Made by a program: the position numbers and the translations under genes. Below, in pieces: positions 1 to 64,000 of a DNA stretch of 64,000 bases; within the stretch, counting starts at the first letter, position 1; the number at the start of each line of letters is the position of its first letter. This DNA is from Chloroflexota bacterium (GTDB lineage Bacteria; Chloroflexota; Anaerolineae; Anaerolineales; Anaerolineaceae), in contig JAAYKH010000068.1 of assembly GCA_012522475.1 (NCBI GenBank), positions 1-64,000 on the forward strand, in the 5' to 3' direction. A model generated the notes under the pieces. That model saw only the letters and a program-made list of their open reading frames with translations. It made no database searches and was not told where the DNA came from.

Positions 1-427
1 CTATATACAGCTGGCCAGAACGTACGGCTTGCCGCCGATGATCCCGCGCCTGACGCCCGAGGAATTAATGGCCCAGAGCCACGCTGACCTCGATACAGCC
101 ATGTTGATGGTTGGGATGATTATGGCCTTGGAAGAGATGGGAATCCCTCTGCTGGATGGTCTGAGCGGAATGCCGCTGGACGATCCCAGCGACCGCCTGG
201 AGAAGGTCAAAGCCACATTGGGCGCGGTCAAGCCCGGGTTGACGCATTTTATCATTCACCCCGCCAAGGATACCCCCGAACTGCGTGCCATCACCCCATC
301 CTGGCCCAGCCGGGTGGCAGATTATGAGACCTTTACTAGTGAAGCCGTCCGAGATTTTATTCGGGCGGAGGGCATCCAGGTGATTGGTTACCGCGCTGTG
401 CAAGCGTTAATGCCAGAGATTAATTAA
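1..427 (+). CDS. ChbG/YdjC-family carbohydrate deacetylase, C-terminal part
   Basis: The reading frame is open from base 2 and ends at the TAA at 425-427, so the start lies outside the window; 141 residues are visible. Proteins of this family remove an acetyl group from sugars such as chito-oligosaccharides using a divalent metal. The visible part contains the motif THFIIHPA (nt 242-265), whose His is the kind of metal ligand conserved in YdjC proteins, followed by an ELRAI...R..DYE stretch typical of the C-terminal region of the family. The next gene, 30 bp downstream on the same strand, is a sugar:cation symporter, which suggests uptake and deacetylation of an amino-sugar oligosaccharide. 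The substrate is inference; the family call is fairly firm. Confidence 0.75.
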   Translation, partial: YIQLARTYGLPPMIPRLTPEELMAQSHADLDTAMLMVGMIMALEEMGIPLLDGLSGMPLDDPSDRLEKVKATLGAVKPGLTHFIIHPAKDTPELRAITPSWPSRVADYETFTSEAVRDFIRAEGIQVIGYRAVQALMPEIN

Positions 428-457
428 CAAACTCGCAAAAACGATAAGGGAGAACAC

Positions 458-1882
458 ATGACTGAGAATACCTCACCACAACCGGTCAAATTTAATTTTA
501 GTTATAAATTTACCTGGGGGCTGGCGGCACTGGGCACCTCGCTGATTTCAGGGATCTATGGCGGATTGCTGACCATCTTTTACCAGGATTACCTGGGCCT
601 GGATGCAAAATGGATTGGCATCGCGGCTACAATTTATGCCCTGTGGAATGCGTTTAACGACCCACTGTTTGGCTATATCACCGACAGCACACGTTCGAAA
701 CATGGGCGACGCATTCCCTATATGCGATTTACAGCGCCCTTCCTGGCGTTAACTTTCATCCTGGTGTGGTTTGCGCCGCCTCAGTCCGGACAGCAAGCTC
801 TGTTCTGGTGGATGCTGATCACCATGCTGCTCTATGATACTTTTTACACGATCATTGGGCTGGTGTATTCTGCCCTGTTGCCCGAAGTCACTGAATCCGA
901 TGCACAGCGCAACGATTTGCAGATCTCCAGTTCGCTGTTTGGTATGCTGGGCACCCTGTTGGGTTTCCTGATCCCGGATATGGTCAGGCCAAAAACGGCA
1001 GGCGATTCTTTTGTCCCCCTGTATATCGCCATGATCGCCGTGGGCGTGGTGGGCATGCTGTTGATATTAATCACATCTTTTAAAGTCAAAGAACGCCCCG
1101 AATTCACCGTGGTTGATGATCCACTACCAATCATGGAGGCCATTAAGTTCACTTTTACCAGCAAATCCTTCATTGTCCTGGTGGCAGAGAATTTTATGTC
1201 TATCTTGATGAGTTCATTACTCTTGGGATCAATCTTCTACCTGGCAGATTATGTCCTGCGCTGGCCGGCAATCCAATTGCTGGCCTGTTTGTTCGTGCCG
1301 CTGATTATTGGTATTCCCTTAACCTCCCTATTTCGTAAGCGGTTAGGTGTGGTTGCCGCACAGCAGGTTCTGTTGGTTCTAGCAGGGGTGTCCTTGGTTG
1401 CAATTGCGATTGTCCCGCCCTTCTTGATCCCAGTATGTATTGCCCTCGCCGGCCTGGGTTTAGCCGGGCCGCAGACGCTGACAAACATCTTGTTTGCCCA
1501 GGTTGCAGATGAGGACGAGATCCGCTCGGGGGTGCGTCGTGAGGGCGCGTTTTTCGGCGTTAATGCTTTGATCACCAAACCAGCCCAATCGATTGCTATC
1601 TGGATCATCCCTTTTATTCTAGACCAGTCTAACTTTGTAACCCGTGCATCGCAAATGGGTGAAACTTTCCTCAACCAGCCTCCAGAGGCTATTCTAGGTA
1701 TTAAAATCTTCAGCGGAGTGATCCCAGGCTTGGCCTGCTTGTTGGGTGCACTGCTGCTTGTGTGGTACCCACTGAAGAAAGATTACCTGACGCAAGTACA
1801 AGAAGAAGTCTTGCGTATGCATCAGGAAAAGCGGGATGCACTGGAAAAGCATTTATCCAGTATACAGCAAGAGAATGCATAG
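458..1882 (+). CDS. GPH-family (MelB-like) sugar:cation symporter
   Basis: This 474-residue protein has about 12 hydrophobic segments, the usual size for a glycoside-pentoside-hexuronide symporter of the major facilitator superfamily. It would import a sugar with Na+ or H+ across the cytoplasmic membrane. Residues 65-85 hold the signature NDPLFGYITDSTRSKHGRR, with Asp68 and Asp76 in the positions of the cation-site region of MelB. The ATG is preceded by GGGAG at a normal distance. It follows the deacetylase gene by 30 bp and is probably cotranscribed with it. The C-terminus is a charged cytoplasmic tail. The exact sugar cannot be read from sequence. Confidence 0.85.
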   Translation: MTENTSPQPVKFNFSYKFTWGLAALGTSLISGIYGGLLTIFYQDYLGLDAKWIGIAATIYALWNAFNDPLFGYITDSTRSKHGRRIPYMRFTAPFLALTFILVWFAPPQSGQQALFWWMLITMLLYDTFYTIIGLVYSALLPEVTESDAQRNDLQISSSLFGMLGTLLGFLIPDMVRPKTAGDSFVPLYIAMIAVGVVGMLLILITSFKVKERPEFTVVDDPLPIMEAIKFTFTSKSFIVLVAENFMSILMSSLLLGSIFYLADYVLRWPAIQLLACLFVPLIIGIPLTSLFRKRLGVVAAQQVLLVLAGVSLVAIAIVPPFLIPVCIALAGLGLAGPQTLTNILFAQVADEDEIRSGVRREGAFFGVNALITKPAQSIAIWIIPFILDQSNFVTRASQMGETFLNQPPEAILGIKIFSGVIPGLACLLGALLLVWYPLKKDYLTQVQEEVLRMHQEKRDALEKHLSSIQQENA

Positions 1883-2036
1883 CAAGTTAATTGAAAACGT
1901 AAGTATCCGGTACAACTAAGCGGACGAATGTTTTCATAGTCATGATGTAGGCGTCAGAATAGATTTATAAATAGGAAATTTCCGCGATTGGCGACCAAGC
2001 CGTCAGTTGCTGACCCACCACGTACATATTAAAAAA

Positions 2037-2062
2037 CCAGGGCGAGGTTTTCCTCGCCCTTC
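2037..2062 (-). terminator. Rho-independent terminator of the small membrane protein gene
   Basis: AGGGCGAG and CTCGCCCT (2039-2060) form an 8-bp stem with a 6-base loop. On the minus strand the stem is followed by GG and then a run of six T (plus-strand AAAAAA at 2031-2036). It lies about 20 bp past the stop codon of the 2081-2425 gene. The plus-strand side has only a weak T-rich tract, so it may also slow readthrough from the symporter gene. Confidence 0.75.
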
Positions 2063-2080
2063 ATCATTTTCGTTAGTTAA

Positions 2081-2425
2081 TTAGTCTTCTTCCTCTTCTT
2101 CAGCCAGCGCCTCATCGAATAATTCATCAAGCGCTTCAAGTTCTTCGTCATCAAATTCGTAAGTTTCAACTTCAACACCAGCGAAGAGGTTCACAATCCA
2201 GCCAATACCAAACAGAAGTGCGGCATAGATAACGTACTGCCCGAAACTGTTTAAATGGAAGCTGATAATATCAAACAGGCTGTCTTTGATAACAACCTGC
2301 CCCATGGAAACCAGATCGGAGATATAGCGGAAGGAATGATTGGCTGACCAAACAGCAAAGATAAACAGCAACGCAGCCAGAATATAGAAAACGAGGCTAA
2401 TAACAGGTAATTTTTTATTGATCAT
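2081..2425 (-). CDS. Small two-helix membrane protein with acidic tail
   Basis: A 114-residue protein of unknown function. Hydrophobic segments are visible at about residues 7-27 and 62-82, so it is probably a two-pass membrane protein. The last 27 residues are extremely acidic, with runs of Asp and Glu ending in EEEEED. It has its own terminator downstream and a 194-bp upstream region, so it is likely a single-gene unit. The acidic tail resembles those of other membrane proteins in this window (the ECF S component ends similarly), but no family is recognised. The reading frame is credible because of membrane-protein composition and the matching terminator. Confidence 0.6.
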   Translation of the reverse strand: MINKKLPVISLVFYILAALLFIFAVWSANHSFRYISDLVSMGQVVIKDSLFDIISFHLNSFGQYVIYAALLFGIGWIVNLFAGVEVETYEFDDEELEALDELFDEALAEEEEED

Positions 2426-2619
2426 TTAAACCATCTTTCTGTTAACACTTATTTACTTTATTTTGATCATGAAACAACGGTTGATTCACAACTCAATGGA
2501 TTATACACCATTAAAAACTAATGGGTTAAAAGGATAGAAAACCGGGAGTTGGAAACTAAAACTCCGGGTTGCTTTTATAAGAATAAGAAACAGATTAATT
2601 CTAAGTTGAGAAATCAACT

Positions 2620-3609
2620 TTAAAGAACAACCGGCTGACCGTTCTGGCGGGTCGATTCGAATAAGGCCTGGATGGACCGCATATTGCCCAGGGCATCTTC
2701 AATTGGGAACGTCGGCGAACCACCAGCGATACTGCGCATGAAGTCCTCAGCCATGAGGGTGTAGATGTTCGCACCTGCAAAGGTATACACATTGCGGTTT
2801 CCTGCTCCCAGTTGTTCAATTAATGGTGCATCTTCCACGCCGATATTAAAACTATTTGGGATTTCAAGGTATCCATAGGTGCCTGCCAGCAGGCAGCGCT
2901 GGCGACTTTCCTGGTTCATGGCACAATCGAAATGCGCTAGCAAACCATCACCAAAATTTAACAAACCAACCAGTTGGTTGTCTACACCGGTTGAAGCCCG
3001 GTATAAGCGCGCTTGGACAGTTATCGGCTCGCGTCCAGCCATAAGACGACTGATGTTGACGCAGTAACAGCCCACATCCATCAACGCCCCGCCACCCATC
3101 TCGGGTTGGAAGCGGATATTTGTTGTATCTTCCATACGATAGGTAAAAGCGGTTTCGATCGTTTTCAGGTCACCAATGACACCATCCAAAACCATCTGAT
3201 GGGCAGCCAGGATCCGCGGGTGATAGCGATACATGAAAGCTTCCATCAGCTGGACCCCGTTAGCCCTGGCAGCAGCAATCATCTCCTGGCATTCTACAAC
3301 ATCCAACGCCAGGGGTTTTTCACACAGGATATGCTTTCCTGCTTCAGCGACCCGGATGGTCCAGAGTTTGTGCAGGTGATTGGGGAGTGGGATATAAACC
3401 GCATCAATCTCCTGATCTGCCAGCAGGGCTTTATAGCTGCCATAAGCCCTGGGAATGTAAAAACTTTCAGCAAAAGTACTGGCTTCTTCTAAGCTGCGAC
3501 TGGCAACGGCCACAACTTCGGCCATGGCAGAATCTTTTAATGCCGGGACGACGGCTTTTCGCCCAATTTGAGCTGTGCTTAAAATTCCCCAACGGATTTT
3601 TCTTTCCAT
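2620..3609 (-). CDS. Gfo/Idh/MocA-family NAD(P)-dependent oxidoreductase
   Basis: A 329-residue dehydrogenase that likely oxidises or reduces a sugar or cyclitol with NAD(P). The N-terminus MERKIRWGILSTAQIG holds the Rossmann nucleotide-binding segment, and CEKPLAL is the family's conserved EKP motif with the catalytic-site Lys. The C-terminal half has the alpha/beta domain typical of the family, including GGGALMDVGCY. I chose the ATG at 3609 because AAAGG precedes it; an upstream Met at 3705 would add 32 residues that fit no homolog. The gene stands between the acidic membrane protein and an unknown gene, so context does not reveal the substrate. A weak hairpin with one mismatch (about 2541-2567) lies downstream. 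Confidence 0.85.
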   Translation of the reverse strand: MERKIRWGILSTAQIGRKAVVPALKDSAMAEVVAVASRSLEEASTFAESFYIPRAYGSYKALLADQEIDAVYIPLPNHLHKLWTIRVAEAGKHILCEKPLALDVVECQEMIAAARANGVQLMEAFMYRYHPRILAAHQMVLDGVIGDLKTIETAFTYRMEDTTNIRFQPEMGGGALMDVGCYCVNISRLMAGREPITVQARLYRASTGVDNQLVGLLNFGDGLLAHFDCAMNQESRQRCLLAGTYGYLEIPNSFNIGVEDAPLIEQLGAGNRNVYTFAGANIYTLMAEDFMRSIAGGSPTFPIEDALGNMRSIQALFESTRQNGQPVVL

Positions 3610-3652
3610 TGAAATCCTTTCTGTCGTTGTTGGTTTCACATTAATTTTTTGT

Positions 3653-4678
3653 TTATTTTTTATCTTGAGCTGGTTCCGTACGTTTGAACAGGAACCCCAG
3701 GCCAATCAGCGTTGCCAGGCTAAGCAGAATAATCCAGGGACGCTCCAGCATCCACAACAAAGCGGTGAATGCCGTTCGCAGGCTTCTCACCCGATTGACG
3801 TTGCCAGGGATAGGCGGGGTTTGGTCCCAATCGAAGGTGTTGAGCCTGGTCAGAAAGTTCTGTGCTACACACCCCTCCAGGCTGAAGATGTGAATAGGTT
3901 TACCGTGCATCACGCACAACCTCAGGTCGCGGGTAAATTCTTCCCAGGAGAGGGGTTCCGTTTGGAGTTCGCTGGTCAGGTCAACGCCGCCGCCAGTGAC
4001 GCCCACACCGACGGAATCGGCCTCAGGAGCATAACTCCACAGGATAGCATCACCCTGGGGGCGGAAAAAGCTGGAATAGAGCATCAGCACCTCATGATCG
4101 GTGTTCAGGTCGACCAGTCCAAGGGCGCGCTGCAAAACAGAAGACTGGGCTCGGCGCTCGTCAATGATGAACGGGAATTGGTAGCTTTTTACTGTGTAGC
4201 CATCGACACGAATTCGGTTGACCAGGGTTTGGTAACCCAGCTGGGCGCGGATAATCCGCTTTTTATCTGCAAATCTTTTTAATGTACGCGTCAGAAAACC
4301 CCACCTATCAACACTTTTGAAAAAGGCACGGGCTTCGTTGATATCCAATTCAATATCCAACCCAACCCCAGCCCATTCCAGCCCGTGTTCATCTGTCCAG
4401 GCCTTGAAAACTTCATAACAGGCTGCTGCTTTGGTGTGATTGTCGATATTGAACCAGTAGCCCTCTTCTTCGGGGAGCAATAACCAGGCGACCACGGGCA
4501 CACCAGCTTTGTTCAGCCGTTTTACCAGCTCGGTACGCGTTTTTGAGTGGTCCAATATTCCCAGGCTGAGGGTTGCATTGAGTGCTTTTAGATTGTCAAT
4601 TACAAAACGACCGTCGAACAACTTTGCCAGGGGTTCGGGTTTTAATTCACAAAAAAAAGCGAGTTGTGGTTGAGTCAT
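3653..4678 (-). CDS. Uncharacterised protein, barrel-like with C-terminal membrane helix
   Basis: I do not recognise a named family for this 341-residue protein. The order of predicted strands and helices, with VVAWLLLP, then WAGVGLDIELD and later IHIFSLEG at strand ends, resembles a TIM barrel of the glycoside-hydrolase kind; the acidic DIELD cluster (about residues 107-111) could be catalytic. The only clear hydrophobic segment is near the C-terminus (about residues 313-332), followed by a basic tail, so the domain may be anchored in the membrane by its end. There is no signal peptide, so the domain probably faces the cytoplasm. It starts 43 bp upstream of the oxidoreductase start region and may be cotranscribed with it. 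Confidence 0.6.
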   Translation of the reverse strand: MTQPQLAFFCELKPEPLAKLFDGRFVIDNLKALNATLSLGILDHSKTRTELVKRLNKAGVPVVAWLLLPEEEGYWFNIDNHTKAAACYEVFKAWTDEHGLEWAGVGLDIELDINEARAFFKSVDRWGFLTRTLKRFADKKRIIRAQLGYQTLVNRIRVDGYTVKSYQFPFIIDERRAQSSVLQRALGLVDLNTDHEVLMLYSSFFRPQGDAILWSYAPEADSVGVGVTGGGVDLTSELQTEPLSWEEFTRDLRLCVMHGKPIHIFSLEGCVAQNFLTRLNTFDWDQTPPIPGNVNRVRSLRTAFTALLWMLERPWIILLSLATLIGLGFLFKRTEPAQDKK

Positions 4679-4738
4679 ATGCCTGAATCCCCATAATTAA
4701 ATAGAACCGAAATATGCCCGGCTTTCAAAAGTTGATGA

Positions 4739-6091
4739 TCAATCCTCCGGAAATGGCGGGATACAACCAGCATCCATAAGCACATCGGTGGCAGCCTGGG
4801 CCGCACCGATCAGGACTTCGGCCCGATCCAGCAATTGTTCATAGCTTCGTTGAACCTGGGCCAGGCCCTGTTTTTGCGCCTGGACGCCGACAGCAGCTGC
4901 CTGCAGGGGGTAGATGGCCATCTCGGTCATCAGGGGCAAAATCCGATCCGCATCCAGATCGGCTTTGCCCCAATCGGCCAGAGCGCCCGCGGCTGCAAAG
5001 CACATCTCATCGGTGATGGTACTGGCACGCACGTCCAGTGCACCGCGGAAAATGGCCGGGAAGCATAACGAGTTATTGACCTGGTTGGGAAAATCCGAAC
5101 GTCCGGTGGCAACGACGGCCGCTCCAGCAGCCTTAGCCTCCCAGGGCCAAATTTCCGGCACGGGGTTGGCACAAGCAAAGACGATTGGATCGGCAGCCAT
5201 ACTTTTAATCCACTCCGGCTTGATAACCCCGGGCCCAGGCGCGGAATAAGCGATGACCACATCAGCATCAGCCATAGCCTCGGGGATTCCTCCATCCACT
5301 TTAGCCGGGTTGGTACTCCGGCTTAGGTCCCAAGCCGGAGAAAAAGAGGGGATATCTTGCCTATGTTGGCCGAGTGTGCCGCCCTCATCGACAACGATGG
5401 TTTTTGTAGGGTCAATTCCCCAGGCAAACAATAACCGGGCAATGGCTACGCCGGCTGCACCTGCGCCGATTAATGCCAGCCGAATTTGGGTTTTGTCTTT
5501 GCCCACCACCGCGAGCGCGTTCATCAATCCCGCCAGGGTGACGGTGGCTGTGCCCTGTTGATCGTCGTGCCAGATGGGAATATAAGCTGCCTCGCGCAAA
5601 CGGCTCAGGATTTCGAAACATTTTGGCTGGGCGATATCCTCCAGGTTGACCCCGCTAAACCCGGGTTGCAGGTTCAGCACCGTTTGAATGAAGTCATCGG
5701 GATCTCTGGCATCAAGCACGAGGGGAATCGCGTCGACGCCGCCCAGATATTTAAACAGCAGGCTCTTGCCCTCCATCACAGGCAGGCTGGCCTGCGGTCC
5801 GATATCCCCCAGGCCGAGCACGCGCGAGCCATCGCTGATCACCGCGATGGTGTTGCCGATGTTGGTCAGCTCGTAGGCCTTTTCAGGAGATGCGGCAATG
5901 GCCTGGCAGGGCGCCGCCACACCGGGCGAGTACCAGATTGAAAAATCCTCCATGCCGCGCACCGGGCATTTTAGCTGGGTGGTTAGTTTGCCGCGGTAAT
6001 AGGCATGGCTTTTCATGGCCAAAGCGGCGGGTTTTTGTGCGCTTTCTAATAGTGCGCGAATTTCATTTTCGTTGGGGGCACCCTGGGACAT
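4739..6091 (-). CDS. Malic enzyme (oxaloacetate-decarboxylating malate dehydrogenase)
   Basis: A 450-residue malic enzyme that converts malate to pyruvate, CO2 and NAD(P)H in the cytoplasm. Seen motifs: YSPGVAAPC (residues 54-62), the MEGKSLLFK segment with the probable catalytic Lys109, VNLEDIAQPKCFEI, WHDDQQGTA and a Rossmann GAGAAGVAIA. Length matches the short bacterial form without the phosphotransacetylase-like domain found in MaeB. Start at ATG 6091, preceded by AAAGGATT. It is transcribed away from the polyprenol mannosyltransferase gene, with a 246-bp shared upstream region. NAD versus NADP preference cannot be settled by eye. Confidence 0.92.
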   Translation of the reverse strand: MSQGAPNENEIRALLESAQKPAALAMKSHAYYRGKLTTQLKCPVRGMEDFSIWYSPGVAAPCQAIAASPEKAYELTNIGNTIAVISDGSRVLGLGDIGPQASLPVMEGKSLLFKYLGGVDAIPLVLDARDPDDFIQTVLNLQPGFSGVNLEDIAQPKCFEILSRLREAAYIPIWHDDQQGTATVTLAGLMNALAVVGKDKTQIRLALIGAGAAGVAIARLLFAWGIDPTKTIVVDEGGTLGQHRQDIPSFSPAWDLSRSTNPAKVDGGIPEAMADADVVIAYSAPGPGVIKPEWIKSMAADPIVFACANPVPEIWPWEAKAAGAAVVATGRSDFPNQVNNSLCFPAIFRGALDVRASTITDEMCFAAAGALADWGKADLDADRILPLMTEMAIYPLQAAAVGVQAQKQGLAQVQRSYEQLLDRAEVLIGAAQAATDVLMDAGCIPPFPED

Positions 6092-6265
6092 AAGTAATCC
6101 TTTCTGTGGGCAAGAATTTGATCCGGTTGCAGTTAACCCGGGATACTGCGGACTGTGAATTTATTTTACCATTGTGGGGCGAATGAAGAGTGGTGAATGC
6201 CTTTGTTTTATGGTCTCACAAACATACCCTTTAACCTTCAGTTTGTTGTTTAGTAACAACACTGC

Positions 6266-6293
6266 TTGACAGGCCGCAGCCTGTGTGTTAAAA
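6266..6293 (+). promoter_or_regulatory. Sigma70-type promoter for the polyprenol mannosyltransferase
   Basis: TTGACA (6266-6271), 16 bases, then TTAAAA (6288-6293; TAAAAG gives a spacing of 17). The predicted start is near 6300, about 38 bases before the ATG at 6338. The -35 is a perfect consensus, the -10 is weak. Confidence 0.5.
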
Positions 6294-6337
6294 GTATGGC
6301 ACCTTGGTGTTGGCCAACGCCAGCGGTTTGGAGTCCG

Positions 6338-7108
6338 ATGAAACTTATCCAAGTCATCCCCACTTATAACGAAGCACAAAATCTACCAATACTGGTTTCG
6401 GCGTTGTTTTCGCTGAAGATCCCCAACCATCACATTCTGGTGGTGGATGATAACAGCCCTGATGGTACGGGCCAGGCCGCTGAGGTACTGAAGAAGGATT
6501 ACCCGGACCAATTGTACGTCCTGCACCGGGAGGGCAAAGCCGGGCTGGGCAGGGCTTATATTCAGGGCTTTCGGTGGGCGTTGGATAAGGGCGCCGATGT
6601 GATTGGCATGATGGACGCAGACTTCAGCCATCCGCCGGAACGATTGCCTGCCCTTTTGAACGCTCTGACCACAGCCGATGTGGTTATTGGGTCGCGCTAT
6701 GTCGCCGGCGGGGGTGTTGACCGGGATTGGCCGATTTGGCGTAAGGCGCTATCCTGGTTCGGGAATGCCTATGCCCGCACAATTTTGGGCTTACCAATCA
6801 GCGACACAACGGGCGCGTACCGGTTGTGGCGTCGATCTGCTCTGGAAGCGATCCCTTTTGAAGGGTCGCGTTCGAACGGATATGTATTTATTGTTGAGCT
6901 GGCTTATCTGGCGACATTGGCCGGGTTGTCTTTTGTGGAAGTGCCAATTTATTTTGCTGAACGCACCCGGGGAGATTCAAAAATGTCGTTGCGCATCCAG
7001 GTTGAGGCAGCGACCCGGGTCTGGCAGTTAAGGCGCTATTATCGTGCAAAAACCGTGATTGATAGGCAGGAGATGAAGGAAACAGGCGACCGGACCATCG
7101 AGCCTTAA
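6338..7108 (+). CDS. Polyprenol-phosphate mannosyltransferase (dolichol-P-mannose synthase type, GT2)
   Basis: A 256-residue family-2 glycosyltransferase that transfers mannose from GDP-mannose to a polyprenyl phosphate, making a membrane sugar donor. Motifs: VIPTYNEAQN at the N-terminus, VVDDNSPDGTG for the nucleotide site, MDADFSHPPE containing the DxD metal site, and the ERTRGDSKM stretch typical of DPM1-like enzymes. There is no C-terminal membrane domain, so it is the short soluble form. I chose ATG 6338 because GGAG lies just upstream and the longer frame from 6266 overlaps the promoter. The nearest downstream gene is convergent. Sugar specificity is inferred from the family. Confidence 0.85.
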   Translation: MKLIQVIPTYNEAQNLPILVSALFSLKIPNHHILVVDDNSPDGTGQAAEVLKKDYPDQLYVLHREGKAGLGRAYIQGFRWALDKGADVIGMMDADFSHPPERLPALLNALTTADVVIGSRYVAGGGVDRDWPIWRKALSWFGNAYARTILGLPISDTTGAYRLWRRSALEAIPFEGSRSNGYVFIVELAYLATLAGLSFVEVPIYFAERTRGDSKMSLRIQVEAATRVWQLRRYYRAKTVIDRQEMKETGDRTIEP

Positions 7109-7309
7109 GACACCGGCGCTGACCGCACTGGTGAAGCGCGCCCCTCTCAAATGCTCCCGGAAATAGCGTCAATAAATCATCGTCTGCAGGGAAAACTGTT
7201 CCCACAATTGCTTATCGAGCTGGAAACTCAAGCGGCGGAAGCTGTCTGAACTCTGTGCTGAAAACGGATACTTGGCTGCCAGTTCCCCGCTTTCTATTTC
7301 CCGTCTAGT

Positions 7310-8134
7310 TTAAGTTTTAGTGACGGCCTTTACCAACCGTATCCAATCCTCGAGAGAAAGATCTTCTGGGCGGTGGCTGGAATCAATTTCAGCTGTTTCT
7401 AAATATGTGTTTAACGACTCGCCCAAAATTGGTTTGAGCGAGTTTCGCAGCATCTTGCGCTTCTGATTAAAAGCCGCATGGGCTAAAGAAAACAGCTGGT
7501 GGATTTCAGCACCCGACAACTGGGGCTGGTCGTACACTTCGATCACCAGCACGCTGGAATCAACCTTTGGTGGGGGGTAAAAACTCCCAGCGGGGATATG
7601 GCTGGCAATCCTGGCTTTGCCATATACCTGCACCGAAAGGGAAAGCAAGCTCATCTTTTCGTCGCGAGTAAGGATACGTTCAGCCACCTCGCGTTGCATG
7701 GTAAGCACGATTCTTTGTGGCTTTACCACGGCTTCCAGCAGGTGCCGGATCACTGCCGAGGTGATGTAGTAAGGGATATTAGCTACGACTAGGTAACCAT
7801 CCTCTGAAAACAGGCTTTCCATAGGTAGGGTTAGAATATCACCCTTCACCAGGCGCACATTGTCAAAGGATGTCAGCACTGTTTCCAGGGCCGGGTACAG
7901 GTGATCGTCAATCTCAATCGCGGTCACGTGCTCGGCATGGGTGGCTAAAATACGAGTCAGGTTGCCCAACCCAGCGCCAATTTCTAAAACGTGATCAGAT
8001 GGGGCAACCTGGGCATCACCAACGATCTTCAACAGGGTGTTGTGATCGGCCAGAAAGTTTTGCCCGAGAGATTTTTTCGGTCGGATTCCAAACCTTTTCA
8101 ACAGGCTGGGGACGTGCAGGGGTTCTAAGGCCAT
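7310..8134 (-). CDS. ksgA: 16S rRNA dimethyladenosine transferase KsgA/RsmA
   Basis: A 274-residue enzyme that dimethylates two adjacent adenosines near the 3' end of 16S rRNA using SAM. Seen motifs: KKSLGQNFLAD near the N-terminus, the SAM-binding LEIGAGLGNLT, and NIPYYITS, the catalytic motif of N6-adenine methyltransferases. A C-terminal helical region completes the usual length. ATG 8134 gives the family's usual start; a TTG at 8155 is possible but would extend the N-terminus without support. Its start overlaps the end of the upstream G5/3D gene by 10 bp, so the two are translationally coupled, the same gene pairing seen in Firmicutes (yabE-rnmV-ksgA region). Confidence 0.95.
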   Translation of the reverse strand: MALEPLHVPSLLKRFGIRPKKSLGQNFLADHNTLLKIVGDAQVAPSDHVLEIGAGLGNLTRILATHAEHVTAIEIDDHLYPALETVLTSFDNVRLVKGDILTLPMESLFSEDGYLVVANIPYYITSAVIRHLLEAVVKPQRIVLTMQREVAERILTRDEKMSLLSLSVQVYGKARIASHIPAGSFYPPPKVDSSVLVIEVYDQPQLSGAEIHQLFSLAHAAFNQKRKMLRNSLKPILGESLNTYLETAEIDSSHRPEDLSLEDWIRLVKAVTKT

Positions 8135-9549
8135 GGCAATACCGCCGGGTACCAACTGGGGACAGGGGTTAGAAAATACATGGTTGTCCAGCCAGCCCAG
8201 TGTTGGTAATCTGCTTCTGAAAAGCCCAGGTCAATCCAGTAGTGGCTGAAATACAGGCCGCCGCCACCGATATCAGCGATGGCGCCGTGCCCGTAACCCT
8301 TAACGAAAACAGACTGCAAGCGCATCATGTTGTACCAGTTGCGGGTTACGCCAATGATGCCCTTCTGTAAGAGCAACCCGCTGGCGGTGCGGTCATTACA
8401 CACGCCCTCTCCTAAACCCAAACGGCAGGGCGAAAAGGAGGTAGCGTAAACACTGATCTTGCGCCAGTATTCAATTTCCTGTCCATCCACAACTTCTGTA
8501 CGCACTTCAACCTTTGAACCATAGCCAAGCACGCCGTCTGTTGCCTGGCTGGCCTGCCAGGATTCCGGCGCGTCACGCCAGACTTCTTCGCCGTTGGCAT
8601 AGCGAATCCGCTCCCGGCTGGCATAGATACCTGTTCGCCCGGGGGTTACCACGGAAACCTGGTCTAAAACCGTATTGGGGTCTTCAATGTATTCGTTTTC
8701 ATAGGGGACTTCATCTTTGAGGATGACGATTTGTTCCTCAACCCGCACCACCGCAATTTCTCCATCATCAGGAATGGGCTCATCTTCTGCAGGGCGAGTG
8801 TAGTCCAGATTCTGCAAAGAGAGACCAAGGTCTGTCAAGGCTTCACTGACGGTCGTGGCGGCGGTTAATCCGCTCAGTTCTGCCTCACCGAAATGGACGC
8901 TCACCAGGCGCGCTCGACGGAGGGTTACATTTAATCCATCACCCAGGGGTGTGTTTACGTCTTCTGAAAGCCAATCTTGCGGTGATACAGACACATGCGC
9001 AGATTCTAACGCGGCCCCCAGCGTGGGTTCCTGGCTGTAAAAGATGTATTCGCTGCCATCTACATACAGATGGACTGCCACGGCCGGCTGAAATTGTAAA
9101 AGAGTAAAACCATCTCCGCTCAAAGGTGAGTGTGGGTCGATCTGTCTGCCGTTAACCAGCACCCGATCATTGGGGAACAAATCAATATCCAGGTCGGCAA
9201 GCAGGTTTGCTGGAATGCGTTCAGCGCTATGTAACCAAACTGCATCCTTTGGGGTGCGAACGAGCACCGCGTGAGCAGGCTCAATGGTAATCACCGCTGG
9301 CGACCAGAACCAGGGATTACCCGCCGGGGTCAGCCGGTCACCCTCGTTTACGGCGATACCGCCCGAGCGCAGCACGCCTGAAACCCACCAAGCTGGCGAA
9401 CGGACCTGAATTGGCTCCCCAGCGACGATGACGGTACTGGCCTGGAATAACCCTAGCCAGAGCAGTCCCAATCCGGCCAGGATGAGCAAAAATGCACCTG
9501 GGAAGAGCCATCGGCGGTGTTTAATTAAAAATTCTTTCATAAGAGCCAT
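8125..9549 (-). CDS. Cell-wall protein with DUF348, G5 and 3D domains
   Basis: A 474-residue secreted or membrane-anchored protein of the YabE/Rpf-like group, which acts on or near peptidoglycan. A hydrophobic helix at about residues 14-32 anchors it. Then come ubiquitin-like DUF348 segments (about 130-260), a G5-type beta domain containing VVRVEEQIVILKDEVPYE, and a C-terminal 3D domain (beta-barrel related to MltA/RlpA) with ATSFSPC, NDRTASG, and GAIADIGGG followed by WIDLGF. The Asp residues expected in 3D domains are partly kept. Start: TTG at 9552 or ATG at 9549; neither has a strong ribosome site. A promoter is visible upstream. It is coupled to ksgA downstream. Confidence 0.8.
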   Translation of the reverse strand: MALMKEFLIKHRRWLFPGAFLLILAGLGLLWLGLFQASTVIVAGEPIQVRSPAWWVSGVLRSGGIAVNEGDRLTPAGNPWFWSPAVITIEPAHAVLVRTPKDAVWLHSAERIPANLLADLDIDLFPNDRVLVNGRQIDPHSPLSGDGFTLLQFQPAVAVHLYVDGSEYIFYSQEPTLGAALESAHVSVSPQDWLSEDVNTPLGDGLNVTLRRARLVSVHFGEAELSGLTAATTVSEALTDLGLSLQNLDYTRPAEDEPIPDDGEIAVVRVEEQIVILKDEVPYENEYIEDPNTVLDQVSVVTPGRTGIYASRERIRYANGEEVWRDAPESWQASQATDGVLGYGSKVEVRTEVVDGQEIEYWRKISVYATSFSPCRLGLGEGVCNDRTASGLLLQKGIIGVTRNWYNMMRLQSVFVKGYGHGAIADIGGGGLYFSHYWIDLGFSEADYQHWAGWTTMYFLTPVPSWYPAVLPWP

Positions 9550-9607
9550 CAAATGAGCCAGATTGCGGCAACTTTCAGTTTGTTCACGTTGTGATCTTTA
9601 ATTTCGC

Positions 9608-9635
9608 AGTATAACACACCGAATAAGTTTCGCAA
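9608..9635 (-). promoter_or_regulatory. Promoter of the G5/3D - ksgA operon
   Basis: On the minus strand TTGCGA (9630-9635), 16 bases, then TATACT (9608-9613). This places transcription start about 50 bases before the first codon of the G5/3D protein. Confidence 0.5.
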
Positions 9636-9706
9636 ACCGGTTAAAGAAGCCAAAAAAGTGGTAAAGGGTGAAACACCTTTATTAAAGCAATGCCGTGTTT
9701 CAATGC

Positions 9707-12700
9707 TTAATGAGTCTGATCCTTGCGAATTTTTAACAATGTTTGCACCAGCAGTGCCTGCCAGGGTTCGCTTTCTAAGTCGGAGAAAAGGATGCGGTAA
9801 GCGTTCTTTCCCGTCGTTACTGGAAAGCCCAGCTGGGGCAAATTGCGCTGCAGGATACCGCTGGGAAGCGGTGGGTAGCGCAGTAAAATTTGCTGACCTT
9901 CAATGCTAACTGACGCCAACCCGGCGAAAGCAGCCAACAGCTTGATTTTGATCTGGAAGATCAGGTTGAGCGTCTGCTCGGGCAAAGGCCCAAAACGATC
10001 GGTGAATTCCATCTCGATTGTGGCCAGGGCGGACTCATCCTGGATATCTGCTAACCGCCGATAGAGTTTGAGCCGTAAAGCCTGGTCGGGAATATAGGTG
10101 TCAGGAATACCAATCGCTAAGGGCAGGTTTACCGATGTGGGGATCGTCAACGTCCCATCAAGCACCGTCGTTTCTTCCGGACCGGTGACACCCGTTGCCA
10201 GGCGAAACTGCGTTACCGCCTGCGCCAAAAGCCGCGTGTAAAGATGAAAACCAACCGAGGCGATGTAACCCGATTGGCGCGTGCCCAGCAGTTCGCCGGC
10301 GCCGCGCATTTCAAGGTCTCGCATGGCAATGGCGTATCCCGCGCCCAACTGGGTGTTTTCAGCCAGCACTTCCATGCGCTCCTGACCTTCCGGTGTGGGC
10401 GCCTTAACCCTGTGGCGAAACAGGTAAGCATAGGCGCGCTGCGCGCCGCGCCCAACCCGGCCGCGCAACTGGTAGAGCTGGGCCAAGCCGAAGGTGTCAG
10501 CCCGATCGACGATCAGCGTGTTCGCATTGGGAATATCCAACCCGGATTCAATGATCGATGTGCACAGCAGCACGTCCACGTCGCCATTGGTGAAGCGATG
10601 CATCGTCTCGGCTAATTCGTTTTCATTCATCTGCCCGTGAGCAATTGCGATCTGTGCCTCAGGCACCAACTCCTCCAGGTGTGTTTTCATCGTGCTAATT
10701 GTCTGGACGCGGTTGTGCACAAAGAACGCCTGCCCACCGCGTTCCAGTTCACGCACAATGGCGTAGCGGACCAGTTTGGGGTCGTATGGGCCAATATGTG
10801 TCACAATGGGCAAGCGTTCTTCAGGTGGGGAATTGATGGTGGAGATATCGCGCACGCCGGTCAGTGCCATGTAGAGGGTACGCGGGATGGGCGTAGCCGT
10901 CAGTGAGAGTACATCCACCGAGCTGCGCAACTGCTTGAGATGTTCTTTATGGGCCACGCCAAAACGCTGTTCTTCGTCAATGACCACCAAGCCAAGGTCA
11001 TTAAAGGAAACATCTTCTGACAGCAAGCGATGCGTTCCGATGATGATATCGATTTTGCCTTTATGTAAATCCTTGACGATACGCGCTTGCTGCTGCAGGG
11101 TACGGAAGCGCGAGAGCATTTCCACCTCCACCGGGAAGGTGGCCAGACGTAAACGAAAGGTATCGTAATGCTGCTGGGCTAAAACCGTGGTGGGCACCAG
11201 CACCGCCACCTGCTTGCCATCCATCACTGCTTTGAAGGCTGCCCTTAGGGTTACTTCGGTTTTACCATAACCGACATCCCCACACAGCAAACGATCCATC
11301 GGTCGGTGGGCTTCCATATCAGCTTTGATTTCGTCCAGGGCTTGCAGTTGATCTTCAGTTTCGATATAGGGAAAGCTGGCCTCAAGCTCGCGCTGCCAGG
11401 GTGAATCCGGGCTGTAAGTAAATCCTTCAGCCACCTGGCGTTGGGCATACAGGTCTAAAAGGTCGCCTGCGATTTCCTGTACAGCTTCGCGCACTTTTTG
11501 TTTGGTAGCGCTCCAGGTGCTGCCGCTCAGCCGAGAAACTACCGGCACATAGCCATCGGCACCAATATAGCGGGTCAACCGGTCGGCATGATGGATGGGG
11601 ACGTAAAGCTGGTCCTGGTCGGCATATTCGATGCACAAAAACTCTTGCAGCACGTTATCCTGTGTGCGCTGAACCAGACCGGCATACTTGCCGACACCAT
11701 AATCCACATGGACTACCCAATCGCCGGGTTCCAAGTCGGCATAGCTGGATTCTGGCGCCTCGGCGGTGGGACGGTAACGACGTCTGGGCTGGGGGCGCGC
11801 CCAGCCAAAGATCTCGCTATCCGTTAATAAATGCAGTGTTTTACCATCCCGGGTGTTCAGGTTCCAACCCCCGGCCAGGTTGCCTTCAATAAACTGGTTT
11901 TCAATTTGCTGCTCTGGCAGATCATCACTGGCAGGTCGCTCATCGCGCCATAAATTATGCAGTCGGGACGACTGTCGCGAGACGATTACCCAGACGTGAT
12001 GTTCCTTTTCCAGAGACTTCAGGTAATTTAAAAAATCCCTCAACTTGCCTGCAAAACGAGGTCCAGAGGAAAAATTTGACGCCAGGGCGGGCACCTCCGG
12101 TGCGCCGGTGTACCCCAGCTCAACCACTGGACGCTGATTGAAGCGATCTTCAATTTCAGACCAGGTGAAAAACGGGGTCGGAAAATCGGCCTTAATTTCA
12201 CCTGCCTGGATGGCATCGTCCCGTCGCGAGAGGCTTTCTTCTTCTATATCGGTCACAGCCGCGGCAATAAATTCCTGGCCATCTAAAGTGATCAGCGATT
12301 CGTCGGGTAGAAAATCAATCAAACATCCCCCATGGGCATGCGCCAACGGCAGAAAAAACTCTGACAAATCTTCTGTGGTGAGCCCCGCTTTTTCTGCCGT
12401 CATGGGCAGAATTTCTCGTGCCGGTGTGATGGTGAAGGTTTCCAGGTTTTCGATCGTGCGCTGAGATGCCGGGTCGAAGGCCCGCATCGTGTCGATTCCA
12501 TCTCCAAAAAATTCAATTCGCGTAGGACGAGTTTCACCGGGTGACCACACATCGAGAATGCCACCACGACGAGAAAATTGTCCCGCCTCAACAACGATGT
12601 TGGCGTAGGCATAGCCCGTATCCACCCATTCGCGGGTCAGCCCCTCGGGTGTGACCTGTTGGCCAATCTTCAAGGCCCGGGTGTGTTTGATGAAATCTCG

Positions 12701-13129
12701 CCGGGTCAGGGTGCGGGTCATGATCGCTCGCACTGGGGCAACAATGACCGGCATCTGTTCAGGGTCTGGCATCCCAGGGATTAACAGGCTTGCCAGCAGG
12801 GTCAATACCCCTAAACGATCTCGGCGCGTGCCGTCGCCCCAACCTGATTTTTCATAAAATAATGGGTTTGGTTCCGGAAAGTAGTGTACACTGCTCTGGC
12901 CCAGCCAGAACTGCAACTCCTCGTAGAGGGCTAAAGCGCGATCGGCGCGGTTGGTAATGAGCAGGATCGGTTTACCAAGGTCCTGGTGCAGGCGCGCCAC
13001 GAGCGGTAGGCGAGCCGCGCGCGGTAAACCCAACCCTGCTGGGGGGTAGCTGTGCACCGGTTTGGTTTGCAGATCTGTCAGTAAGCCGCGGTAAGCCGCT
13101 AATTCACCGATTGCATTCAACAACTGCAT
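9707..13129 (-). CDS. mfd: Transcription-repair coupling factor Mfd
   Basis: An 1140-residue ATP-dependent DNA translocase that removes stalled RNA polymerase at lesions and recruits UvrA. Domains in order: UvrB-homology region at the N-terminus, the RNA-polymerase interaction domain around [15 protein letters not shown]-type sequence (here [13 protein letters not shown]), the helicase core with Walker [13 protein letters not shown] and Walker [10 protein letters not shown], the TRG motif region and the C-terminal TRCF domain. Length is normal. Its ATG overlaps the stop of pth as TAATG, so pth and mfd form a coupled pair, a common arrangement. A weak hairpin with a bulge (about 9663-9680) followed by T's may terminate it. 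Confidence 0.97.
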
Positions 13130-13785
13130 TAATCTTCGCCCTTAATAGGTGTTTCAGGACCTTTATGATTATCTTTAGGGTTTCCGTTGGTTATTTCATG
13201 GTCATCCAGGCGCCCGTTGTAGAGGTTCATTGCTATTTCAATGCCCTCTGCAATGTAAATACGGATGGCATCCACAGCCTGACCCAAGATTTCGGGCAAC
13301 AATTCCTGCTGGAAGGCGTCAAAATCATACAGCACATAATCAGCTGGGTCCATGCGACCGGGCGGACGTCCTATTCCCACCCGCAAACGCGGGAACTCGC
13401 GTGAACCCAGCTGATTGACGATCGATTCCATCCCTTTTTGGCCCCCGGCCCCACCCAAAGGCCGCAGCCTGAGCGTACCAAACGGCAAATCAAGGTCATC
13501 GTGCACCACCAGGATTTGCTCCAGGGGGACCTTGTAAAAACGGACCAAAGATGCCACAGCCAGCCCAGATTTATTCATGAATGTTTGAGGTTTAGCCAGG
13601 ATCAATCGTTCGCCGCTGAAGAGTCCCTTACCCACCAGGGCGCGCAGTTCTAACCGCTGGATTTGAATTTCCAGGGCAGATGCCAGAGTATCAACAGTCA
13701 TAAAACCAACATTGTGACGGTTTTTCTGGTAAGTTCGGCCAGGGTTGCCCAGACCAACGATTAAAAAAGGGTTGCGTGTTTGCAT
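13129..13785 (-). CDS. pth: Peptidyl-tRNA hydrolase
   Basis: A 218-residue enzyme that cleaves peptidyl-tRNA released from stalled ribosomes. Seen: VGLGNPGRTYQKNRHNVGF with the catalytic His24, LVHDDLDLPFG with the active-site Asp, and GAGGQKGMESI. The final 25 or so residues are a charged extension beyond the usual end. It is first in a pair with mfd, whose start codon overlaps its stop by one base. The 305-bp region upstream (13786-14090) shows no gene and no convincing promoter. Confidence 0.97.
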   Translation of the reverse strand: MQTRNPFLIVGLGNPGRTYQKNRHNVGFMTVDTLASALEIQIQRLELRALVGKGLFSGERLILAKPQTFMNKSGLAVASLVRFYKVPLEQILVVHDDLDLPFGTLRLRPLGGAGGQKGMESIVNQLGSREFPRLRVGIGRPPGRMDPADYVLYDFDAFQQELLPEILGQAVDAIRIYIAEGIEIAMNLYNGRLDDHEITNGNPKDNHKGPETPIKGED

Positions 13786-14090
13786 GATCAGAGTTTTTCA
13801 GATAATAATTGTTTAAACCGACGTTTTCTTTGCCAAAACGCGCAAACAAGCTTGTTCACCGGATTGGCGGGTAAGCACATTAAAGAATTAACTGACCTTT
13901 AAGTTTAGCACGAAAAGGGGTGCGATGTGAATGGTGGAAGGCGGGGTTTGGCGTTTGAAATTAGGACATAGACGCTTGAAGATTTGGTGATCAGGTGCAC
14001 CGCGATTAAACACCAGGACAAAAATTAAAAGCCTGAACAATGGCTGGCCCCCGGCCACCCGACCTCGTCTGAACTGCCGGTTCCCATCAT
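13786..14090. other. Intergenic stretch between mtaD and pth
   Basis: No reading frame with a ribosome site is seen. It contains a stretch (about 13945-14000) with GTTTGAAATTAGGACATAG and GGTGATCAGG that resembles, imperfectly, sequences in the gaps at about 46300 and 61990-62035. A small GC-rich inverted repeat GGCC-CCC-GGCC near 14046-14056 could act as a weak terminator for mtaD. Confidence 0.4.
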
Positions 14091-15419
14091 TTACAGCTTC
14101 AGAACCTCACCGGCGATGCGGTTGGCCTCCGCACGAACGGCAACTTCATCCAGTGTAAGCATCTCTCGATTGTGCATCAGCAGTTGGCCGGCGATCATCA
14201 CGTCCTGAACATCACCAACTGAGAGGGCGTAAATTAAATGAGAATAATAATCATAACAAGGGGTCAGGTTAGCCGAACTGAAGTCGATCACAGCCAGGTC
14301 GGCAGATTTACCGACTTCCAGCGAGCCAATTTTATCGCTCAGGCCCATGGCGTGGGCCCCGTCGATGGTGAGCATCGAAAACACTTTCTCGGCAGGCAGC
14401 ACCTTTGGGTCACCGGTAACACCTTTTTGAACCAGGGCAGCCAGTTGGGCTTCGTGGAACAGGTCGAGATCGTTATTGCTGGCGGCACCGTCCGTGCCAA
14501 TCCCTACGTTGACGCCCTGTGCAAGCATCTCTGCAACCCGTGCAATTCCGGATGAGAGTTTCAGGTTTGATGAAGGACAGTGTGCCACCGAGGTACCGGT
14601 TTCAGCCAGACGGCTGATTTCCTCATCGGTGAGATGTACACAATGAGCTAGAAGTGTGTGCTGGCCCAGTAAGCCAAACTGATCCAAAACTGCAATTGGC
14701 CGCTGACCGTGTTTTTGTTGCACAAGCTCAAGCTCACCCCTGGATTCCGAGGCGTGAGTCACAAACAGCAGCCCGTGCTGATTGACCAGTTCTTTCACCA
14801 GCTCCAAGGTTGTTGGGCTGGTGGTATAGGTGGAATGTGCCTGAATGCAGGGATGCACCAGGGGAACATCCGCAAAGTGATCGAGGTACTCAATGGCGAT
14901 TGAATGATTGGTATTGCGATAGTCTTCAAAACCCTCAATTTCTGCAAAACTGGGGCCGGTTACAATTCTGAACCCTGCTCGGCGAGAGGCTTCTGTGACC
15001 TCAGTGTAATACCAGTACATGTCCGCCGCACAGGTGGTTCCACCGCGCAACATTTCAATCATAGCCAGCTCGGAGCCTACGACGACAGTTTCAGGTGAGA
15101 TCAGTGCTGCTTCAACGCGCCAGATGGTCTCCAGCCACTGCTCAAGGGCACAGTCGTCAACCAAACCGCGTACGAGCGTCATCGCCCAGTGCCCATGCAC
15201 ATTTACCAAACCCGGGATGATGACTTTGCCTTTAAAATCAAATCGCTGGGCAGGCGTAAACAGGCTTTCTGCCTGATTAACATCCCCAATCCAAAGGATT
15301 TCTCCCGCCTCTACTGCCAGGGCGGCATTAGACAGAATCGTTCTTTCCTTGTTCATGGTGATGACTGTATCGCCAGTAATCAGGGTTTCAATGGGTTTGG
15401 GTGCATTGCTCATCATCAA
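14091..15419 (-). CDS. mtaD: MTA/SAH/5'-deoxyadenosine deaminase (amidohydrolase)
   Basis: A 442-residue metal-dependent deaminase of the MtaD/DadD group, which converts 5'-methylthioadenosine, S-adenosylhomocysteine or 5'-deoxyadenosine to the inosine form. Metal and catalytic motifs are visible: VNVHGHWAMTLVRG (HxH), VTHASES, LLAHCVHLTDEE and GIGTDGAASNNDLDLF with the metal Asp. It is the last gene of the ECF/nucleoside cluster; the two genes that should act on its product (a 6-oxopurine-type phosphorylase and an MtnA-like isomerase) lie upstream. A perfect 13-bp inverted repeat separates it from the ECF S gene. The family is firm; which nucleoside is preferred is not visible. Confidence 0.85.
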   Translation of the reverse strand: MMMSNAPKPIETLITGDTVITMNKERTILSNAALAVEAGEILWIGDVNQAESLFTPAQRFDFKGKVIIPGLVNVHGHWAMTLVRGLVDDCALEQWLETIWRVEAALISPETVVVGSELAMIEMLRGGTTCAADMYWYYTEVTEASRRAGFRIVTGPSFAEIEGFEDYRNTNHSIAIEYLDHFADVPLVHPCIQAHSTYTTSPTTLELVKELVNQHGLLFVTHASESRGELELVQQKHGQRPIAVLDQFGLLGQHTLLAHCVHLTDEEISRLAETGTSVAHCPSSNLKLSSGIARVAEMLAQGVNVGIGTDGAASNNDLDLFHEAQLAALVQKGVTGDPKVLPAEKVFSMLTIDGAHAMGLSDKIGSLEVGKSADLAVIDFSSANLTPCYDYYSHLIYALSVGDVQDVMIAGQLLMHNREMLTLDEVAVRAEANRIAGEVLKL

Positions 15420-15437
15420 TTGTTCCTCATAATAAAC

Positions 15438-15465
15438 AGGTGAGTGGCTGTGCAGCCACTCACCT
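15438..15465 (-). repeat. Perfect 13-bp inverted repeat between ecfS and mtaD
   Basis: AGGTGAGTGGCTG (15438-15450) is repeated in reverse complement as CAGCCACTCACCT (15453-15465) with only TG between. In RNA it gives a strong hairpin just before the mtaD ribosome site. On the minus strand only a weak T-rich stretch (GTTTATTAT) follows, so it may be a partial terminator or an RNA-processing and stability element that sets the ecfS:mtaD ratio. Confidence 0.65.
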
Positions 15466-15488
15466 TAATTTTAAAAAATTTGAAGAGG

Positions 15489-16325
15489 TTAGTCTTCCTC
15501 TTCTTCAACAAACTGTTCCCGACCAGAGAGCATAAAGCTGGCCAGAATGATCATCAGCAGGAAGGGCAATACAGAAAGCCAGACCGCAACCTGACCCTGG
15601 GCTCCGGTGAACCCGTACAAAGTTTGATCTGCAGCACCAACTGCCACCAGGATACCCACAATCAAGCCGCCCAATGCCCCAATGATCATCAGGATTGAAC
15701 CAAGCGTCTTTCCAAAGCCTTTGGCGACATCTTCTTTAACCATGATGTCAGTCCATACCAGGCCCCAGCGTTTAACGCGCGGATACAGTAAGACCAGCAA
15801 AATGGGGCCCAGGATAAGGGCAGCCGCAAAGTTGTTCACGGTAATGGTGATTGAGAGGAAGGCAAAGGGCACGATGGCTGCAAGATCGAGGTACCAGGCA
15901 ATGATAATACCGCAAGTTGCGGCTGCAATCAGAGCAACCAGTTCAAATGCCAAGACCTTCTTGAAGGTATTGGTCGTTTGGGACATATCATCCTTGGGAA
16001 CCAGGCCGAAGGTGGCCCCCCACATTTTGTAGGGGATGAAGCCCAGGAAGAAGTTGCCAAAAAAGCCAAAAATTGAACCAACACCCAGGGTGCCGCCGAA
16101 CAGGTCACCGATGAAGTTGCCAATGGCTGAACCCCATGCGCCGGCCGGGCCGAACAGCAGGCCAAACACCGGTGGGAAGACGTTCGCCGGGCGCACTTCA
16201 GTAACCCCGGGGACAATCGGGATGCCACCCTTGAATACGATCAGAAATGCCGCATAAATTGCAGCCGAAAGCGCCACCAGGATAATCATCCGGGTGTTCT
16301 TCCACATTGAAATTACTTCTTTCAT
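15489..16325 (-). CDS. ECF transporter substrate-binding (S) component, extended form
   Basis: A 278-residue integral membrane protein. The N-terminus MWKNTRMIILVALSAAIYAA carries the AxxxA-type small-residue helix that S components use to dock with EcfT. VRPANVFPPVFGLLFGPAGA and the Gly-rich loop after it resemble vitamin and nucleobase-type S components such as QueT. Six hydrophobic segments fit the usual fold; two further ones (about 205-230 and 240-262) and an acidic tail EEEED make it some 90 residues longer than normal. AAGGAG precedes the ATG. The EcfT and fused EcfA genes lie in the same cluster, together with nucleoside-processing enzymes, so the ligand may be a purine nucleoside or its sugar; this is inference. 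Confidence 0.75.
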   Translation of the reverse strand: MKEVISMWKNTRMIILVALSAAIYAAFLIVFKGGIPIVPGVTEVRPANVFPPVFGLLFGPAGAWGSAIGNFIGDLFGGTLGVGSIFGFFGNFFLGFIPYKMWGATFGLVPKDDMSQTTNTFKKVLAFELVALIAAATCGIIIAWYLDLAAIVPFAFLSITITVNNFAAALILGPILLVLLYPRVKRWGLVWTDIMVKEDVAKGFGKTLGSILMIIGALGGLIVGILVAVGAADQTLYGFTGAQGQVAVWLSVLPFLLMIILASFMLSGREQFVEEEED

Positions 16326-16407
16326 GGTTTAACTCCTTAAATAACTAAAATAAACAATTTGATACGATGAAACGGGATGTTTGGTTAAAAATTTCTTTAC
16401 TGGGGGA

Positions 16408-16424
16408 TGTCACCTCCTTTTGAA
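16408..16424 (-). promoter_or_regulatory. Orphan strong Shine-Dalgarno sequence upstream of ecfS
   Basis: On the minus strand AAAAGGAGGTGACATC runs from 16423 downward. AAAGGAGGTGA is a near-perfect complement of the 16S rRNA 3' end, but no plausible start codon follows at the right distance; the real ecfS start with its own AAGGAG is about 85 bases further on. It lies in the 118-bp gap after the phosphorylase gene. Confidence 0.5.
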
Positions 16425-16443
16425 AAATAAAACGTAGCTATTA

Positions 16444-17223
16444 CTATGATTGACCTGGTTTTTGCATCATTGTTACAGCCTGGTCGCAGGCACAAGTTTC
16501 TTCAGGCTGCGTTTTCAATGTTTTAACAAGCAACAAGGCTAACTGTTGTCTGATTTCTGCCATCTGGTCGCTGACAAAGGTCATTTCCTGCTCCAGGCCA
16601 GCAGCCCAGTTGATCGAGTAGGCAACGGCGGCATAATGCATGCCCAACTCTCTGGCTAAAACCATCTCGGGGATACCCGTCATACCGACCACGTCGCCGC
16701 CTAATTGGGCGTACATGCGAATCTCGGCCGGAGATTCAAAACGCGGGCCATTTACGGCTACGTAAACAGACTTTGGGTGAATGTTTAGACCAAATTGAGA
16801 GGCCAGAGCAAGCATGGTCTGTCGTAAGGCGGGGCAATAGGGTACATCTAAATTGGTGTGGGCTAAGCCCGAACTCCCACCATCAAAGAAAGTGAATTCC
16901 CGCCCGCTGGTGAAATCGATAAAATCGGTCAGCAGAGCCAGCCCCATGGGGGGGATATCACGGCTGATTGAACCAACTGCGTTGGTAGCCAGCACACGCT
17001 TGACGCCCAGAATCTCCAGCGCCTTTAAATTGGCCCGGTAATTAATCCTGTGGGGCGGCGTGGTGTGATCCAAGCCATGCCGGGCTAAAAAAGCCAGCTC
17101 AAATCCATCTTGCTGGCCGATGTTGATCAGTGCCTGGCCATAAGGGGTTTCGATCGTCTTTTCGACAAATTCAAATCCTGGGATCTGATAAATGCCAGTG
17201 CCGGTGATAATTGCTGATTCCAT
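16444..17223 (-). CDS. Purine nucleoside phosphorylase, methylthioinosine-phosphorylase-like
   Basis: A 259-residue phosphorylase of the MTAP/PNP family that splits a nucleoside with phosphate into base and sugar-1-phosphate. Seen: GTGIYQIPG phosphate site, FLARHGLDHTTPPHRINYRAN, ATNAVGSI, NGPRFESPAEIRM and VVGMTGIPEMVLARELGM. In the base-binding loop it has YSINWAAG, with Asn in place of the Asp-Tyr-Asp of adenine-specific MTA phosphorylases; this matches 6-oxopurine or methylthioinosine enzymes. That fits the neighbouring deaminase, which would supply the 6-oxo substrate. A strong GGAGG precedes the ATG. The C-terminal tail with CACD is unusual. It sits 23 bp after the MtnA-like gene. Confidence 0.85.
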   Translation of the reverse strand: MESAIITGTGIYQIPGFEFVEKTIETPYGQALINIGQQDGFELAFLARHGLDHTTPPHRINYRANLKALEILGVKRVLATNAVGSISRDIPPMGLALLTDFIDFTSGREFTFFDGGSSGLAHTNLDVPYCPALRQTMLALASQFGLNIHPKSVYVAVNGPRFESPAEIRMYAQLGGDVVGMTGIPEMVLARELGMHYAAVAYSINWAAGLEQEMTFVSDQMAEIRQQLALLLVKTLKTQPEETCACDQAVTMMQKPGQS

Positions 17224-17246
17224 GCGTAATGCCTCCTACGGTTTAC

Positions 17247-18284
17247 TTAACTAAAATAGCGTGCCAGATCATATGGGCTGAGGATGCCGTGTTGGGTGAT
17301 GACACCGGCGACAAACTCGGGCGGGGTGATATCAAAAGCCGGGTAGTAGGCATCTATCTCCGGTATGGTGGTTGGTGTGCCCCGGCAGGATTTGATTTCG
17401 CCCGGGTCGCGGGCTTCAATTTCAATCGATGCCCGGTTAGGTTTTTGTTTGTCAGCCGCCTGGGTGAACACGAAATAGGGCACACCGTGATGATGTGCTG
17501 CAAGCGTGTTCTGGAATGTGCCGATCTTGTTGACCACATGACCATCCAGGGTCACCAGGTCAGCGGCAGTGAAATACTTTTGAATTCTTCCTTCCGAGAT
17601 CACATGCGCGGGCATATTGTCTGTGATGATTTTCACTGGCACGCCAATTTCATGAATGCTGGGGGCCGTCAGGCGAGCGCCCTGTAGATAGGGGCGGGTT
17701 TCGGGTGTGTACACCTGCATGCGTTTGCCCTGTTGCTTGGCAATTGTCAGGGTCATCAAAAAAGAAGTTTCTGCAAAGCACATGGTCAGAATGCCATCAC
17801 CGTCGCTAATCAGGCTGGCGCCATATTCTCCGCACTTGAGGTGTTTTTCGTAGCTGAGATCGCGAAGATGCTCAATCCACACCAGTAATTTTTCTTCAAC
17901 GGATTGGTCTTCATCCAATGCGGTGAACATGACTTTAACGGCCTTTTCCAGGTGGCGTGCCATACTGGTATTGGTCGGTCTTGTCTTTACCAATCGCTGA
18001 CGCGCGGTTTCAAAAACCTCCCGTTGCTTTGAAGCGGGTTGATCGGCCACCTGCCGGGCCAGCATAACCATGGCATACAGCCCCACGTATTGTGGGCCGC
18101 CGCCCTGGGTGACCATGTCTTCAATTGCCCGAGCAGCACATTCAACGTCGTCACAACGATGGAAGACTTTCTCAAAAGGATATTTGCGCCGATCACACAT
18201 GATAACCACGCCGTCCTCATAGCGGGCGACGTTTTCTCGGCGTAACAGAAAGGGCAATAAGGCGTTGATTTCACTTAACTGCAT
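17247..18284 (-). CDS. mtnA: MtnA-like methylthioribose-1-phosphate isomerase (aIF-2B family)
   Basis: A 345-residue protein of the eIF-2B alpha / MtnA family, which isomerises 5-methylthioribose-1-phosphate (or 5-deoxyribose-1-phosphate) to the ribulose form. TPETRPYLQGARLTA, DGILTMC with the expected catalytic Cys, and AADLVTLDGHVVNKIGT with the expected Asp are all present. It differs from standard MtnA in the N-terminal loop (TQGGGPQYVGL instead of RGAPAIG) and in GH for GD after the Asp, so it is a divergent member. GGAGG lies 4 bases before the ATG. It is 13 bp after ecfT and 23 bp before the phosphorylase, so it is surely cotranscribed. A regulatory or other isomerase role cannot be excluded. 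Confidence 0.75.
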   Translation of the reverse strand: MQLSEINALLPFLLRRENVARYEDGVVIMCDRRKYPFEKVFHRCDDVECAARAIEDMVTQGGGPQYVGLYAMVMLARQVADQPASKQREVFETARQRLVKTRPTNTSMARHLEKAVKVMFTALDEDQSVEEKLLVWIEHLRDLSYEKHLKCGEYGASLISDGDGILTMCFAETSFLMTLTIAKQQGKRMQVYTPETRPYLQGARLTAPSIHEIGVPVKIITDNMPAHVISEGRIQKYFTAADLVTLDGHVVNKIGTFQNTLAAHHHGVPYFVFTQAADKQKPNRASIEIEARDPGEIKSCRGTPTTIPEIDAYYPAFDITPPEFVAGVITQHGILSPYDLARYFS

Positions 18285-18297
18285 AGATCCTCCAAAC

Positions 18298-19080
18298 TCA
18301 GGCCCGGACTAATCCCTCGATTTTTCCATAGCCCATAATGGCAAAATAGATTGAAGCCAGCATAAATAGGATGCCAAACGCCAGCACAAGATAATCGGAT
18401 GTTTTCATCTCGAAATCCAGATAAAAAGTACGTTCTTCCGAAGCACCAAAGCCCTTTGACTCTAAAGCCATGCCAAAGATATTGGTGCTGCGGATGGTTG
18501 AGATAAACACGGGCACCAGCAAGGGTAAGAACTTTTTTAATCGTTCTAAAAGATTGCCTGATTCCAGATCGAGCCCGCGGCTGCGCTGAGCTTGGCTGAT
18601 GGTGATGGTACTGGTGACAATCGTCGGCACCAATCGTAAAGCCGTTGAAATCGCAAAACCAACCCGGTAGGGCATCCCCAGCCGAATCATGCCATTGACC
18701 AGTTCCTCATTACGGGTTGAGGTGATCAGGATCATTCCGGCAGAGATCATCAAAATCATCAGCATCGTCCGCGCGACAGCATAGGTGAGCGATTCAACCG
18801 AAAAAATCCAGAACAATTTAGTATCACCGGATGAAAACAAATTCCACAAAATCATACTGGAAACCGTCAATACAATTAAGATGTACTTGATTCGCCGCAT
18901 ATTTACGAATGCTCCAGAGATAGCCAGCTGAATCACAATTAAAAATGTAATCGGCAGCATCCATATAGGATCTTGAAACAGCAGGATGGCCACAAATGTT
19001 AAGAGAAATAAGATAATTTTAACGCGTGGGTCAATCCGGTGAATAAAGGAATTGTTGTCGATATAAATCTCAGCATCCAT
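18298..19080 (-). CDS. ecfT: ECF transporter transmembrane (T) component EcfT
   Basis: A 260-residue integral membrane protein that couples the ATPases to the S component in energy-coupling-factor importers. It has about six hydrophobic segments, and two amphipathic coupling-helix motifs: SQAQRSRGLDLESG and ALESKGFG, corresponding to the Ala-Arg-Gly/Ser motifs of EcfT (the second has Lys). The start ATG overlaps the stop of the fused ATPase gene by one base (TGATG), so translation is coupled. Genes downstream are the MtnA-like isomerase and the phosphorylase. Confidence 0.9.
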   Translation of the reverse strand: MDAEIYIDNNSFIHRIDPRVKIILFLLTFVAILLFQDPIWMLPITFLIVIQLAISGAFVNMRRIKYILIVLTVSSMILWNLFSSGDTKLFWIFSVESLTYAVARTMLMILMISAGMILITSTRNEELVNGMIRLGMPYRVGFAISTALRLVPTIVTSTITISQAQRSRGLDLESGNLLERLKKFLPLLVPVFISTIRSTNIFGMALESKGFGASEERTFYLDFEMKTSDYLVLAFGILFMLASIYFAIMGYGKIEGLVRA

Positions 19081-20780
19081 CAGTTATGCACTCCTTCTAA
19101 ACAGGCTTTCATTTCCTCAGGGGTTAAGAATGTGTAACCCAAACGATGGCTAAATTCAACAAAATGGGGCGGACGTAAAAACGCATCGCGCAGTGTTTCA
19201 CCTTGCGAGAAAACCTCGCGAGCGGTGCCTTCCAGGATGACATTGCCATCTTTCATCACAAAGGCACGTTTGGCATATTCGGCCACCACCCACATGTGGT
19301 GTGTGATGAAAATGATCGTGCTGCCATTTTCATTCAAACGCCTGACCATGTTCATCATGCTGCGCTGTTCACTGTAATCCAACCCGGTGGTGGGTTCATC
19401 CAGGATCAAAACATCTGGGCTTGAAGCCAAAACTGACGCCACTGCTACCCTTTGACGGCCGCTCTTGGTAAGGGTGAAGGGGTCTTCCTCCTCCTGACCT
19501 TCAAGGCCGACCGCGGCTAAGGCCTCTAATACACGCTGGTTGACCTCCTCTTCAGAAAGCTTTCTGATACGCGGGCTGAAGGCCACCTCGTCATATACTT
19601 TTTCAGAGAAAATCTGGTGATCCGGGTTTTGGAACACATACCCTACGCTTTTACCCAGGGAAAAGATACCCTGGTCTCGGGTGGGTTTTCCGTTGACAAG
19701 AATTTCGCCCTCAGTAGGTAAGAGCAGTCCATTAAAGTGTTTAGCAAGGGTAGTTTTCCCACTGCCATTTTGCCCAATAATCGCCACCATGTCGCCCCGG
19801 TGGATTTCCATGTTGACCTGTTTCAGGGCTTCAACCTCTCCTGCGTAGGTATGCGAAAGGTCGCGGCATTGGATCAGGGGATCGTTGAGTTTTTCCAGGT
19901 CCGCCTTTTCTTTGACGAGCATGTCGTTATAGGCGCTCTCATTGACCTGTAATTTCAGAGATTTAAAGACCTCTACACCTTCATCGGGGGTGAGGGGGAC
20001 TTCCGACACACCCACCGACTTGAAGAACCTGGGGATTCCCAGGGGCATCACCCCCAAAGATTCCATTAACGCCACATCGCTTAAGATTTCGCGCGTTGGC
20101 CCAACTTTGATCAAGCGTCCTTTATTTAAGAGGGCAATTCTATCGGCGAAGAGCGCTTCCTCGGTCTCATGTTCCACAATCAGCAGCGTCAGGTCGTCGC
20201 GCTTGCATAAGCGGTGGGTGATTTCAAATACGCCCATTTTGCTGATCGGATCCAGATCGGTGGTAGGTTCATCCATCACCAAGACCTGCGGTTTTAATGC
20301 CAGTACAGATGCGATGGCCAGATTTTGTTTTTGACCGCCCGACAGCGTGGATGGCGGCCGATTCCGGAAGCCCTCCAGACCGACATACGATAGATTTTCA
20401 TCGATGCGGTCTTTAATTTCCTCCCGAGGAACCGCGAAGTTTTCAGGTCCAAAGGCGACTTCAAGCTCAACGTTGGTGGAGAAAAGCTGCGCTTCAAAAT
20501 CTTGAAACACCATGCCCACCAGTTCCGCCATCTGGGCAACTGAATGGTCCTTCGTATTGCGATTCATCACCACCACATCGCCCTCTAATTTCCCCATGTG
20601 GAAATGAGGAATTAACCCATTGATGGTAGCAGCCAGGGTGCTCTTTCCCGCTTCGCTGGGGCCCATCAACATTAAAAATTCACCTGGGTTGAGGGTTAAA
20701 TTGATTTCCTCTAGGGCAAAGCCTTTCTGCCCACGGTACCGATACTTTAAATCTTGCATTGAAACAATGGGTTCACTCAC
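19080..20780 (-). CDS. ecfA: ECF transporter ATPase, two nucleotide-binding domains in one chain
   Basis: A 566-residue protein with two ABC ATPase domains, equal to EcfA1 plus EcfA2. First domain: Walker A GPSEAGKST (40-48), Q-loop VFQDFEAQLF, signature LSGGQKQ (146-152), Walker B VLVMDEPTT, His in VEHE. Second domain: Walker A GQNGSGKTT (336-344), VFQNPDHQIF, Walker B VLILDEPTTGLD, His in THH. The second signature reads LTKSGRQR (437-444) instead of LSGGQ, so one composite site is probably weakened. It starts at GTG 20780 with GGAGG upstream. It is first in the cluster and follows a long leader with possible RNA control. Confidence 0.9.
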   Translation of the reverse strand: MSEPIVSMQDLKYRYRGQKGFALEEINLTLNPGEFLMLMGPSEAGKSTLAATINGLIPHFHMGKLEGDVVVMNRNTKDHSVAQMAELVGMVFQDFEAQLFSTNVELEVAFGPENFAVPREEIKDRIDENLSYVGLEGFRNRPPSTLSGGQKQNLAIASVLALKPQVLVMDEPTTDLDPISKMGVFEITHRLCKRDDLTLLIVEHETEEALFADRIALLNKGRLIKVGPTREILSDVALMESLGVMPLGIPRFFKSVGVSEVPLTPDEGVEVFKSLKLQVNESAYNDMLVKEKADLEKLNDPLIQCRDLSHTYAGEVEALKQVNMEIHRGDMVAIIGQNGSGKTTLAKHFNGLLLPTEGEILVNGKPTRDQGIFSLGKSVGYVFQNPDHQIFSEKVYDEVAFSPRIRKLSEEEVNQRVLEALAAVGLEGQEEEDPFTLTKSGRQRVAVASVLASSPDVLILDEPTTGLDYSEQRSMMNMVRRLNENGSTIIFITHHMWVVAEYAKRAFVMKDGNVILEGTAREVFSQGETLRDAFLRPPHFVEFSHRLGYTFLTPEEMKACLEGVHN

Positions 20781-21017
20781 AAAGCCTCCAGATAGTAAAT
20801 TTTTTCAAAAAACCAGCCCGTGAAAAACTACACTAGCTGGCACTTTAAAAATCTAAACCATAAAGATATCGCTAAACCTACCAAGGCAGGGTTTAGTCCA
20901 CCAAACAGAAAATTAAACCGGTTAGTTGCGCTGATCTTTTGCTTCAATAAAAACATCAATCAATTAATTAAGTATCTATAAAAGGAACACCAGATTTGAA
21001 AACGTACCTATATTATA
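20781..21017 (-). promoter_or_regulatory. Long leader of the ECF/nucleoside operon with alternative pairings
   Basis: On the minus strand a TATAAT (21012-21017) with an AT-rich upstream region can start a leader of about 220 bases. Within it, one TAAACC (20889-20896 region, in GACTAAACCC) can pair with any of three GGTTTA copies (about 20914, 20876 and 20857), which are mutually exclusive. Near the gene, CCAGC and GCTGG (20813-20840) form a hairpin followed at once by six U (20807-20812), 27 bases before the start codon. This is the layout of a riboswitch or attenuator, but I cannot match it to a known class. The -35 is poor. Confidence 0.45.
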
Positions 21018-21113
21018 ATATAATTTTCATTGAAAAAATTTGAAATATGAGTGTTTTCTGGCGATAAATTAATTTGCATGTTTTCTGAAATATCGTTGAA
21101 CCCCTTCAATCGG

Positions 21114-21142
21114 TTGACGAAACCAGGTTGATGTGCTAAAAT
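21114..21142 (+). promoter_or_regulatory. Promoter of the tRNA-Gly/tRNA-Cys operon
   Basis: TTGACG (21114-21119), 17 bases, then TAAAAT (21137-21142). Predicted start near 21149, about 19 bases before tRNA-Gly. Confidence 0.7.
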
Positions 21143-21167
21143 GTTTTTCACTAAGCTCTGAGCTTGT

Positions 21168-21239
21168 GCGGGTGTAGTTCAATGGTAGAACACCTCCTTG
21201 CCAAGGAGAAGGTTGAGAGTTCGAGTCTCTTCGCCCGCT
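21168..21239 (+). tRNA. tRNA-Gly (GCC)
   Basis: The 72-base cloverleaf has acceptor arms GCGGGTG and CGCCCGC (one G-T pair), the D-loop with AATGGTAGA, anticodon loop TTGCCAA with anticodon GCC, and T-loop TTCGAGT. CCA is not encoded. The anticodon stem ends in a C-A mismatch. A tRNA-Cys follows 68 bases later under the same promoter. Confidence 0.95.
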
Positions 21240-21307
21240 TTTTGAACAACTACAGGCTGGTATCCACGGGCCAAATATCGGCTGCCGATATCAGCTTTTA
21301 TTTTCCA

Positions 21308-21379
21308 GGCGACGTAGCCAAGTTGGTAAGGCAAGGGTCTGCAAAACCCCCATCACGGGTTCGAGTCCCGTCGTCGCCT
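21308..21379 (+). tRNA. tRNA-Cys (GCA)
   Basis: Acceptor arms GGCGACG and CGTCGCC pair fully, the anticodon is GCA in CTGCAAAA, and the discriminator base is T as expected for tRNA-Cys. CCA is not encoded. The last 14 bases (TCCCGTCGTCGCCT) recur twice more downstream in a tandem repeat, but the rest of the tRNA does not, so only one copy is functional. Confidence 0.95.
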
Positions 21380-21393
21380 CAAAATTGAGAAAG

Positions 21394-21419
21394 CACCCCT
21401 AAAGGCGGGGTGTTTTTTT
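21394..21419 (+). terminator. Terminator of the tRNA operon, copy 1
   Basis: CACCCC (21394-21399), 7-base loop, GGGGTG (21407-21412), then seven T. It belongs to the first repeat unit. Confidence 0.85.
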
Positions 21420-21481
21420 GATCCCATGTTCGTGCGCGAAGTGTGCTGCGCGATCCCGTCGTCGCCTCAAAATTGAGAAAG

Positions 21482-21506
21482 CACCCCTAAAAGCGGGGTG
21501 TTTTTT
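21482..21506 (+). terminator. Terminator, copy 2
   Basis: CACCCC (21482-21487), loop, GGGGTG (21495-21500), then six T. Duplicate of the terminator at 21394 with one changed loop base. Confidence 0.75.
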
Positions 21507-21568
21507 AATCCCATGTTCGTGCGCGAAGCGTGCTGTGCGATCCCGTCGTCGCCTCAAAATTGAGAAAG

Positions 21569-21593
21569 CATCCCTAAAGGTGGGGTGTTTTTT
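21569..21593 (+). terminator. Terminator, copy 3
   Basis: CATCCC (21569-21574), loop, GGGGTG (21582-21587), then six T. A C-to-T change in the left arm leaves a T-G pair, so the stem is kept. Confidence 0.7.
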
Positions 21594-21719
21594 AATGACG
21601 GGTACGTATTGTCGATGGAATAATTGTCGGGAGCGATGTTTCATCGGATTAGTATTGAAGGCGGACAGACAGGTGTGTTTGGCTGATTATAACTAACAAA
21701 AGATTAATATTAAAAACCC

Positions 21720-21776
21720 TTGCACGTCGCATGAATCAGGAGTATATTAGTATAAACCGACTGGTCGGTCGGTATA
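21720..21776 (+). promoter_or_regulatory. Promoter and operator of the TetR-family regulator
   Basis: TTGCAC (21720-21725), 17 bases, TATATT (21743-21748). Right at the predicted start lies ACCGAC-TG-GTCGGT (21756-21769), a perfect 6-bp inverted repeat of the kind bound by TetR proteins, with a further GGT half-site repeat on the right. This strongly suggests autoregulation. Confidence 0.7.
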
Positions 21777-21803
21777 TGTTGATAACATGGAAATGGCTTG
21801 CAA

Positions 21804-22403
21804 ATGACAAACTTAGCGCGTGGAGCAGATACCCGACAATCTATCCTGGACGTGTCGTTGAACTTATTTTCGAAGAATGGGTATGACGCTACCAGTGTGG
21901 CAGAAATTTGCCAACAGGCGGGTGTCAGCAAAGGGGCTTTTTACCATCATTTTGCTTCGAAACAAGATTTATTCTTAGCTTTGATGGAAACATGGCTGGA
22001 AACTGTGGACGATTTCTTTCAACTGGCTCACCAATCGTCAGAAACGGTACCCCAATTGTTGGAAAATATGGCGGCTCTTTCCGGCGGGTTGTTCGATGCG
22101 CTTGAGGGAGGTTTTCCAATTTTGTTAGAATTTTGGACGCAAGCCAGCAGGCATCCGGCAGTGTGGGAAAAGGCGGTCGCACCATATCAGCGCTACCTGG
22201 ACATGTTTGCAGGGATGATCCAATCGGGTATCGATGAAGGCTCGTTTAACCTGGAGATTAATCCAGAGCATGCTGCCAGAATTCTTACTTCGATGGTGAT
22301 GGGCTTGCTCTTGCAGGCTGCCTTTGATCCGGATGGCACGAATTGGCAGGATGTAACCCTGTTTGGACTTAAAACAATGATAGACGGACTGGAGAATAGA
22401 TAA
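21804..22403 (+). CDS. TetR/AcrR-family transcriptional regulator
   Basis: A 199-residue repressor. The N-terminal DNA-binding domain is clear: TRQSILDVSLNLFSKNGYDATSV followed by the helix-turn-helix AEICQQAGVSKGAFYHHFASK (cited in two parts; about residues 10-53). The C-terminal half is the variable ligand-binding and dimer domain, rich in Met, Leu and aromatic residues. ATG 21804 is used because GGAAATGG lies upstream; a TTG two codons earlier is possible. Its stop overlaps the start of the downstream reductase gene as TAATG, so it likely controls that gene and itself through the palindrome upstream. The inducer is unknown. Confidence 0.9.
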   Translation: MTNLARGADTRQSILDVSLNLFSKNGYDATSVAEICQQAGVSKGAFYHHFASKQDLFLALMETWLETVDDFFQLAHQSSETVPQLLENMAALSGGLFDALEGGFPILLEFWTQASRHPAVWEKAVAPYQRYLDMFAGMIQSGIDEGSFNLEINPEHAARILTSMVMGLLLQAAFDPDGTNWQDVTLFGLKTMIDGLENR

Positions 22404-23404
22404 TGAATTTAATTACAGGGGCAGCAGGACATATTGGGAATGTATTGGTGCGAGAACTATTGGATCGAGGAGAACAAGTACGGGCATTGATCCTGCCGGG
22501 TGAAGACACCACCTCATTAGAAGGTTTACCCGTGGAGCGAGTAGAGGGGAATGTGCTTGATTTGGATTCCCTGCGCACAGCCATGCAGGGGGTGGATGTT
22601 GTCTTCCACTTGGCAGCCCTGGTGTCGATCACTGAAGACAAAGCAAACCTGGTGCACCAAGTGAATGTGGAAGGTACCCGCAATGTGATTGAAGCCGCTA
22701 AAGAAGCCAAGATTAAAAAATTGGTTTACACCAGCTCAATCCATGCGCTGGAGCGGCCTCCGCACGGTGTGCCAGTTACTGAGGCTTTGTCCTTCGACCC
22801 ACAAAACTCAGCGGGCCCTTATGATCGAACAAAAGCAGAAGCATCTTTGCTTGTCAAACAGGCGGCCCAGGAGGGGTTGGATACCGTTATTCTGTGCCCG
22901 ACTGGCGTGACCGGGCCCTATGATTATCGTCGCTCAGAGGTGGGTGAATTGATTCTCTCATTTATGCAGAATAAACTCACTTTCTTGGTAGAGGGCGCTT
23001 ATGATTTTGTAGACGTGCGCGATGTTGCCAAGGGACAGATCCTGGCACGCGACCATGCTAAATCTGGCGAAACCTATATTTTGGGAGGTGAGCGCACTGA
23101 ACTGAAAGCACTGCACAACCTTGTAAAAAGAGCAACCGGGAAAGATACCAAAATATTCTCTTTTCCATTGCCTGTCGCTTTGATTGTTGCCCCGATAGCA
23201 GAACTGTATTACAGAGTCACCAAGACCAGACCGAGATTTACGCGTTATTCTATTGAGACGGTGATCAGTAATTCGGATATCTATTCGGATAAAGCCAAAT
23301 CGGAATTGGGTTACCGGCCGCGCGCCCTAGTGGATAGCATCAGAGATACTGTGCGCTGGTGGTGGGACAACCTGGGATTAACCAAGCGCTCTTTGCGTCT
23401 TTAG
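22403..23404 (+). CDS. NAD(P)-dependent epimerase/dehydratase (extended SDR, dihydroflavonol-reductase-like)
   Basis: A 333-residue extended short-chain dehydrogenase. The nucleotide-binding ITGAAGHIGNVL lies at the N-terminus, an Asp-Val-Val-Phe-His-Leu-Ala segment follows strand 4, and the catalytic YDRTK gives the YxxxK pair. The VTGPYDYRRSEVGELI and DFVDVRDVAKG stretches match dihydroflavonol-4-reductase or 3-beta-HSD-like members. The substrate cannot be inferred, but translational coupling to a TetR repressor suggests it acts on a compound sensed by that repressor, for example an aldehyde or ketone. A strong terminator follows. Confidence 0.85.
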   Translation: MNLITGAAGHIGNVLVRELLDRGEQVRALILPGEDTTSLEGLPVERVEGNVLDLDSLRTAMQGVDVVFHLAALVSITEDKANLVHQVNVEGTRNVIEAAKEAKIKKLVYTSSIHALERPPHGVPVTEALSFDPQNSAGPYDRTKAEASLLVKQAAQEGLDTVILCPTGVTGPYDYRRSEVGELILSFMQNKLTFLVEGAYDFVDVRDVAKGQILARDHAKSGETYILGGERTELKALHNLVKRATGKDTKIFSFPLPVALIVAPIAELYYRVTKTRPRFTRYSIETVISNSDIYSDKAKSELGYRPRALVDSIRDTVRWWWDNLGLTKRSLRL

Positions 23405-23436
23405 TACCGATGATGTTGTTTAAAAATTGAAGCACT

Positions 23437-23462
23437 ACAAGGCACCCCTGCGGGTGCCTTGT
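23437..23462. terminator. Strong hairpin terminator between convergent genes
   Basis: ACAAGGCACCC (23437-23447), loop CTGC, GGGTGCCTTGT (23452-23462): an 11-bp perfect stem. It lies between the reductase (plus) and mutM (minus), and has T-rich sequence on the plus side, so it can serve the reductase and possibly both. Confidence 0.75.
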
Positions 23463-23480
23463 TTGTCGATTAGGCAGTTG

Positions 23481-24320
23481 TTAAACGAGCTTCTGGCAGT
23501 GGGGGCAAAAATGGGTGCCGCGCTGACCGACAACGATTTTTTCAATGGGTGTATTACAAATTGGGCATGGGTGACCGGTTCGCGCGTAGGCTTTGAAATC
23601 GTTTTGGAATTCTCCGCCGCGATAAAACCAGTCCAGGCTGGCGCCAAAGCGAAGAATACCCTGACGCAAAACCTCCTGGATGGATTGATGCAAGCGCTCA
23701 CCTTCGGCAGGGGAAAGCGAATCGGATTTTCTTAACGGGTGAATACCGGCGCGGAATAAGGCTTCGTCGGTGTAGATGTTGCCCAGTCCGGCAATGAAAG
23801 ATTGATCCATCAGCAGGGGCTTAATTTGTCGCGCGTGCGCCCGGAGTTTTTCAATAAGCAATGCCGCGGTGAATTGCGGGTCAAGCGGCTCTGGCCCTAA
23901 ACGCTTGAAAAGCTCCTGGGGGGTTGTCAGATACCACATCCGCCCAAATTTGCGGATATTGCTGAATACCAGCCGATGCGGCGAGGAGAAGTTGAATATA
24001 ATCCGATCGTAGGGGCCGGCAGGGTTGGGTGTGCCATCTGGTGTCAGGCGAGTTTCAGTGCGCATATCACCGCTCATCCGCAAATGCCCCACCAGATGGC
24101 CTTCATCCAGTAGAAAGTGCAGGTATTTTCCCCGCCGCTGAGCGTCAATGATGGTTTTGCCAGTCAGTGCCTCTTGAAAGCTGGCGGGGTCTGGAGCGGC
24201 AATGATCTTGGGCCAGGTGATTTGAACGGATTGAATGACCTGATGGCACACCCCGGGTTGACCCGCCGCGCCATTTTTAAGCCGGCGGATAATTGTTTCA
24301 ACTTCTGGCAGTTCGGGCAT
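23481..24320 (-). CDS. mutM: Formamidopyrimidine-DNA glycosylase
   Basis: A 279-residue base-excision repair enzyme that removes 8-oxoguanine and cuts the strand by beta/delta elimination. The N-terminus MPELPEVETI supplies the catalytic Pro2 and Glu3; GKYLHF carries the conserved Lys. The helix-two-turn-helix region (QSFIAGLGNIYTDEALFRAGIHP, here split as QSFIAGLGN and YTDEALF) and the C-terminal zinc finger CPICNTPIEKIV...THFCPHC are complete. Length is normal. It is convergent with the reductase and 89 bp downstream of the DtxR-type regulator, from which it may also be transcribed. Confidence 0.96.
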   Translation of the reverse strand: MPELPEVETIIRRLKNGAAGQPGVCHQVIQSVQITWPKIIAAPDPASFQEALTGKTIIDAQRRGKYLHFLLDEGHLVGHLRMSGDMRTETRLTPDGTPNPAGPYDRIIFNFSSPHRLVFSNIRKFGRMWYLTTPQELFKRLGPEPLDPQFTAALLIEKLRAHARQIKPLLMDQSFIAGLGNIYTDEALFRAGIHPLRKSDSLSPAEGERLHQSIQEVLRQGILRFGASLDWFYRGGEFQNDFKAYARTGHPCPICNTPIEKIVVGQRGTHFCPHCQKLV

Positions 24321-24409
24321 CTTGAAAATAAAACCTCTCGATTGGGCGGAATTAATAAAACCTGCAAATCACCCTGGCTTGCGCGAATATCCGCCTTTGT
24401 GGTTTTCGC

Positions 24410-25087
24410 TCATTCTTCTATTAGAAGCGCAATCTCTTCCGCCAGGGTGGGGCCAATAATCACCTCTTCGCCTGTAGCGGTAATTTGAACGCGCATGGTT
24501 TGATCGTAAGGTGTACGGGATAATAATTTAATCTGCACATTGGGGCGCAACCCGAATTTATCCAGGTAGCGGAGGACTTTCGGATCCTCGTGGGGCACAC
24601 TGAGGATGACGGCCGTTTGGTTTACATCGATGGCATTTAATGATATTTGCTCGATTTCAGGGACTGACAGGTTTGAATTCGGGATTGGGTTACCATGGGG
24701 ATTGAACTCGGGGTGACCCAATGCAGCATCAATCCGGCTTTCAAGCAGGGGGGACATGGCATGTTCAAGAATTTCAGCTTCTTGATGGACTTCATCCCAG
24801 GTATACCCCAGAGCGTCCATCAGGTAATGTTCAATTAAACGGTGGCGGCGGATGATCTTCAGGGCAGCCAAGCGACCAGCTTCGGTCAATTGCACCCCCT
24901 TGTGTTTATAATAGACAAGATAGGACGGTCTGGTCGTCGCTAGTTTCTGCACCATGTTGGTGACCGAGGCAGGCGAGACTTTTAAAACACTGGCAAGTTG
25001 ATTGGTGGTCGCCAAGCCGCCACCGGATGTAATTTCGTAGATCCGTTTTAAATAATCCTGGATATTTGAGCTTAATTGATCTGTCAT
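24410..25087 (-). CDS. DtxR/MntR-family metal-dependent transcriptional regulator
   Basis: A 225-residue regulator that binds DNA when loaded with Fe(II) or Mn(II). Residues 1-60 form the winged helix (QDYLKRIYEI, NQLASVLKVSPASVTNMVQKL), the middle is the dimer and metal domain with RRHRLIEHYLMDALGYTWDEVH and EAEILEHAMS holding His and Glu ligands, and the last 75 residues are an SH3-like FeoA domain. ATG 25087 has GAG at a normal distance; the ATG at 25105 has a poorly spaced site. A clear palindromic operator covers its promoter. The MFS gene and mutM are its neighbours. Which metal it senses is not visible. Confidence 0.9.
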   Translation of the reverse strand: MTDQLSSNIQDYLKRIYEITSGGGLATTNQLASVLKVSPASVTNMVQKLATTRPSYLVYYKHKGVQLTEAGRLAALKIIRRHRLIEHYLMDALGYTWDEVHQEAEILEHAMSPLLESRIDAALGHPEFNPHGNPIPNSNLSVPEIEQISLNAIDVNQTAVILSVPHEDPKVLRYLDKFGLRPNVQIKLLSRTPYDQTMRVQITATGEEVIIGPTLAEEIALLIEE

Positions 25088-25111
25088 AGGTAACTCACAT
25101 AGCATACCTGA

Positions 25112-25160
25112 AATTTAGGTTGAGCTAAATTATATTAACCTATAAACAATAATCCGTCAA
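25112..25160 (-). promoter_or_regulatory. Promoter with DtxR-type operator
   Basis: AATTTAG-GTTGAG-CTAAATT (25112-25131) is a perfect 7-bp inverted repeat, and a second one, TAGGTT (25116-25121) with AACCTA (25137-25142), is interleaved with it. Both resemble the TTAGGTTAGCCTAACCTAA site of DtxR. On the minus strand TATAAT (25129-25134) lies inside the site and TTGACG (25155-25160) upstream; TTAATA gives a better spacing of 16. Binding would block the promoter. Confidence 0.65.
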
Positions 25161-25234
25161 CCAAATTCAGATCATTTCCTTTGCTTGCCCGAAAATACCA
25201 AAAAGAGCAGAGAAAGGCGTGTTCACTGCAGCTA

Positions 25235-25269
25235 GTTCCAGTTGGAACTTCAACCAATCGGTTTGGTTG
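25235..25269. terminator. Pair of hairpins after the MFS gene
   Basis: GTTCCA-GT-TGGAAC (25235-25248) and CAACCAA-TCGGT-TTGGTTG (25251-25269) lie side by side just past the MFS stop codon. The T-run is weak on both strands, so termination is likely but not certain. Confidence 0.4.
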
Positions 25270-25302
25270 TATTTAATTGATGGTCTTTCGCTGGCTGAGA
25301 AC

Positions 25303-26577
25303 TCAGTGCGCTGGATTATCTTCCGGATCCAGTCCTATTTCTAAAATAGCAGGTTTAAATAAGGCAACCAGCCCGGTAAGGATTGTGGCAATTCCGCCGA
25401 CAATAAACCAGAGCTGGTTGCTGGTAAGATCGGCGATGGGGCCAGCAATGATTAAACCCAGCGGACTGGTCAGGCCGGCGCCGGCATGCAGAAGAGAGAA
25501 CACACGCCCCTGAATTTCAGGTTCAACCTTTGCTTGCATCGCGGCAAAAAGCGGACCGTTTACCATTGGAATAAAAAAACCAAACAAAGCCATGCCACCA
25601 ACTGCCAGCAGGAACTGGCTGGAAGGCGCCAGACCAATGGCCAGCACGCCGCCACCTGCAAAAATCAGAGCCACCAATGAAGTTAGAATGCGATTCTTGA
25701 AGCCACCCCAGGCGCTAAGCGCGAGGCCTCCCAGAATCACGCCGATGCCATATACAGAATTGATGAAGCCCAATTCATAGGCGCCTTTAGAGAAATGGTT
25801 TGTAATGACCAGAGGTAACAATGCGAAGGCTGGATTAATTAAGAAATTAACCAGCATGGCGATCAGAATGATGCCCATCAGGCTTTTCCAGGTCAGAACA
25901 TACTGAAAGCCTTCTATAAAGTCTCGCCACACTGAAGTTTTAATTTTTTGTGTTGCGTCCGTATTGCCAAATTTGCGTACAGGCTGGGGAATTGTAAAGA
26001 AAAAAAGTGGAACGATTCCCATGAAAGCTGTAATTACATCAATCGATAAGACCCCATGAATGGGAAGGACGGCGATTAAAAATGCGCCTAGAGCTGGCCC
26101 AATGATATTTACGACCCCTTGTAAAGCCTGGTTGGCCCCGGCAATATGGGGCAAGCTCTCCTTAGGAACCATCAAACTGGTGGATGCAGAAATGGCTGCC
26201 CATTGAAATTGTCCACAGGCAGAGCGAATCAGCATGGCCAGGTAAATGTGCCAAATTTGGGCAATGTCAAGATAAAAAAGTATGGCGATGAGGATTGTAA
26301 ACAGGGCCGTAATGCTGTCGAATAAGATCATAATCATCTTCCGGTTCCAGCGATCTACCAGGGCACCTGCAATGGGAGAGATGATGATCATTGGGAGAAC
26401 GTTCATCAGGGTGCCTATCGTTAAAACAGTTGCAGAGCCGGTGGTTTCAGTCAGGTGCCAGACAAAGGCAAATCCTACCAGGTGGCTGCCTAAAATAGAA
26501 AAAGCCTGCCCGGTCCAGATAGTAAAAAAACGAAACTGCCAGCTTGTTTGATGAATAGAGGGAGATTCTACGGTCAC
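25303..26577 (-). CDS. MFS efflux transporter (DHA3-type)
   Basis: A 424-residue protein with about 12 hydrophobic segments, of the major facilitator group that includes macrolide and siderophore exporters. N-terminal features FRFFTIWTGQAFSILGSHLVGFA (first helix) and the loop motif GALVDRWNRKM between helices 2 and 3 are typical. It would export a small molecule with proton exchange. It sits upstream of a metal-responsive regulator gene on the same strand and may belong with it (for example metal chelate export), but this is weak inference. The upstream gap has an 18-bp palindrome at 26719-26736. Confidence 0.85.
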   Translation of the reverse strand: MTVESPSIHQTSWQFRFFTIWTGQAFSILGSHLVGFAFVWHLTETTGSATVLTIGTLMNVLPMIIISPIAGALVDRWNRKMIMILFDSITALFTILIAILFYLDIAQIWHIYLAMLIRSACGQFQWAAISASTSLMVPKESLPHIAGANQALQGVVNIIGPALGAFLIAVLPIHGVLSIDVITAFMGIVPLFFFTIPQPVRKFGNTDATQKIKTSVWRDFIEGFQYVLTWKSLMGIILIAMLVNFLINPAFALLPLVITNHFSKGAYELGFINSVYGIGVILGGLALSAWGGFKNRILTSLVALIFAGGGVLAIGLAPSSQFLLAVGGMALFGFFIPMVNGPLFAAMQAKVEPEIQGRVFSLLHAGAGLTSPLGLIIAGPIADLTSNQLWFIVGGIATILTGLVALFKPAILEIGLDPEDNPAH

Positions 26578-26718
26578 TGTTTTTCCTTTAGGGCTACAAA
26601 TCGGTTGATGATGTTAACTGTCAGTTAGACAGCCATTGTTTTCAGGTGTATCGCAGTAGAAACCATCTGAATTGTTGAGATTATTCGATGGGGCGCAATA
26701 CACCACGCACAATGAGAA

Positions 26719-26736
26719 GTACGCAAATTTGTGTAC
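26719..26736. promoter_or_regulatory. 18-bp palindrome upstream of the MFS gene
   Basis: GTACGCAAATTTGTGTAC is symmetric except for one position pair. It lies about 140 bases before the MFS start and just past the SHOCT-like gene. An operator is possible; a smaller inverted repeat CTGTC-AGTTA-GACAG (26618-26632) lies nearer the start. Confidence 0.35.
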
Positions 26737-26785
26737 GAATTACAATGGCAGGTGAAAAAATTTTACTTGGTCGAAAAGCCGGATC

Positions 26786-27181
26786 TTATTCGAGGAAAAC
26801 TTCGACGTGTTCCCCGTCATCTTCATCGAAGATATCTACGATCTGACCGACTTCACCCGAGTTTAACCAGGCGTTCAGGTCATCCGTTTCGAGGCCTTCG
26901 ATCTCCGGTGCAAAACGGGCACCCATACGCAACCCGGAACTGATCAGAGAGACAGGCAAACGCACATTGACGCGGGCTTTGCCTGTGTCGGTATCGGTAA
27001 CCAGCACCCTGAGGTAGCGCGGTTTTTTTCCACTTTCAAAGCTTTGTGGGATTTGCGAGGTGGGTGGCGCGGGTGCGCTGAGATAGTCGAGAGCCTCGAT
27101 CAGGCGAGCACCTTCTGCCGCAGATATTTTTCCCTCCTGAATCATCATCAGTATTCGCATTCTTTCTTCTGTTGAGACCAT
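26786..27181 (-). CDS. SHOCT-like domain protein, small cytoplasmic
   Basis: A 131-residue protein of unknown function. The N-terminal 30 residues, EERMRILMMIQEGKISAAEG followed by ARLIEAL, form the short helical motif found in SHOCT-like/YvlB-type proteins. A Pro-rich link (about 35-50) leads to a C-terminal alpha/beta part with YLRVLVTDTDTGKARVNVRLP and an acidic end (DEDDGEHVEVFLE). There is no membrane segment. It follows the DUF2089 gene by 4 bp, and the helical motif at its N-terminus matches one at the C-terminus of that protein, so the two are likely to work together. Confidence 0.7.
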   Translation of the reverse strand: MVSTEERMRILMMIQEGKISAAEGARLIEALDYLSAPAPPTSQIPQSFESGKKPRYLRVLVTDTDTGKARVNVRLPVSLISSGLRMGARFAPEIEGLETDDLNAWLNSGEVGQIVDIFDEDDGEHVEVFLE

Positions 27182-27185
27182 CGTT

Positions 27186-27590
27186 TTAACCTTTCTTGGA
27201 TTCTACTTCCAGACCCTGTAAAAGCTGTTGGGCTTGTATCGGGGTGATTTTGCCACGCTCAAGATCGTCGAGGATGCGGCGTCGATCCTCCGGTGATAGG
27301 CTGAGTTCATCATCTTTTCCGGGTTCGTACCCTAAAGCGCGGATTACATCATAAAGACGGGTGCGCAAGGTGGGATAGGACAGGTTTAGTTCCTCTTCCA
27401 TACGGTTAAATCGCCCTTCACAGCGCACAAAAACCAGGATAAAGTTGATTTGTTCTTCGGTCAGGGCAGCAAATGGCCCGGCATAGGGCTGAAAGTGCCC
27501 TTCCACAGCAGTGTCACAGCGAGGACAGAAAAACCGTGTTACCAGGATATCCGATTTACAGAGCGGGCATTGCTCTGGCATTTTTTGCAT
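27186..27590 (-). CDS. DUF2089 family protein (zinc ribbon plus HTH)
   Basis: A 134-residue probable regulator. It opens with a four-Cys zinc ribbon (CPLCKSDILVTRFFCPRC, Cys at 8, 11, 22 and 25), continues with a region resembling a winged or sigma-like helix-turn-helix (ERFNRM-EEELNLSYPTLRTRLYDV, about residues 57-82) and ends with EDRRRILDDLERGKITPIQA and QQLLQGL, a motif also seen at the start of the next gene. GGAGA precedes the ATG. Known family members often adjoin genes for small membrane or SHOCT-like proteins. The function is not established. Confidence 0.85.
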   Translation of the reverse strand: MQKMPEQCPLCKSDILVTRFFCPRCDTAVEGHFQPYAGPFAALTEEQINFILVFVRCEGRFNRMEEELNLSYPTLRTRLYDVIRALGYEPGKDDELSLSPEDRRRILDDLERGKITPIQAQQLLQGLEVESKKG

Positions 27591-28005
27591 ATAGGTCTCC
27601 TTGTACTTCGTTACAACCTTGTACCGTATTCAAATTTGATGTTATACTGGGGTTAATTCAAGCAGATCTTAAAAGACCTAAAATTTCTGCTGAATTAATT
27701 CAATACCATCAAACCTGAATTTGCTCCGCTTTATATTTCCATTCTAACACAACTTTCGAGATTGTCAATACAAATATTGATAATTTTGATGTTTAACCAA
27801 ATAATAACAAAGTATATCGGGTCAATAATCATAAATATCAATATATTGACGACATTAATTTATCAAGATCAGTCAAAGCGTATTCAAAAGTAGTCGCCGT
27901 TTAACCATCACCTGAAGTTAAAAAATGAACCAAGCTTTTCAAGATCGGTATAATTAATTATTGATCAAAACAAAGCTTAAGTGCCAATGATGGTAAGGAG
28001 AAAAA
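27591..28005. other. AT-rich divergent intergenic region
   Basis: No gene is seen. It separates the divergent DUF2089 and OsmC genes. A TATAAC (minus strand, 27641-27646) could serve DUF2089 and a TATAAT (plus, 27949-27954) OsmC, with poor -35 matches. The middle (27760-27870) is very AT-rich with several short ATATTGA and TCAATAT inverted fragments that might bind a regulator. Confidence 0.4.
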
Positions 28006-28437
28006 ATGCTTAAAACTGAAAAGATTCAATCAATCTGGCAGGGAGGTATGCGTGTGGATAACCTGGCAGGAGATCACACCCTGATCATCGATCAACCTGC
28101 TAACATGGGCGGAAAGGATGAGGGCCCCAACCCCGTGGCATTTTTATTAATTGCCCTGGGCGGCTGTTTATCAACCATGGCTGCGATTGTGGCGATGCAA
28201 GAAAAAATTGACCTGCGAGGTTTTTCTGTTGAGGTTGAAGGCGATTATGATACGGACTTTTTACTGGGAAAGACGCAGGATGGGCGCGCAGGTTTTACTG
28301 AAATACGCGAGAAAGTAACCATCGATGCTGACTTGACAGAAGAAGAAAAACAAGCCTTCTTTGAAAAAGTGCACACCCGTTGCCCGGTGACAGACACTAT
28401 TCGCAATCAAACTCAAATTCAGTATGAGGTTCTATAA
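28006..28437 (+). CDS. OsmC/Ohr-family protein
   Basis: A 143-residue OsmC-like protein. Members reduce organic hydroperoxides with two Cys. Both are present: Cys in ALGGCLSTM (about residue 58) and in HTRCPVTDTI (about residue 126). The acyl-carrier-like fold with a long central helix is evident from PNPVAFLLIALGGCLSTMAA. AAGGAG lies 6 bases before the ATG. It is a single gene. Whether it works on peroxides or is one of the family's other branches (for example YhfA-like) is not visible. Confidence 0.88.
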   Translation: MLKTEKIQSIWQGGMRVDNLAGDHTLIIDQPANMGGKDEGPNPVAFLLIALGGCLSTMAAIVAMQEKIDLRGFSVEVEGDYDTDFLLGKTQDGRAGFTEIREKVTIDADLTEEEKQAFFEKVHTRCPVTDTIRNQTQIQYEVL

Positions 28438-28556
28438 CATAGATTACATTTTAAAGTACACAAGTTAAAGCACACAAGTTTGTCTGGGCACTGAAAGGCT
28501 GTTTTTCAATCTCAACGGTCTTAAGTTTTACGCGCAGACGAATTGGCTGATCTGGG

Positions 28557-28562
28557 TATAAT
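28557..28562 (+). promoter_or_regulatory. -10 element of ftcD
   Basis: A perfect TATAAT lies 27 bases before the ftcD start; no good -35 is seen at the right distance. A very short leader of about 20 bases would result. Confidence 0.4.
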
Positions 28563-28588
28563 GATCAAAAGTGATAAAAGGAGCGACC

Positions 28589-30139
28589 ATGACCAAACCC
28601 ATTGTTGAATGTATCCCCAACTTTTCTGAAGCCCGACGGCCTGAAGTGATTGATGCGATTGCCGAAACGATTGCTTCGGTTGAAGGTGTTCGTATTCTGG
28701 ACCGAAATTCTGACCTGGACCATAACCGGACGGTGATTACTTTTGTGGGTCATCCAGAAGGGGTTGAAGAGGCTGCTTACCTGGCGATTGCCAAAGCAGG
28801 TGAGTTAATCAACCTGGATCATCATCAGGGTGAACATCCTCGGATTGGTGCCACGGATGTGGTTCCGTTTATTCCAATTTCCGATATCTCTCTGATGGAA
28901 TGTGTGGAGATTGCGCGACGCTTGGGTAAACGCGTGGGTGAGACCCTGAAAATTCCGGTTTACCTGTATGAGGAAGCTGCCACCCGACCGGAGCGGGTGA
29001 ACCTTGAGAACATCCGCCGGGGTCAATATGAAACTTTGAAACAAGAGATTAGTATCGCCCCTGAGCGTGAACCCGATTTTGGTCCATCGCAACTGACGGG
29101 TGCAGGCGCCACAGTGATTGGAGCCAGGCAGCCCTTGATCGCTTATAACGTTTACCTGACTACCGACGATGTTGCCATTGCCAATAAAATTGCAAGGGCA
29201 GTCCGGCACTCAACAGGCGGGTTGCGGTATGTCAAAGCTATGGGCGTTTTGGTTGAGGGGTTGGCACAGGTCTCGATGAACCTGACCAATTATCACCGAA
29301 CATCAATGGCCAGTGTCGTGGAAATGATCCGGAGAGAGGCTCAACGCTATGGTGTAGCCATCCACCATTCTGAATTGGTGGGCTTGGTTCCCAATCGGGC
29401 ATTGATCGATGCTGCTGTTTGGTATCTACAAATGGATCAGTTTTCCCCGGAGCAAATTTTAGAAACGAAATTGCCGACGACCAGTGTGCCTGAATCTGAG
29501 GGGCCGGCAGAAACCTCAGAGGCAGATTTCCTGGATGCACTGGCCTCAGGCAATACCACACCGGGTGGTGGGTCCGCAGCCGCTTACAGCGCGGCTATGG
29601 CTGCTTCGCTGGTCTCGATGGTGGGTCGGGTGACGATCGGTAAAAAGAAATATGCCGATGTTGAGGCGGATATGTGGCAGCTCATTGAGGAAGCCATGGG
29701 GCTCCAGGCTGCAATGCGTACAGCCGTCAAAAAGGATGCCGAGGCTTTTGAATCCTATCTTAAAGCCATGCGCTTGCCGAAAGACACCGATCAGGAAAAA
29801 GCGGAACGCATTCGGGCGATCCAGGCAGCTTCGATTAATGCCGCAGAAGTCCCTTTGCAGGTTGGACGAGAGGCCTTGGAGATACAGGCACTGGCGTTCA
29901 GAGCAGCTGAAAAAGGCAATATTAATGCAATCTCCGATGCAGCATCCGCTGCTGCGCTGGCGCAAGCTGCCCTGGAGTGCGCCGGATTAAATGTGCGCAT
30001 TAATTTATTGGGTATCGAGAAGGAAGCTGAACCTGCCCGGATGTTGAATGAAGTCAAGGGGCTCGAAAAACAATCTTCGAAGCTGAAGGACGCTTTACGG
30101 GCTGTGCTCAACGAACGTGGTGGATTGAACCTTTCTTAA
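28589..30139 (+). CDS. ftcD: Glutamate formimidoyltransferase / formimidotetrahydrofolate cyclodeaminase
   Basis: A 516-residue two-domain enzyme of histidine degradation. The N-terminal part (to about residue 300; VECIPNFSEARR) transfers the formimino group from formiminoglutamate to tetrahydrofolate; the C-terminal part (from about 315, DFLDALASGNTTPGGGSAAA) releases ammonia to give methenyl-THF. ATG 28589 is preceded by AAAGGAG; an upstream in-frame GTG at 28571 is less likely. Bacteria often have separate genes, so this is the fused form as in animals. No other histidine-degradation gene is nearby. FolD, encoded at the other end of the window, would handle its product. Confidence 0.95.
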   Translation: MTKPIVECIPNFSEARRPEVIDAIAETIASVEGVRILDRNSDLDHNRTVITFVGHPEGVEEAAYLAIAKAGELINLDHHQGEHPRIGATDVVPFIPISDISLMECVEIARRLGKRVGETLKIPVYLYEEAATRPERVNLENIRRGQYETLKQEISIAPEREPDFGPSQLTGAGATVIGARQPLIAYNVYLTTDDVAIANKIARAVRHSTGGLRYVKAMGVLVEGLAQVSMNLTNYHRTSMASVVEMIRREAQRYGVAIHHSELVGLVPNRALIDAAVWYLQMDQFSPEQILETKLPTTSVPESEGPAETSEADFLDALASGNTTPGGGSAAAYSAAMAASLVSMVGRVTIGKKKYADVEADMWQLIEEAMGLQAAMRTAVKKDAEAFESYLKAMRLPKDTDQEKAERIRAIQAASINAAEVPLQVGREALEIQALAFRAAEKGNINAISDAASAAALAQAALECAGLNVRINLLGIEKEAEPARMLNEVKGLEKQSSKLKDALRAVLNERGGLNLS

Positions 30140-30145
30140 ACCCAT

Positions 30146-31177
30146 ATGCGAAAACCACTGTTAATCATCATTGTTGGCGCTTTGTTAATACCTGCCTGCC
30201 GGCCAGTAGACAAGCAGGCAGAATCAGCAATGCCACCTGTTCCCTCACAAACCAGCGCAAGTTACGCACAGCCCGATGATTTACCACGGGTTACAGAGAC
30301 GTTTGAACCCCCAGCACCTGAATCACGGGTAGAAACTGTGACAGTAACCAATGAACCACAACCCGAAGTGGGCCAGATGATTTGTGAAGAAAATTTTTGT
30401 ACTCAAGCCTGGCCAGGCTGGCTTGAGCGCCCGATTGGCGTGGGCAATACCAGGATTATCGACCGATCTTACCCCTACGGCAGCAAAGGGGATGGTGATT
30501 TGGAATTGCATTATGGGGTGGAGTTTTTGAACCAGCATGGTACACCTGTGCTGGCGGCACAGGCTGGTGAAGTTGTTTTTGCCGGGACGGATGACGCGGT
30601 CAAGCTGGGAGCATACTATGCTTTCTATGGCAACGTGATTGTTTTGGAGCACCCAGGTTTGCTGGGGGATGAACGGACGGCTTTTACACTTTACGCACAC
30701 CTTTCTGAGATCGACGTTGTGATGGGCGAACAGGTTGCAGTTGGTGACGTTATTGGCAAGGTTGGCGCAACCGGGGGAGCCTTTGGGCCGCATTTGCATT
30801 TTGAAGTACGCGTGGACGCCAATGAAAATGCTAATACGGTTAACCCGGTGCTGTGGTTTGCACCATTGGATGACGAGAATTACCCGCAAACGGTGTTGCT
30901 TGCCGGCTTGATCCTGGATCAAAATGGAAACCCCATTCCCGAATTGCCTTTCACTTTGGAAAAGCTTTCTGCTTCGGGTGAAGTTGAAATGTATTTTTAT
31001 CCGATGACCTATTACCTAGCAGATTTAAATACGCACCCCCTGTTAAATGAAAATTTTGCGGTTCCGGATATCCCGGCTGGGGAATACCGTTTAGCCCTCA
31101 TCGCAGAGAAGTACTACGAGTATTTTTTTAAGCTTGAGCCCGGCACAGTTGGGTTTATCACAGTGCAATTGGATTGA
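30146..31177 (+). CDS. M23-family (LytM) peptidase lipoprotein
   Basis: A 343-residue exported protein. The signal peptide ends in the lipobox LIPAC, so it should be lipid-anchored. A Pro/Thr/Glu-rich linker (about 25-75) leads to a LytM domain (about 115-235) with HYGVEFLNQHGTPV, YAHLSEIDV and GPHLHFEV. The usual first metal motif is HxxxD; here the Asp is Glu (HYGVE), while the HLH motif is intact. The C-terminal 110 residues form a beta-rich domain resembling a carboxypeptidase-regulatory or Ig-like fold (ILDQNGNPIPELPFTLEK). It follows ftcD by 6 bp but has no functional link to it. It probably cuts peptidoglycan, or binds it if inactive. Confidence 0.85.
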   Translation: MRKPLLIIIVGALLIPACRPVDKQAESAMPPVPSQTSASYAQPDDLPRVTETFEPPAPESRVETVTVTNEPQPEVGQMICEENFCTQAWPGWLERPIGVGNTRIIDRSYPYGSKGDGDLELHYGVEFLNQHGTPVLAAQAGEVVFAGTDDAVKLGAYYAFYGNVIVLEHPGLLGDERTAFTLYAHLSEIDVVMGEQVAVGDVIGKVGATGGAFGPHLHFEVRVDANENANTVNPVLWFAPLDDENYPQTVLLAGLILDQNGNPIPELPFTLEKLSASGEVEMYFYPMTYYLADLNTHPLLNENFAVPDIPAGEYRLALIAEKYYEYFFKLEPGTVGFITVQLD

Positions 31178-31285
31178 AAGGCTGGCCACCAGCGTGTTAA
31201 GGTTTTATACAGCATTGATTAATCGGTAAAACATTGGATTTCTATCCACAGACAAGCAGACTGCTCAATCGTTGGAGGTTTTTCC

Positions 31286-31819
31286 ATGATTAAAATTATG
31301 ATCGCCTCTCAGAATCCAGTAAAAGTTGATGCCGTCAGGGATGGTTTTGCGCGTATGTTCCCGAGCGAGAAATTTGAAGTTGAAAGGATAACCGTTAATT
31401 CAGGGGTCAGTGATCAACCCCTTTCTGGTTTGGTTGCCCGCCAAGGCGCAGAAAACAGGGCCAAACAGGCCAGGTCTGCAGTTCCAAAAGGCGATTACTG
31501 GGTGGGCCTGGAAGGAGGATGTGAGATACAGGACCTGGAGATGGTCTCCTTTGCCTGGGTCGTGGTGCTCTCAGCGGATGGTGGGGTTGGCAGCTCGCGT
31601 ACAGCCCATTTTCAGTTACCGCAAGCTGTGAAAAGGCTAGTGGAAGCGGGCATGGAACTGGGCGATGCTGATGATGTGACCTTCGGGATTGAAAACTCCA
31701 AACAAAAATCTGGTGCGGTGGGTTTGTTGACCGGTGATGTGGTGACGCGTAAAACCCTCTATGAGCAGGCGGTTATTCTGGCGTTAATACCTTTTAAAAA
31801 ACCAGAACTCTACTCGTGA
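31286..31819 (+). CDS. yjjX: Inosine/xanthosine triphosphatase (YjjX/DUF84 family)
   Basis: A 177-residue house-cleaning NTPase that hydrolyses ITP and XTP. The N-terminus MIKIMIASQNPVKVDAVRDGF is the family's signature start, and SGVSDQPLS, GAENRA and GLEGGCE match the substrate and Mg2+ sites. GGAGG precedes the ATG. Single gene, convergent with capA-like downstream with no clear terminator between. Confidence 0.9.
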   Translation: MIKIMIASQNPVKVDAVRDGFARMFPSEKFEVERITVNSGVSDQPLSGLVARQGAENRAKQARSAVPKGDYWVGLEGGCEIQDLEMVSFAWVVVLSADGGVGSSRTAHFQLPQAVKRLVEAGMELGDADDVTFGIENSKQKSGAVGLLTGDVVTRKTLYEQAVILALIPFKKPELYS

Positions 31820-31850
31820 TGACGGTTTTGAGGGGGTGTTTTCAAGAAGT

Positions 31851-32981
31851 TCAGGGGTGAAACTCGTGGGGTATGATTTGGGGGATACCGTTTAAAGAGA
31901 TGATAATATCGACCAACTTGTAGGATTCAACCCCCTGTGGTGAAAGCTCTACCACCAGGATCGCGCTGTAGTTGGGGGGAAAGAGAAAATTGTCAAAGAC
32001 GAAATTCCCCAAACTATAAGCGATGAGACCATTTTGGTAAGTATCAATTCGCTGAAGAACGTGGGGATGACTGCCAATCACCAGCGATGCCCCGCTTTCG
32101 ATGGCCAGGTGGGCGATTTTTTGTTGTTCGGCAGTGACCTGATGCATCAGTTCATAGCCGTTGTGTAATAGGACAATCACGATATCTGCCTGGGCTTTGG
32201 CGGATAGAACAGAATCGCGCACACGAGTTTCATGCGCCCAGGCAATGCCAGGGGCATCGGGGCTGGCTTCCCATTTTCGGTAATCATAATCAGAGGGATA
32301 AACATCCATAAAGCCTAAAAAGGCAATCCGCAAGCCATTCACGTCAAGGAAGGCTGGCGCATAAGCCTCAGCTTCATTCATGCCGGCACCCACAGTTTGA
32401 ATCTGTTGGGCTGTTAGAGCCTCTAAGGTGTCGGCCAGTGCCAGCGGCCCATAATCCAAGCTATGATTATTGGCCAGGTTGACCAGGTTGAAATCGGCGA
32501 AAACCAGCGATTCTGCGGCAGCAGGGGGCGCGCGAAAGGCGTAGGTTTTCGGTTCCGGTTCGCCGCGGTCGGAAATCGGGCATTCGAGGTTACCCAGGGT
32601 GATATCAGCTGAACGAAGCATTTCCGCCGTGAAAAGGAAGGGCGCTTGGAGGCCTTCGGTGTCGATCAGTTCGCCAATTGTTCGGCCTAACATGATATCG
32701 CCAACGGCCATGAGGACAACCCGCTGTTCAAATGTTGCGCTGGGCTGTGCAGTTTTTGATGGCGTTTTAGACGAAACGCTTGCAGTAGACGTTAGCGACG
32801 GCGCAAGGATGGCAGTTTGTGCTTTTGTGGGAATGTCTGTTGGAATGGATGTGCTTGTGCAGGCAGGTTGTATTGGCGTTGAAATTGGTTCAGACAGCAA
32901 GGTTTGACAGGCAGTTAACCAGAGGGAGAAAGCTAAAACTATCAATAAAGCACGATGAAATGGTTTGGTAGCTAAGGGCAC
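31851..32981 (-). CDS. CapA-family lipoprotein (poly-gamma-glutamate synthesis protein family)
   Basis: A 376-residue lipoprotein with signal peptide and lipobox LTAC (Cys25). A Ser/Thr/Pro-rich linker (30-85) precedes a metallophosphatase-like CapA domain with MAVGDIMLGR, GNLECPISD, NLANNHSLDYG, VLLHNGYE and IGSHPHVLQ. These are the metal-binding motifs of the family (Asp, Asn-His, His). The start is a GTG without a strong ribosome site. CapA proteins are linked to polyglutamate capsules, but many stand-alone members have other, unknown roles; here no capB or capC is seen, so a capsule role is not supported. Confidence 0.85.
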   Translation of the reverse strand: MPLATKPFHRALLIVLAFSLWLTACQTLLSEPISTPIQPACTSTSIPTDIPTKAQTAILAPSLTSTASVSSKTPSKTAQPSATFEQRVVLMAVGDIMLGRTIGELIDTEGLQAPFLFTAEMLRSADITLGNLECPISDRGEPEPKTYAFRAPPAAAESLVFADFNLVNLANNHSLDYGPLALADTLEALTAQQIQTVGAGMNEAEAYAPAFLDVNGLRIAFLGFMDVYPSDYDYRKWEASPDAPGIAWAHETRVRDSVLSAKAQADIVIVLLHNGYELMHQVTAEQQKIAHLAIESGASLVIGSHPHVLQRIDTYQNGLIAYSLGNFVFDNFLFPPNYSAILVVELSPQGVESYKLVDIIISLNGIPQIIPHEFHP

Positions 32982-33073
32982 TGAAGACGCGAAAGTGTTT
33001 CCTTCTTGTGAAATTAATGCGGCGGCCGATCAGGTATGAGACCCGGTGGAGTGATGACAGGGTTGTGCTTCAG

Positions 33074-33433
33074 CTATCGATTTGAACGGCGCAGCATGAT
33101 GATCATCAAGCCGAGGATAAAGCCGCCCAAGATAATCAGTAGGGCATCCTGGCGTTCGTTACGGTCTTCAAGGAAGACGAAGGTTTCGGTTTCGCCAAGC
33201 TCTGTGGCCGGAGGAGCGGGTTTAGTTTTCTTTTCCTCAAGGCGGATGAAGGGTTTTAGCTCCTGAAGCTTAGCTTCTTTGATACCAGGGACACGAATCA
33301 GGTCATCGATTTTTTCGTAGGGCCTGTTTTCGATAATCCGTTTTGCCAACCCGGGCCCAATGCCTCGCAGGGTGGTTAGCTCGGCTATTGTCGCCCGATT
33401 GATGTCAATAAAGGTTTGTTGCGCTTCTTTCAT
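33074..33433 (-). CDS. Helix-hairpin-helix protein with C-terminal membrane helix
   Basis: A 119-residue protein. Residues 8-62 hold two helix-hairpin-helix motifs like ComEA (DINRATIAELTTLRGIGPGLA, here quoted in part as INRATIAELTTL and GIGPGLAKRII). A linker follows and then a hydrophobic helix at about 94-114 with a basic end (LRRSNR). The order is the reverse of ComEA, which has the membrane helix first; with no signal peptide the HhH part would sit in the cytoplasm. AGGAG lies 7 bases before the ATG. A promoter is visible. It probably binds DNA near the membrane. Confidence 0.75.
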   Translation of the reverse strand: MKEAQQTFIDINRATIAELTTLRGIGPGLAKRIIENRPYEKIDDLIRVPGIKEAKLQELKPFIRLEEKKTKPAPPATELGETETFVFLEDRNERQDALLIILGGFILGLMIIMLRRSNR

Positions 33434-33502
33434 GTTGAACTCCTGTCGTCCAGACCGTCAATAAATGAAAACCTGTCACAATTATTCTTTTAGCTTCTCA
33501 TT

Positions 33503-33531
33503 AGTATAACTTGATTAGGCTTAGATTACAA
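33503..33531 (-). promoter_or_regulatory. Promoter of the HhH protein gene
   Basis: On the minus strand TTGTAA (33526-33531), 17 bases, TATACT (33503-33508). Leader of about 63 bases. Confidence 0.6.
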
Positions 33532-33788
33532 TTCCAGCCAAGATCTGTATTGCTGTCAGGAAATAATATTTTCACAGACAAATCAGGAAACACCATGTGG
33601 ATGAACAACCTCCTTCAAGTCTTTGGCTCAGAGCCGATTTGAATAATCATAGAAACACCTACCTACCTGCAGCCAGGGAACCCATTTTTGAATTGCAAGC
33701 ACCTTAGCCCATTAACCCAACAACGGATGACTGCTGATGTCATCCGCTGCTGGTTTACGGAGGGAGTCTATTCACCAAAAGGAGAGGA

Positions 33789-33869
33789 ATGAAAAATAGG
33801 TTTTCTCGTAAACGTTGTGGTTTTTTCCAACCAACGACCTACATTATAATGGAGCCAAGTTCCGATTAG
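33789..33869 (+). CDS. Possible small protein, 26 residues
   Basis: An ATG at 33789 preceded by AAAAGGAGAGGA opens a frame of 26 codons ending in TAG at 33867-33869. The peptide begins MKNRFSRKRCGFF, so it is basic at the N-terminus, with PTTYII later. No promoter is obvious. It could be a small regulatory peptide or a chance frame. Confidence 0.25.
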   Translation: MKNRFSRKRCGFFQPTTYIIMEPSSD

Positions 33870-33956
33870 TTTAAGAGCGTGTTAAAGTTCAATCAGCATC
33901 AGGTTATTAATTAATCTGAGGAATAACCCCGCGGAAGGCCAGGCATCACTAACAAA

Positions 33957-33984
33957 CAGACCCCTCGGTACGAGGAGGGGTCTG
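33957..33984 (-). terminator. Terminator of the sugar ABC operon
   Basis: CAGACCCCTC (33957-33966), 8-base loop, GAGGGGTCTG (33975-33984): a perfect 10-bp stem. On the minus strand TTTGTT follows. It lies 38 bp past the stop codon of the substrate-binding protein. Confidence 0.8.
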
Positions 33985-34021
33985 TTCTGGTTTGATTAAA
34001 CCAAGTCAAACTTGGCGTTAA

Positions 34022-35440
34022 CTACTCAGAGATCTCTGCGACCAGGTCATTGGCTGTTTGTGTCAGCCGGTCAAGGATTTCTCGAACCTCAACCTCACTG
34101 GTGGCGTTATAAAGTTCTGCAGCGAAATCGCCAACTGCACGCCGCACGGATGACCACGCAGGGAAGGTCTGGGGTTCCGAGGGGCCGATCGCAGCCAACT
34201 TCACACCAGAAGCCCATACGGGGTTCTCCTGTCCATAATCAGCCAGCAGGGCTTCGGTGGAGAATTGTGTACCGTAGTAACCGCTTTCCTTCACCCAGCG
34301 TGCCTGAATTTCAGGAGAGGTAAGCCATTTGACAAACAGCCAGGACGCCATTTCGAAATCTGGCAAACTGGGAACAACGCCCAGCATTTGCTGGAAAGCA
34401 TTCACGGCCAGGTGCCCGTCCGGGCCCGGGGCAGCAATCCAGCCCCAGATGTCATCATTGTCGGCTTCTTCAAAAGCTGCTTCGTAGTAGGGCTCACCAG
34501 CGGTGGAGCTCATCGTGATGATTGCCTTGCGCTGTCCTTGTTCGGGGTTCGGGTAATCCTGAGTCTGCCATTCACAACCATCGTTTTTCAGGTCCAAAAT
34601 GTACATGGAAGCATCCACAGCAGCCTGAGAGGTGAAGTCGTAGGCATCGCCAGCATCATTGAGTTCTTTGCCACCGAAGGCGTACAGGAAGTGCAACCAG
34701 TTGGTGGTATTGGGGGCATAGATCAAACCGCCAGTGCCTGCAAAATCACCGCCGATGGACGTATTGTCAGCCGCAGCTGCACACACCAGGTCTTTTAGCT
34801 CGGCCGAAGTGGTGGGTGGTTGATCAAAGCCCAGCTCCTCTGCCCAGGTGAAGTTGTACACCAGCACATTAGCAGATTGGGTCATCGGGTAAGCAACCCA
34901 GGCGCCATCGGGCATGCTGCCGGCTTCTTTCAGGTGAGGATACAGGTCTGCCATCTCTTCAGCGGTCAGGCCATATTTCGCATCCTCAATATAGGGATTC
35001 AGGTCGGCAATAAAACCGACGGAATACCAGTCTGCCAGAGAATTAGTATAGGCCATCACCACATCCGGCAGGTCACCCGATTGGATGCCAGCGTTCATCT
35101 TATCTTCAACATCGCGATAGCTGCCCTGATCGAGGGAATCGACCACGATGCCATAAGGATTGGTGTCATTAAATTCATCCACCAAAGCCTGTAAAGCCGC
35201 ACCGGGCGCATCGGAATACACATGCCAGAATTGAACCGTCACACCTTCAAACTCGGGAGCTTCTTCAATCACTTCTGGTTCTTCAACTTCGGGTTCCGGC
35301 TCTGGTTCAGCAGGTTTTTCTTCAACTGGCGCTTCAACTACGGGCTCTTCAACGGGCTCGGGCGCCTGTTTGGGGCCGCAAGCTGCCAGCATCAAGGAAA
35401 ACAAGATGACTAGCGAAAGTAAAACATTTAGTTTTTTCAT
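34022..35440 (-). CDS. Sugar ABC transporter substrate-binding lipoprotein (family 1)
   Basis: A 472-residue extracytoplasmic binding protein. Signal peptide with lipobox LAAC (Cys21), then a 40-residue Pro/Glu/Val linker, then the family-1 fold starting VTVQFWHVYSDAPG and including GDLPDVVMAYT, ADLNPYIED and, near the end, WLFVKWLTSPEIQARW. Such proteins bind oligosaccharides or glycerol phosphates and deliver them to the permeases encoded directly upstream. It is the last gene of the operon, with a 99-bp gap before it. No ATPase gene is present, so a shared MsmX-type ATPase must be encoded elsewhere. Confidence 0.9.
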   Translation of the reverse strand: MKKLNVLLSLVILFSLMLAACGPKQAPEPVEEPVVEAPVEEKPAEPEPEPEVEEPEVIEEAPEFEGVTVQFWHVYSDAPGAALQALVDEFNDTNPYGIVVDSLDQGSYRDVEDKMNAGIQSGDLPDVVMAYTNSLADWYSVGFIADLNPYIEDAKYGLTAEEMADLYPHLKEAGSMPDGAWVAYPMTQSANVLVYNFTWAEELGFDQPPTTSAELKDLVCAAAADNTSIGGDFAGTGGLIYAPNTTNWLHFLYAFGGKELNDAGDAYDFTSQAAVDASMYILDLKNDGCEWQTQDYPNPEQGQRKAIITMSSTAGEPYYEAAFEEADNDDIWGWIAAPGPDGHLAVNAFQQMLGVVPSLPDFEMASWLFVKWLTSPEIQARWVKESGYYGTQFSTEALLADYGQENPVWASGVKLAAIGPSEPQTFPAWSSVRRAVGDFAAELYNATSEVEVREILDRLTQTANDLVAEISE

Positions 35441-35507
35441 GGAATTTTCGTCTCCTCTAAATTAAAATGGTTTCAAATTAACGGATACTCGTCTTGGTTT
35501 AATGATA

Positions 35508-35522
35508 CGTTTGAACCTCCTC
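35508..35522 (-). promoter_or_regulatory. Extra Shine-Dalgarno-like sequence before the sugar-binding protein
   Basis: On the minus strand GAGAGAGGAGGTTC lies about 75 bases upstream of the substrate-binding protein start and not next to any start codon. A similar orphan site precedes ecfS and the family-5 binding protein. Confidence 0.35.
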
Positions 35523-35539
35523 TCTCTATTGCTAATCAA

Positions 35540-36406
35540 TTAGCCTTTCAAACCTGATCGGGCAATACTATCGGTAAATTGCCGTTGTGTAAAGAAATAA
35601 ATGATCAGGATTGGGATAATGGTAATAAACGCGCCGGCCATTGTCAGGTGAATTAACTGCCCGGCTTCATCCACAAAGTTCATCAAACCCACAGAAATTG
35701 GACGCCAATCGGGTGTGTTCGTCACCAGCATCGGCCAGGCCAGCGAATTCCAGGTACCAATAAAGGACAACACCAAAATAACCATCAGGGGCGCCTTTGA
35801 AAGGGGCAGCACCACCCGAAACAAAAACCGCAAGTGTCCGGCGCCGTCGATTTGAGCCGCGTCATACAGCTCATTTGGTACCTGCGCAAAAAACTGTTTA
35901 AGCAAAAAGATTGAAAAAATACTCCCCATAAATGGGATTGTCAACGCGGGCCAGTTGTTGATCCAGGGAATTGGCCCGATGCGCCCCAGCCAGGTCACCG
36001 TCAGGAAATTCGGGATGATCAGCACCATGGCCGGAATCATGATTGTGCTCAACATGATATTGAAGATCAGGTCGCGCCCCGGAAATTCAATGCGCGCGAA
36101 GGCATAGGCAGCAAACACGCTGAAGGTTACCTCACCCGAAAGGGTGATCAAGGTGATCATCAAGCTGTTCACAAAGAATTTCGAAAATTGCGCCCGCCGC
36201 CAGGCTTCTGCGTAGTTCTGAAACTGAGGCGAGGCAGGAAAAAAGGCCGTTCCCAAGGCTTCACCCAGCGTCATTAAAGAAGTGGAAATCATCCAGATGA
36301 ATGGAAGCAACGAGATAAAAGCGCCTACGAACAAAACCAAGTAAGTCAGCACCTTGCGGCGCTTTGAAATGGAAAAGGAATAGGTTTTTTTAGGTTGTTT
36401 ATCCAT
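35540..36406 (-). CDS. Sugar ABC transporter permease (MalG-like)
   Basis: A 288-residue inner-membrane permease with six hydrophobic segments. The EAA loop that contacts the ATPase is present as [20 protein letters not shown] (about residues 190-210), and the C-terminus [15 protein letters not shown] is typical for MalG-type proteins. Its start overlaps the stop of the upstream permease by 8 bp, so the two are coupled and form a heterodimer. Confidence 0.92.
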
Positions 36407-38069
36407 AAAACACCCGTGAGCCCTGAATCCGGTTATTGATGAGGGTTAATGTTAAGATAATGCCAAATAATACAAAAGCCATCGCAGAAGCATAGCCATA
36501 GCGAAGCTTTTCAAAGAATTCGATGAAAATCACCAGGCTGAATGTGTCCGTAGTTCCCAGGGCCATGTTGCTTCTGAAAATCCAGATGGTATTAAACGCC
36601 TTGAAAGTGCCAATGATGCCAATTAACGAGAGGAAATAGGTGGTGGGCGAGAGCAGCGGAAAGGTAATATGTCTGAAAACCTGCCATCCGCTGGCACCGT
36701 CTACTTCAGCTGCGTCGTTCAATTCCTTGGGGATATTGCCCAAACCCGCCAGGTAGATCACCGTGTTATAGCCAACAAAGGTCCACACTGAATGCAAAAT
36801 GATCACGGACATTGCCAGGCTGGGGCCAGCCATCCAGGCAGGTACCGTTTTGCCGAAGTATTCGGCAATCAGGGTGATCACCCCGCGCGGTTCAAACAGC
36901 CATTTCTGGGGGGGCAGCCCCAAAGCCCGTAAGAACATGTTTACAGGGGCAGTGTGCCGGTTAGAAAACATCTGCTGAAAAACCGCTGCACTGGCAATGG
37001 CCGGGGTCACATAAGGAATAAAGTAAATAATCCGGAAGATATTCGAACCGATCAATTTCTGAAACAGCAAAACCGAGAGGAAGATTGAAAGGGTCAACTG
37101 TACTGGCACAGTACCCAGTGAGAAAAACAGCGTTACTTTAAGCCCGTCCCAAACCTGCTTATCACCATTGGCGATGATCATCGGGATTTCACCAATCAAC
37201 AGCCAGCCACCCACCAGCAGCACCAACGCCGCCAGCAGATGCAGCCAAAATCCGCCATTGGTAGCCTGTGTTTCAGCCCGGCGCCAGAGGAGATAGCCCG
37301 CGCCCAGCAGGAGTACACCCGCGCTGATGGAGATCACCTGCGGCCAAATGCCCGGATCGCTGCCCTCAGCCAGGGCGACCTCGTACGCGCCAGCCACTTC
37401 TTGCAATGTGAAAGCCAGCAAACCAATCCCCACGCTCAGCGCCAGAAAACCCAGGGCAAAAAATATTTGGTAATTAAAATTCCTGCGATTCCGCCAAAGC
37501 CGCCTGATGAGCAGACTAACGGCTACACTTGCCAGCAGCGCCAGCAAAAATATTCGCCAGGCGGGCAGTACAGCCTCTGCGCGTAGTGCTTCGCGCAGGA
37601 AGTCTGCAAATACAATCTGTCCTCGTTCCAAACCGCGCACTTTAAAGGCGATATCCAGTACTTCGGGTAAGGCGTGATAAAACCAGTTAAAAAACGCCAG
37701 CACCGTTACCATAAACAAAAAACCAGGGAAAATAGCCAGCCAGGGTTGATCAGCGTGTTTTTTCTTCAGTTTTAAAATGTGTTGAATGATGAAACAAACA
37801 AGGGCCAGCGCACCAATCCCGAGGAAAAAGGCAATCACATAAGCCAGGTTACCGACGGCTGTCCCGTAATTTTTCAGCCCGATCATATCACCCCGGACAA
37901 TGCGCCAGCGGTGCAAACTTACATAAAGCGCGAAAAATACCGGGAAGATGCCAAACAAAAAGACGAGGATGGAAGCAGGGGCGATAAAGATGTAGGCGGT
38001 CAGATATTCCTTCAAGCGCCGTCCCTGGCGCCCGGTAATAGACCTTAGCAAAAAGCTTTTTTTCTTCAT
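36399..38069 (-). CDS. Sugar ABC transporter permease (MalF/UgpA-like) with large membrane insertion
   Basis: A 556-residue permease, much longer than the usual 290-310. The first helix region ([20 protein letters not shown]) and the core (from about 310, with EAA loop [20 protein letters not shown]) are normal. Between them, residues about 72-310, is an insertion with about six extra hydrophobic segments and short charged loops. E. coli MalF also has extra N-terminal helices and a large loop, but there the insert is mostly periplasmic; here it is mostly membrane. It is the first gene of the operon and is preceded by an extended -10 promoter. Confidence 0.9.
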
Positions 38070-38377
38070 AGCTTCTCGATTAATCCGATTGATGCAGCAT
38101 TGCCATGTTTTTAAGCGCCTTGATCGGTTCCCGGCACACGAACCCTGGTTTGGCTATCGAAGCTTGCCGGGTTTGTTGTACCTGATCCGCCACGTCACTA
38201 AGCCTGGAACTTGATTATACCAACGATTCATCTCAGGCGGGTTTCTTTAATCCGATATTTTAAGGCAATACCAAACAACCGGCTCGATTTGCAAAGTGAA
38301 CGATGAAAGTATCTTTTGAGAAGGGAGCTGGTTGTTTGTCCACAAGTCTTAACGAGGCATCTCAACCCGGCTTAACT
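38070..38377. other. 308-bp gap: promoter and structured leader of the sugar ABC operon
   Basis: On the minus strand TGGTATAAT (38214-38222) is a perfect extended -10; no -35 is needed or seen. The leader of about 138 bases contains CCCGGCA (38130-38136) and TGCCGGG (38165-38171), able to form a long hairpin. Nearer the alcohol dehydrogenase end lies a 13-bp inverted repeat (38273-38285 with 38325-38337). No gene is seen. Confidence 0.5.
38273..38337. repeat. Long-range inverted repeat between sugar operon and alcohol dehydrogenase
   Basis: AAACAACCGGCTC (38273-38285) matches GAGCTGGTTGTTT (38325-38337) in reverse complement, with one G-T position and 39 bases between. It may terminate the alcohol dehydrogenase gene, whose stop codon is 40 bp away, though it has no T-run beyond the arm. 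Confidence 0.5.
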
Positions 38378-39538
38378 TTACCGGCTCATACGCAAGATTT
38401 CAGCGACCATATCCGGGTTGAGGTGATTACGTTCGCCCAACAAAACCTGGCGCGATTCAAAGCGCGCCCTGATGCGCTCAGCAGCGTCATCGGGATCAAT
38501 ATCGAAGTCGGTCAGCTTGGTGGGCATCCCCAGACGATTGAAAAACTGAATCATTTGGTCCAGGCCAGCCCGAATCACTGCTTCGCCTTCGCCGCTCAAA
38601 CCCCAAACCCGGCGGGCATATTGCACCAATTTATCCGCCTTATACTGGCGTTGATGCCAGAACAAATAGGGCATAACCACAGCCAGCGATTCGGCATGAT
38701 CAATCCCATAAAAAGCGGTGAGCTCATGCCCAATCATATGTGTTGCCCAATCCTCGGGAACACCTTTGTTGATCAGTTTGTTAAGTGCGCTGGTGGCAGC
38801 CCACATGAAATTGGCGCGTGTAGCATAATCCGGCGGGGTTTTTAGCGCATCTTCGCCAATTTCCTGGAGTGTGAGCAGAATTCCCTCGGCCTGTCGATCC
38901 TGTAATAAAGCATCCACAGGATAGGTGGCATACTGTTCCAGCACATGAGCATACGCATCCACAATACCATTGCGCACCTGTTTAATGGGCAAGGAGAAGG
39001 TCGTCGTCGGGTCTAAGATTGAAAACAGCGGGAAAACAGCTTCGCTCGCCCAGGCTACCTTTTCCTCGGTGGACCGGCGAGAAATCACAGATGTACCGTT
39101 CATCTCGGAGGCTGTCGCTGGCAGGGTTAATACCGTTCCTAACGGCAGCGCATCACCCAGTTTGATAGCCGTTTCCTTGGTCACAATATCCCATACCGCA
39201 TTACCCCGGTACGGGATGCCTGCGGCAACCAGTTTCGCCCCGTCGATCACCGAGCCTCCACCCACTGCCAGAACAAAATCCACGCCCTTTTCGCGGCCTA
39301 AAAGAATGGCTTTCATCAGGGTGTCATAATCTGGGTTGGGTTCAATACCTGCGAACTCAATGATATTCCGACCGGTCAGCGCTGAAACTACCTGCTCGTA
39401 CACGCCATTGCGCTTGATCGATCCGCCCCCATATAACATTAACACCGACGCACTCGGCGGAACCAGGTGCTTTAAATTGGCAATGGTACCCTGGCCAAAA
39501 ACAATCCGGGTTGGGTTGAAATATTCAAAGTTATTCAT
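38378..39538 (-). CDS. Iron-containing alcohol dehydrogenase (YqhD/butanol dehydrogenase type)
   Basis: A 386-residue group III alcohol dehydrogenase, which reduces aldehydes with NAD(P)H. It begins NNFEYFNPTRIVFGQGTI, has LMLYGGGSIKRNGVY and LAVGGGSVIDGAKL for the nucleotide, and the metal ligands in DAYAHVLEQ, HMIGHELTAFYGIDH (Asp and three His). The N-terminal GGGSIKRNG resembles the NADP-specific YqhD/BdhA group. It stands alone between the sugar operon and the YihY gene on the same strand. The physiological aldehyde is unknown. Confidence 0.92.
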   Translation of the reverse strand: MNNFEYFNPTRIVFGQGTIANLKHLVPPSASVLMLYGGGSIKRNGVYEQVVSALTGRNIIEFAGIEPNPDYDTLMKAILLGREKGVDFVLAVGGGSVIDGAKLVAAGIPYRGNAVWDIVTKETAIKLGDALPLGTVLTLPATASEMNGTSVISRRSTEEKVAWASEAVFPLFSILDPTTTFSLPIKQVRNGIVDAYAHVLEQYATYPVDALLQDRQAEGILLTLQEIGEDALKTPPDYATRANFMWAATSALNKLINKGVPEDWATHMIGHELTAFYGIDHAESLAVVMPYLFWHQRQYKADKLVQYARRVWGLSGEGEAVIRAGLDQMIQFFNRLGMPTKLTDFDIDPDDAAERIRARFESRQVLLGERNHLNPDMVAEILRMSR

Positions 39539-39631
39539 GGCATGCTTCCTCTTGTTAATCCTTGTTTTAATCTGGGTCTTGATATACCTCCCAGGTAATT
39601 TTTTATCAATCGTGATAAGTGTCGCAAATTC

Positions 39632-40543
39632 TCACTCCTCGGGTCGGTTTTGTTTTGAAGCTTGAATCGCCGCGGTCAAGTGGGCGCCGATCAGGACGAT
39701 AAGCGCCGTTAGATAAACCCAGAATAGCAACGCCACAATCGTACCTAACGAACCATACACCAGTTGATATTGGCTGAGTCCGCTGCTCAGGTACCAGGTG
39801 AAACCGTTATTTAGCAGCACCCAGGCCACGCCAGCGATCAGCCCACCAAAAAAAGAAGCCCGACGGCTGACATCCACCGTGGGAACCCACTGGTACAGCG
39901 CCCCAAACATCATCCAGTTCACCAATACCGGCACCAGGAAACCCCCAATTTGCCAGATAATGGTTTCGTGCAAATAAAAGCCATTAATGGGTATCTCGAT
40001 CACGGGTATCAAGCCAATTAAAGTTGAGACTACCAGAGAGAGTAATAAGAGCAGGCCAATGCTGAAAAAGATCACCAATCCCCGTAACCGGCCTTTGAAA
40101 AAGTCCAGTAAAACTGCCTGCGGAAAGGCACGATTAATATTCCTGGCTAAAATATTAAAGACACTGGTTGCAGACCAAACCAACGATAACAGCGCCACAA
40201 AGGTCACCGCTCCACGCAGCCTGAGCACGTGATTCATGTTCTGGATAACCAAGTCTTCAGCACCGGGGATGACGCCTTCTAATAAGTTTAAGAGCTGGAT
40301 TTGTGCGACCTGGGTATCTACAAAAAAGCTGCCAACTACAATGAACACCAGCAGCATCGGAAAGATCGAAAAGAAAGCATAATAAGCGAGACTGGCCGCG
40401 GTTTCCGCCCCGCGCTCTTCAGCAAACCTGACCATGGTCATCCGGAGAATTCCCAAAACACCGCCGCTGAGATCATCAATTCGGTGATAGCGAGCTTTCA
40501 ACCATACTGTGGCTTTTTGATAAATTTCTTTAAACTTCATCAT
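39632..40543 (-). CDS. YihY/BrkB-family inner-membrane protein
   Basis: A membrane protein of about 303 residues with six hydrophobic segments, once called ribonuclease BN but now of unknown function. Typical sequence: AETAASLAYYAFFSIFPMLLVFIVVG near its first helix (quoted in part as AASLAYYAFFSIFPML) and WVLLNNGFTWYLS and YGSLGTIVALLFWVYL near the end. The C-terminus is polar. A TTG at 40588 could add 15 residues, but the double Met start near 40543 fits the family better. No strong ribosome site is seen for either. Confidence 0.85.
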   Translation of the reverse strand: MMKFKEIYQKATVWLKARYHRIDDLSGGVLGILRMTMVRFAEERGAETAASLAYYAFFSIFPMLLVFIVVGSFFVDTQVAQIQLLNLLEGVIPGAEDLVIQNMNHVLRLRGAVTFVALLSLVWSATSVFNILARNINRAFPQAVLLDFFKGRLRGLVIFFSIGLLLLLSLVVSTLIGLIPVIEIPINGFYLHETIIWQIGGFLVPVLVNWMMFGALYQWVPTVDVSRRASFFGGLIAGVAWVLLNNGFTWYLSSGLSQYQLVYGSLGTIVALLFWVYLTALIVLIGAHLTAAIQASKQNRPEE

Positions 40544-40699
40544 CAATTTTTTAATGGCCTGGGCTTTATTATACTTAGTTAATTGCAAAGGCTAAAAAAC
40601 ATCACAGGTTCACCCGCCCTTCCATAACCGGGCCATCATCAGGCTTTGCCTCAAGTATAATTGCACCTGGCGATCAATTCAGCGTAAAGGACAATAAGT

Positions 40700-41092
40700 A
40701 TGGAAATTAAAACCATCCAAAATTACTATGCTGCCCGCGGCTTGCAATGGCCCAGTGCGAAGGATGCCCTGTGGTTTTTCCTGTCAGAGGTGGGTGAACT
40801 GGCCGAAGCTTACCTGGCACACCATAAAGAGGCGCTCACAGCAGAAGAAATTGAAATGCTGAAAGTCTTTTCAGAGGAGGGGTATCACGCCGATGAGATC
40901 GTCTCCCGTGTGGAAGGCTGGATCCGAAACAATGATCGGGTAAAAAAAGAGGATATCGGCAAAGAAGTTGCCGACTGCGAGATGATGCTTGCAGTCTTCA
41001 TGTACAGTTTAACGCAGAGCACCCCGGATGAGGCTTTGCTAAAAAAGATGCAGGAGAAATTGGGCAGTCGAGCAGATTTATTAAACGATTAA
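40700..41092 (+). CDS. MazG-like nucleotide pyrophosphohydrolase
   Basis: A 130-residue protein of the all-alpha NTP pyrophosphatase group, which hydrolyses NTPs or dNTPs to NMP and pyrophosphate. The metal-binding FFLSEVGELAEA (ExxE) and, later, KEVADCEMMLAVF (ExxD) are in place. A 45-residue insertion between them (LAHHKEALTAEEIEMLKVF and after) makes it longer than the smallest members. AAAGGA lies upstream of the ATG. Single gene. Confidence 0.85.
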   Translation: MEIKTIQNYYAARGLQWPSAKDALWFFLSEVGELAEAYLAHHKEALTAEEIEMLKVFSEEGYHADEIVSRVEGWIRNNDRVKKEDIGKEVADCEMMLAVFMYSLTQSTPDEALLKKMQEKLGSRADLLND

Positions 41093-41238
41093 CCACAAGC
41101 AGGCAGGGTTTTCAGGCCGCCTGAACAAGGGTTTTTGTTCCGTCAAATTACTTTTCCCTTTCCAGACCTGCAGCTCGGCTCCAGAGATTCCACAACGATC
41201 AATGATACAGTAGATGATCGCTGTCAGACCGAATAAAA

Positions 41239-41264
41239 ATCCCCTGGCAAGTTTGCCAGGGGAT
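41239..41264. terminator. Bidirectional terminator
   Basis: TCCCCTGGC (41240-41248) and GCCAGGGGA (41255-41263) with a 6-base loop; A5 before and T5 after. It serves the lipoprotein gene (minus) and can also stop transcription from mazG (plus). Confidence 0.85.
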
Positions 41265-41288
41265 TTTTGCTCGAAACGGTAATCTGAC

Positions 41289-42305
41289 CTAATTTTGTAA
41301 GTATTCGTAACGTGCCTTTAATGTGTTCGTGATATAGTTTTGCCACAAATCGATCATAACCTGAGTTTTATAATCATGGGTCGAGAAGGTCTGCCAGATC
41401 ATGCGTCCGTCCATGCACTCGGCCAACAATCCAAATTTTGAATCATCATTTTGCAAGAGTCCTCCCAACAGGCGCGCCTCGGAATCCGGTTTGACCTTAA
41501 GAAAATCACCGACATCCCCGTACCACATCACATTATGGGGAATTAACATGCTGATAGGGTTAGGATCTGAGAACAACGGATGCTCCGGGTCAAGCAGGTG
41601 TACCAGATACAGGTTCAGGTTGTCGCCCACCTCCCGCTGCCAATCCTCTTGAAAGTTGATCCCGCATTGCTGCATCACCGGCTGAATGCGCCCATAGGTG
41701 ATATCATCGATATACCAGACTTCCAGGATAATGCTCGCCCCGCGTTCCATCTGTTCAGCAAGCGCGTCGAAGTATTCACCTGAAATATTATCCCTGGATT
41801 CTGCGCCAATGATAATTAAATCCCATTGGGTGGCTGAATTTAATTGCGAGAGCAAGTCACCCATAGCGTCCTTCACGTTGGTGGTGTTACTCCTCAAGCG
41901 CAAACCATCGAGGGCGTCTTGCATCACGATTGTTGCACCCAGACCGTACATATCATCGTATAACAGGATCTGGGCAGAGTGGATCCACTCATCAAAAGTC
42001 AGCTCGGATTCAGGCTCGACCACAGGCTCAATTTCGGTTGGTTGTTCCACAATTTCTCTGGTTGGCTCAAGAGTCTCTATTTGGGTATCCGCTTGGGAAG
42101 GAGATGTCGGTTCATCGGCTTCCGCCGGTTCAACTTCCGCTAAACGGGTTTGTTCCACGGCAACACTGGTTTGTTGAACAGCCAGGGCTGCTTGGGTGCT
42201 TTGTGTTTCCTGGTCTTTCGAAAGAAAAGAGTTCACCAAATTACAGGACATGATAGCAAGTCCTGCTGCGACAATACACACAACAAAGAAAATTTTTCGG
42301 TTCAT
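41289..42305 (-). CDS. Lipoprotein of unknown function, amidotransferase-like fold
   Basis: A 338-residue lipoprotein with lipobox AIMSC (Cys21). Residues 22-105 are a low-complexity Gln/Thr/Glu/Pro linker. The remaining domain has alternating strands and helices, with QILLYDDMYGLGATIVMQDAL and WDLIIIGAESRDNISGEYFD followed by GASIILEVWYIDD (quoted in pieces). This pattern resembles class I glutamine-amidotransferase/ThuA-like folds, but no catalytic Cys-His-Glu set is evident. It has its own promoter (42346-42373) and terminator. The role is unknown; an external binding or scaffold protein is possible. Confidence 0.65.
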   Translation of the reverse strand: MNRKIFFVVCIVAAGLAIMSCNLVNSFLSKDQETQSTQAALAVQQTSVAVEQTRLAEVEPAEADEPTSPSQADTQIETLEPTREIVEQPTEIEPVVEPESELTFDEWIHSAQILLYDDMYGLGATIVMQDALDGLRLRSNTTNVKDAMGDLLSQLNSATQWDLIIIGAESRDNISGEYFDALAEQMERGASIILEVWYIDDITYGRIQPVMQQCGINFQEDWQREVGDNLNLYLVHLLDPEHPLFSDPNPISMLIPHNVMWYGDVGDFLKVKPDSEARLLGGLLQNDDSKFGLLAECMDGRMIWQTFSTHDYKTQVMIDLWQNYITNTLKARYEYLQN

Positions 42306-42345
42306 TGTTAACTCCTAAGCGCATACACCGAGGTTATTAGCACTA

Positions 42346-42373
42346 ATTATATACATAAATCGTCTTAATTCAA
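42346..42373 (-). promoter_or_regulatory. Promoter of the lipoprotein gene
   Basis: On the minus strand TTGAAT (42368-42373), 16 bases, TATAAT (42346-42351); leader about 33 bases. Confidence 0.65.
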
Positions 42374-42546
42374 AATCCACAAGTTTTATATTGGCTCTGC
42401 CAGTTCAATATTTTATTTCCTCCCATCAAGCGCTTAACAGGGCCAGGAAATTCATCTCAAAACCGTAGAACGGCAATTGCCAAATTTTTCGCGGTAGAAT
42501 ACATTGTTGAAACCACCTCAAATCGCTTCGCAAAGGAATTATCAAG

Positions 42547-43467
42547 ATGATACAAGCAATTGAGCGAAAAAGAATATACCTGTATATTGCCTTCGCTTTT
42601 GGAATATCCTGGGCAACGGCCCTGGTTATTTACCTGACCGGCGGCCTGGAAAACAGTCCAGCTCTCAACATTGCTGGCATTCAGATCAGCCTGGCCATGC
42701 TCCTAATGGCATCATTGTATATGTTCGGCCCGGCTCTGGCAAATATCATTGCCCGGGCGCTCACCAAAGAAGGCACACAAAATCTGCATCTCAAGCCAAA
42801 TTTTAGCCAGGGCCGCTGGCTTTGTTTTCTGGCGGCGTGGTTGCTGCCCGGTCTATTGACCATCATCGGGTTGGCCCTGTTCTTTTTCGTTTTCCCGCGA
42901 AATTACGACCCTGAACTAACGGCACTAAAAACCCAAATGGACCTGGCCGGTGCACAGATGGTAAGCCCTTGGTTTGTTGTTATTGCACAGGTCATTCAAG
43001 CCACTCTGCTTGCCCCTGTGTTGAATGCTTTGCCCTCCTTTGGCGAGGAGTTCGGCTGGCATGGTTACCTGCTGCCCAAGCTATTGCCGCTGGGCGGTCG
43101 CAAAGCAATCTTGCTCACAGGCATAATCTGGGGCGTATGGCACTGGCCACTAATCCTGATGGGCTATAACTACGGCTCGGGCTATTTCGGCGCGCCATAC
43201 CTGGGCCTCCTGGCTATGGTTTGGTTTTGTATTACCTCTGGCGCTGTTTTCGGATGGCTGGATATAAAAGCCGGCAGTGTCTGGCCAGCGGTGATCGGTC
43301 ATGGCGCCCTGAATGGCATCGCAGCACTCAGTTTGTTATTTCTCGCCGGTGAGCCCAACACGTTATTGGGTCCGACCCCAGTGGGGATAATCGGCGGGGC
43401 AGGGTTCACCATCCTCGCAGCGATCCTCTTCCTCACGCCAAACGCATTTACATCCCAGGAAAAATAG
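42547..43467 (+). CDS. CPBP-family intramembrane metalloprotease
   Basis: A 306-residue membrane protein with about eight hydrophobic segments. The three motifs of the Abi/CPBP (Rce1-like) family are present: GEEFGWHGYL (EExxxW, about residues 166-175), WGVWHWPL (HxxxN-like second motif) and GHGALNGIA near the end. Members cut prenylated or other membrane peptides, and some give self-immunity to bacteriocins. AAAGGA lies upstream. A single gene convergent with pcm. Confidence 0.85.
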   Translation: MIQAIERKRIYLYIAFAFGISWATALVIYLTGGLENSPALNIAGIQISLAMLLMASLYMFGPALANIIARALTKEGTQNLHLKPNFSQGRWLCFLAAWLLPGLLTIIGLALFFFVFPRNYDPELTALKTQMDLAGAQMVSPWFVVIAQVIQATLLAPVLNALPSFGEEFGWHGYLLPKLLPLGGRKAILLTGIIWGVWHWPLILMGYNYGSGYFGAPYLGLLAMVWFCITSGAVFGWLDIKAGSVWPAVIGHGALNGIAALSLLFLAGEPNTLLGPTPVGIIGGAGFTILAAILFLTPNAFTSQEK

Positions 43468-43495
43468 AAGCGCCGTAAACACCGCACCTGCCAGA

Positions 43496-44140
43496 TCAGT
43501 CGTCCCAGCCCGCCTCGCCAATCAAAGGCACAAAGACCACCGGGATATTCACCGATCGGGTGAACTGGTCATCAATGTGCTGCCACACCTCTAATTGTTG
43601 TGAATAACGCGGTCCTACCGGAAGGACCAATCGCCCCCCTGGCGCCAATTGGTCCAGCAGGGCCTGGGGCACCGCCGGTGCGGCTGCAGCCACCAGAATG
43701 CGGTCATAGGGTGCAGCCGGCGGATAGCCCTGGCTGCCATCCCCCACATGCACCTTAATCCGCTGATAACCCAGGCTTTCCAGAGTTTCTCTGGCTGTTC
43801 GAGCCAGTTCGGGGTGGCGTTCAATCGAGTGCACCTCACCCGCCAGCTCTGCCAATATCGCCGCCTGGTAGCCCGACCCGGTGCCCACATCCAAAACACG
43901 GTGCTCAGGGTGCACATCCAGGAGTTCCGTCATCAACGCCACAATATAGGGTTGAGAAATAGTTTGCCCGCCGGCAATTTTTATCGGGTTGTCAGCATAG
44001 GCATTACCACGCACTTCCTGCGAGACAAACAGGTGCCGGGGTACACTGCGCATCGTTTCCAGGACCCGTTCATCTTCAATCCCCCGGTTGGCAATTTGAT
44101 AAGTCACCATACGCTCACGCTCATCCTGATAGCGTTTCAT
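43496..44140 (-). CDS. pcm: Protein-L-isoaspartate O-methyltransferase
   Basis: A 214-residue SAM-dependent repair enzyme that methylates isoaspartyl residues. Seen: VPRHLFVSQEVRGNAYAD, the signature ISQPYIVALMTELLD, the SAM site VLDVGTGSGYQAA and PYDRILVAAAAPAVP. ATG 44140 is chosen because GGGGAGG lies 6 bases upstream. It overlaps the end of mutY by 20 bp and is the last gene of the MBL-hypothetical-mutY-pcm operon. Confidence 0.95.
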   Translation of the reverse strand: MKRYQDERERMVTYQIANRGIEDERVLETMRSVPRHLFVSQEVRGNAYADNPIKIAGGQTISQPYIVALMTELLDVHPEHRVLDVGTGSGYQAAILAELAGEVHSIERHPELARTARETLESLGYQRIKVHVGDGSQGYPPAAPYDRILVAAAAPAVPQALLDQLAPGGRLVLPVGPRYSQQLEVWQHIDDQFTRSVNIPVVFVPLIGEAGWDD

Positions 44141-45206
44141 GTTCATCCTCCCCAATCAGCCGCCTGGCGATCAATCGGTCGACCTTCCCCATAGGATAGT
44201 CCGGCAAGGTGGCGGCTTTTGCCCACACCAAAGCCTGGCCTTCCATCCCCCGGGGCTCAACGCCCGGCGCCAATCTGCATAAAAAAGCATGCAATGTGAT
44301 CTTAAAATGTGTGTATGCATGCTGATAGCGACCAAAGGGTTGACCCACGTTAATTTCTACGCCCAATTCTTCTCGAATTTCTCGCTGCAAACAAGCGGGG
44401 AGGCCCGCATCGCCTTTTTCGAGAGTGCCCCCAGGAAATTCCCATAACCCCGCCAGTAAGCCACCTGGCGGACGTTGTGAAAGGAGCACCCGCTCATCCC
44501 GCTGGATGACAGCGGCAGTCACCGTGAGATGGGGAACCTTCTTCTTAGGCAGAACGACCGGTCGCTGATCTTGCAAACCAAGAAGGAACGCCTGGCACGT
44601 CTGATTAATAGGGCAAAGTTTACAATGCGGGTTTTTTGGCGTACAAATCAGCGCACCCAGCTCCATCAGCGCCTGGTTATAATCCCCCGCCTTTCCAGCA
44701 GGAAGGTGTTCCTGGGCCAATTTCCAAAACAATCGCTCTCCCTGGGTACTGCGAGCCGGCAGGCTGACATCAAAATAACGCGCCAAGACCCGCCGAACAT
44801 TCCCATCCACAGCCGGCACGTCCTCGCCAAAGGCGATTGAAGCAATGGCGCCCGCGGTGTAATCACCAACACCCGGCAGACGCTTTAGCGCATTACGGGT
44901 GCGGGGAAGTTCGCCGCCTAATTCTTGCACCACCTGCTGCGCCGCCCGGTGCAGGTTGTGCGCTCGTCTGTAATAGCCCAACCCCTCCCAGGCCGACAAA
45001 ACCACCTGTTCATCAGCGAACGCCAGCGCGTGAATATCCGGGAATTCTTCCATCCAACGTTTGAAATAAGGGATCACCGTTTCCACCTGGGTTTGCTGCA
45101 ACATAATTTCCGAAACCCAGGTTTTATAAGCAGAAGGATTAAAACGCCAGGGCAAATTTCTGGCGTTGTTTGTGTACCAATCCAATAAGCGCTGTGCAAA
45201 TGTCAT
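44121..45206 (-). CDS. mutY: Adenine DNA glycosylase MutY with Nudix-like C-terminus
   Basis: A 361-residue enzyme that removes adenine mispaired with 8-oxoguanine. The catalytic Glu lies in MLQQTQVETVI, the HhH in LKRLPGVGDYTAGAIASIAF, the catalytic Asp in PAVDGNVRRVLARY, and four Cys (CTPKNPHCKLCPINQTC) hold the 4Fe-4S cluster. The C-terminal domain resembles MutT, and its Nudix box is nearly complete (GGTLEKGD ... REIREELG). Its start overlaps the upstream stop as TGATG. Together with mutM at 23.5 kb it completes most of the GO repair system. Confidence 0.95.
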   Translation of the reverse strand: MTFAQRLLDWYTNNARNLPWRFNPSAYKTWVSEIMLQQTQVETVIPYFKRWMEEFPDIHALAFADEQVVLSAWEGLGYYRRAHNLHRAAQQVVQELGGELPRTRNALKRLPGVGDYTAGAIASIAFGEDVPAVDGNVRRVLARYFDVSLPARSTQGERLFWKLAQEHLPAGKAGDYNQALMELGALICTPKNPHCKLCPINQTCQAFLLGLQDQRPVVLPKKKVPHLTVTAAVIQRDERVLLSQRPPGGLLAGLWEFPGGTLEKGDAGLPACLQREIREELGVEINVGQPFGRYQHAYTHFKITLHAFLCRLAPGVEPRGMEGQALVWAKAATLPDYPMGKVDRLIARRLIGEDEHETLSG

Positions 45207-45508
45207 CAGAACTGAAAGCCGCCCGCCAATGGCGTCAGCTTCAACTGATAGTTTTTAACATAATCCAATAAATGGTGATTTAATTCTTGCCAGGCTTCTG
45301 AATTGATGATCTTTTGTGCTTTTTCAAAGCCAGGGACAACTGCGCCGACCAAGATTTGTGGCTGCTCACCATAGATTGTCACCCAGGCGTCGCTGAGCGC
45401 CAGACCTAATTTCTGCACGCCCGGCATAAAGCTGCGCACAACAAACTCAAAATACTCCTGTTCCTGACCCTCTTTGATATCCCAGGACATGATGACTTTG
45501 ACATTCAT
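45206..45508 (-). CDS. Small conserved protein, dimeric alpha/beta-barrel-like
   Basis: A 100-residue protein with no named function. The start NVKVIMSWDIKEGQEQEYFEFV and end NYQLKLTPLAGGF with alternating strands and helices look like a ferredoxin-like alpha/beta-barrel fold (NIPSNAP or ABM type), but this is only inference. It lies between the MBL gene (36 bp) and mutY (overlap of 1 base), so it is cotranscribed with DNA and protein repair genes. Confidence 0.6.
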   Translation of the reverse strand: MNVKVIMSWDIKEGQEQEYFEFVVRSFMPGVQKLGLALSDAWVTIYGEQPQILVGAVVPGFEKAQKIINSEAWQELNHHLLDYVKNYQLKLTPLAGGFQF

Positions 45509-45544
45509 TGCTAACTCCTTATGCTACCCGGAAAAATTCTTTGA

Positions 45545-46195
45545 TTAAAGGCTTAAATCCAGCACCATGACCCGAATTTCCTCGGGCAATGAAGCACGGC
45601 TTTGAATTTTAATCGATTGCTCAGTTTCGACAGTGGTTAACCCCATCTCTTTCAAGAATTTTGAAAGCGGGTCCAATTTGAGTAAGGATTTACTCATGCC
45701 GTAATGCATGGGGATCACGATATTCGGCTCGAGCAGGCTGATCACCTCGGCGGCCTTAGCTGCGTTCAAGCTGGTATCACCGCCAATTGGTACCAGGGCA
45801 ACATTCACCTCACCCAACCCCTCAACTTCCGTCTGGCTGGGCATACTGTTCAACTCGCCCAGATGTGCAACGGTCAAACCGCTATAATCAATCACATACA
45901 CCGTGTTGTGGACCGCATCGTCCGCGGCTTTTCTGCTCCTGCCGTTGATCCGGACGCCGGTGATAAAAACACCGCCAATTTCATATTCACCCGGGCCGTT
46001 AATTTCAAATGTTTTCCCACGAATCGCTTCGAGGTGGTTGTGGGCAGGATGATCACAACTCACCGTGACCACATCTGCACGCAACTTGCCGGGATCAATG
46101 CCCACCACCGCCGGATCATAGGGGTCGGTTACTACCGAAGCCATGCCGCGCTCAGTGATTCTGAAACAAGAATGTCCGTGCCAGGTAATTTCCAT
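45545..46195 (-). CDS. MBL-fold metal-dependent hydrolase (UlaG/UPF0173-like)
   Basis: A 216-residue metallo-beta-lactamase-fold protein. It starts MEITWHGHSCFRI, typical of the UlaG/UPF0173 branch. The canonical HxHxDH motif is altered: the region reads VSCDHPAHNHLEAI. GPGEYEIGGVFITGV and VALVPIGGDTSLNAAKAAEV match the branch, and IPMHYG holds a late His ligand. Substrate unknown. GGAGG lies upstream of the ATG and a TATAAT (46220-46225, minus) marks a likely promoter, so it is the first gene of the mutY-pcm operon. Confidence 0.8.
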   Translation of the reverse strand: MEITWHGHSCFRITERGMASVVTDPYDPAVVGIDPGKLRADVVTVSCDHPAHNHLEAIRGKTFEINGPGEYEIGGVFITGVRINGRSRKAADDAVHNTVYVIDYSGLTVAHLGELNSMPSQTEVEGLGEVNVALVPIGGDTSLNAAKAAEVISLLEPNIVIPMHYGMSKSLLKLDPLSKFLKEMGLTTVETEQSIKIQSRASLPEEIRVMVLDLSL

Positions 46196-46468
46196 ACAAC
46201 CTCCAATCTAATCTATTGAATTATACAACGTCATGCCAAATTACGGTTAGCGCGTGTTGAAAAAAAACGTCAAATTCTTTCCTGCAGGTAAAAGGAGTTT
46301 GGAATCAGGAACCAGAGCGGGTGATCAGAGGGTTGTTGGATGTGATGCTTTAGGAAAAGATACACCACGAACGGATGACTGAGTAAGACCCCGCCGTCAT
46401 CCGTCTAATATGCCAGGTTTCACCTTCAACTTATAGCCAGCCTGGTCAATACAAATCTCTGGATACTT
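46196..46468. other. Intergenic region between glycyl-tRNA synthetase and MBL gene
   Basis: It holds the MBL promoter at one end and an inverted repeat ACGGATGAC ... GTCATCCGT (46371-46404) that may end the glycyl-tRNA synthetase transcript. The same CGGATGAC/GTCATCCG arms occur at 33724-33747. Confidence 0.4.
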
Positions 46469-49462
46469 TTAAAACCCTTCCAAATAGCTGAGGTCTGCAA
46501 TACCTTCTGCCAGGCCCGCAATACGCTGCATCAAAGCCAACCGGTTGCGCCGGAGGCCCTCTTCTTCTGCCATGACCAGCACTTCATCAAAGAAACGGTT
46601 GATGGTGGGAACCATTTGAGAAACAACCTGCAGGAAATTATCCACCTCAGCCGTGCCCTGTAAGCTTTTTTCAGCCTCGTTAATAACCGCATACAGAACC
46701 TGTTCGGCTTCAGTCTCAAATTGGGACGGGTCAACACGAAAGGATTCTTCCATACCCCGGGTAATACGCACACAGCGGCTGAAAGCCGGCAGGATGGTCA
46801 TCCAATCTTCACGAGAGGCCCATTGACCGAGCGCTTCCACCCCCAGCAGCGTCGCGTATGGGTCGGTGCCTTTCTCCGCCAGAACCGCATCGACAACGTC
46901 ATAGGGATGCCCCACCTCAAGCAGCATCACCCGCAAGCGGCGCTGGATGAACGCCAAACAAGCCTGCAGGTCTTCCTCTGCTACGTCAACCGGCAACCCC
47001 TTGGCGGCAGTTTCCAGGCCCCAGCGCAGGTTAAAGGGCTGCTGCCAGGCGATTAAATTCTGGCAGATACCCAGTGCTGCCCGCCTTTGGGCAAAGGGGT
47101 CCTTGGTTCCAGAGGGCGGTAGTTTAACCGCAAACAGGCCCATCAGACTGTCCAGGCGGTCAGCCAAACCAACTACAAGCCCGGGTTTCGATTCAGGTTG
47201 AAGGTCATCATCAAAGCGCGGCAGGTAGTGTTCAAAGATCACCTCAGCAACCGCGGCTGTTTCACCACTTTGTAATGCGTAATAACGACCCATTGCGCCC
47301 TGCAGGGAGGTCATTTCAACCACCATTTCCGTGGCCAGATCAGCTTTGGCCAGCCAGGCAGCCCGAAGAGTCGTTTCCAGCTCGGTGGGTGTTAATTGCA
47401 TTTGCTCGCCCAGGGATGTAACCAACGCCATTAATCGCTGGGTTTTATCCAAAAACGAGCCCAGTTTAGCTTGAAATGTGAGTGTATTTAATTGAGCCAC
47501 AAAGGATTCAAACGGACGTTCAAGGTCCTTTTGAATAAAGAATTTGGCATCATCAAAGCGCGCCAGGATCACCTGTTGATTGCCGTCAGTAACCACATCC
47601 AAGTGATCCTCAACGCCGTTGCTGATGGCAATAAAATAGGGCAGCAAATTACCCTGGGAATCTTCAACCACCAGGTAGCGCTGGTGTTTCTTCATCACGG
47701 TCGTTAATACCTCGGGGGGCAGCACTTCCAGAAATACCCGGTCGAATTCACCGCGTAACGCTCGCGGTTTTTCCACCATCTGGGTCACCTCGTGGATGAG
47801 GCCCGGGTCCGCTTGGACTCGCCCTCCAACCGCCTCTGCCAAAGCCTGTACTTGCTTTTGGATTTCAGCTTCACGCACCTGGGGGTCGAGGATAATTCCC
47901 TGATTTTCTATTTTTAACAGGTAATCCTGAGGAGATTCAACTGCAAATTCTGCTTCGGGCGCAAACCTCAGGCCACGCGTTACCCGCCCGCTGGTATTGC
48001 GGGCAAAGCTGAAGGGCACCACGGTCTCCCCGTGCAAAGCTAACAGCCAGCGAACCGGGCGCGAGAAAGACACACGAGATTCATTCCAGCGCATCGATTT
48101 GTTAAATCGAATCCCTGCCAGCAAATTCGCCAGAGCGCTTTCCAAAACCTGGTAAGCCAGTGCGCCCTGTTCGCTGATTTTTGCTACCATATAACGGCCG
48201 CCATCCACCTCCACTACCTGGAGCTGCTGAACATCAATGCCCTTACTGCGGGCAAAGCCCATCGCAACCTGGGTCGGGTTACCATCAGCGTCAAAGGCCC
48301 GTTCAGCCGGCGGCCCCTTAACGTCCCGTTCAAGGTCGGGCTGACGGCCTGCCAGGTCCTCCACCAGCACCACCAGGCGCCGGGGTGTGCCCATCACGCG
48401 CACCGGCCCATGTGCCAAACGCAGATCCGCCAGCATCGCCGGTACGTCTTCCTCAAGTTGTGAGATCGCACCGGTCAGATCACTGGCAGGAAGTTCCTCG
48501 GTGCCAATTTCCAGCAAAAATGGCGCTGTGTCTGTGGCGATTTCAGCCCCAGCTTCTTTTACGGGTTCAGCGCTGGCAGCAGGTTGTTCCAGCCAGGGAA
48601 ACCCCGCCTGTTCACGTTGCTTAAGATAAGCTTCAGCCACCCGGCGCGCCAGTTCGCGCGTGCGGGCAAACAAGGCCTGGCGTTCTGTCACGCCCACCGC
48701 ACCGCGTGTATCCAACACATTAAAGGCATGCGAGGTCTTTAAAACATAATCATGCGCTGGCAGCACCAGGCCGGCTTCAATGGCCCGCTCTGCTTCTTTT
48801 TCAAACAAATCGTACATCTTGCGTACGCTGTCCACGTCAGCCACTTCAAAATAATAAGCGCTGTGTTCACGCTCCCCCATCAGGTTAACGTCACCATTGG
48901 TGCGCTCAGCATTCCACTGAATATCCTTAAAATGGCGCACGCCTTGCAAGGTCATGGCGATGCGTTCCAGCCCGTAGGTAATTTCAACCGAAACGGGGTC
49001 CAGGTCAACACCGCCGCATTGCTGAAAATAGGTGAACTGGGTGATCTCAACGCCATCCAGCCAGACCTCCCAGCCCAGGCCCCAGGCACCGATGGCCGGT
49101 TGTTGCCAGTTATCCTCCACGAAACGTATGTCGTGACGGGTGGGGTCTATCCCCATTGCTTGCAGGGATGCCAGGTAGATTTCCTGCGGGTTGCCCGGTT
49201 CGGGTTTAAGAATCACCTGATACTGGTAAAATTGCTGCAATCGGTTGGGGTTATCACCGTATCGAGCATCGTCCGGGCGAATGGAAGGTTCAACATAGGC
49301 CACATGCCAGGGCTCAGGGCCTAAAACACGCAAAAATGTTGCCGGGTTCATTGTTCCCGCCCCAACCTGGGTGTAATAGGGTTGCCAGATCAGGCAGCCA
49401 CGGTCTGCCCAGAACTGTTGCAATTTCATGATGAGTGCTTGAAAATGAACGGATTCCTTCAT
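46469..49462 (-). CDS. glyQS: Glycyl-tRNA synthetase, alpha and beta subunits fused
   Basis: A 997-residue enzyme charging tRNA-Gly. Residues 1-290 are the catalytic alpha part ([47 protein letters not shown] in pieces). After a short Ala/Glu-rich link (about 300-320), [13 protein letters not shown] opens the beta part, with [23 protein letters not shown] and a C-terminal DALR-like anticodon region. In most bacteria these are two genes (glyQ, glyS); the fusion is known from some lineages. ATG 49462 fits the GGGA ribosome site and the family start. No T-box is seen upstream; TATAAT on the minus strand at 49537-49542 marks a promoter. Confidence 0.95.
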
Positions 49463-49645
49463 AACCTGTCCCATCTCGGTGGTTTTTCCACGGTTTCGAG
49501 AAATAATTTTTTAAATGCAGTCAATTTAACCCCGTTATTATACCATTGGAAAGCGGTAACAATTGCCGTACGACGCGTATTCCGGCCGTTCAGGCGAAGA
49601 TTGTGCAGTTATGCCAACTAAAAAAGCCGACCTGTAAAGCCCCGC

Positions 49646-50431
49646 TTAATCGGACTCAAGCTCATCTTTTGATGAACCCTTGATTTTACGCATAAAATCT
49701 GGCGTGTTCAAGTGGCTTTCCAGTAAATAGGAAAAATAGGCCTCTGTCAGCGAAGCCATGCCTTGGTTAATCACATCAGGAACCACAAGAGAAGCGACGG
49801 TTTTCCAATCGGAGCGTTGGAAGTGGCGCAGATAGCGCAAAACATCCGTCTCAATCGGCCAGGCCTCCCCGCGCCCCCGCCCACAGGCAGGACAGACCAC
49901 ACCGCCGCCCAAAGGCGAGAAAAACTGGTCTTGCGCCTGGATAACAGCGTTGCAGTCGATACAATTAAAGAGTTGCGGGCGATAACCCAATAAATTTAGC
50001 AGCCGGATTTCATAGTATCTTACGGCTGTTTCCGGCGATTCCAGCGTTTCCAAACGGTCCAGCGTTTGTGAAATTAACCGAAACAGCCCGGGGGTTGAAC
50101 CTTCCTCATAAGTGAAGCGGTCCAGCACCTCCACCACGTAAGATGAGAGGGTCATCCGATGCAAATCCGCTCTTAATTGTGTCCTTGGTTTAAGGGCTTC
50201 AGCCTGAGTGATAATATCCAGGTCGCGCCCCTTAGCCAGGGATAAGCGCACCTGTGTAAAGGGCTCTAAATGGCCGGCTTTACGGGAACTGATCTTGCGG
50301 ACCCCCTTAGCAATGGCAGAGATTTTACCTTTCTCCAGCGTAAACAATCGCAAAATCCGGTCTGCTTCTCCGTACTCAAAATGTCTCAATACAATGGCTT
50401 GGACCTGATATGTACGGCTTTCTCTTGCCAT
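49646..50431 (-). CDS. recO: DNA repair protein RecO
   Basis: A 261-residue recombination mediator that helps load RecA with RecF and RecR. N-terminal OB fold: YQVQAIVLRHFEYGEADRIL and EKGKISAIAKGVRK, with the middle helical region and a zinc finger CIDCNAVI...VVCPACG. The C-terminus is helical as usual. AGGTGA lies upstream of the ATG. It is the last gene of the glmU-corC-cdd group, 76 bp after cdd. Confidence 0.95.
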   Translation of the reverse strand: MARESRTYQVQAIVLRHFEYGEADRILRLFTLEKGKISAIAKGVRKISSRKAGHLEPFTQVRLSLAKGRDLDIITQAEALKPRTQLRADLHRMTLSSYVVEVLDRFTYEEGSTPGLFRLISQTLDRLETLESPETAVRYYEIRLLNLLGYRPQLFNCIDCNAVIQAQDQFFSPLGGGVVCPACGRGRGEAWPIETDVLRYLRHFQRSDWKTVASLVVPDVINQGMASLTEAYFSYLLESHLNTPDFMRKIKGSSKDELESD

Positions 50432-50507
50432 GAGGTTTCACCTGGTAAGAATGGAAAATCTCGCGCCGGTCAGACGGCTGGGGCGCGCTTTTATACAGGG
50501 CTTAATT

Positions 50508-50924
50508 TCATTTTCCCCTGGCGGCATCCAGATCGGCCCCGCCAAAGGCATGCGGTAAGAGTTCCGCCACCGTCAATTCGTGCACCAGGTGGCCTTGCAA
50601 GTCGGCAATCAGCACAACAGTATCTAGGCCGAATTCAGCCAGCACCTGCCGACAAGCCCCACAGGGCGTACCCCCATTCCTGGTAACAACAGCAATTGCG
50701 GTAAAAGACCGCTCCCCTTCAGAGACAGCCTTAAAAACTGCCACCCGTTCGCCGCACACCGTAAGCGGATAAACCGCGTTTTCAATATTCGCCCCTTCAT
50801 AAATTTTGCCCGTTTTTGTTAGCAGCGCTGCGCCAACCGCATATTTCGAATAGGGTGCATACGCGCGTTGCTGGGCTGCCCGCGCTTTTTGGATTAATGT
50901 CGTTCGAATTTCATCCGTTAACAT
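50508..50924 (-). CDS. cdd: Cytidine deaminase
   Basis: A 138-residue pyrimidine salvage enzyme converting cytidine to uridine. Seen: YAPYSKYAVGAAL, GANIENAVYPLTVCGERVA with zinc Cys and catalytic Glu (Gly instead of the usual Ala between them), and PCGACRQVLAEF with two zinc Cys. Its start overlaps the end of the CorC gene by 14 bp. Confidence 0.95.
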   Translation of the reverse strand: MLTDEIRTTLIQKARAAQQRAYAPYSKYAVGAALLTKTGKIYEGANIENAVYPLTVCGERVAVFKAVSEGERSFTAIAVVTRNGGTPCGACRQVLAEFGLDTVVLIADLQGHLVHELTVAELLPHAFGGADLDAARGK

Positions 50925-52188
50925 CCCTATGTCCTTTCTTGGTACTTTCTAAGGCATCTTTTCTGGCGCGCACTTTCACAATTCTACGACCGTCCACCTG
51001 TTCAACAATCAGTGTCAGGCCATCACAGTGTAATTCCTCACCGCCAGTGGGCACATCACCAATCTCACTATAGATAAAACCGCCAATTGTATCTGCATTG
51101 TCGATTGCGATGTTCGTTTCCATCACCTCGTTGAAGATATCCAAATCAACGCGTCCCTGGAAGACATATTCATTTTCGCCTACTTGCAAATAGGGTAGCT
51201 CTTCGCTTTCATCGTATTCATCACGGATTTCACCGATGATCTCTTCGACAATATCCTCTAATGTAACCACGCCCGCCACCCCGCCATACTCGTCCACCAC
51301 AATAGCCAGGTGCATGTTGCGCGATTGCATCTCGGCCAGGACTTCGTCGACTTTTTTTGCTTCCGGAACAAAATAAGCCAGCCTGAGCAACTCGCGATGG
51401 TCGGCAATCAGCGCGTCATCCTGCTGCAAACTGAGCAAATCTTTGGCATACAGCAAACCAACCACGTTGTCGACAGTCTCTTCATAGACCGGTACTCGGG
51501 AATGCCCGCCCTGGATAAAGGCCCTCCGGGCTTCGCCCAGAGTGCTGTGAATATCCAGCATAATCACATCGATGCGCGGCACCATAATCTCTTTGGCCAA
51601 CGTATCACCAAACTGAAAGATGGAGTAGATCATTTCTCGCTCGCCCTTTTCCAACGAGCCCTCGTGCTGACCGACTTCAACCCAGTTTTTTAAGTCTTCT
51701 TCAGTCATCGATGCCAGCGTAAGCCGTTTAGCGTTTGGGCCAAGCACCGCCAGCAAGGTGGACGCAAGCGGCGAGAACAGGGTATTGAGCACACCAGCAA
51801 CGCCGTTAAACCGGATGGCATATTCTTCTGTAGCCCGCATAACACGAGCTTTCAGGGCGTATTCAAGGAATATCAGCAAGATAACTGCAACCATTAAATA
51901 CAGGAATAGCAGGCCCATGCTCAGGCTCGGCAGGATAGAGAGCATAACGGTCACAAAGAAACCTGCCAGCGCAAAATGCAGAAAAGTGTGAGCAATGTAT
52001 AACCCCACCCTCAAACGCGGTTCTTCGATCAGATGCACCGTCATTTCAATCCTATCCTCACGGCCTTCGCGCAGGTTTAACAGGTAAGGCAGTCTGGCAT
52101 GGCTGTAACTGGTTTTTATCGCTACGACCAGCAAATCGAGCAGCAAACTAATAATCAAGAAAATCCACGGCAACAAGTTATGGGTCAC
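50911..52188 (-). CDS. CNNM/CorC-HlyC family transporter-like protein
   Basis: A 425-residue membrane protein. Four hydrophobic segments at the N-terminus form a DUF21 domain, followed by a CBS-domain pair (KEIMVPRIDVIMLD, and DEYGGVAGVVTLEDIVEEIIGE) and a C-terminal CorC_HlyC domain (YVFQGRVDLDIFNEV). Relatives export Mg2+ or Co2+ and are sometimes called hemolysin-like without good evidence. It overlaps glmU by 11 bp and cdd by 14 bp, so the three are coupled. Confidence 0.92.
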   Translation of the reverse strand: MTHNLLPWIFLIISLLLDLLVVAIKTSYSHARLPYLLNLREGREDRIEMTVHLIEEPRLRVGLYIAHTFLHFALAGFFVTVMLSILPSLSMGLLFLYLMVAVILLIFLEYALKARVMRATEEYAIRFNGVAGVLNTLFSPLASTLLAVLGPNAKRLTLASMTEEDLKNWVEVGQHEGSLEKGEREMIYSIFQFGDTLAKEIMVPRIDVIMLDIHSTLGEARRAFIQGGHSRVPVYEETVDNVVGLLYAKDLLSLQQDDALIADHRELLRLAYFVPEAKKVDEVLAEMQSRNMHLAIVVDEYGGVAGVVTLEDIVEEIIGEIRDEYDESEELPYLQVGENEYVFQGRVDLDIFNEVMETNIAIDNADTIGGFIYSEIGDVPTGGEELHCDGLTLIVEQVDGRRIVKVRARKDALESTKKGHRDVNG

Positions 52189-53533
52189 TTTTCTCCAACT
52201 TACGTACTACTTTAGCCGGCACACCCATCACCAGGGTATCTTCGGGAACATCGTGGGTAACCACAGAACCCGCACCGGTGATACTGCGCGCACCAATTTT
52301 CACCGGCGCCACCAGCATGGTATCACTGCCAATAAAAACTTCATCGCCAATCTCGGTCAGGTTTTTGTTGGCACCATCAAAATTACAGGTGACCGTTCCC
52401 GCACCGATGTTGACGTTTTTTCCAATTTTAGCATCACCAATGTAGGAAAAATGGCCCACCTTGGTGCCCGGGCCCAAATAAGCTTGCTTGACCTCTCCAA
52501 AATTACCTAAATGGACGCCTTCGTCAAGAATCGCACCTTTGCGCAGATGGCAGTAAGGGCCCAAGGTGACGTGATCGTGCACTTCAGCCTGTTCAAGCAC
52601 AGAGGACAGCAAATGAGCATGGTTCCCAACTTTAGAATCAATGATGGTCGTATCGGGACCAATTTGACAATCTTCGCCAATGACCGTTTCACCACGCAAG
52701 TACGTGTTGGGCAGGATGACTGTATCTACGCCAATTTGCACACCGACTTCGATATAGGTGCGTTCGGGGTCGAGAACGGTCACACCTGCCAGCATCCAGG
52801 CCTCATTGATGCGTTTTCGCATCACTTTTTCAGCTTCCGCCAGGTGCAGCCGATTGTTCAATCCAATGGCTTCATCAGGATCATCCAGCACCAACGCTTC
52901 AACCGGAAAGCCCTCCGCAACAGCCAGGCCAACGACATCTGTCAGGTAATATTCGCCTTTGGGTGAGACAGGGATTTTCGCCAGGGCAGACCAGAGCCAT
53001 TGCGCATCAAAACAATAGGCACTGACATTGTATTCACAGATGGCCAGCTGTTCCGGTGTGGCGTCAGCCTGCTCAACAATCGCAACGACATGGCCTTTCT
53101 CATCTCGAATTACCCGCCCAAAACCGCGTGCCTCCTCCCCGATGAAACTGGTCATCGTCACCGGGCTGTGCGAAGCTGCGTGCAGGTCAATCAACTGCTT
53201 CAACGAGTCCTCTCGCAATAAGGGCATATCTGCAAAGGTTACCAGGAGCCGATCGGCTTTCGCCTCCAGAAAAGGCTGAGCCATCATCACCGCATGCCCG
53301 GTACCCAGTTGTTCCGCCTGGAAGGCGAAAGTCGCTACATCACCAACTACGGCTTTAACCACGTCGGCGCCGTGCCCAACAACAATCAACGGGGGCTGAT
53401 CGACCAAACCAAGAACGGCATTCAACGCAAACCAGATTAAGGGTTTACCTGCTAAAGGATGCAACACTTTGGGGAGTTTAGAGCGCATACGGGTGCCCGC
53501 ACCCGCAGCCAGAATGATGGAGGCTAAGGTCAT
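52178..53533 (-). CDS. glmU: GlmU bifunctional N-acetylglucosamine-1-P uridylyltransferase/acetyltransferase
   Basis: A 451-residue enzyme that makes UDP-GlcNAc for the cell wall. The N-terminal pyrophosphorylase has ILAAGAGTRMRSKLPKVLHP and QLGTGHAVMMAQ; the C-terminal part is a left-handed beta helix of hexapeptide repeats with GPYCHLRKGAIL, GNFGEVKQA and NIGAGTVTCNFDG, where the acetyltransferase site lies. First gene of the glmU-corC-cdd-recO group and downstream of tRNA-Gln on the same strand. Confidence 0.95.
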   Translation of the reverse strand: MTLASIILAAGAGTRMRSKLPKVLHPLAGKPLIWFALNAVLGLVDQPPLIVVGHGADVVKAVVGDVATFAFQAEQLGTGHAVMMAQPFLEAKADRLLVTFADMPLLREDSLKQLIDLHAASHSPVTMTSFIGEEARGFGRVIRDEKGHVVAIVEQADATPEQLAICEYNVSAYCFDAQWLWSALAKIPVSPKGEYYLTDVVGLAVAEGFPVEALVLDDPDEAIGLNNRLHLAEAEKVMRKRINEAWMLAGVTVLDPERTYIEVGVQIGVDTVILPNTYLRGETVIGEDCQIGPDTTIIDSKVGNHAHLLSSVLEQAEVHDHVTLGPYCHLRKGAILDEGVHLGNFGEVKQAYLGPGTKVGHFSYIGDAKIGKNVNIGAGTVTCNFDGANKNLTEIGDEVFIGSDTMLVAPVKIGARSITGAGSVVTHDVPEDTLVMGVPAKVVRKLEKSDP

Positions 53534-53696
53534 AATTACGGTCCTTCGTTTATCGAACAGTCATGCACATTCGCAAACCACAATCCTCCAGGTTAAAGAC
53601 AAACCCACGAGGAGGGCAATCCTGGTGTTGGTTTGCCTTACCCGTGAGGTGTCGATGGGGGTCAGTTTCTTGGTTCGTCAAAGTTTTGGTTCAAAA

Positions 53697-53770
53697 TGGC
53701 CGGGGCACCAGGATTCGAACCTGGATCAACGGATTCAAAGTCCGCTGTGCTGCCATTGCACCATGCCCCA
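53697..53770 (-). tRNA. tRNA-Gln (TTG)
   Basis: On the minus strand TGGGGCA pairs with TGCCCCG (one T-G), the anticodon loop CTTTGAA has TTG, the T-loop is TTCGAAT, and CCA is encoded (53699-53697). The other two tRNAs in the window do not encode CCA. Confidence 0.95.
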
Positions 53771-53887
53771 GAATTGTAGCCCTGATTCTAACACATTTTT
53801 AGCGGATGTCCAACCCGCACAAAGGGTCAATTTCTTTAACTTCAACTTTTTTTCAAGCAGCGATGGGCGTTTTATTGGTTTCGGAAT

Positions 53888-53924
53888 TAAAAACGAGGTT
53901 GACTAAAATTTTAATTAACCTCGT
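53888..53924 (-). terminator. Terminator of the family-5 ABC operon
   Basis: AACGAGGTT (53891-53899) and AACCTCGTT (53916-53924) form a 9-bp stem; on the minus strand it runs into TTTTTAATT. It lies 18 bp past the last gene. Confidence 0.8.
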
Positions 53925-53941
53925 TATGGCAGTTAATTGAG

Positions 53942-54172
53942 TTACTTGAATTGGTCTTTAAATTTTTCTTTTGCCCGCCCAATCCTGACCATGGTTACAA
54001 TTCCAATGAAACCGATCAGCAACCCTGCTACCGACAAGCTGTAGGCCAGAAAGTTCAGAAAGAACGTTGACCGCAAAATTTGTAGCACCATCAACAAAGG
54101 CAAGATCACGCTTACCAGCATCATGCTGCCGCCCAGCAGGATTGTTTTCCAGGGTTGCCATTTAATGATCAT
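53942..54172 (-). CDS. Small two-helix membrane protein at the end of the ABC operon
   Basis: A 76-residue membrane protein starting MIIKWQPWKTILLGG with two hydrophobic segments (about 9-32 and 40-62) and a basic, Lys-rich tail. ATG 54172 overlaps the stop of the upstream ATPase as ATGA, so it is translated with the operon. An upstream Met at 54187 is possible. No family is recognised; its role in the transporter, if any, is unknown. Confidence 0.65.
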   Translation of the reverse strand: MIIKWQPWKTILLGGSMMLVSVILPLLMVLQILRSTFFLNFLAYSLSVAGLLIGFIGIVTMVRIGRAKEKFKDQFK

Positions 54173-55218
54173 CTGTACAACCAGCAAGCGGCCATTTGGC
54201 CCGGTTTCGGCGTAAAGTGTGGCGGTTCTTCAACCTCGCACAAGCCCCTGATGATATAAGGGCAACGAGGATGGAACCGGCACCCAGAGGGAGGTTTAAC
54301 CAGGCTGGGGGGTTCTCCCGGCGGCACATCGCGGTAGCGGGTGGCATTGTCGGCATCCGGGTCGGACGTAGCTTCCATCAATGCTTTGGAATAAGGGTGC
54401 AGCGGATCGTGCACAATCGCGTCGATCATGGTCTTCTCAACAGCCTGTCCCGCATACATCACAAAGACGCGCTCAGAGAAGTAGCGCACCGTCGAAAGGT
54501 CATGCGTGATGTAAATCACCGCCAGATGGTGCTTTTCCTGCAAAGATTGCATCAAGCGCAAAATTTCAACGCGTACCGAAGCGTCCAGCATCGAGACAGG
54601 TTCATCAGCTACAATCAACTTGGGTTCGAGCATCATCGCGCGGGCCAGTACAACCCGTTGCTGCTGTCCACCACTGAGCATATGGGGATACTTCTCCAAA
54701 AAGTCTTCCGGCGGGCTCATTTTAACTTCTTCCATGGCCCGGTAAATTCTTTCACGCCGCTCTTCTTTGCTTTTTATACCGTTAATGATCATCGGTTCCG
54801 CAAGAATTGTCTGCACATTCATAAATGGGGGCAATGCACCGTAAGGGTCCTGCTGCACATAACCCACATTAGAGCGAAAGGCGCGCATTTCTGAAGCTTT
54901 AAGTTGGCTCAGCGTCTGGCCTTCAAAGATGATATCACCTGCTGTGGGCTGGTATAACCCCAGGATGCTCTTCATCAACGTTGTTTTTCCACAACCGCTT
55001 TCTCCCACAATTGCAATCGTCTCACCATAATGGAGGTCAAAGCTGACTCCGTCAACTGCGTGAACATAGCCAGAAATGCCGAATCCAAATCGCCGCAGTT
55101 CAAACCAGATCTTCAGGTCCTGCACAGATAGCAACACCTCATCTTTACGATTGGTCTTTTGCGTTCCTTCTACCGGCGCCTCATGTGATTCTGTCAATGT
55201 TTTATCCATCATCATCAT
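54169..55218 (-). CDS. Oligopeptide/nickel-type ABC ATPase (DppF/OppF-like)
   Basis: A 349-residue ATPase. Walker A GESGCGKTTL, Q-loop VGYVQQDPYGALPP, signature MLSGGQQQR, Walker B LIVADEPVSMLD and the switch His in YITHDLS. The C-terminal oligopeptide-ABC extension with CRFHPRCPYIIRGLCEVEEP carries the Cys residues that bind an iron-sulfur cluster in some relatives. The start is one of four consecutive Met codons after AAGGAG. It overlaps the small membrane gene and follows the DppD-like gene by 6 bp. Confidence 0.93.
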   Translation of the reverse strand: MMMMDKTLTESHEAPVEGTQKTNRKDEVLLSVQDLKIWFELRRFGFGISGYVHAVDGVSFDLHYGETIAIVGESGCGKTTLMKSILGLYQPTAGDIIFEGQTLSQLKASEMRAFRSNVGYVQQDPYGALPPFMNVQTILAEPMIINGIKSKEERRERIYRAMEEVKMSPPEDFLEKYPHMLSGGQQQRVVLARAMMLEPKLIVADEPVSMLDASVRVEILRLMQSLQEKHHLAVIYITHDLSTVRYFSERVFVMYAGQAVEKTMIDAIVHDPLHPYSKALMEATSDPDADNATRYRDVPPGEPPSLVKPPSGCRFHPRCPYIIRGLCEVEEPPHFTPKPGQMAACWLYR

Positions 55219-55224
55219 TTCTCC

Positions 55225-56184
55225 TTATTTCACATGCAGCCAACATTTAACCGTGCGGCCTTCGACACTAACGGTCGGGGGATCTTCAACACAAGGCTCA
55301 AAGCGAGAAGGACAGCGGTCATAAAAGCGGCAGCTTGTAGGCGGGTTGAGCAAGCTGGGCGGCTGGCCGGTAATAAAGTCGGGTTCCTGACGGGCCCTGA
55401 GCCGCGGCACACTGTTCATCAGTTTGATCGAATAAGGATGCAGCGGCGCAGCGAAAAAGCGGTGGGCATCCCCGGTTTCCACGATCTGCCCGGCGTACAT
55501 CACAGCCACATCATCCGCCAGCTCACTGGAGGTAGCGATATCATGGGTGATGAGGATGAAGCTCATGCCCAGCTCTTTCTTAATCCTCTTAAGCACGTTG
55601 AAGATGTTTGCCTGAGTGAGCACATCCAGAGCCGAGGTCGGCTCGTCTAAGATGATCAGCTCGGGCAGCGAAACTAACGACATGGCAATCGCCACGCGCT
55701 GACGCATACCGCCGCTCAACTCAAAAGCATAGCGGTTCAGGAAATCAAGAGGCACACCCACATGCTGGAACATCGTCTTGGCCTGTTCCAGAGCAACTTC
55801 TTTGCTCATGTCATTGTGGATAATCGCGGGTTCAGCCACCTGATCGCCCACTTTCAGAACAGGGTTGAGCGAGTTCATGGCGGCTTGCGGCACCATCGAC
55901 ATCTTTACCCAGCGCATCTTAAGGCGGTATTCCTCATCCTTTAATGCCATGGTATCTAATCCGTTTAATAAAATTTTCCCGGAATAGGTATCGACATTCT
56001 TCGGCAGCAAGCGCAAGATCGCCCGAGCCATCGAAGTCTTACCACAACCCGATTCGCCCACAATCACCACGGCGCGGTTGCGACCTAAATCAAAGTCAAC
56101 CCCATCCACCGCGCGTACAACGCCTTTGGTGGTGCGGAAGAACAGTTGCAAATCTCTTACACTTAATACTGTATCAGCAGACAT
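55225..56184 (-). CDS. Oligopeptide/nickel-type ABC ATPase (DppD/OppD-like)
   Basis: A 319-residue ATPase. Walker A GESGCGKTSM, signature ELSGGMRQR, Walker B LIILDEPTSALD, His in LITHDIAT, and the C-terminal CRFYDRCPSRFEPCVEDPP extension. The VKMSMVPQAAMNSLNPVLKV Q-loop stretch is typical. It forms a heterodimer with the DppF-like protein. GGAGG precedes the ATG; 5 bp after the DppC-like gene. Confidence 0.93.
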   Translation of the reverse strand: MSADTVLSVRDLQLFFRTTKGVVRAVDGVDFDLGRNRAVVIVGESGCGKTSMARAILRLLPKNVDTYSGKILLNGLDTMALKDEEYRLKMRWVKMSMVPQAAMNSLNPVLKVGDQVAEPAIIHNDMSKEVALEQAKTMFQHVGVPLDFLNRYAFELSGGMRQRVAIAMSLVSLPELIILDEPTSALDVLTQANIFNVLKRIKKELGMSFILITHDIATSSELADDVAVMYAGQIVETGDAHRFFAAPLHPYSIKLMNSVPRLRARQEPDFITGQPPSLLNPPTSCRFYDRCPSRFEPCVEDPPTVSVEGRTVKCWLHVK

Positions 56185-56189
56185 CGATC

Positions 56190-57530
56190 TTATACCTCCC
56201 TCAATTTGGGATTAAAGATACGGTCGAGCGCAAAACCGATCATCGCAAAACTTAAACCAGTGATCATCAACAGAACTGCTGGCTGTAAAACCCAGTAATA
56301 GTACCCGTTGTACAGGGCGCCTTGCATCTGGGCATCGTTGATGACCTTCCCCCAGGTGGGCAAGATCGGGTCGCCCAGACCCAGCACCGCTAATGAAGCT
56401 TCCAAGAAGACATACGATGGAATCGCGCTGACCAATCCAGGGATTAGGATGGGGATGATGCGGGGCACCAGGTAGCGGTTGATGATGCGCCAGTTACCTG
56501 CACCATAGGAACGGGCAGCTTCAATATAGGCTGCCTCTTTAATCTGCAGGAAGATGGCACGGAAATTCTTGATGCCAGCGCCAAACAGGCTGATCAAAAT
56601 CACCACCCACAACATCGTCCAGATACTGCGACTGTAGAAGACCCCCACCATAATCAGGATTGGCAAGAAAGGCAAAAGCATATAAATCTCAGTGATTCGC
56701 TGAATGATCTCATCGGTTACACCGCCGAACCACACACCAATCGCGGCGATAAACATGGTAGTAAAAGTTGTCCCAATTGCGGCTAAAAACCCAAAGGAAA
56801 GGGCAATCGGCGCGCCCCATAACAGGGGCAGCAAAAGGTCACGTCGGCGGTGGTCGGTGCCAGCTAACCCGTGCACCTGCCCAAAGCTGACAAACTTGGC
56901 TTCGATATCCGAGCCTTCTTCAAACACAATCGTATCCACATGCAGCTCATAGGTGCCCTGCTGCACCTTATAAGGTTCCTCATCCGGAACTCGCAGCAAA
57001 CCAATCCGGGGAAGAACCCCGTCCAGCTTACGAACCAGTTTATCTTGCAGATCAAAACGGACGACTTCATGCTGCTTGGCAGTGATATCAGCGACTTTGA
57101 TCTTTTCGCCATCCGGTGTAAACCAGGTCAGGGTGACAAAAGGAGATTTTTCTTTATAAACTGAAGTTAATATCACCTGCAGTTCCTGCGGGAAATCATC
57201 ATATGGATAATCGAACTTAAACACCATCTGAATGTCCCACATGTCAGTCGTAACTTCAGTGACAGTTTTTTCAACTTCGTCCTCGGGGTTGGTGCTGTCG
57301 ATTATGATCGTTTCCGAGTATTTTTTTGTCCGGAACCAGTTAACATATGTCGGGCGAGCATTCCTTGGCGCCGTGCCTTGGATTTCTTCGCTTCCTCGCC
57401 ATTCGTAAATGGCTTCGCTATAGGGGATGGAAATTACAACATAAATCGCCAATGCCACCAGAAGGATGATCATGATCGAACCTAAAATGGCAGAGGGGAA
57501 TTGTTTAATGTTGTCAATGAAATTTTTCAT
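56190..57530 (-). CDS. Oligopeptide/nickel-type ABC permease (DppC-like) with large ectodomain
   Basis: A 446-residue permease; the usual length is about 300. After the first helix (AILGSIMIILLVALAIYVVI), residues about 37-225 form a polar, beta-rich extracytoplasmic region (for example TWFTPDGEKIKV, YELHVDTIVFEEGSDIEA), where normal DppC has about 40 residues. The core then follows normally: HRRRDLLLPLLWGAPIALSFG and the EAA loop EAARSYGAGNWRIINRYLVP. Its start overlaps the stop of the DppB-like gene by 4 bp. Confidence 0.9.
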   Translation of the reverse strand: MKNFIDNIKQFPSAILGSIMIILLVALAIYVVISIPYSEAIYEWRGSEEIQGTAPRNARPTYVNWFRTKKYSETIIIDSTNPEDEVEKTVTEVTTDMWDIQMVFKFDYPYDDFPQELQVILTSVYKEKSPFVTLTWFTPDGEKIKVADITAKQHEVVRFDLQDKLVRKLDGVLPRIGLLRVPDEEPYKVQQGTYELHVDTIVFEEGSDIEAKFVSFGQVHGLAGTDHRRRDLLLPLLWGAPIALSFGFLAAIGTTFTTMFIAAIGVWFGGVTDEIIQRITEIYMLLPFLPILIMVGVFYSRSIWTMLWVVILISLFGAGIKNFRAIFLQIKEAAYIEAARSYGAGNWRIINRYLVPRIIPILIPGLVSAIPSYVFLEASLAVLGLGDPILPTWGKVINDAQMQGALYNGYYYWVLQPAVLLMITGLSFAMIGFALDRIFNPKLREV

Positions 57531-58669
57531 GCTTTCGGCCCTCCACTTCCCATGCGCACACGGGGGTCAACCAGTGCGTAAATAAAATCTAAGATAAAGA
57601 CCGTAATGGCCAGCAAATAAGCATAAATTACATTCGAGCCAACGATCACTGGCGTATCAAAAGTCTGCACTGCTCGGTAAAGCATGCGTCCCAAGCCGGG
57701 CCAGTTGAAAATCGTTTCGGTGAGGAGGGCACCCTGCCACAGGCCAATCAACATCAAAGCAAAACTGGTAATGATATTGGGCAAGGTAGGGCGCAGAATA
57801 TAACGCCGCTCAATGTCTCTTGCAGAAAGACCCTTAGCCCGCGCCAGTTCAACATAGTCTTCCATTGAAAAGATCAAGAAAAAAGTACGCGATGAATAAA
57901 CACTGGCAAAAAAGCCGCTCATAAGCCAGGCCGCTACGGGTAAAATCAGGTGCCGGCCCAGGCTGAGCGCATACTTAATGGGGTCTTCCGGAGGCGGTGC
58001 GTCAACCATACCGCCAAAAGGCAGCCAGCCTAAAAGCGCCGCAAAAATTAGCAGTAAGAAGATGCCATAAAACCAGGGGGGTGCGGAGGAGGTCGGTGAA
58101 AGTGCAATGACTAATTTGTCTATGAAACTGCCATAATTCCTGGATAAGAACAATGCAAACACAAGGCTGATAAAAAAAAGGCTGAAACTGGCGGTGGTCA
58201 TAAATAATAATGTCGGGGGTAAGCGTTCCAGAATGATCAAACGGACGCTTGCAGAACCACTATCACTGGTCAGATGCTGTGCCCGGCCTAAATTCAAAGT
58301 CATCGCGTTGAATAAAAATCGAAAACTCCGCCCAACAAAGGGCTTATCCAACCCCAGGCGATGCTCTTCAACCGCCACCAGCTCATTGATCAATTGCTGG
58401 CGTTCTTCTGGTGGACGCCGTCTGAGTTCCGGGTCCATACTGACCTGCAGACCAATGCCATCCCGAATTTGGGCTTTCATAATCTGGTCAACATAACCGC
58501 CCATATTGGCGATTAAGACCACCAGGTACATCCCAATGAGCACCGCCAAAAAGAGAGAGAAGAATTTTCCAATGGTATAGCGCAGCATTCGTAAAACAGT
58601 ATTCGGTTTTTTTTCTGCTGTTTTCACTGGCTTTGAAATTTCTTCAGGTGAATACGTAGTATCTGTCAT
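57527..58669 (-). CDS. Oligopeptide/nickel-type ABC permease (DppB-like)
   Basis: A 380-residue permease, somewhat longer than the usual 310-340. A 30-residue cytoplasmic N-terminus precedes the first helix; then an ectodomain of about 110 residues (about 55-165) rich in Arg and Glu contains EEHRLGLDKPF and NLGRAQHL, related to the usual LGLDxPL and GDLG sites. The core has ILERLPPTLLFM and the EAA loop ELARAKGLSARDIERRYILRP. It is followed by the DppC-like gene (overlap of 4 bp). Confidence 0.92.
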   Translation of the reverse strand: MTDTTYSPEEISKPVKTAEKKPNTVLRMLRYTIGKFFSLFLAVLIGMYLVVLIANMGGYVDQIMKAQIRDGIGLQVSMDPELRRRPPEERQQLINELVAVEEHRLGLDKPFVGRSFRFLFNAMTLNLGRAQHLTSDSGSASVRLIILERLPPTLLFMTTASFSLFFISLVFALFLSRNYGSFIDKLVIALSPTSSAPPWFYGIFLLLIFAALLGWLPFGGMVDAPPPEDPIKYALSLGRHLILPVAAWLMSGFFASVYSSRTFFLIFSMEDYVELARAKGLSARDIERRYILRPTLPNIITSFALMLIGLWQGALLTETIFNWPGLGRMLYRAVQTFDTPVIVGSNVIYAYLLAITVFILDFIYALVDPRVRMGSGGPKA

Positions 58670-58710
58670 AGCGTATCTCGCTTTCCATAAACAGATCGGA
58701 ATTTAAGAAT

Positions 58711-58742
58711 ACTGGGGGCGTGGCGTACGCCGCGCCCCCAGT
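58711..58742 (-). repeat. Strong hairpin between binding protein and permease genes
   Basis: ACTGGGGGCG (58711-58720) pairs with CGCCCCCAGT (58733-58742), with GGCG-TA-CGCC inside, giving a GC-rich stem of about 14 bp. No T-run follows on the minus strand, so it more likely protects the upstream mRNA (binding protein) or reduces permease expression than terminates fully. Confidence 0.7.
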
Positions 58743-58766
58743 AATCATAGGCTAAAAAACTTTTTA

Positions 58767-61409
58767 CTAATCAACGGTCACGAATGTGAGCCCATCAGAG
58801 ACAGGAACAGCCACAAGGTTAGAAACAACCACAACCTCGAGGGTGTTGGAGCCTGCTGTCAGGGCGCCGGTGATTTCAGGTGTCAGAACAATCTCGAAGA
58901 GACCGTCTTCCACGCCAACAGCCTTGCCCACGTAGGCAATCTGGTTGGCTGCATCGACCACCAGGAAGTTCACACTGGTGATGTCATCAAGGGCATAAGG
59001 AGCACCCTCGAAGGTCACCGAGACTTCGTAAACCTCTTCGTCACCAATGGTCACACGTGTGGAACCATCAAGTTCCACGGCGGGGATCGGTGCATTTGCA
59101 AAGCGATTCCAGCGGGAAGCCAGATCCGGGAAGAATGGGTTGTTGTTCAAAATAACAGTACCCTCAACCGGGAAGGCGCGCTGCAGGTAGTAGGGGCCGG
59201 TGCCAAGCCAGAAGTGCCCGTAACGGCGGTGCCATTCGGTCAGGTTCTCAAGGCGCAGGGCCACTTCAGCCTCATCAACATACTCGCTGAAGATTGGCTC
59301 GTAAGGCATACCGCCTTCTTCTGTCCATTGATCCAGCTTGCCTTTCATGATCTCGATCGTCGGGCCAGCGATGTAGCTCAGGCGGTCGACATCCAAATCG
59401 GCAGCTTTAGCCTGCGAGAAGACAGCTTCATGGTCGGCTTCAGCCAAAAGGCCGAGATACAGGTTATGCCAGGCGCCAGGGCCCTGATCGTAGTAAGGCC
59501 ACCAGGTGCTCACGTTCAGTTCAGCATCCTGATAGTACACATCGGAGTAGGTTTCGATAACCAGTGGATCGGTGGAGATAATCTTGACGCCCTTGAATGA
59601 ACCCAAGAACGAACGCAATGTCGGGGCAGCAGCCGCATCATAGATAGCGCTATCCTCTTTACCACGATCAAAGGTCAAGATGATACCCATTAAGATATCA
59701 CCCACGGAGAACGGGCTGCCATCGTGCCATTTGACCACATCAAACAGGTCTTCCTGGTAGTAGGCCACGCTCTTACGCAGAGCGGTGACGGGGCCGGGGA
59801 TTTCAACTTCTTCATCCTCGGCAGCAGCTTCAGCCGCTTCTTCAGCAGCTTCAACAGCAGCAGCGTGCTTTTCACCAACGGTGATGAAACGCATTTCAAC
59901 AGGATCCCAGTCAGCCCAGGCATCATCGGGGACGAGAATCTCAGGGGCGTAGGACAGCTCAGCCCAATCCAGATTCTGGAATACAGGCAAGCCTTCTTCA
60001 ACGACGACTTCAGCTCGGTCGATGCGGTTAGGCAGGTACAGACCGGTGAAGGGATCCGGGTATGTCGCAGATTCCGAGGTGCCGCGGATCAGGGTCATGT
60101 CATAAATCCAGTTGGAGCCAGCAATCGGGTTCCAGGGCTCGGTGAGAATGCTGGGCATAGCCATTGTCAGAGAGCCGCCCTCTTCGCCAGCGCGCTGGAT
60201 GGTCAGCGCCCACAGGTAACCACCGCCCACGTTGCCGTACAGGTCAGCCGCAGCGGAGATGTTCTTCTGCTTGGGGGTAATGGAATTCTGGTCATACAGC
60301 CACAGGCGGGCGGAGTCTTTCATCGCCAGATCCAGAGCTTTTCCAATCAATTCTCCACGTTCTTCAAGCGAGGTGAAGTCCTGATAGGCAAGCTTTTCAG
60401 CAACATCGTAGAATTCCGGGTCGTTTTCATAATTCATCCACAGCGGAGCGGGCAAGCCTAAATCGGTGTAGAAGTAGGAAAAGTTGTCGCCCAGGTCGCG
60501 TGGGATCACAGTGGTGATCCAGCCGCCGGTGTAAATGTGGAACTCACCATCGTTCGGGTCGCCACTGTACCAGATCGGTGAAGCATCAGCAGCAGATTTG
60601 TAATCACGGATGACGGTGAAGCCAATGTCCTCAAGCTGGTTGGAAACGTAGTCACCAATTTGCAGGCGCTCGTCTTCGATACGGATCAAGACGCTGATCT
60701 CGACGGGCTCGCCTTCATAGGTCCACTTGCCGCCTTCCAGGGTTGCGCCCAGGGCTTCCATCTCAGCGCCGATCAGCTCAGCAGCCTTGTCTTTATCATA
60801 GGCATAGGCCAACTCAATAGCACGAATTTCAGCAGCAAAGGCAGCCGCGGCATTGGAGGCGCTGTTGAAGGTGGTCCAGCGGGGTGTGCCCAAACCACCA
60901 ACGATCTCCTGCACCATGTAATCACGATCAATGAGGATATTCATGGCTTCGCGAATTTTCGCAACGCCGAAGGGGTTCAGTTTGCCATTTTCCCACACGG
61001 GGCCGGTGGTGTTGAAGCTCAGCTCGTTGTAGGAGCCAGAAGAAGCGTAGGAATCAAGATTCGGGGCAGCTTCAACTTTAGCGGCTGATTCGGGGTTGGA
61101 TACGGTATAGACAAAGATGTCAATTTCCTCAACCTCGAGGCGGGTGATGGCAGCATCGGTGTTGGGCTCTTCAATCACGATGATTGTGTCAAACCAACCA
61201 CCTTTGCGATCAGAGACTTCAGCGACAGGTGCGTCCTCAGCAGGTACCTCAACCTCAACGGGAACCTCAACCTCAACCGTCTCAACAACGGTTTCAACAA
61301 CGGTTTCGATAATTTTTTCAGGTTCAACGACTGCGGCGGGTTCGCACGCGGCTAAAACCATCGCTAACGCCATAACGACGCCAAATACAGCTAATAGTTT
61401 CTTTTGCAT
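58767..61409 (-). CDS. Family-5 ABC substrate-binding lipoprotein, apparently circularly permuted
   Basis: An 880-residue lipoprotein (lipobox VLAAC, Cys22) with an acidic Val/Glu linker (23-65). Motifs of the peptide/nickel-binding family 5 occur in rotated order. Residues 72-405 hold what is normally the second half: EEIDIFVYTVSN, IREAMNILIDRDYMVQEIVG (151-170), YDKDKAAELI and DYVSNQLEDIGFTV. Residues 411-770 hold what is normally the first half: GGSLTMAMPSILTEPWNP, DPFTGLYLP, VVKWHDGSPFSVGDIL (558-573) and GTGPYYLQ (736-743). Residues 775-880 are an extra beta-rich, Ig-like domain. Usual length is 500-600. It is the first gene of the operon with two permeases, two ATPases and a small membrane protein. 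The ligand is unknown. Confidence 0.88.
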   Translation of the reverse strand: MQKKLLAVFGVVMALAMVLAACEPAAVVEPEKIIETVVETVVETVEVEVPVEVEVPAEDAPVAEVSDRKGGWFDTIIVIEEPNTDAAITRLEVEEIDIFVYTVSNPESAAKVEAAPNLDSYASSGSYNELSFNTTGPVWENGKLNPFGVAKIREAMNILIDRDYMVQEIVGGLGTPRWTTFNSASNAAAAFAAEIRAIELAYAYDKDKAAELIGAEMEALGATLEGGKWTYEGEPVEISVLIRIEDERLQIGDYVSNQLEDIGFTVIRDYKSAADASPIWYSGDPNDGEFHIYTGGWITTVIPRDLGDNFSYFYTDLGLPAPLWMNYENDPEFYDVAEKLAYQDFTSLEERGELIGKALDLAMKDSARLWLYDQNSITPKQKNISAAADLYGNVGGGYLWALTIQRAGEEGGSLTMAMPSILTEPWNPIAGSNWIYDMTLIRGTSESATYPDPFTGLYLPNRIDRAEVVVEEGLPVFQNLDWAELSYAPEILVPDDAWADWDPVEMRFITVGEKHAAAVEAAEEAAEAAAEDEEVEIPGPVTALRKSVAYYQEDLFDVVKWHDGSPFSVGDILMGIILTFDRGKEDSAIYDAAAAPTLRSFLGSFKGVKIISTDPLVIETYSDVYYQDAELNVSTWWPYYDQGPGAWHNLYLGLLAEADHEAVFSQAKAADLDVDRLSYIAGPTIEIMKGKLDQWTEEGGMPYEPIFSEYVDEAEVALRLENLTEWHRRYGHFWLGTGPYYLQRAFPVEGTVILNNNPFFPDLASRWNRFANAPIPAVELDGSTRVTIGDEEVYEVSVTFEGAPYALDDITSVNFLVVDAANQIAYVGKAVGVEDGLFEIVLTPEITGALTAGSNTLEVVVVSNLVAVPVSDGLTFVTVD

Positions 61410-61501
61410 TTTTTCTCCTTCTTAATAAATTAAATTTATTAAAAATCTAGTGGATCAACTTAACAATTTTGGTAAAACATTGATCTGATCGCAGCGGGGT
61501 T

Positions 61502-61517
61502 ACATCACCTCCTTTAA
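61502..61517 (-). promoter_or_regulatory. Orphan strong Shine-Dalgarno sequence in the leader
   Basis: On the minus strand TTAAAGGAGGTGATGT lies about 95 bases before the start of the binding protein, which has its own AAGGAG. GGAGGTG is followed at once by ATGTAA, a start-stop pair too close to be a normal gene start. Confidence 0.5.
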
Positions 61518-61596
61518 TTCATAATATCGAACGGACACAAATAAATAACTTGAGCAATTTTTTCTAATCGGCTAATCGGTAAGGATACCACAATAG

Positions 61597-61614
61597 GCGA
61601 GTTTCAAAACTCGC
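61597..61614. promoter_or_regulatory. Perfect 18-bp palindrome at the predicted transcription start
   Basis: GCGAGTTT-CA-AAACTCGC. It begins a few bases after the predicted +1 of the family-5 ABC promoter, a usual place for a repressor site. The same bases could form a 5' hairpin in the RNA. Confidence 0.65.
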
Positions 61615-61624
61615 TTGAACATAA

Positions 61625-61653
61625 AATATAACACACATCCATTTTTTCGTCAA
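61625..61653 (-). promoter_or_regulatory. Promoter of the family-5 ABC operon
   Basis: On the minus strand TTGACG (61648-61653), 17 bases, TATATT (61625-61630). Start near 61618, leader about 208 bases. Confidence 0.75.
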
Positions 61654-62036
61654 GAATTCGCAATGCCTGGAAAGTGCATCGGCGGGGCCAGTTTTTGACA
61701 GAAGTCATATCCACAGTTCGGTATTTTTATTATACTGTTTTAATTATAGGCCATGTTATCCTGAAGTTTCAATTTTATTATACACCGCTTGCAGAAAACC
61801 AGTTTAAGGGGATTTGATGCTAAATCAATCCATTAACTCCGCTGCTTATCAGCAGCGTAAGGCTGGCAAAACATTGCTTTCTTTCTGACAACATCCATCC
61901 CCTCCCACAAGGCCGTGAAGCGGGGTGCAGTGATCAGGGAGGGGAAAAGATGGGATTTATTTGGATTCGTAAAGTGCAAGAGCAATGTGCCCGCTGGATC
62001 TCAGCAAATACCAAGTTCCCAATTCTAAATGCCAGG

Positions 62037-62927
62037 TTATCCGTTCTTATTTCCATCCGCCAGGCGGGCAGCGCGCAAGGTGTTTTGCAGCAGCACGGCG
62101 ATGGTCATCGGGCCCACGCCGCCAGGCACCGGGGTAATCGCGCCCGCGACTTCAACGGCTTCGTCAAAGGCCACGTCGCCCACCAGACGGTAACCGCTTT
62201 TACGGGTTGTATCTTCAATGCGGTTGATGCCCACGTCGATTACAACGGCGCCGGGCTTGAGCCAATCACCGCGCACAAATTCAGGCATACCCACCGCCGC
62301 CACCAGCACATCCGCCTCGCGAATCAGGGCAGAAATGTCCTTGGTGCGCGAGTGGCAGATGGTTACCGTGGCATTGGCTCGAACCAGCAGCAAGCTCACT
62401 GGCATGCCAACGATATTCGAGCGGCCTAAAACCACCGCGTTGGCGCCCGAAAGTTCAACACCGCTATCCTCCAGCAAGTACATTACACCCGCCGGGGTAG
62501 CCGGGATAAAAAGCGGCTCACGCCCTTTTTGTGCCAGGCGTCCGATATTAATTGGGTGAAAACCATCCACGTCTTTTTGCAGGCTGATCGTATTAAGCAC
62601 GCGCTCTTCGTCCAATCCGGCCGGCAAGGGTAGTTGCACCAGGATGCCGTGGATGTCCGGGTCGGCATTCAGTTCTTTTACCAGTGCTTCCACCTCTTCC
62701 TGGCTGGCATCTGCTGGCAGCGTGTGCCCAATAGAGATGATGTCGGCTTCCTGGCAAGCCTTATGTTTCATACGTACATAAACCTGGGATGCCGGGTTTT
62801 CACCCACAAGCACCGTTGCTAAACCGGGCGCCGGCAACCCTTTTTCAATTCGTTCTGCCACCTTCTGTTTAACCTCTTCGCGCAGGGCTTCAGCGATGAC
62901 CTTACCATCAATTAGTTTTGCTGGCAT
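62037..62927 (-). CDS. folD: FolD bifunctional methylene-THF dehydrogenase/cyclohydrolase
   Basis: A 296-residue enzyme interconverting methylene-, methenyl- and 10-formyl-THF. Seen: YVRMKHKACQEADI with the catalytic Lys, the signature GILVQLPLPAGLDEE, QKDVDGFHPINIG, VLGRSNIVGMPVSLLL and PVPGGVGPMTIAVLLQNT. Length is normal. GGAGG lies upstream of the ATG. Divergent from udk with a 60-bp shared region that must hold both promoters. Confidence 0.97.
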   Translation of the reverse strand: MPAKLIDGKVIAEALREEVKQKVAERIEKGLPAPGLATVLVGENPASQVYVRMKHKACQEADIISIGHTLPADASQEEVEALVKELNADPDIHGILVQLPLPAGLDEERVLNTISLQKDVDGFHPINIGRLAQKGREPLFIPATPAGVMYLLEDSGVELSGANAVVLGRSNIVGMPVSLLLVRANATVTICHSRTKDISALIREADVLVAAVGMPEFVRGDWLKPGAVVIDVGINRIEDTTRKSGYRLVGDVAFDEAVEVAGAITPVPGGVGPMTIAVLLQNTLRAARLADGNKNG

Positions 62928-62987
62928 AAAACCTCCATTTTTAAAAATTTATTTCGATTATACCTGAACAACGATTATAATCGTAAC

Positions 62988-63647
62988 ATGAAGACGAACT
63001 CCGATACCAATCACAAGATGGTCGTGGGTATTGCCGGGGGCACCGGATCGGGGAAGACGACACTTTCAGACCTGATCCTCCAGCGTATGGGACACGAAAA
63101 CATCGCCTGCCTGGCACATGATGCCTATTACCGAGACCAAAAACATCTCTCTGTCGAGGAACGTGCTCAGGCCAATTATGATCACCCCGATTCGTTGGAA
63201 ACTGATCTGATGGTCTATCATATTAAGCAATTATTACTGGGTGAGGCAATTGAGATGCCTGTTTATGATTTCAGCACGCACAGCCGCAAGAAGGAAACCG
63301 TCCATGTGGCATCGAAGCCCGTGATTCTGGTGGAAGGTATCCTGATCTTTGTTGAAAAGGAACTGCGCGACCTGTTTGATATGAAGATCTTTGTCGACAC
63401 CGATGCAGATATCCGCCTGATTCGACGGTTGTTAAGGGATATCCAGGAGCGCGGTCGAACTTTGCAATCGGTGGTTGATCAATACTTGCGAACTGTACGT
63501 CCCATGCATCTTGAATTTGTTGACGCTTCAAAACGCTATGCTGACATCATTGTGCCTGAGGGTGGGTTTAATGTGGTTGCGCTCGATATGGTCATCGCAC
63601 GGTTACAATCGCTGTTACAAGGACACATGCCCCCTAATGGACAATAA
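62988..63647 (+). CDS. udk: Uridine kinase
   Basis: A 219-residue P-loop kinase that phosphorylates uridine and cytidine. Walker A GIAGGTGSGKTTLS (about residues 14-27), AHDAYYRDQKHLS, NYDHPDSLETDLM, VYDFSTHSRKKET and a late RRLLRDIQERGR lid with Arg residues are all typical. It starts at ATG 62988 with only a weak ribosome site, and overlaps the next gene by 11 bp. Confidence 0.93.
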   Translation: MKTNSDTNHKMVVGIAGGTGSGKTTLSDLILQRMGHENIACLAHDAYYRDQKHLSVEERAQANYDHPDSLETDLMVYHIKQLLLGEAIEMPVYDFSTHSRKKETVHVASKPVILVEGILIFVEKELRDLFDMKIFVDTDADIRLIRRLLRDIQERGRTLQSVVDQYLRTVRPMHLEFVDASKRYADIIVPEGGFNVVALDMVIARLQSLLQGHMPPNGQ

Positions 63648-64000
63648 GTCGCTAAACCCTCCCGAGGAGGGATCAGCATCACAACGCGCGTCACATCGTT
63701 TGTCCGAGCGGGCACTTAATGTTATCCGCGCGTTCATCTTGCTGGGTGTCATTGCACTGACAGTGATATTATTTATTTATCGCGAGCGTATTCAGGCGCT
63801 GCAGGGTCTGGGTTACCCGGGCGTTTTTTTGTTCTCAGTTTTAGCCAATGCGACCATCCTGGTGCCGCTTCCGGGCGTGGTCTTCACCTCAGCCATGGGT
63901 GCAGTTTTTCACCCCTTTTGGGTTTCTATTGCAGCAGGGGCTGGCGCGGCCCTGGGTGAGCTATCCGGGTATATGGCAGGTTTCAGCGGTCGTGCAGTGG
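63637..64000 (+). CDS. VTT-domain (DedA/TVP38-like) membrane protein, N-terminal part
   Basis: The frame from ATG 63637 runs off the window end; 121 residues are visible. A polar N-terminus of about 30 residues leads to a first helix (IRAFILLGVIALTVILFIY), then LGYPGVFLFSVLANATILVPLPG with the re-entrant Pro-Gly segment and GAGAALGELSGYMAGF, typical of the VTT/DedA fold. Such proteins include lipid scramblases and flippases. Translation is coupled to udk by the overlap. Confidence 0.8.
   Translation, partial: MDNKSLNPPEEGSASQRASHRLSERALNVIRAFILLGVIALTVILFIYRERIQALQGLGYPGVFLFSVLANATILVPLPGVVFTSAMGAVFHPFWVSIAAGAGAALGELSGYMAGFSGRAV

Follow-up and report, generated by a model that had tools for sequence, protein, structure and literature searches.

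A circularly permuted family-5 substrate-binding lipoprotein at the head of an Opp operon in Anaerolineaceae, and a permuted family with an apparently recurrent second rotation

The window analysed here, a 64,000-nucleotide stretch of an Anaerolineaceae (Chloroflexota) contig, carries a reverse-strand operon in which a substrate-binding lipoprotein gene is followed by genes for OppB, OppC, OppD and OppF (Table 1). The gene set of an Opp importer is thus present in a single operon: two permeases, together with two ATPases that carry oligo_HPY domains. We name the segments of the lipoprotein after their counterparts in canonical OppA/DppA proteins. The B half (B1, B2) corresponds to the canonical C-terminal half, relocated to the front of the chain, and the A half (A1, A2) to the canonical N-terminal half, relocated to the back.

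Table 1. Features of the permuted binding-protein gene and its operon (window coordinates; residue numbers refer to the encoded protein).
Feature	Position	Strand	Basis or remark
Circularly permuted family-5 substrate-binding lipoprotein, 880 aa	58767..61409	(-)	order signal - B1 - B2 - A1 - A2 - beta domain
Signal peptide and lipobox, residues 1-22 (LAAC, Cys22)	61344..61409	(-)	from sequence
Flexible tether, V/E-rich, residues 23-66	61212..61343	(-)	low pLDDT
B half, residues 68-405 (B1 68-240, B2 241-405)	60195..61208	(-)	model match to OppA/DppA
Beta-hairpin turn, residues 232-236	60702..60716	(-)	CP2 opening site in relatives; intact in window protein
Junction of old C-terminus and old N-terminus, residues 406-411	60177..60194	(-)	19-row alignment and canonical chain ends
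A half, residues 411-770 (GGSL..WHDG..GTGPY..)	59100..60179	(-)	profile match to 7fi3_A and hhalign
Helical insertion in A half, A/E-rich, residues 513-541	59787..59873	(-)	variable in homologues
C-terminal beta domain behind new C-terminus, residues 773-880	58770..59093	(-)	high-confidence prediction
OppB-type permease, 380 aa	57527..58669	(-)	BPD_transp_1 1e-26; Opp4B-like
OppC-type permease, 446 aa	56190..57530	(-)	BPD_transp_1 1.8e-17; Opp4C-like
OppC insert of ~175 residues (residues ~45-220), ahead of transport domain	56871..57398	(-)	
OppD-type ATPase	55225..56184	(-)	ABC_tran and oligo_HPY
OppF-type ATPase	54169..55218	(-)	ABC_tran and oligo_HPY

The lipobox is kept in most homologues, and the tether behind it varies in length among them. 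The junction between the two halves is short and conserved in an alignment of 19 rows, and the ends of canonical chains map to it. The beta domain, which comprises the last 108 residues, is kept in most homologues and absent from some, and residues 773-880 gave no Pfam match. The initial annotation had described this region as an added Ig-like domain; a beta domain is indeed predicted with high confidence, but “Ig-like” describes its strands and does not assign it to a family. Four homologues (L022, L023, L054 and L055) carry an insertion of ~95 residues in the A half, alanine/glutamate-rich in L022 and L023, at the site of the window protein's shorter A/E-rich stretch.

In canonical OppA/DppA-like proteins the WHDG and GTGPY motifs lie ahead of the RxAxxxxIDR motif. 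The swapped motif order that had first drawn attention to the window protein holds in the translated reading frame, with RxAxxxxIDR (residues ~153-162) preceding GGSL (411), WHDG (561-564) and GTGPY (737). A PDB-wide phmmer search with the single window protein returned 7fi3_A, the OppA of Thermococcus kodakarensis, as its sole significant entry, in two stretches of swapped order: query residues 70-301 aligned to 7fi3_A 319-570 and 557-747 to 103-293 (2.8e-16 and 1.3e-06). A 19-row family profile gave the same picture, residues 70-308 aligning to 7fi3_A 324-583 (5.3e-32) and 480-734 to 64-308 (3.7e-15), with an overall value of 8.4e-48. Judged from these searches, the swapped-order match far exceeds chance. 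As a test of rotation, the family profile was aligned by hhalign to a profile built from 38 canonical family-5 proteins, whose genomes were partly related and partly more distant. Unrotated, it produced two matches in swapped order with scores of 213.0 and 69.1; rotated, it produced a single match of 403 columns with a score of 272.5, and the A half alone matched the canonical profile at 1.9e-08.

The Pfam model SBP_bac_5 (PF00496) gave a more partial answer. It scored 76.5 bits (cut-off 32.4), with residues 73-303 aligned to positions 148-352 of its 368, while the A half alone had no Pfam match; of the swapped double match to SBP_bac_5 that the initial annotation had anticipated, the second model half was found and the first was not. 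With other profiles in place of Pfam, the double match was seen by phmmer, by the family profile and by hhalign. One consequence for annotation is that Pfam recognises only half of these permuted proteins. The A half, with its WHDG and GTGPY motifs, is homologous to family 5, and the canonical A-then-B order is not found in the window protein, which on this sequence evidence is a permuted member of family 5 (PF00496, cluster C) by descent and not a canonical one. The Opp4-type equivalog NF045467 gave 24.1 bits against a required 650.

An AlphaFold2 model of the window protein, built from 19 rows, reached a pLDDT of 85.9 and a pTM of 0.81. In VIA-align comparisons, model residues 66-409 superposed on 7fi3_A 333-755 (Z 27.4, rmsd 2.7, 341 residues) and on DppA (1dpp_A) 202-507, reaching the canonical C-terminus. 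This comparison covers the B half, and the identity of the A half rests on profiles and on a relative with a different rotation, L057, of the B2-A1-A2-B1 type discussed below (CP2). The L057 model (pLDDT 91.2, pTM 0.88) matched in canonical order, as expected of the rotated chain: residues 216-755 aligned to 7fi3 34-531 (Z 28.7, 465 residues) and to DppA 1-346, so that the A half is identified with the canonical N-terminal half. The input for the window protein was an alignment of rotated homologues, which could steer the model; that for L057 had a different rotation, yet its model matches the same solved fold. All structural matches listed belong to family 5/cluster C, with no cluster B/type I fold among them. 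The models thus predict the family-5 fold in both halves, for the A half and B1 by way of L057.

The arrangement is widespread. A GTDB genome scan yielded 23 loci, and a genome profile search gave matches in 41 of 400 Chloroflexota genomes, in 64 of 100 genomes of the phylum Bipolaricaulota (that of locus L016) and in 28 of the 294 genomes of the class to which G393 belongs, all three counts including some canonical or partial matches. A plasmid collection returned two weak matches only. When open reading frames were classified with five segment profiles (B1, B2, A1, A2 and the beta domain), 76 distinct proteins showed the order B1-B2-A1-A2-beta, and no beta domain was detected in a further 33 (32 B1-B2-A1-A2 and one B1-B2-A2); the remaining orders were B2-A1-A2-B1 in six proteins and A2-B1-B2 in one. 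Contig ends truncate some of the proteins counted. The survey of homologues thus showed the B-A order in more than 100 proteins, mostly from Chloroflexota and Bipolaricaulota. Tandem pairs of permuted binding-protein genes occur at L059 (76-2466 and 3466-5697) and also at L063, and such pairs could give rise to further rotations.

A protein of this length invites simpler explanations. Binding proteins usually measure 500-600 residues, and 880 residues might suggest a tandem duplication, with both halves copies of one half or two complete binding proteins fused. That reading is hardly credible: A and B align to different parts of OppA, each to one half of it, no homologue contains any segment twice, and a single fold is predicted, with residues 66-409 matching only the C-terminal half of one fold rather than a complete one. 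Profile mapping rules out both the duplication and the fused double protein. It is just as improbable that an assembly error or frameshift united pieces of two genes. The sources are mostly metagenome bins, but the same order recurs in over 100 proteins that are 35-95% identical, nearly all of their reading frames are intact, most with a signal peptide, and the family occurs in single-contig genomes (G005, G112, G337, G039 and G186), which excludes a binning or assembly artefact. The profiles, the rotation test and the predicted structure therefore bear out the proposed permutation, as do more than 100 homologues that are colinear with the window protein. These same lines of evidence place the join of the old termini at residues ~403-411, in agreement with the 405-412 first suggested, and put the new termini between what was the NNPFF...W segment (~770) and the strand GGWFDTI (~70). 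We consider it highly probable, on the models and profiles together, that the window protein is a lipid-anchored binder of the Thermococcus OppA type, circularly permuted so that B comes first, the old termini are joined and A comes second, with a beta domain added, that adopts the ordinary two-lobed fold and captures peptides for OppB-OppC.

The finding is larger than first stated, as this widespread permuted family contains a second and apparently recurrent rotation. Six proteins (L026, L057, L139, L140, L143 and L147), 36-46% identical to L057, have the order B2-A1-A2-B1, here termed CP2. Their chains start with a signal peptide of their own, most with a lipobox, immediately ahead of B2, although the N-terminus of L143 is cut by a contig end and L140 has no lipobox cysteine. 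In all six the chain ends just past the B1 strand, at the hairpin equivalent to window residues 232-236, and the A2-B1 link that is broken in the window protein is present. Modelling of L057 predicts that this rotation folds correctly. OppB-OppC-OppD-OppF directly follow four of the six genes (L026, L057, L139 and L143), and L140 adjoins OppC, OppD and OppF. The L026 contig (PUNI01000588) is labelled as a Rhodobacteraceae metagenome-assembled genome while its operon resembles those of Dehalococcoidia, and the bin label may be wrong. A further protein, L112 (L192:2-1339, genome G648), shows the order A2-B1-B2, ends at the canonical C-terminus and precedes OppB-C-D-F. Its N-terminus lies past the contig end; from its segments it is likely to be in canonical order, and it nests among permuted proteins in the tree. 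No complete copy of L112 was found in 15 genomes of its order or 393 of its class.

The history of these rotations was examined with an IQ-TREE phylogeny of a de-rotated alignment of 42 rows and 564 columns. All CP2 proteins and L112 fall inside the B-A proteins without a beta domain, in several places, and four changes are forced by the starred tree branches. Against ordinary bacterial family-5 proteins, the permuted family groups with Thermococcus OppA in one clade (100/99). The B-A rotation may have arisen once or twice: Thermococcus OppA lies beside the divergent B-A clade (94/91), but the test does not reject a single clade of B-A proteins (p-AU 0.25). We tentatively propose a stepwise, repeated rotation as one possible course of events, in which A-B gave rise to B-A (CP1), this in turn to several independent B2-A-B1 proteins opened at the same hairpin (CP2), and at least one lineage (L112) then returned to the original order as A-B1-B2. 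If true, a single clade would hold a natural series of circular permutants, with the same operon type throughout.

Circular permutants have been described as arising through duplication and later trimming, or through fission followed by fusion. The B-A order most likely goes back to a tandem duplication in which the copies fused and the outer halves were then lost; a fused double intermediate, with a segment twice in one reading frame, was not found among the ORFs classified. The other route, in which A and B were once separate genes rejoined in the other order, seems to us unlikely, although it keeps some weight. One genome (G433:C8:10778-13145) has the permuted protein divided between two adjacent ORFs (matching profile 61-501 and 499-850), which may reflect a frameshift; this split sits inside the A half, away from the rotation junction, and no genome with a functional pair of A and B genes was seen. 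As to the second rotation, CP2 apparently arose more than once within one B-A sub-group, as judged from the tree. A single origin, with the tree misled by recombination or long branches, is rather improbable. It would account for the cut site common to the CP2 proteins and for the mutual attraction of L139 and L057 in single-segment comparisons of B1 and B2, but forcing CP2 into one clade lowers the log-likelihood by 252 units (p-AU 9.4e-05), and in each of the three segments the sequences closest to L147 by identity are B-A proteins from one clade. L140 likewise shares 58, 57 and 58% identity with L056, a B-A protein, over B1, B2 and A2, an evenness that indicates that CP2 proteins are not obvious chimeras. 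Single-segment trees disagree in places (L057 and L139), and local recombination may have played a part in CP2 history.

Few naturally permuted ABC binding proteins have been described, and we found one such case in the literature: TpMglB-2 (Tp0684) of Treponema pallidum, a circularly permuted glucose-binding protein assigned to “Cluster Bc” (PMC4990184). Like the window protein it is a lipid-anchored ABC binding protein with a natural circular permutation; unlike it, TpMglB-2 is of type I/cluster B and binds sugars, only part of one lobe has moved, and a single rotation is described. Its authors suggest that tethered receptors may be permuted as an adaptation (PMC4990184), which for the present family would be a guess. 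For family 5 itself, the original claim that no permuted member has been described is uncontradicted, as none was found in the openly accessible literature searched. Thermococcus OppA (SBP family 5/cluster C) belongs to the same sequence family and shares the predicted fold in both halves, but has the canonical order and no aligned C-terminal beta domain. Canonical DppA, OppA and NikA resemble the window protein in an SBP_bac_5 match above cut-off in the B half and in the Opp operon, and differ in having the A half first. A widespread family with two rotations and an apparent, repeated re-rotation makes both the change of chain order without loss of function and the choice of hairpin testable. 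It is also relevant to the design of biosensors, for which permuted binding proteins are currently made by engineering.

With order, homology, predicted fold, spread, operon and the polyphyly of the second rotation established by computation, the function of the protein can be considered. The ligands of family 5 also include nickel complexes, sugars and opines. The window protein is most likely a tethered peptide receptor of the Opp importer, given the biology of Opp importers and the pentapeptide bound by its closest solved relative (7fi3). Peptides would be captured in the inter-lobe cleft and passed to its own OppB-OppC permease, powered by OppD and OppF. Through the rotation the lipid tether, which canonically precedes the A half, would sit at the A2/B1 loop instead, altering the point at which the putative tether leaves the protein and not, as far as can be predicted, the fold. 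The Opp operon is conserved beside family members, and the OppC insert occurs in 26 of 26 complete OppC proteins beside them, in either rotation, compared with none of the eight other OppC proteins examined, which makes it a trait of the family and not of the rotation. For this insert Pfam gave only a sub-threshold DUF5065 match, and we would guess that it contacts the unusual receptor.

Several relatives carry further domains or neighbors. In L019:6852-10097 a matrixin-like zinc protease domain (Peptidase_M10 7.2e-07; HEIGHTLGLD motif) is fused ahead of a B-A protein, a fusion compatible with peptide capture. Canonical-order family-5 binding proteins lie less than ~10 kb from a permuted one at L007:15532-17490, G200:C2 and G343:C4, and at L185:2306-5998 a permuted binding protein is followed by five PKD domains in an open frame of 1231 residues.
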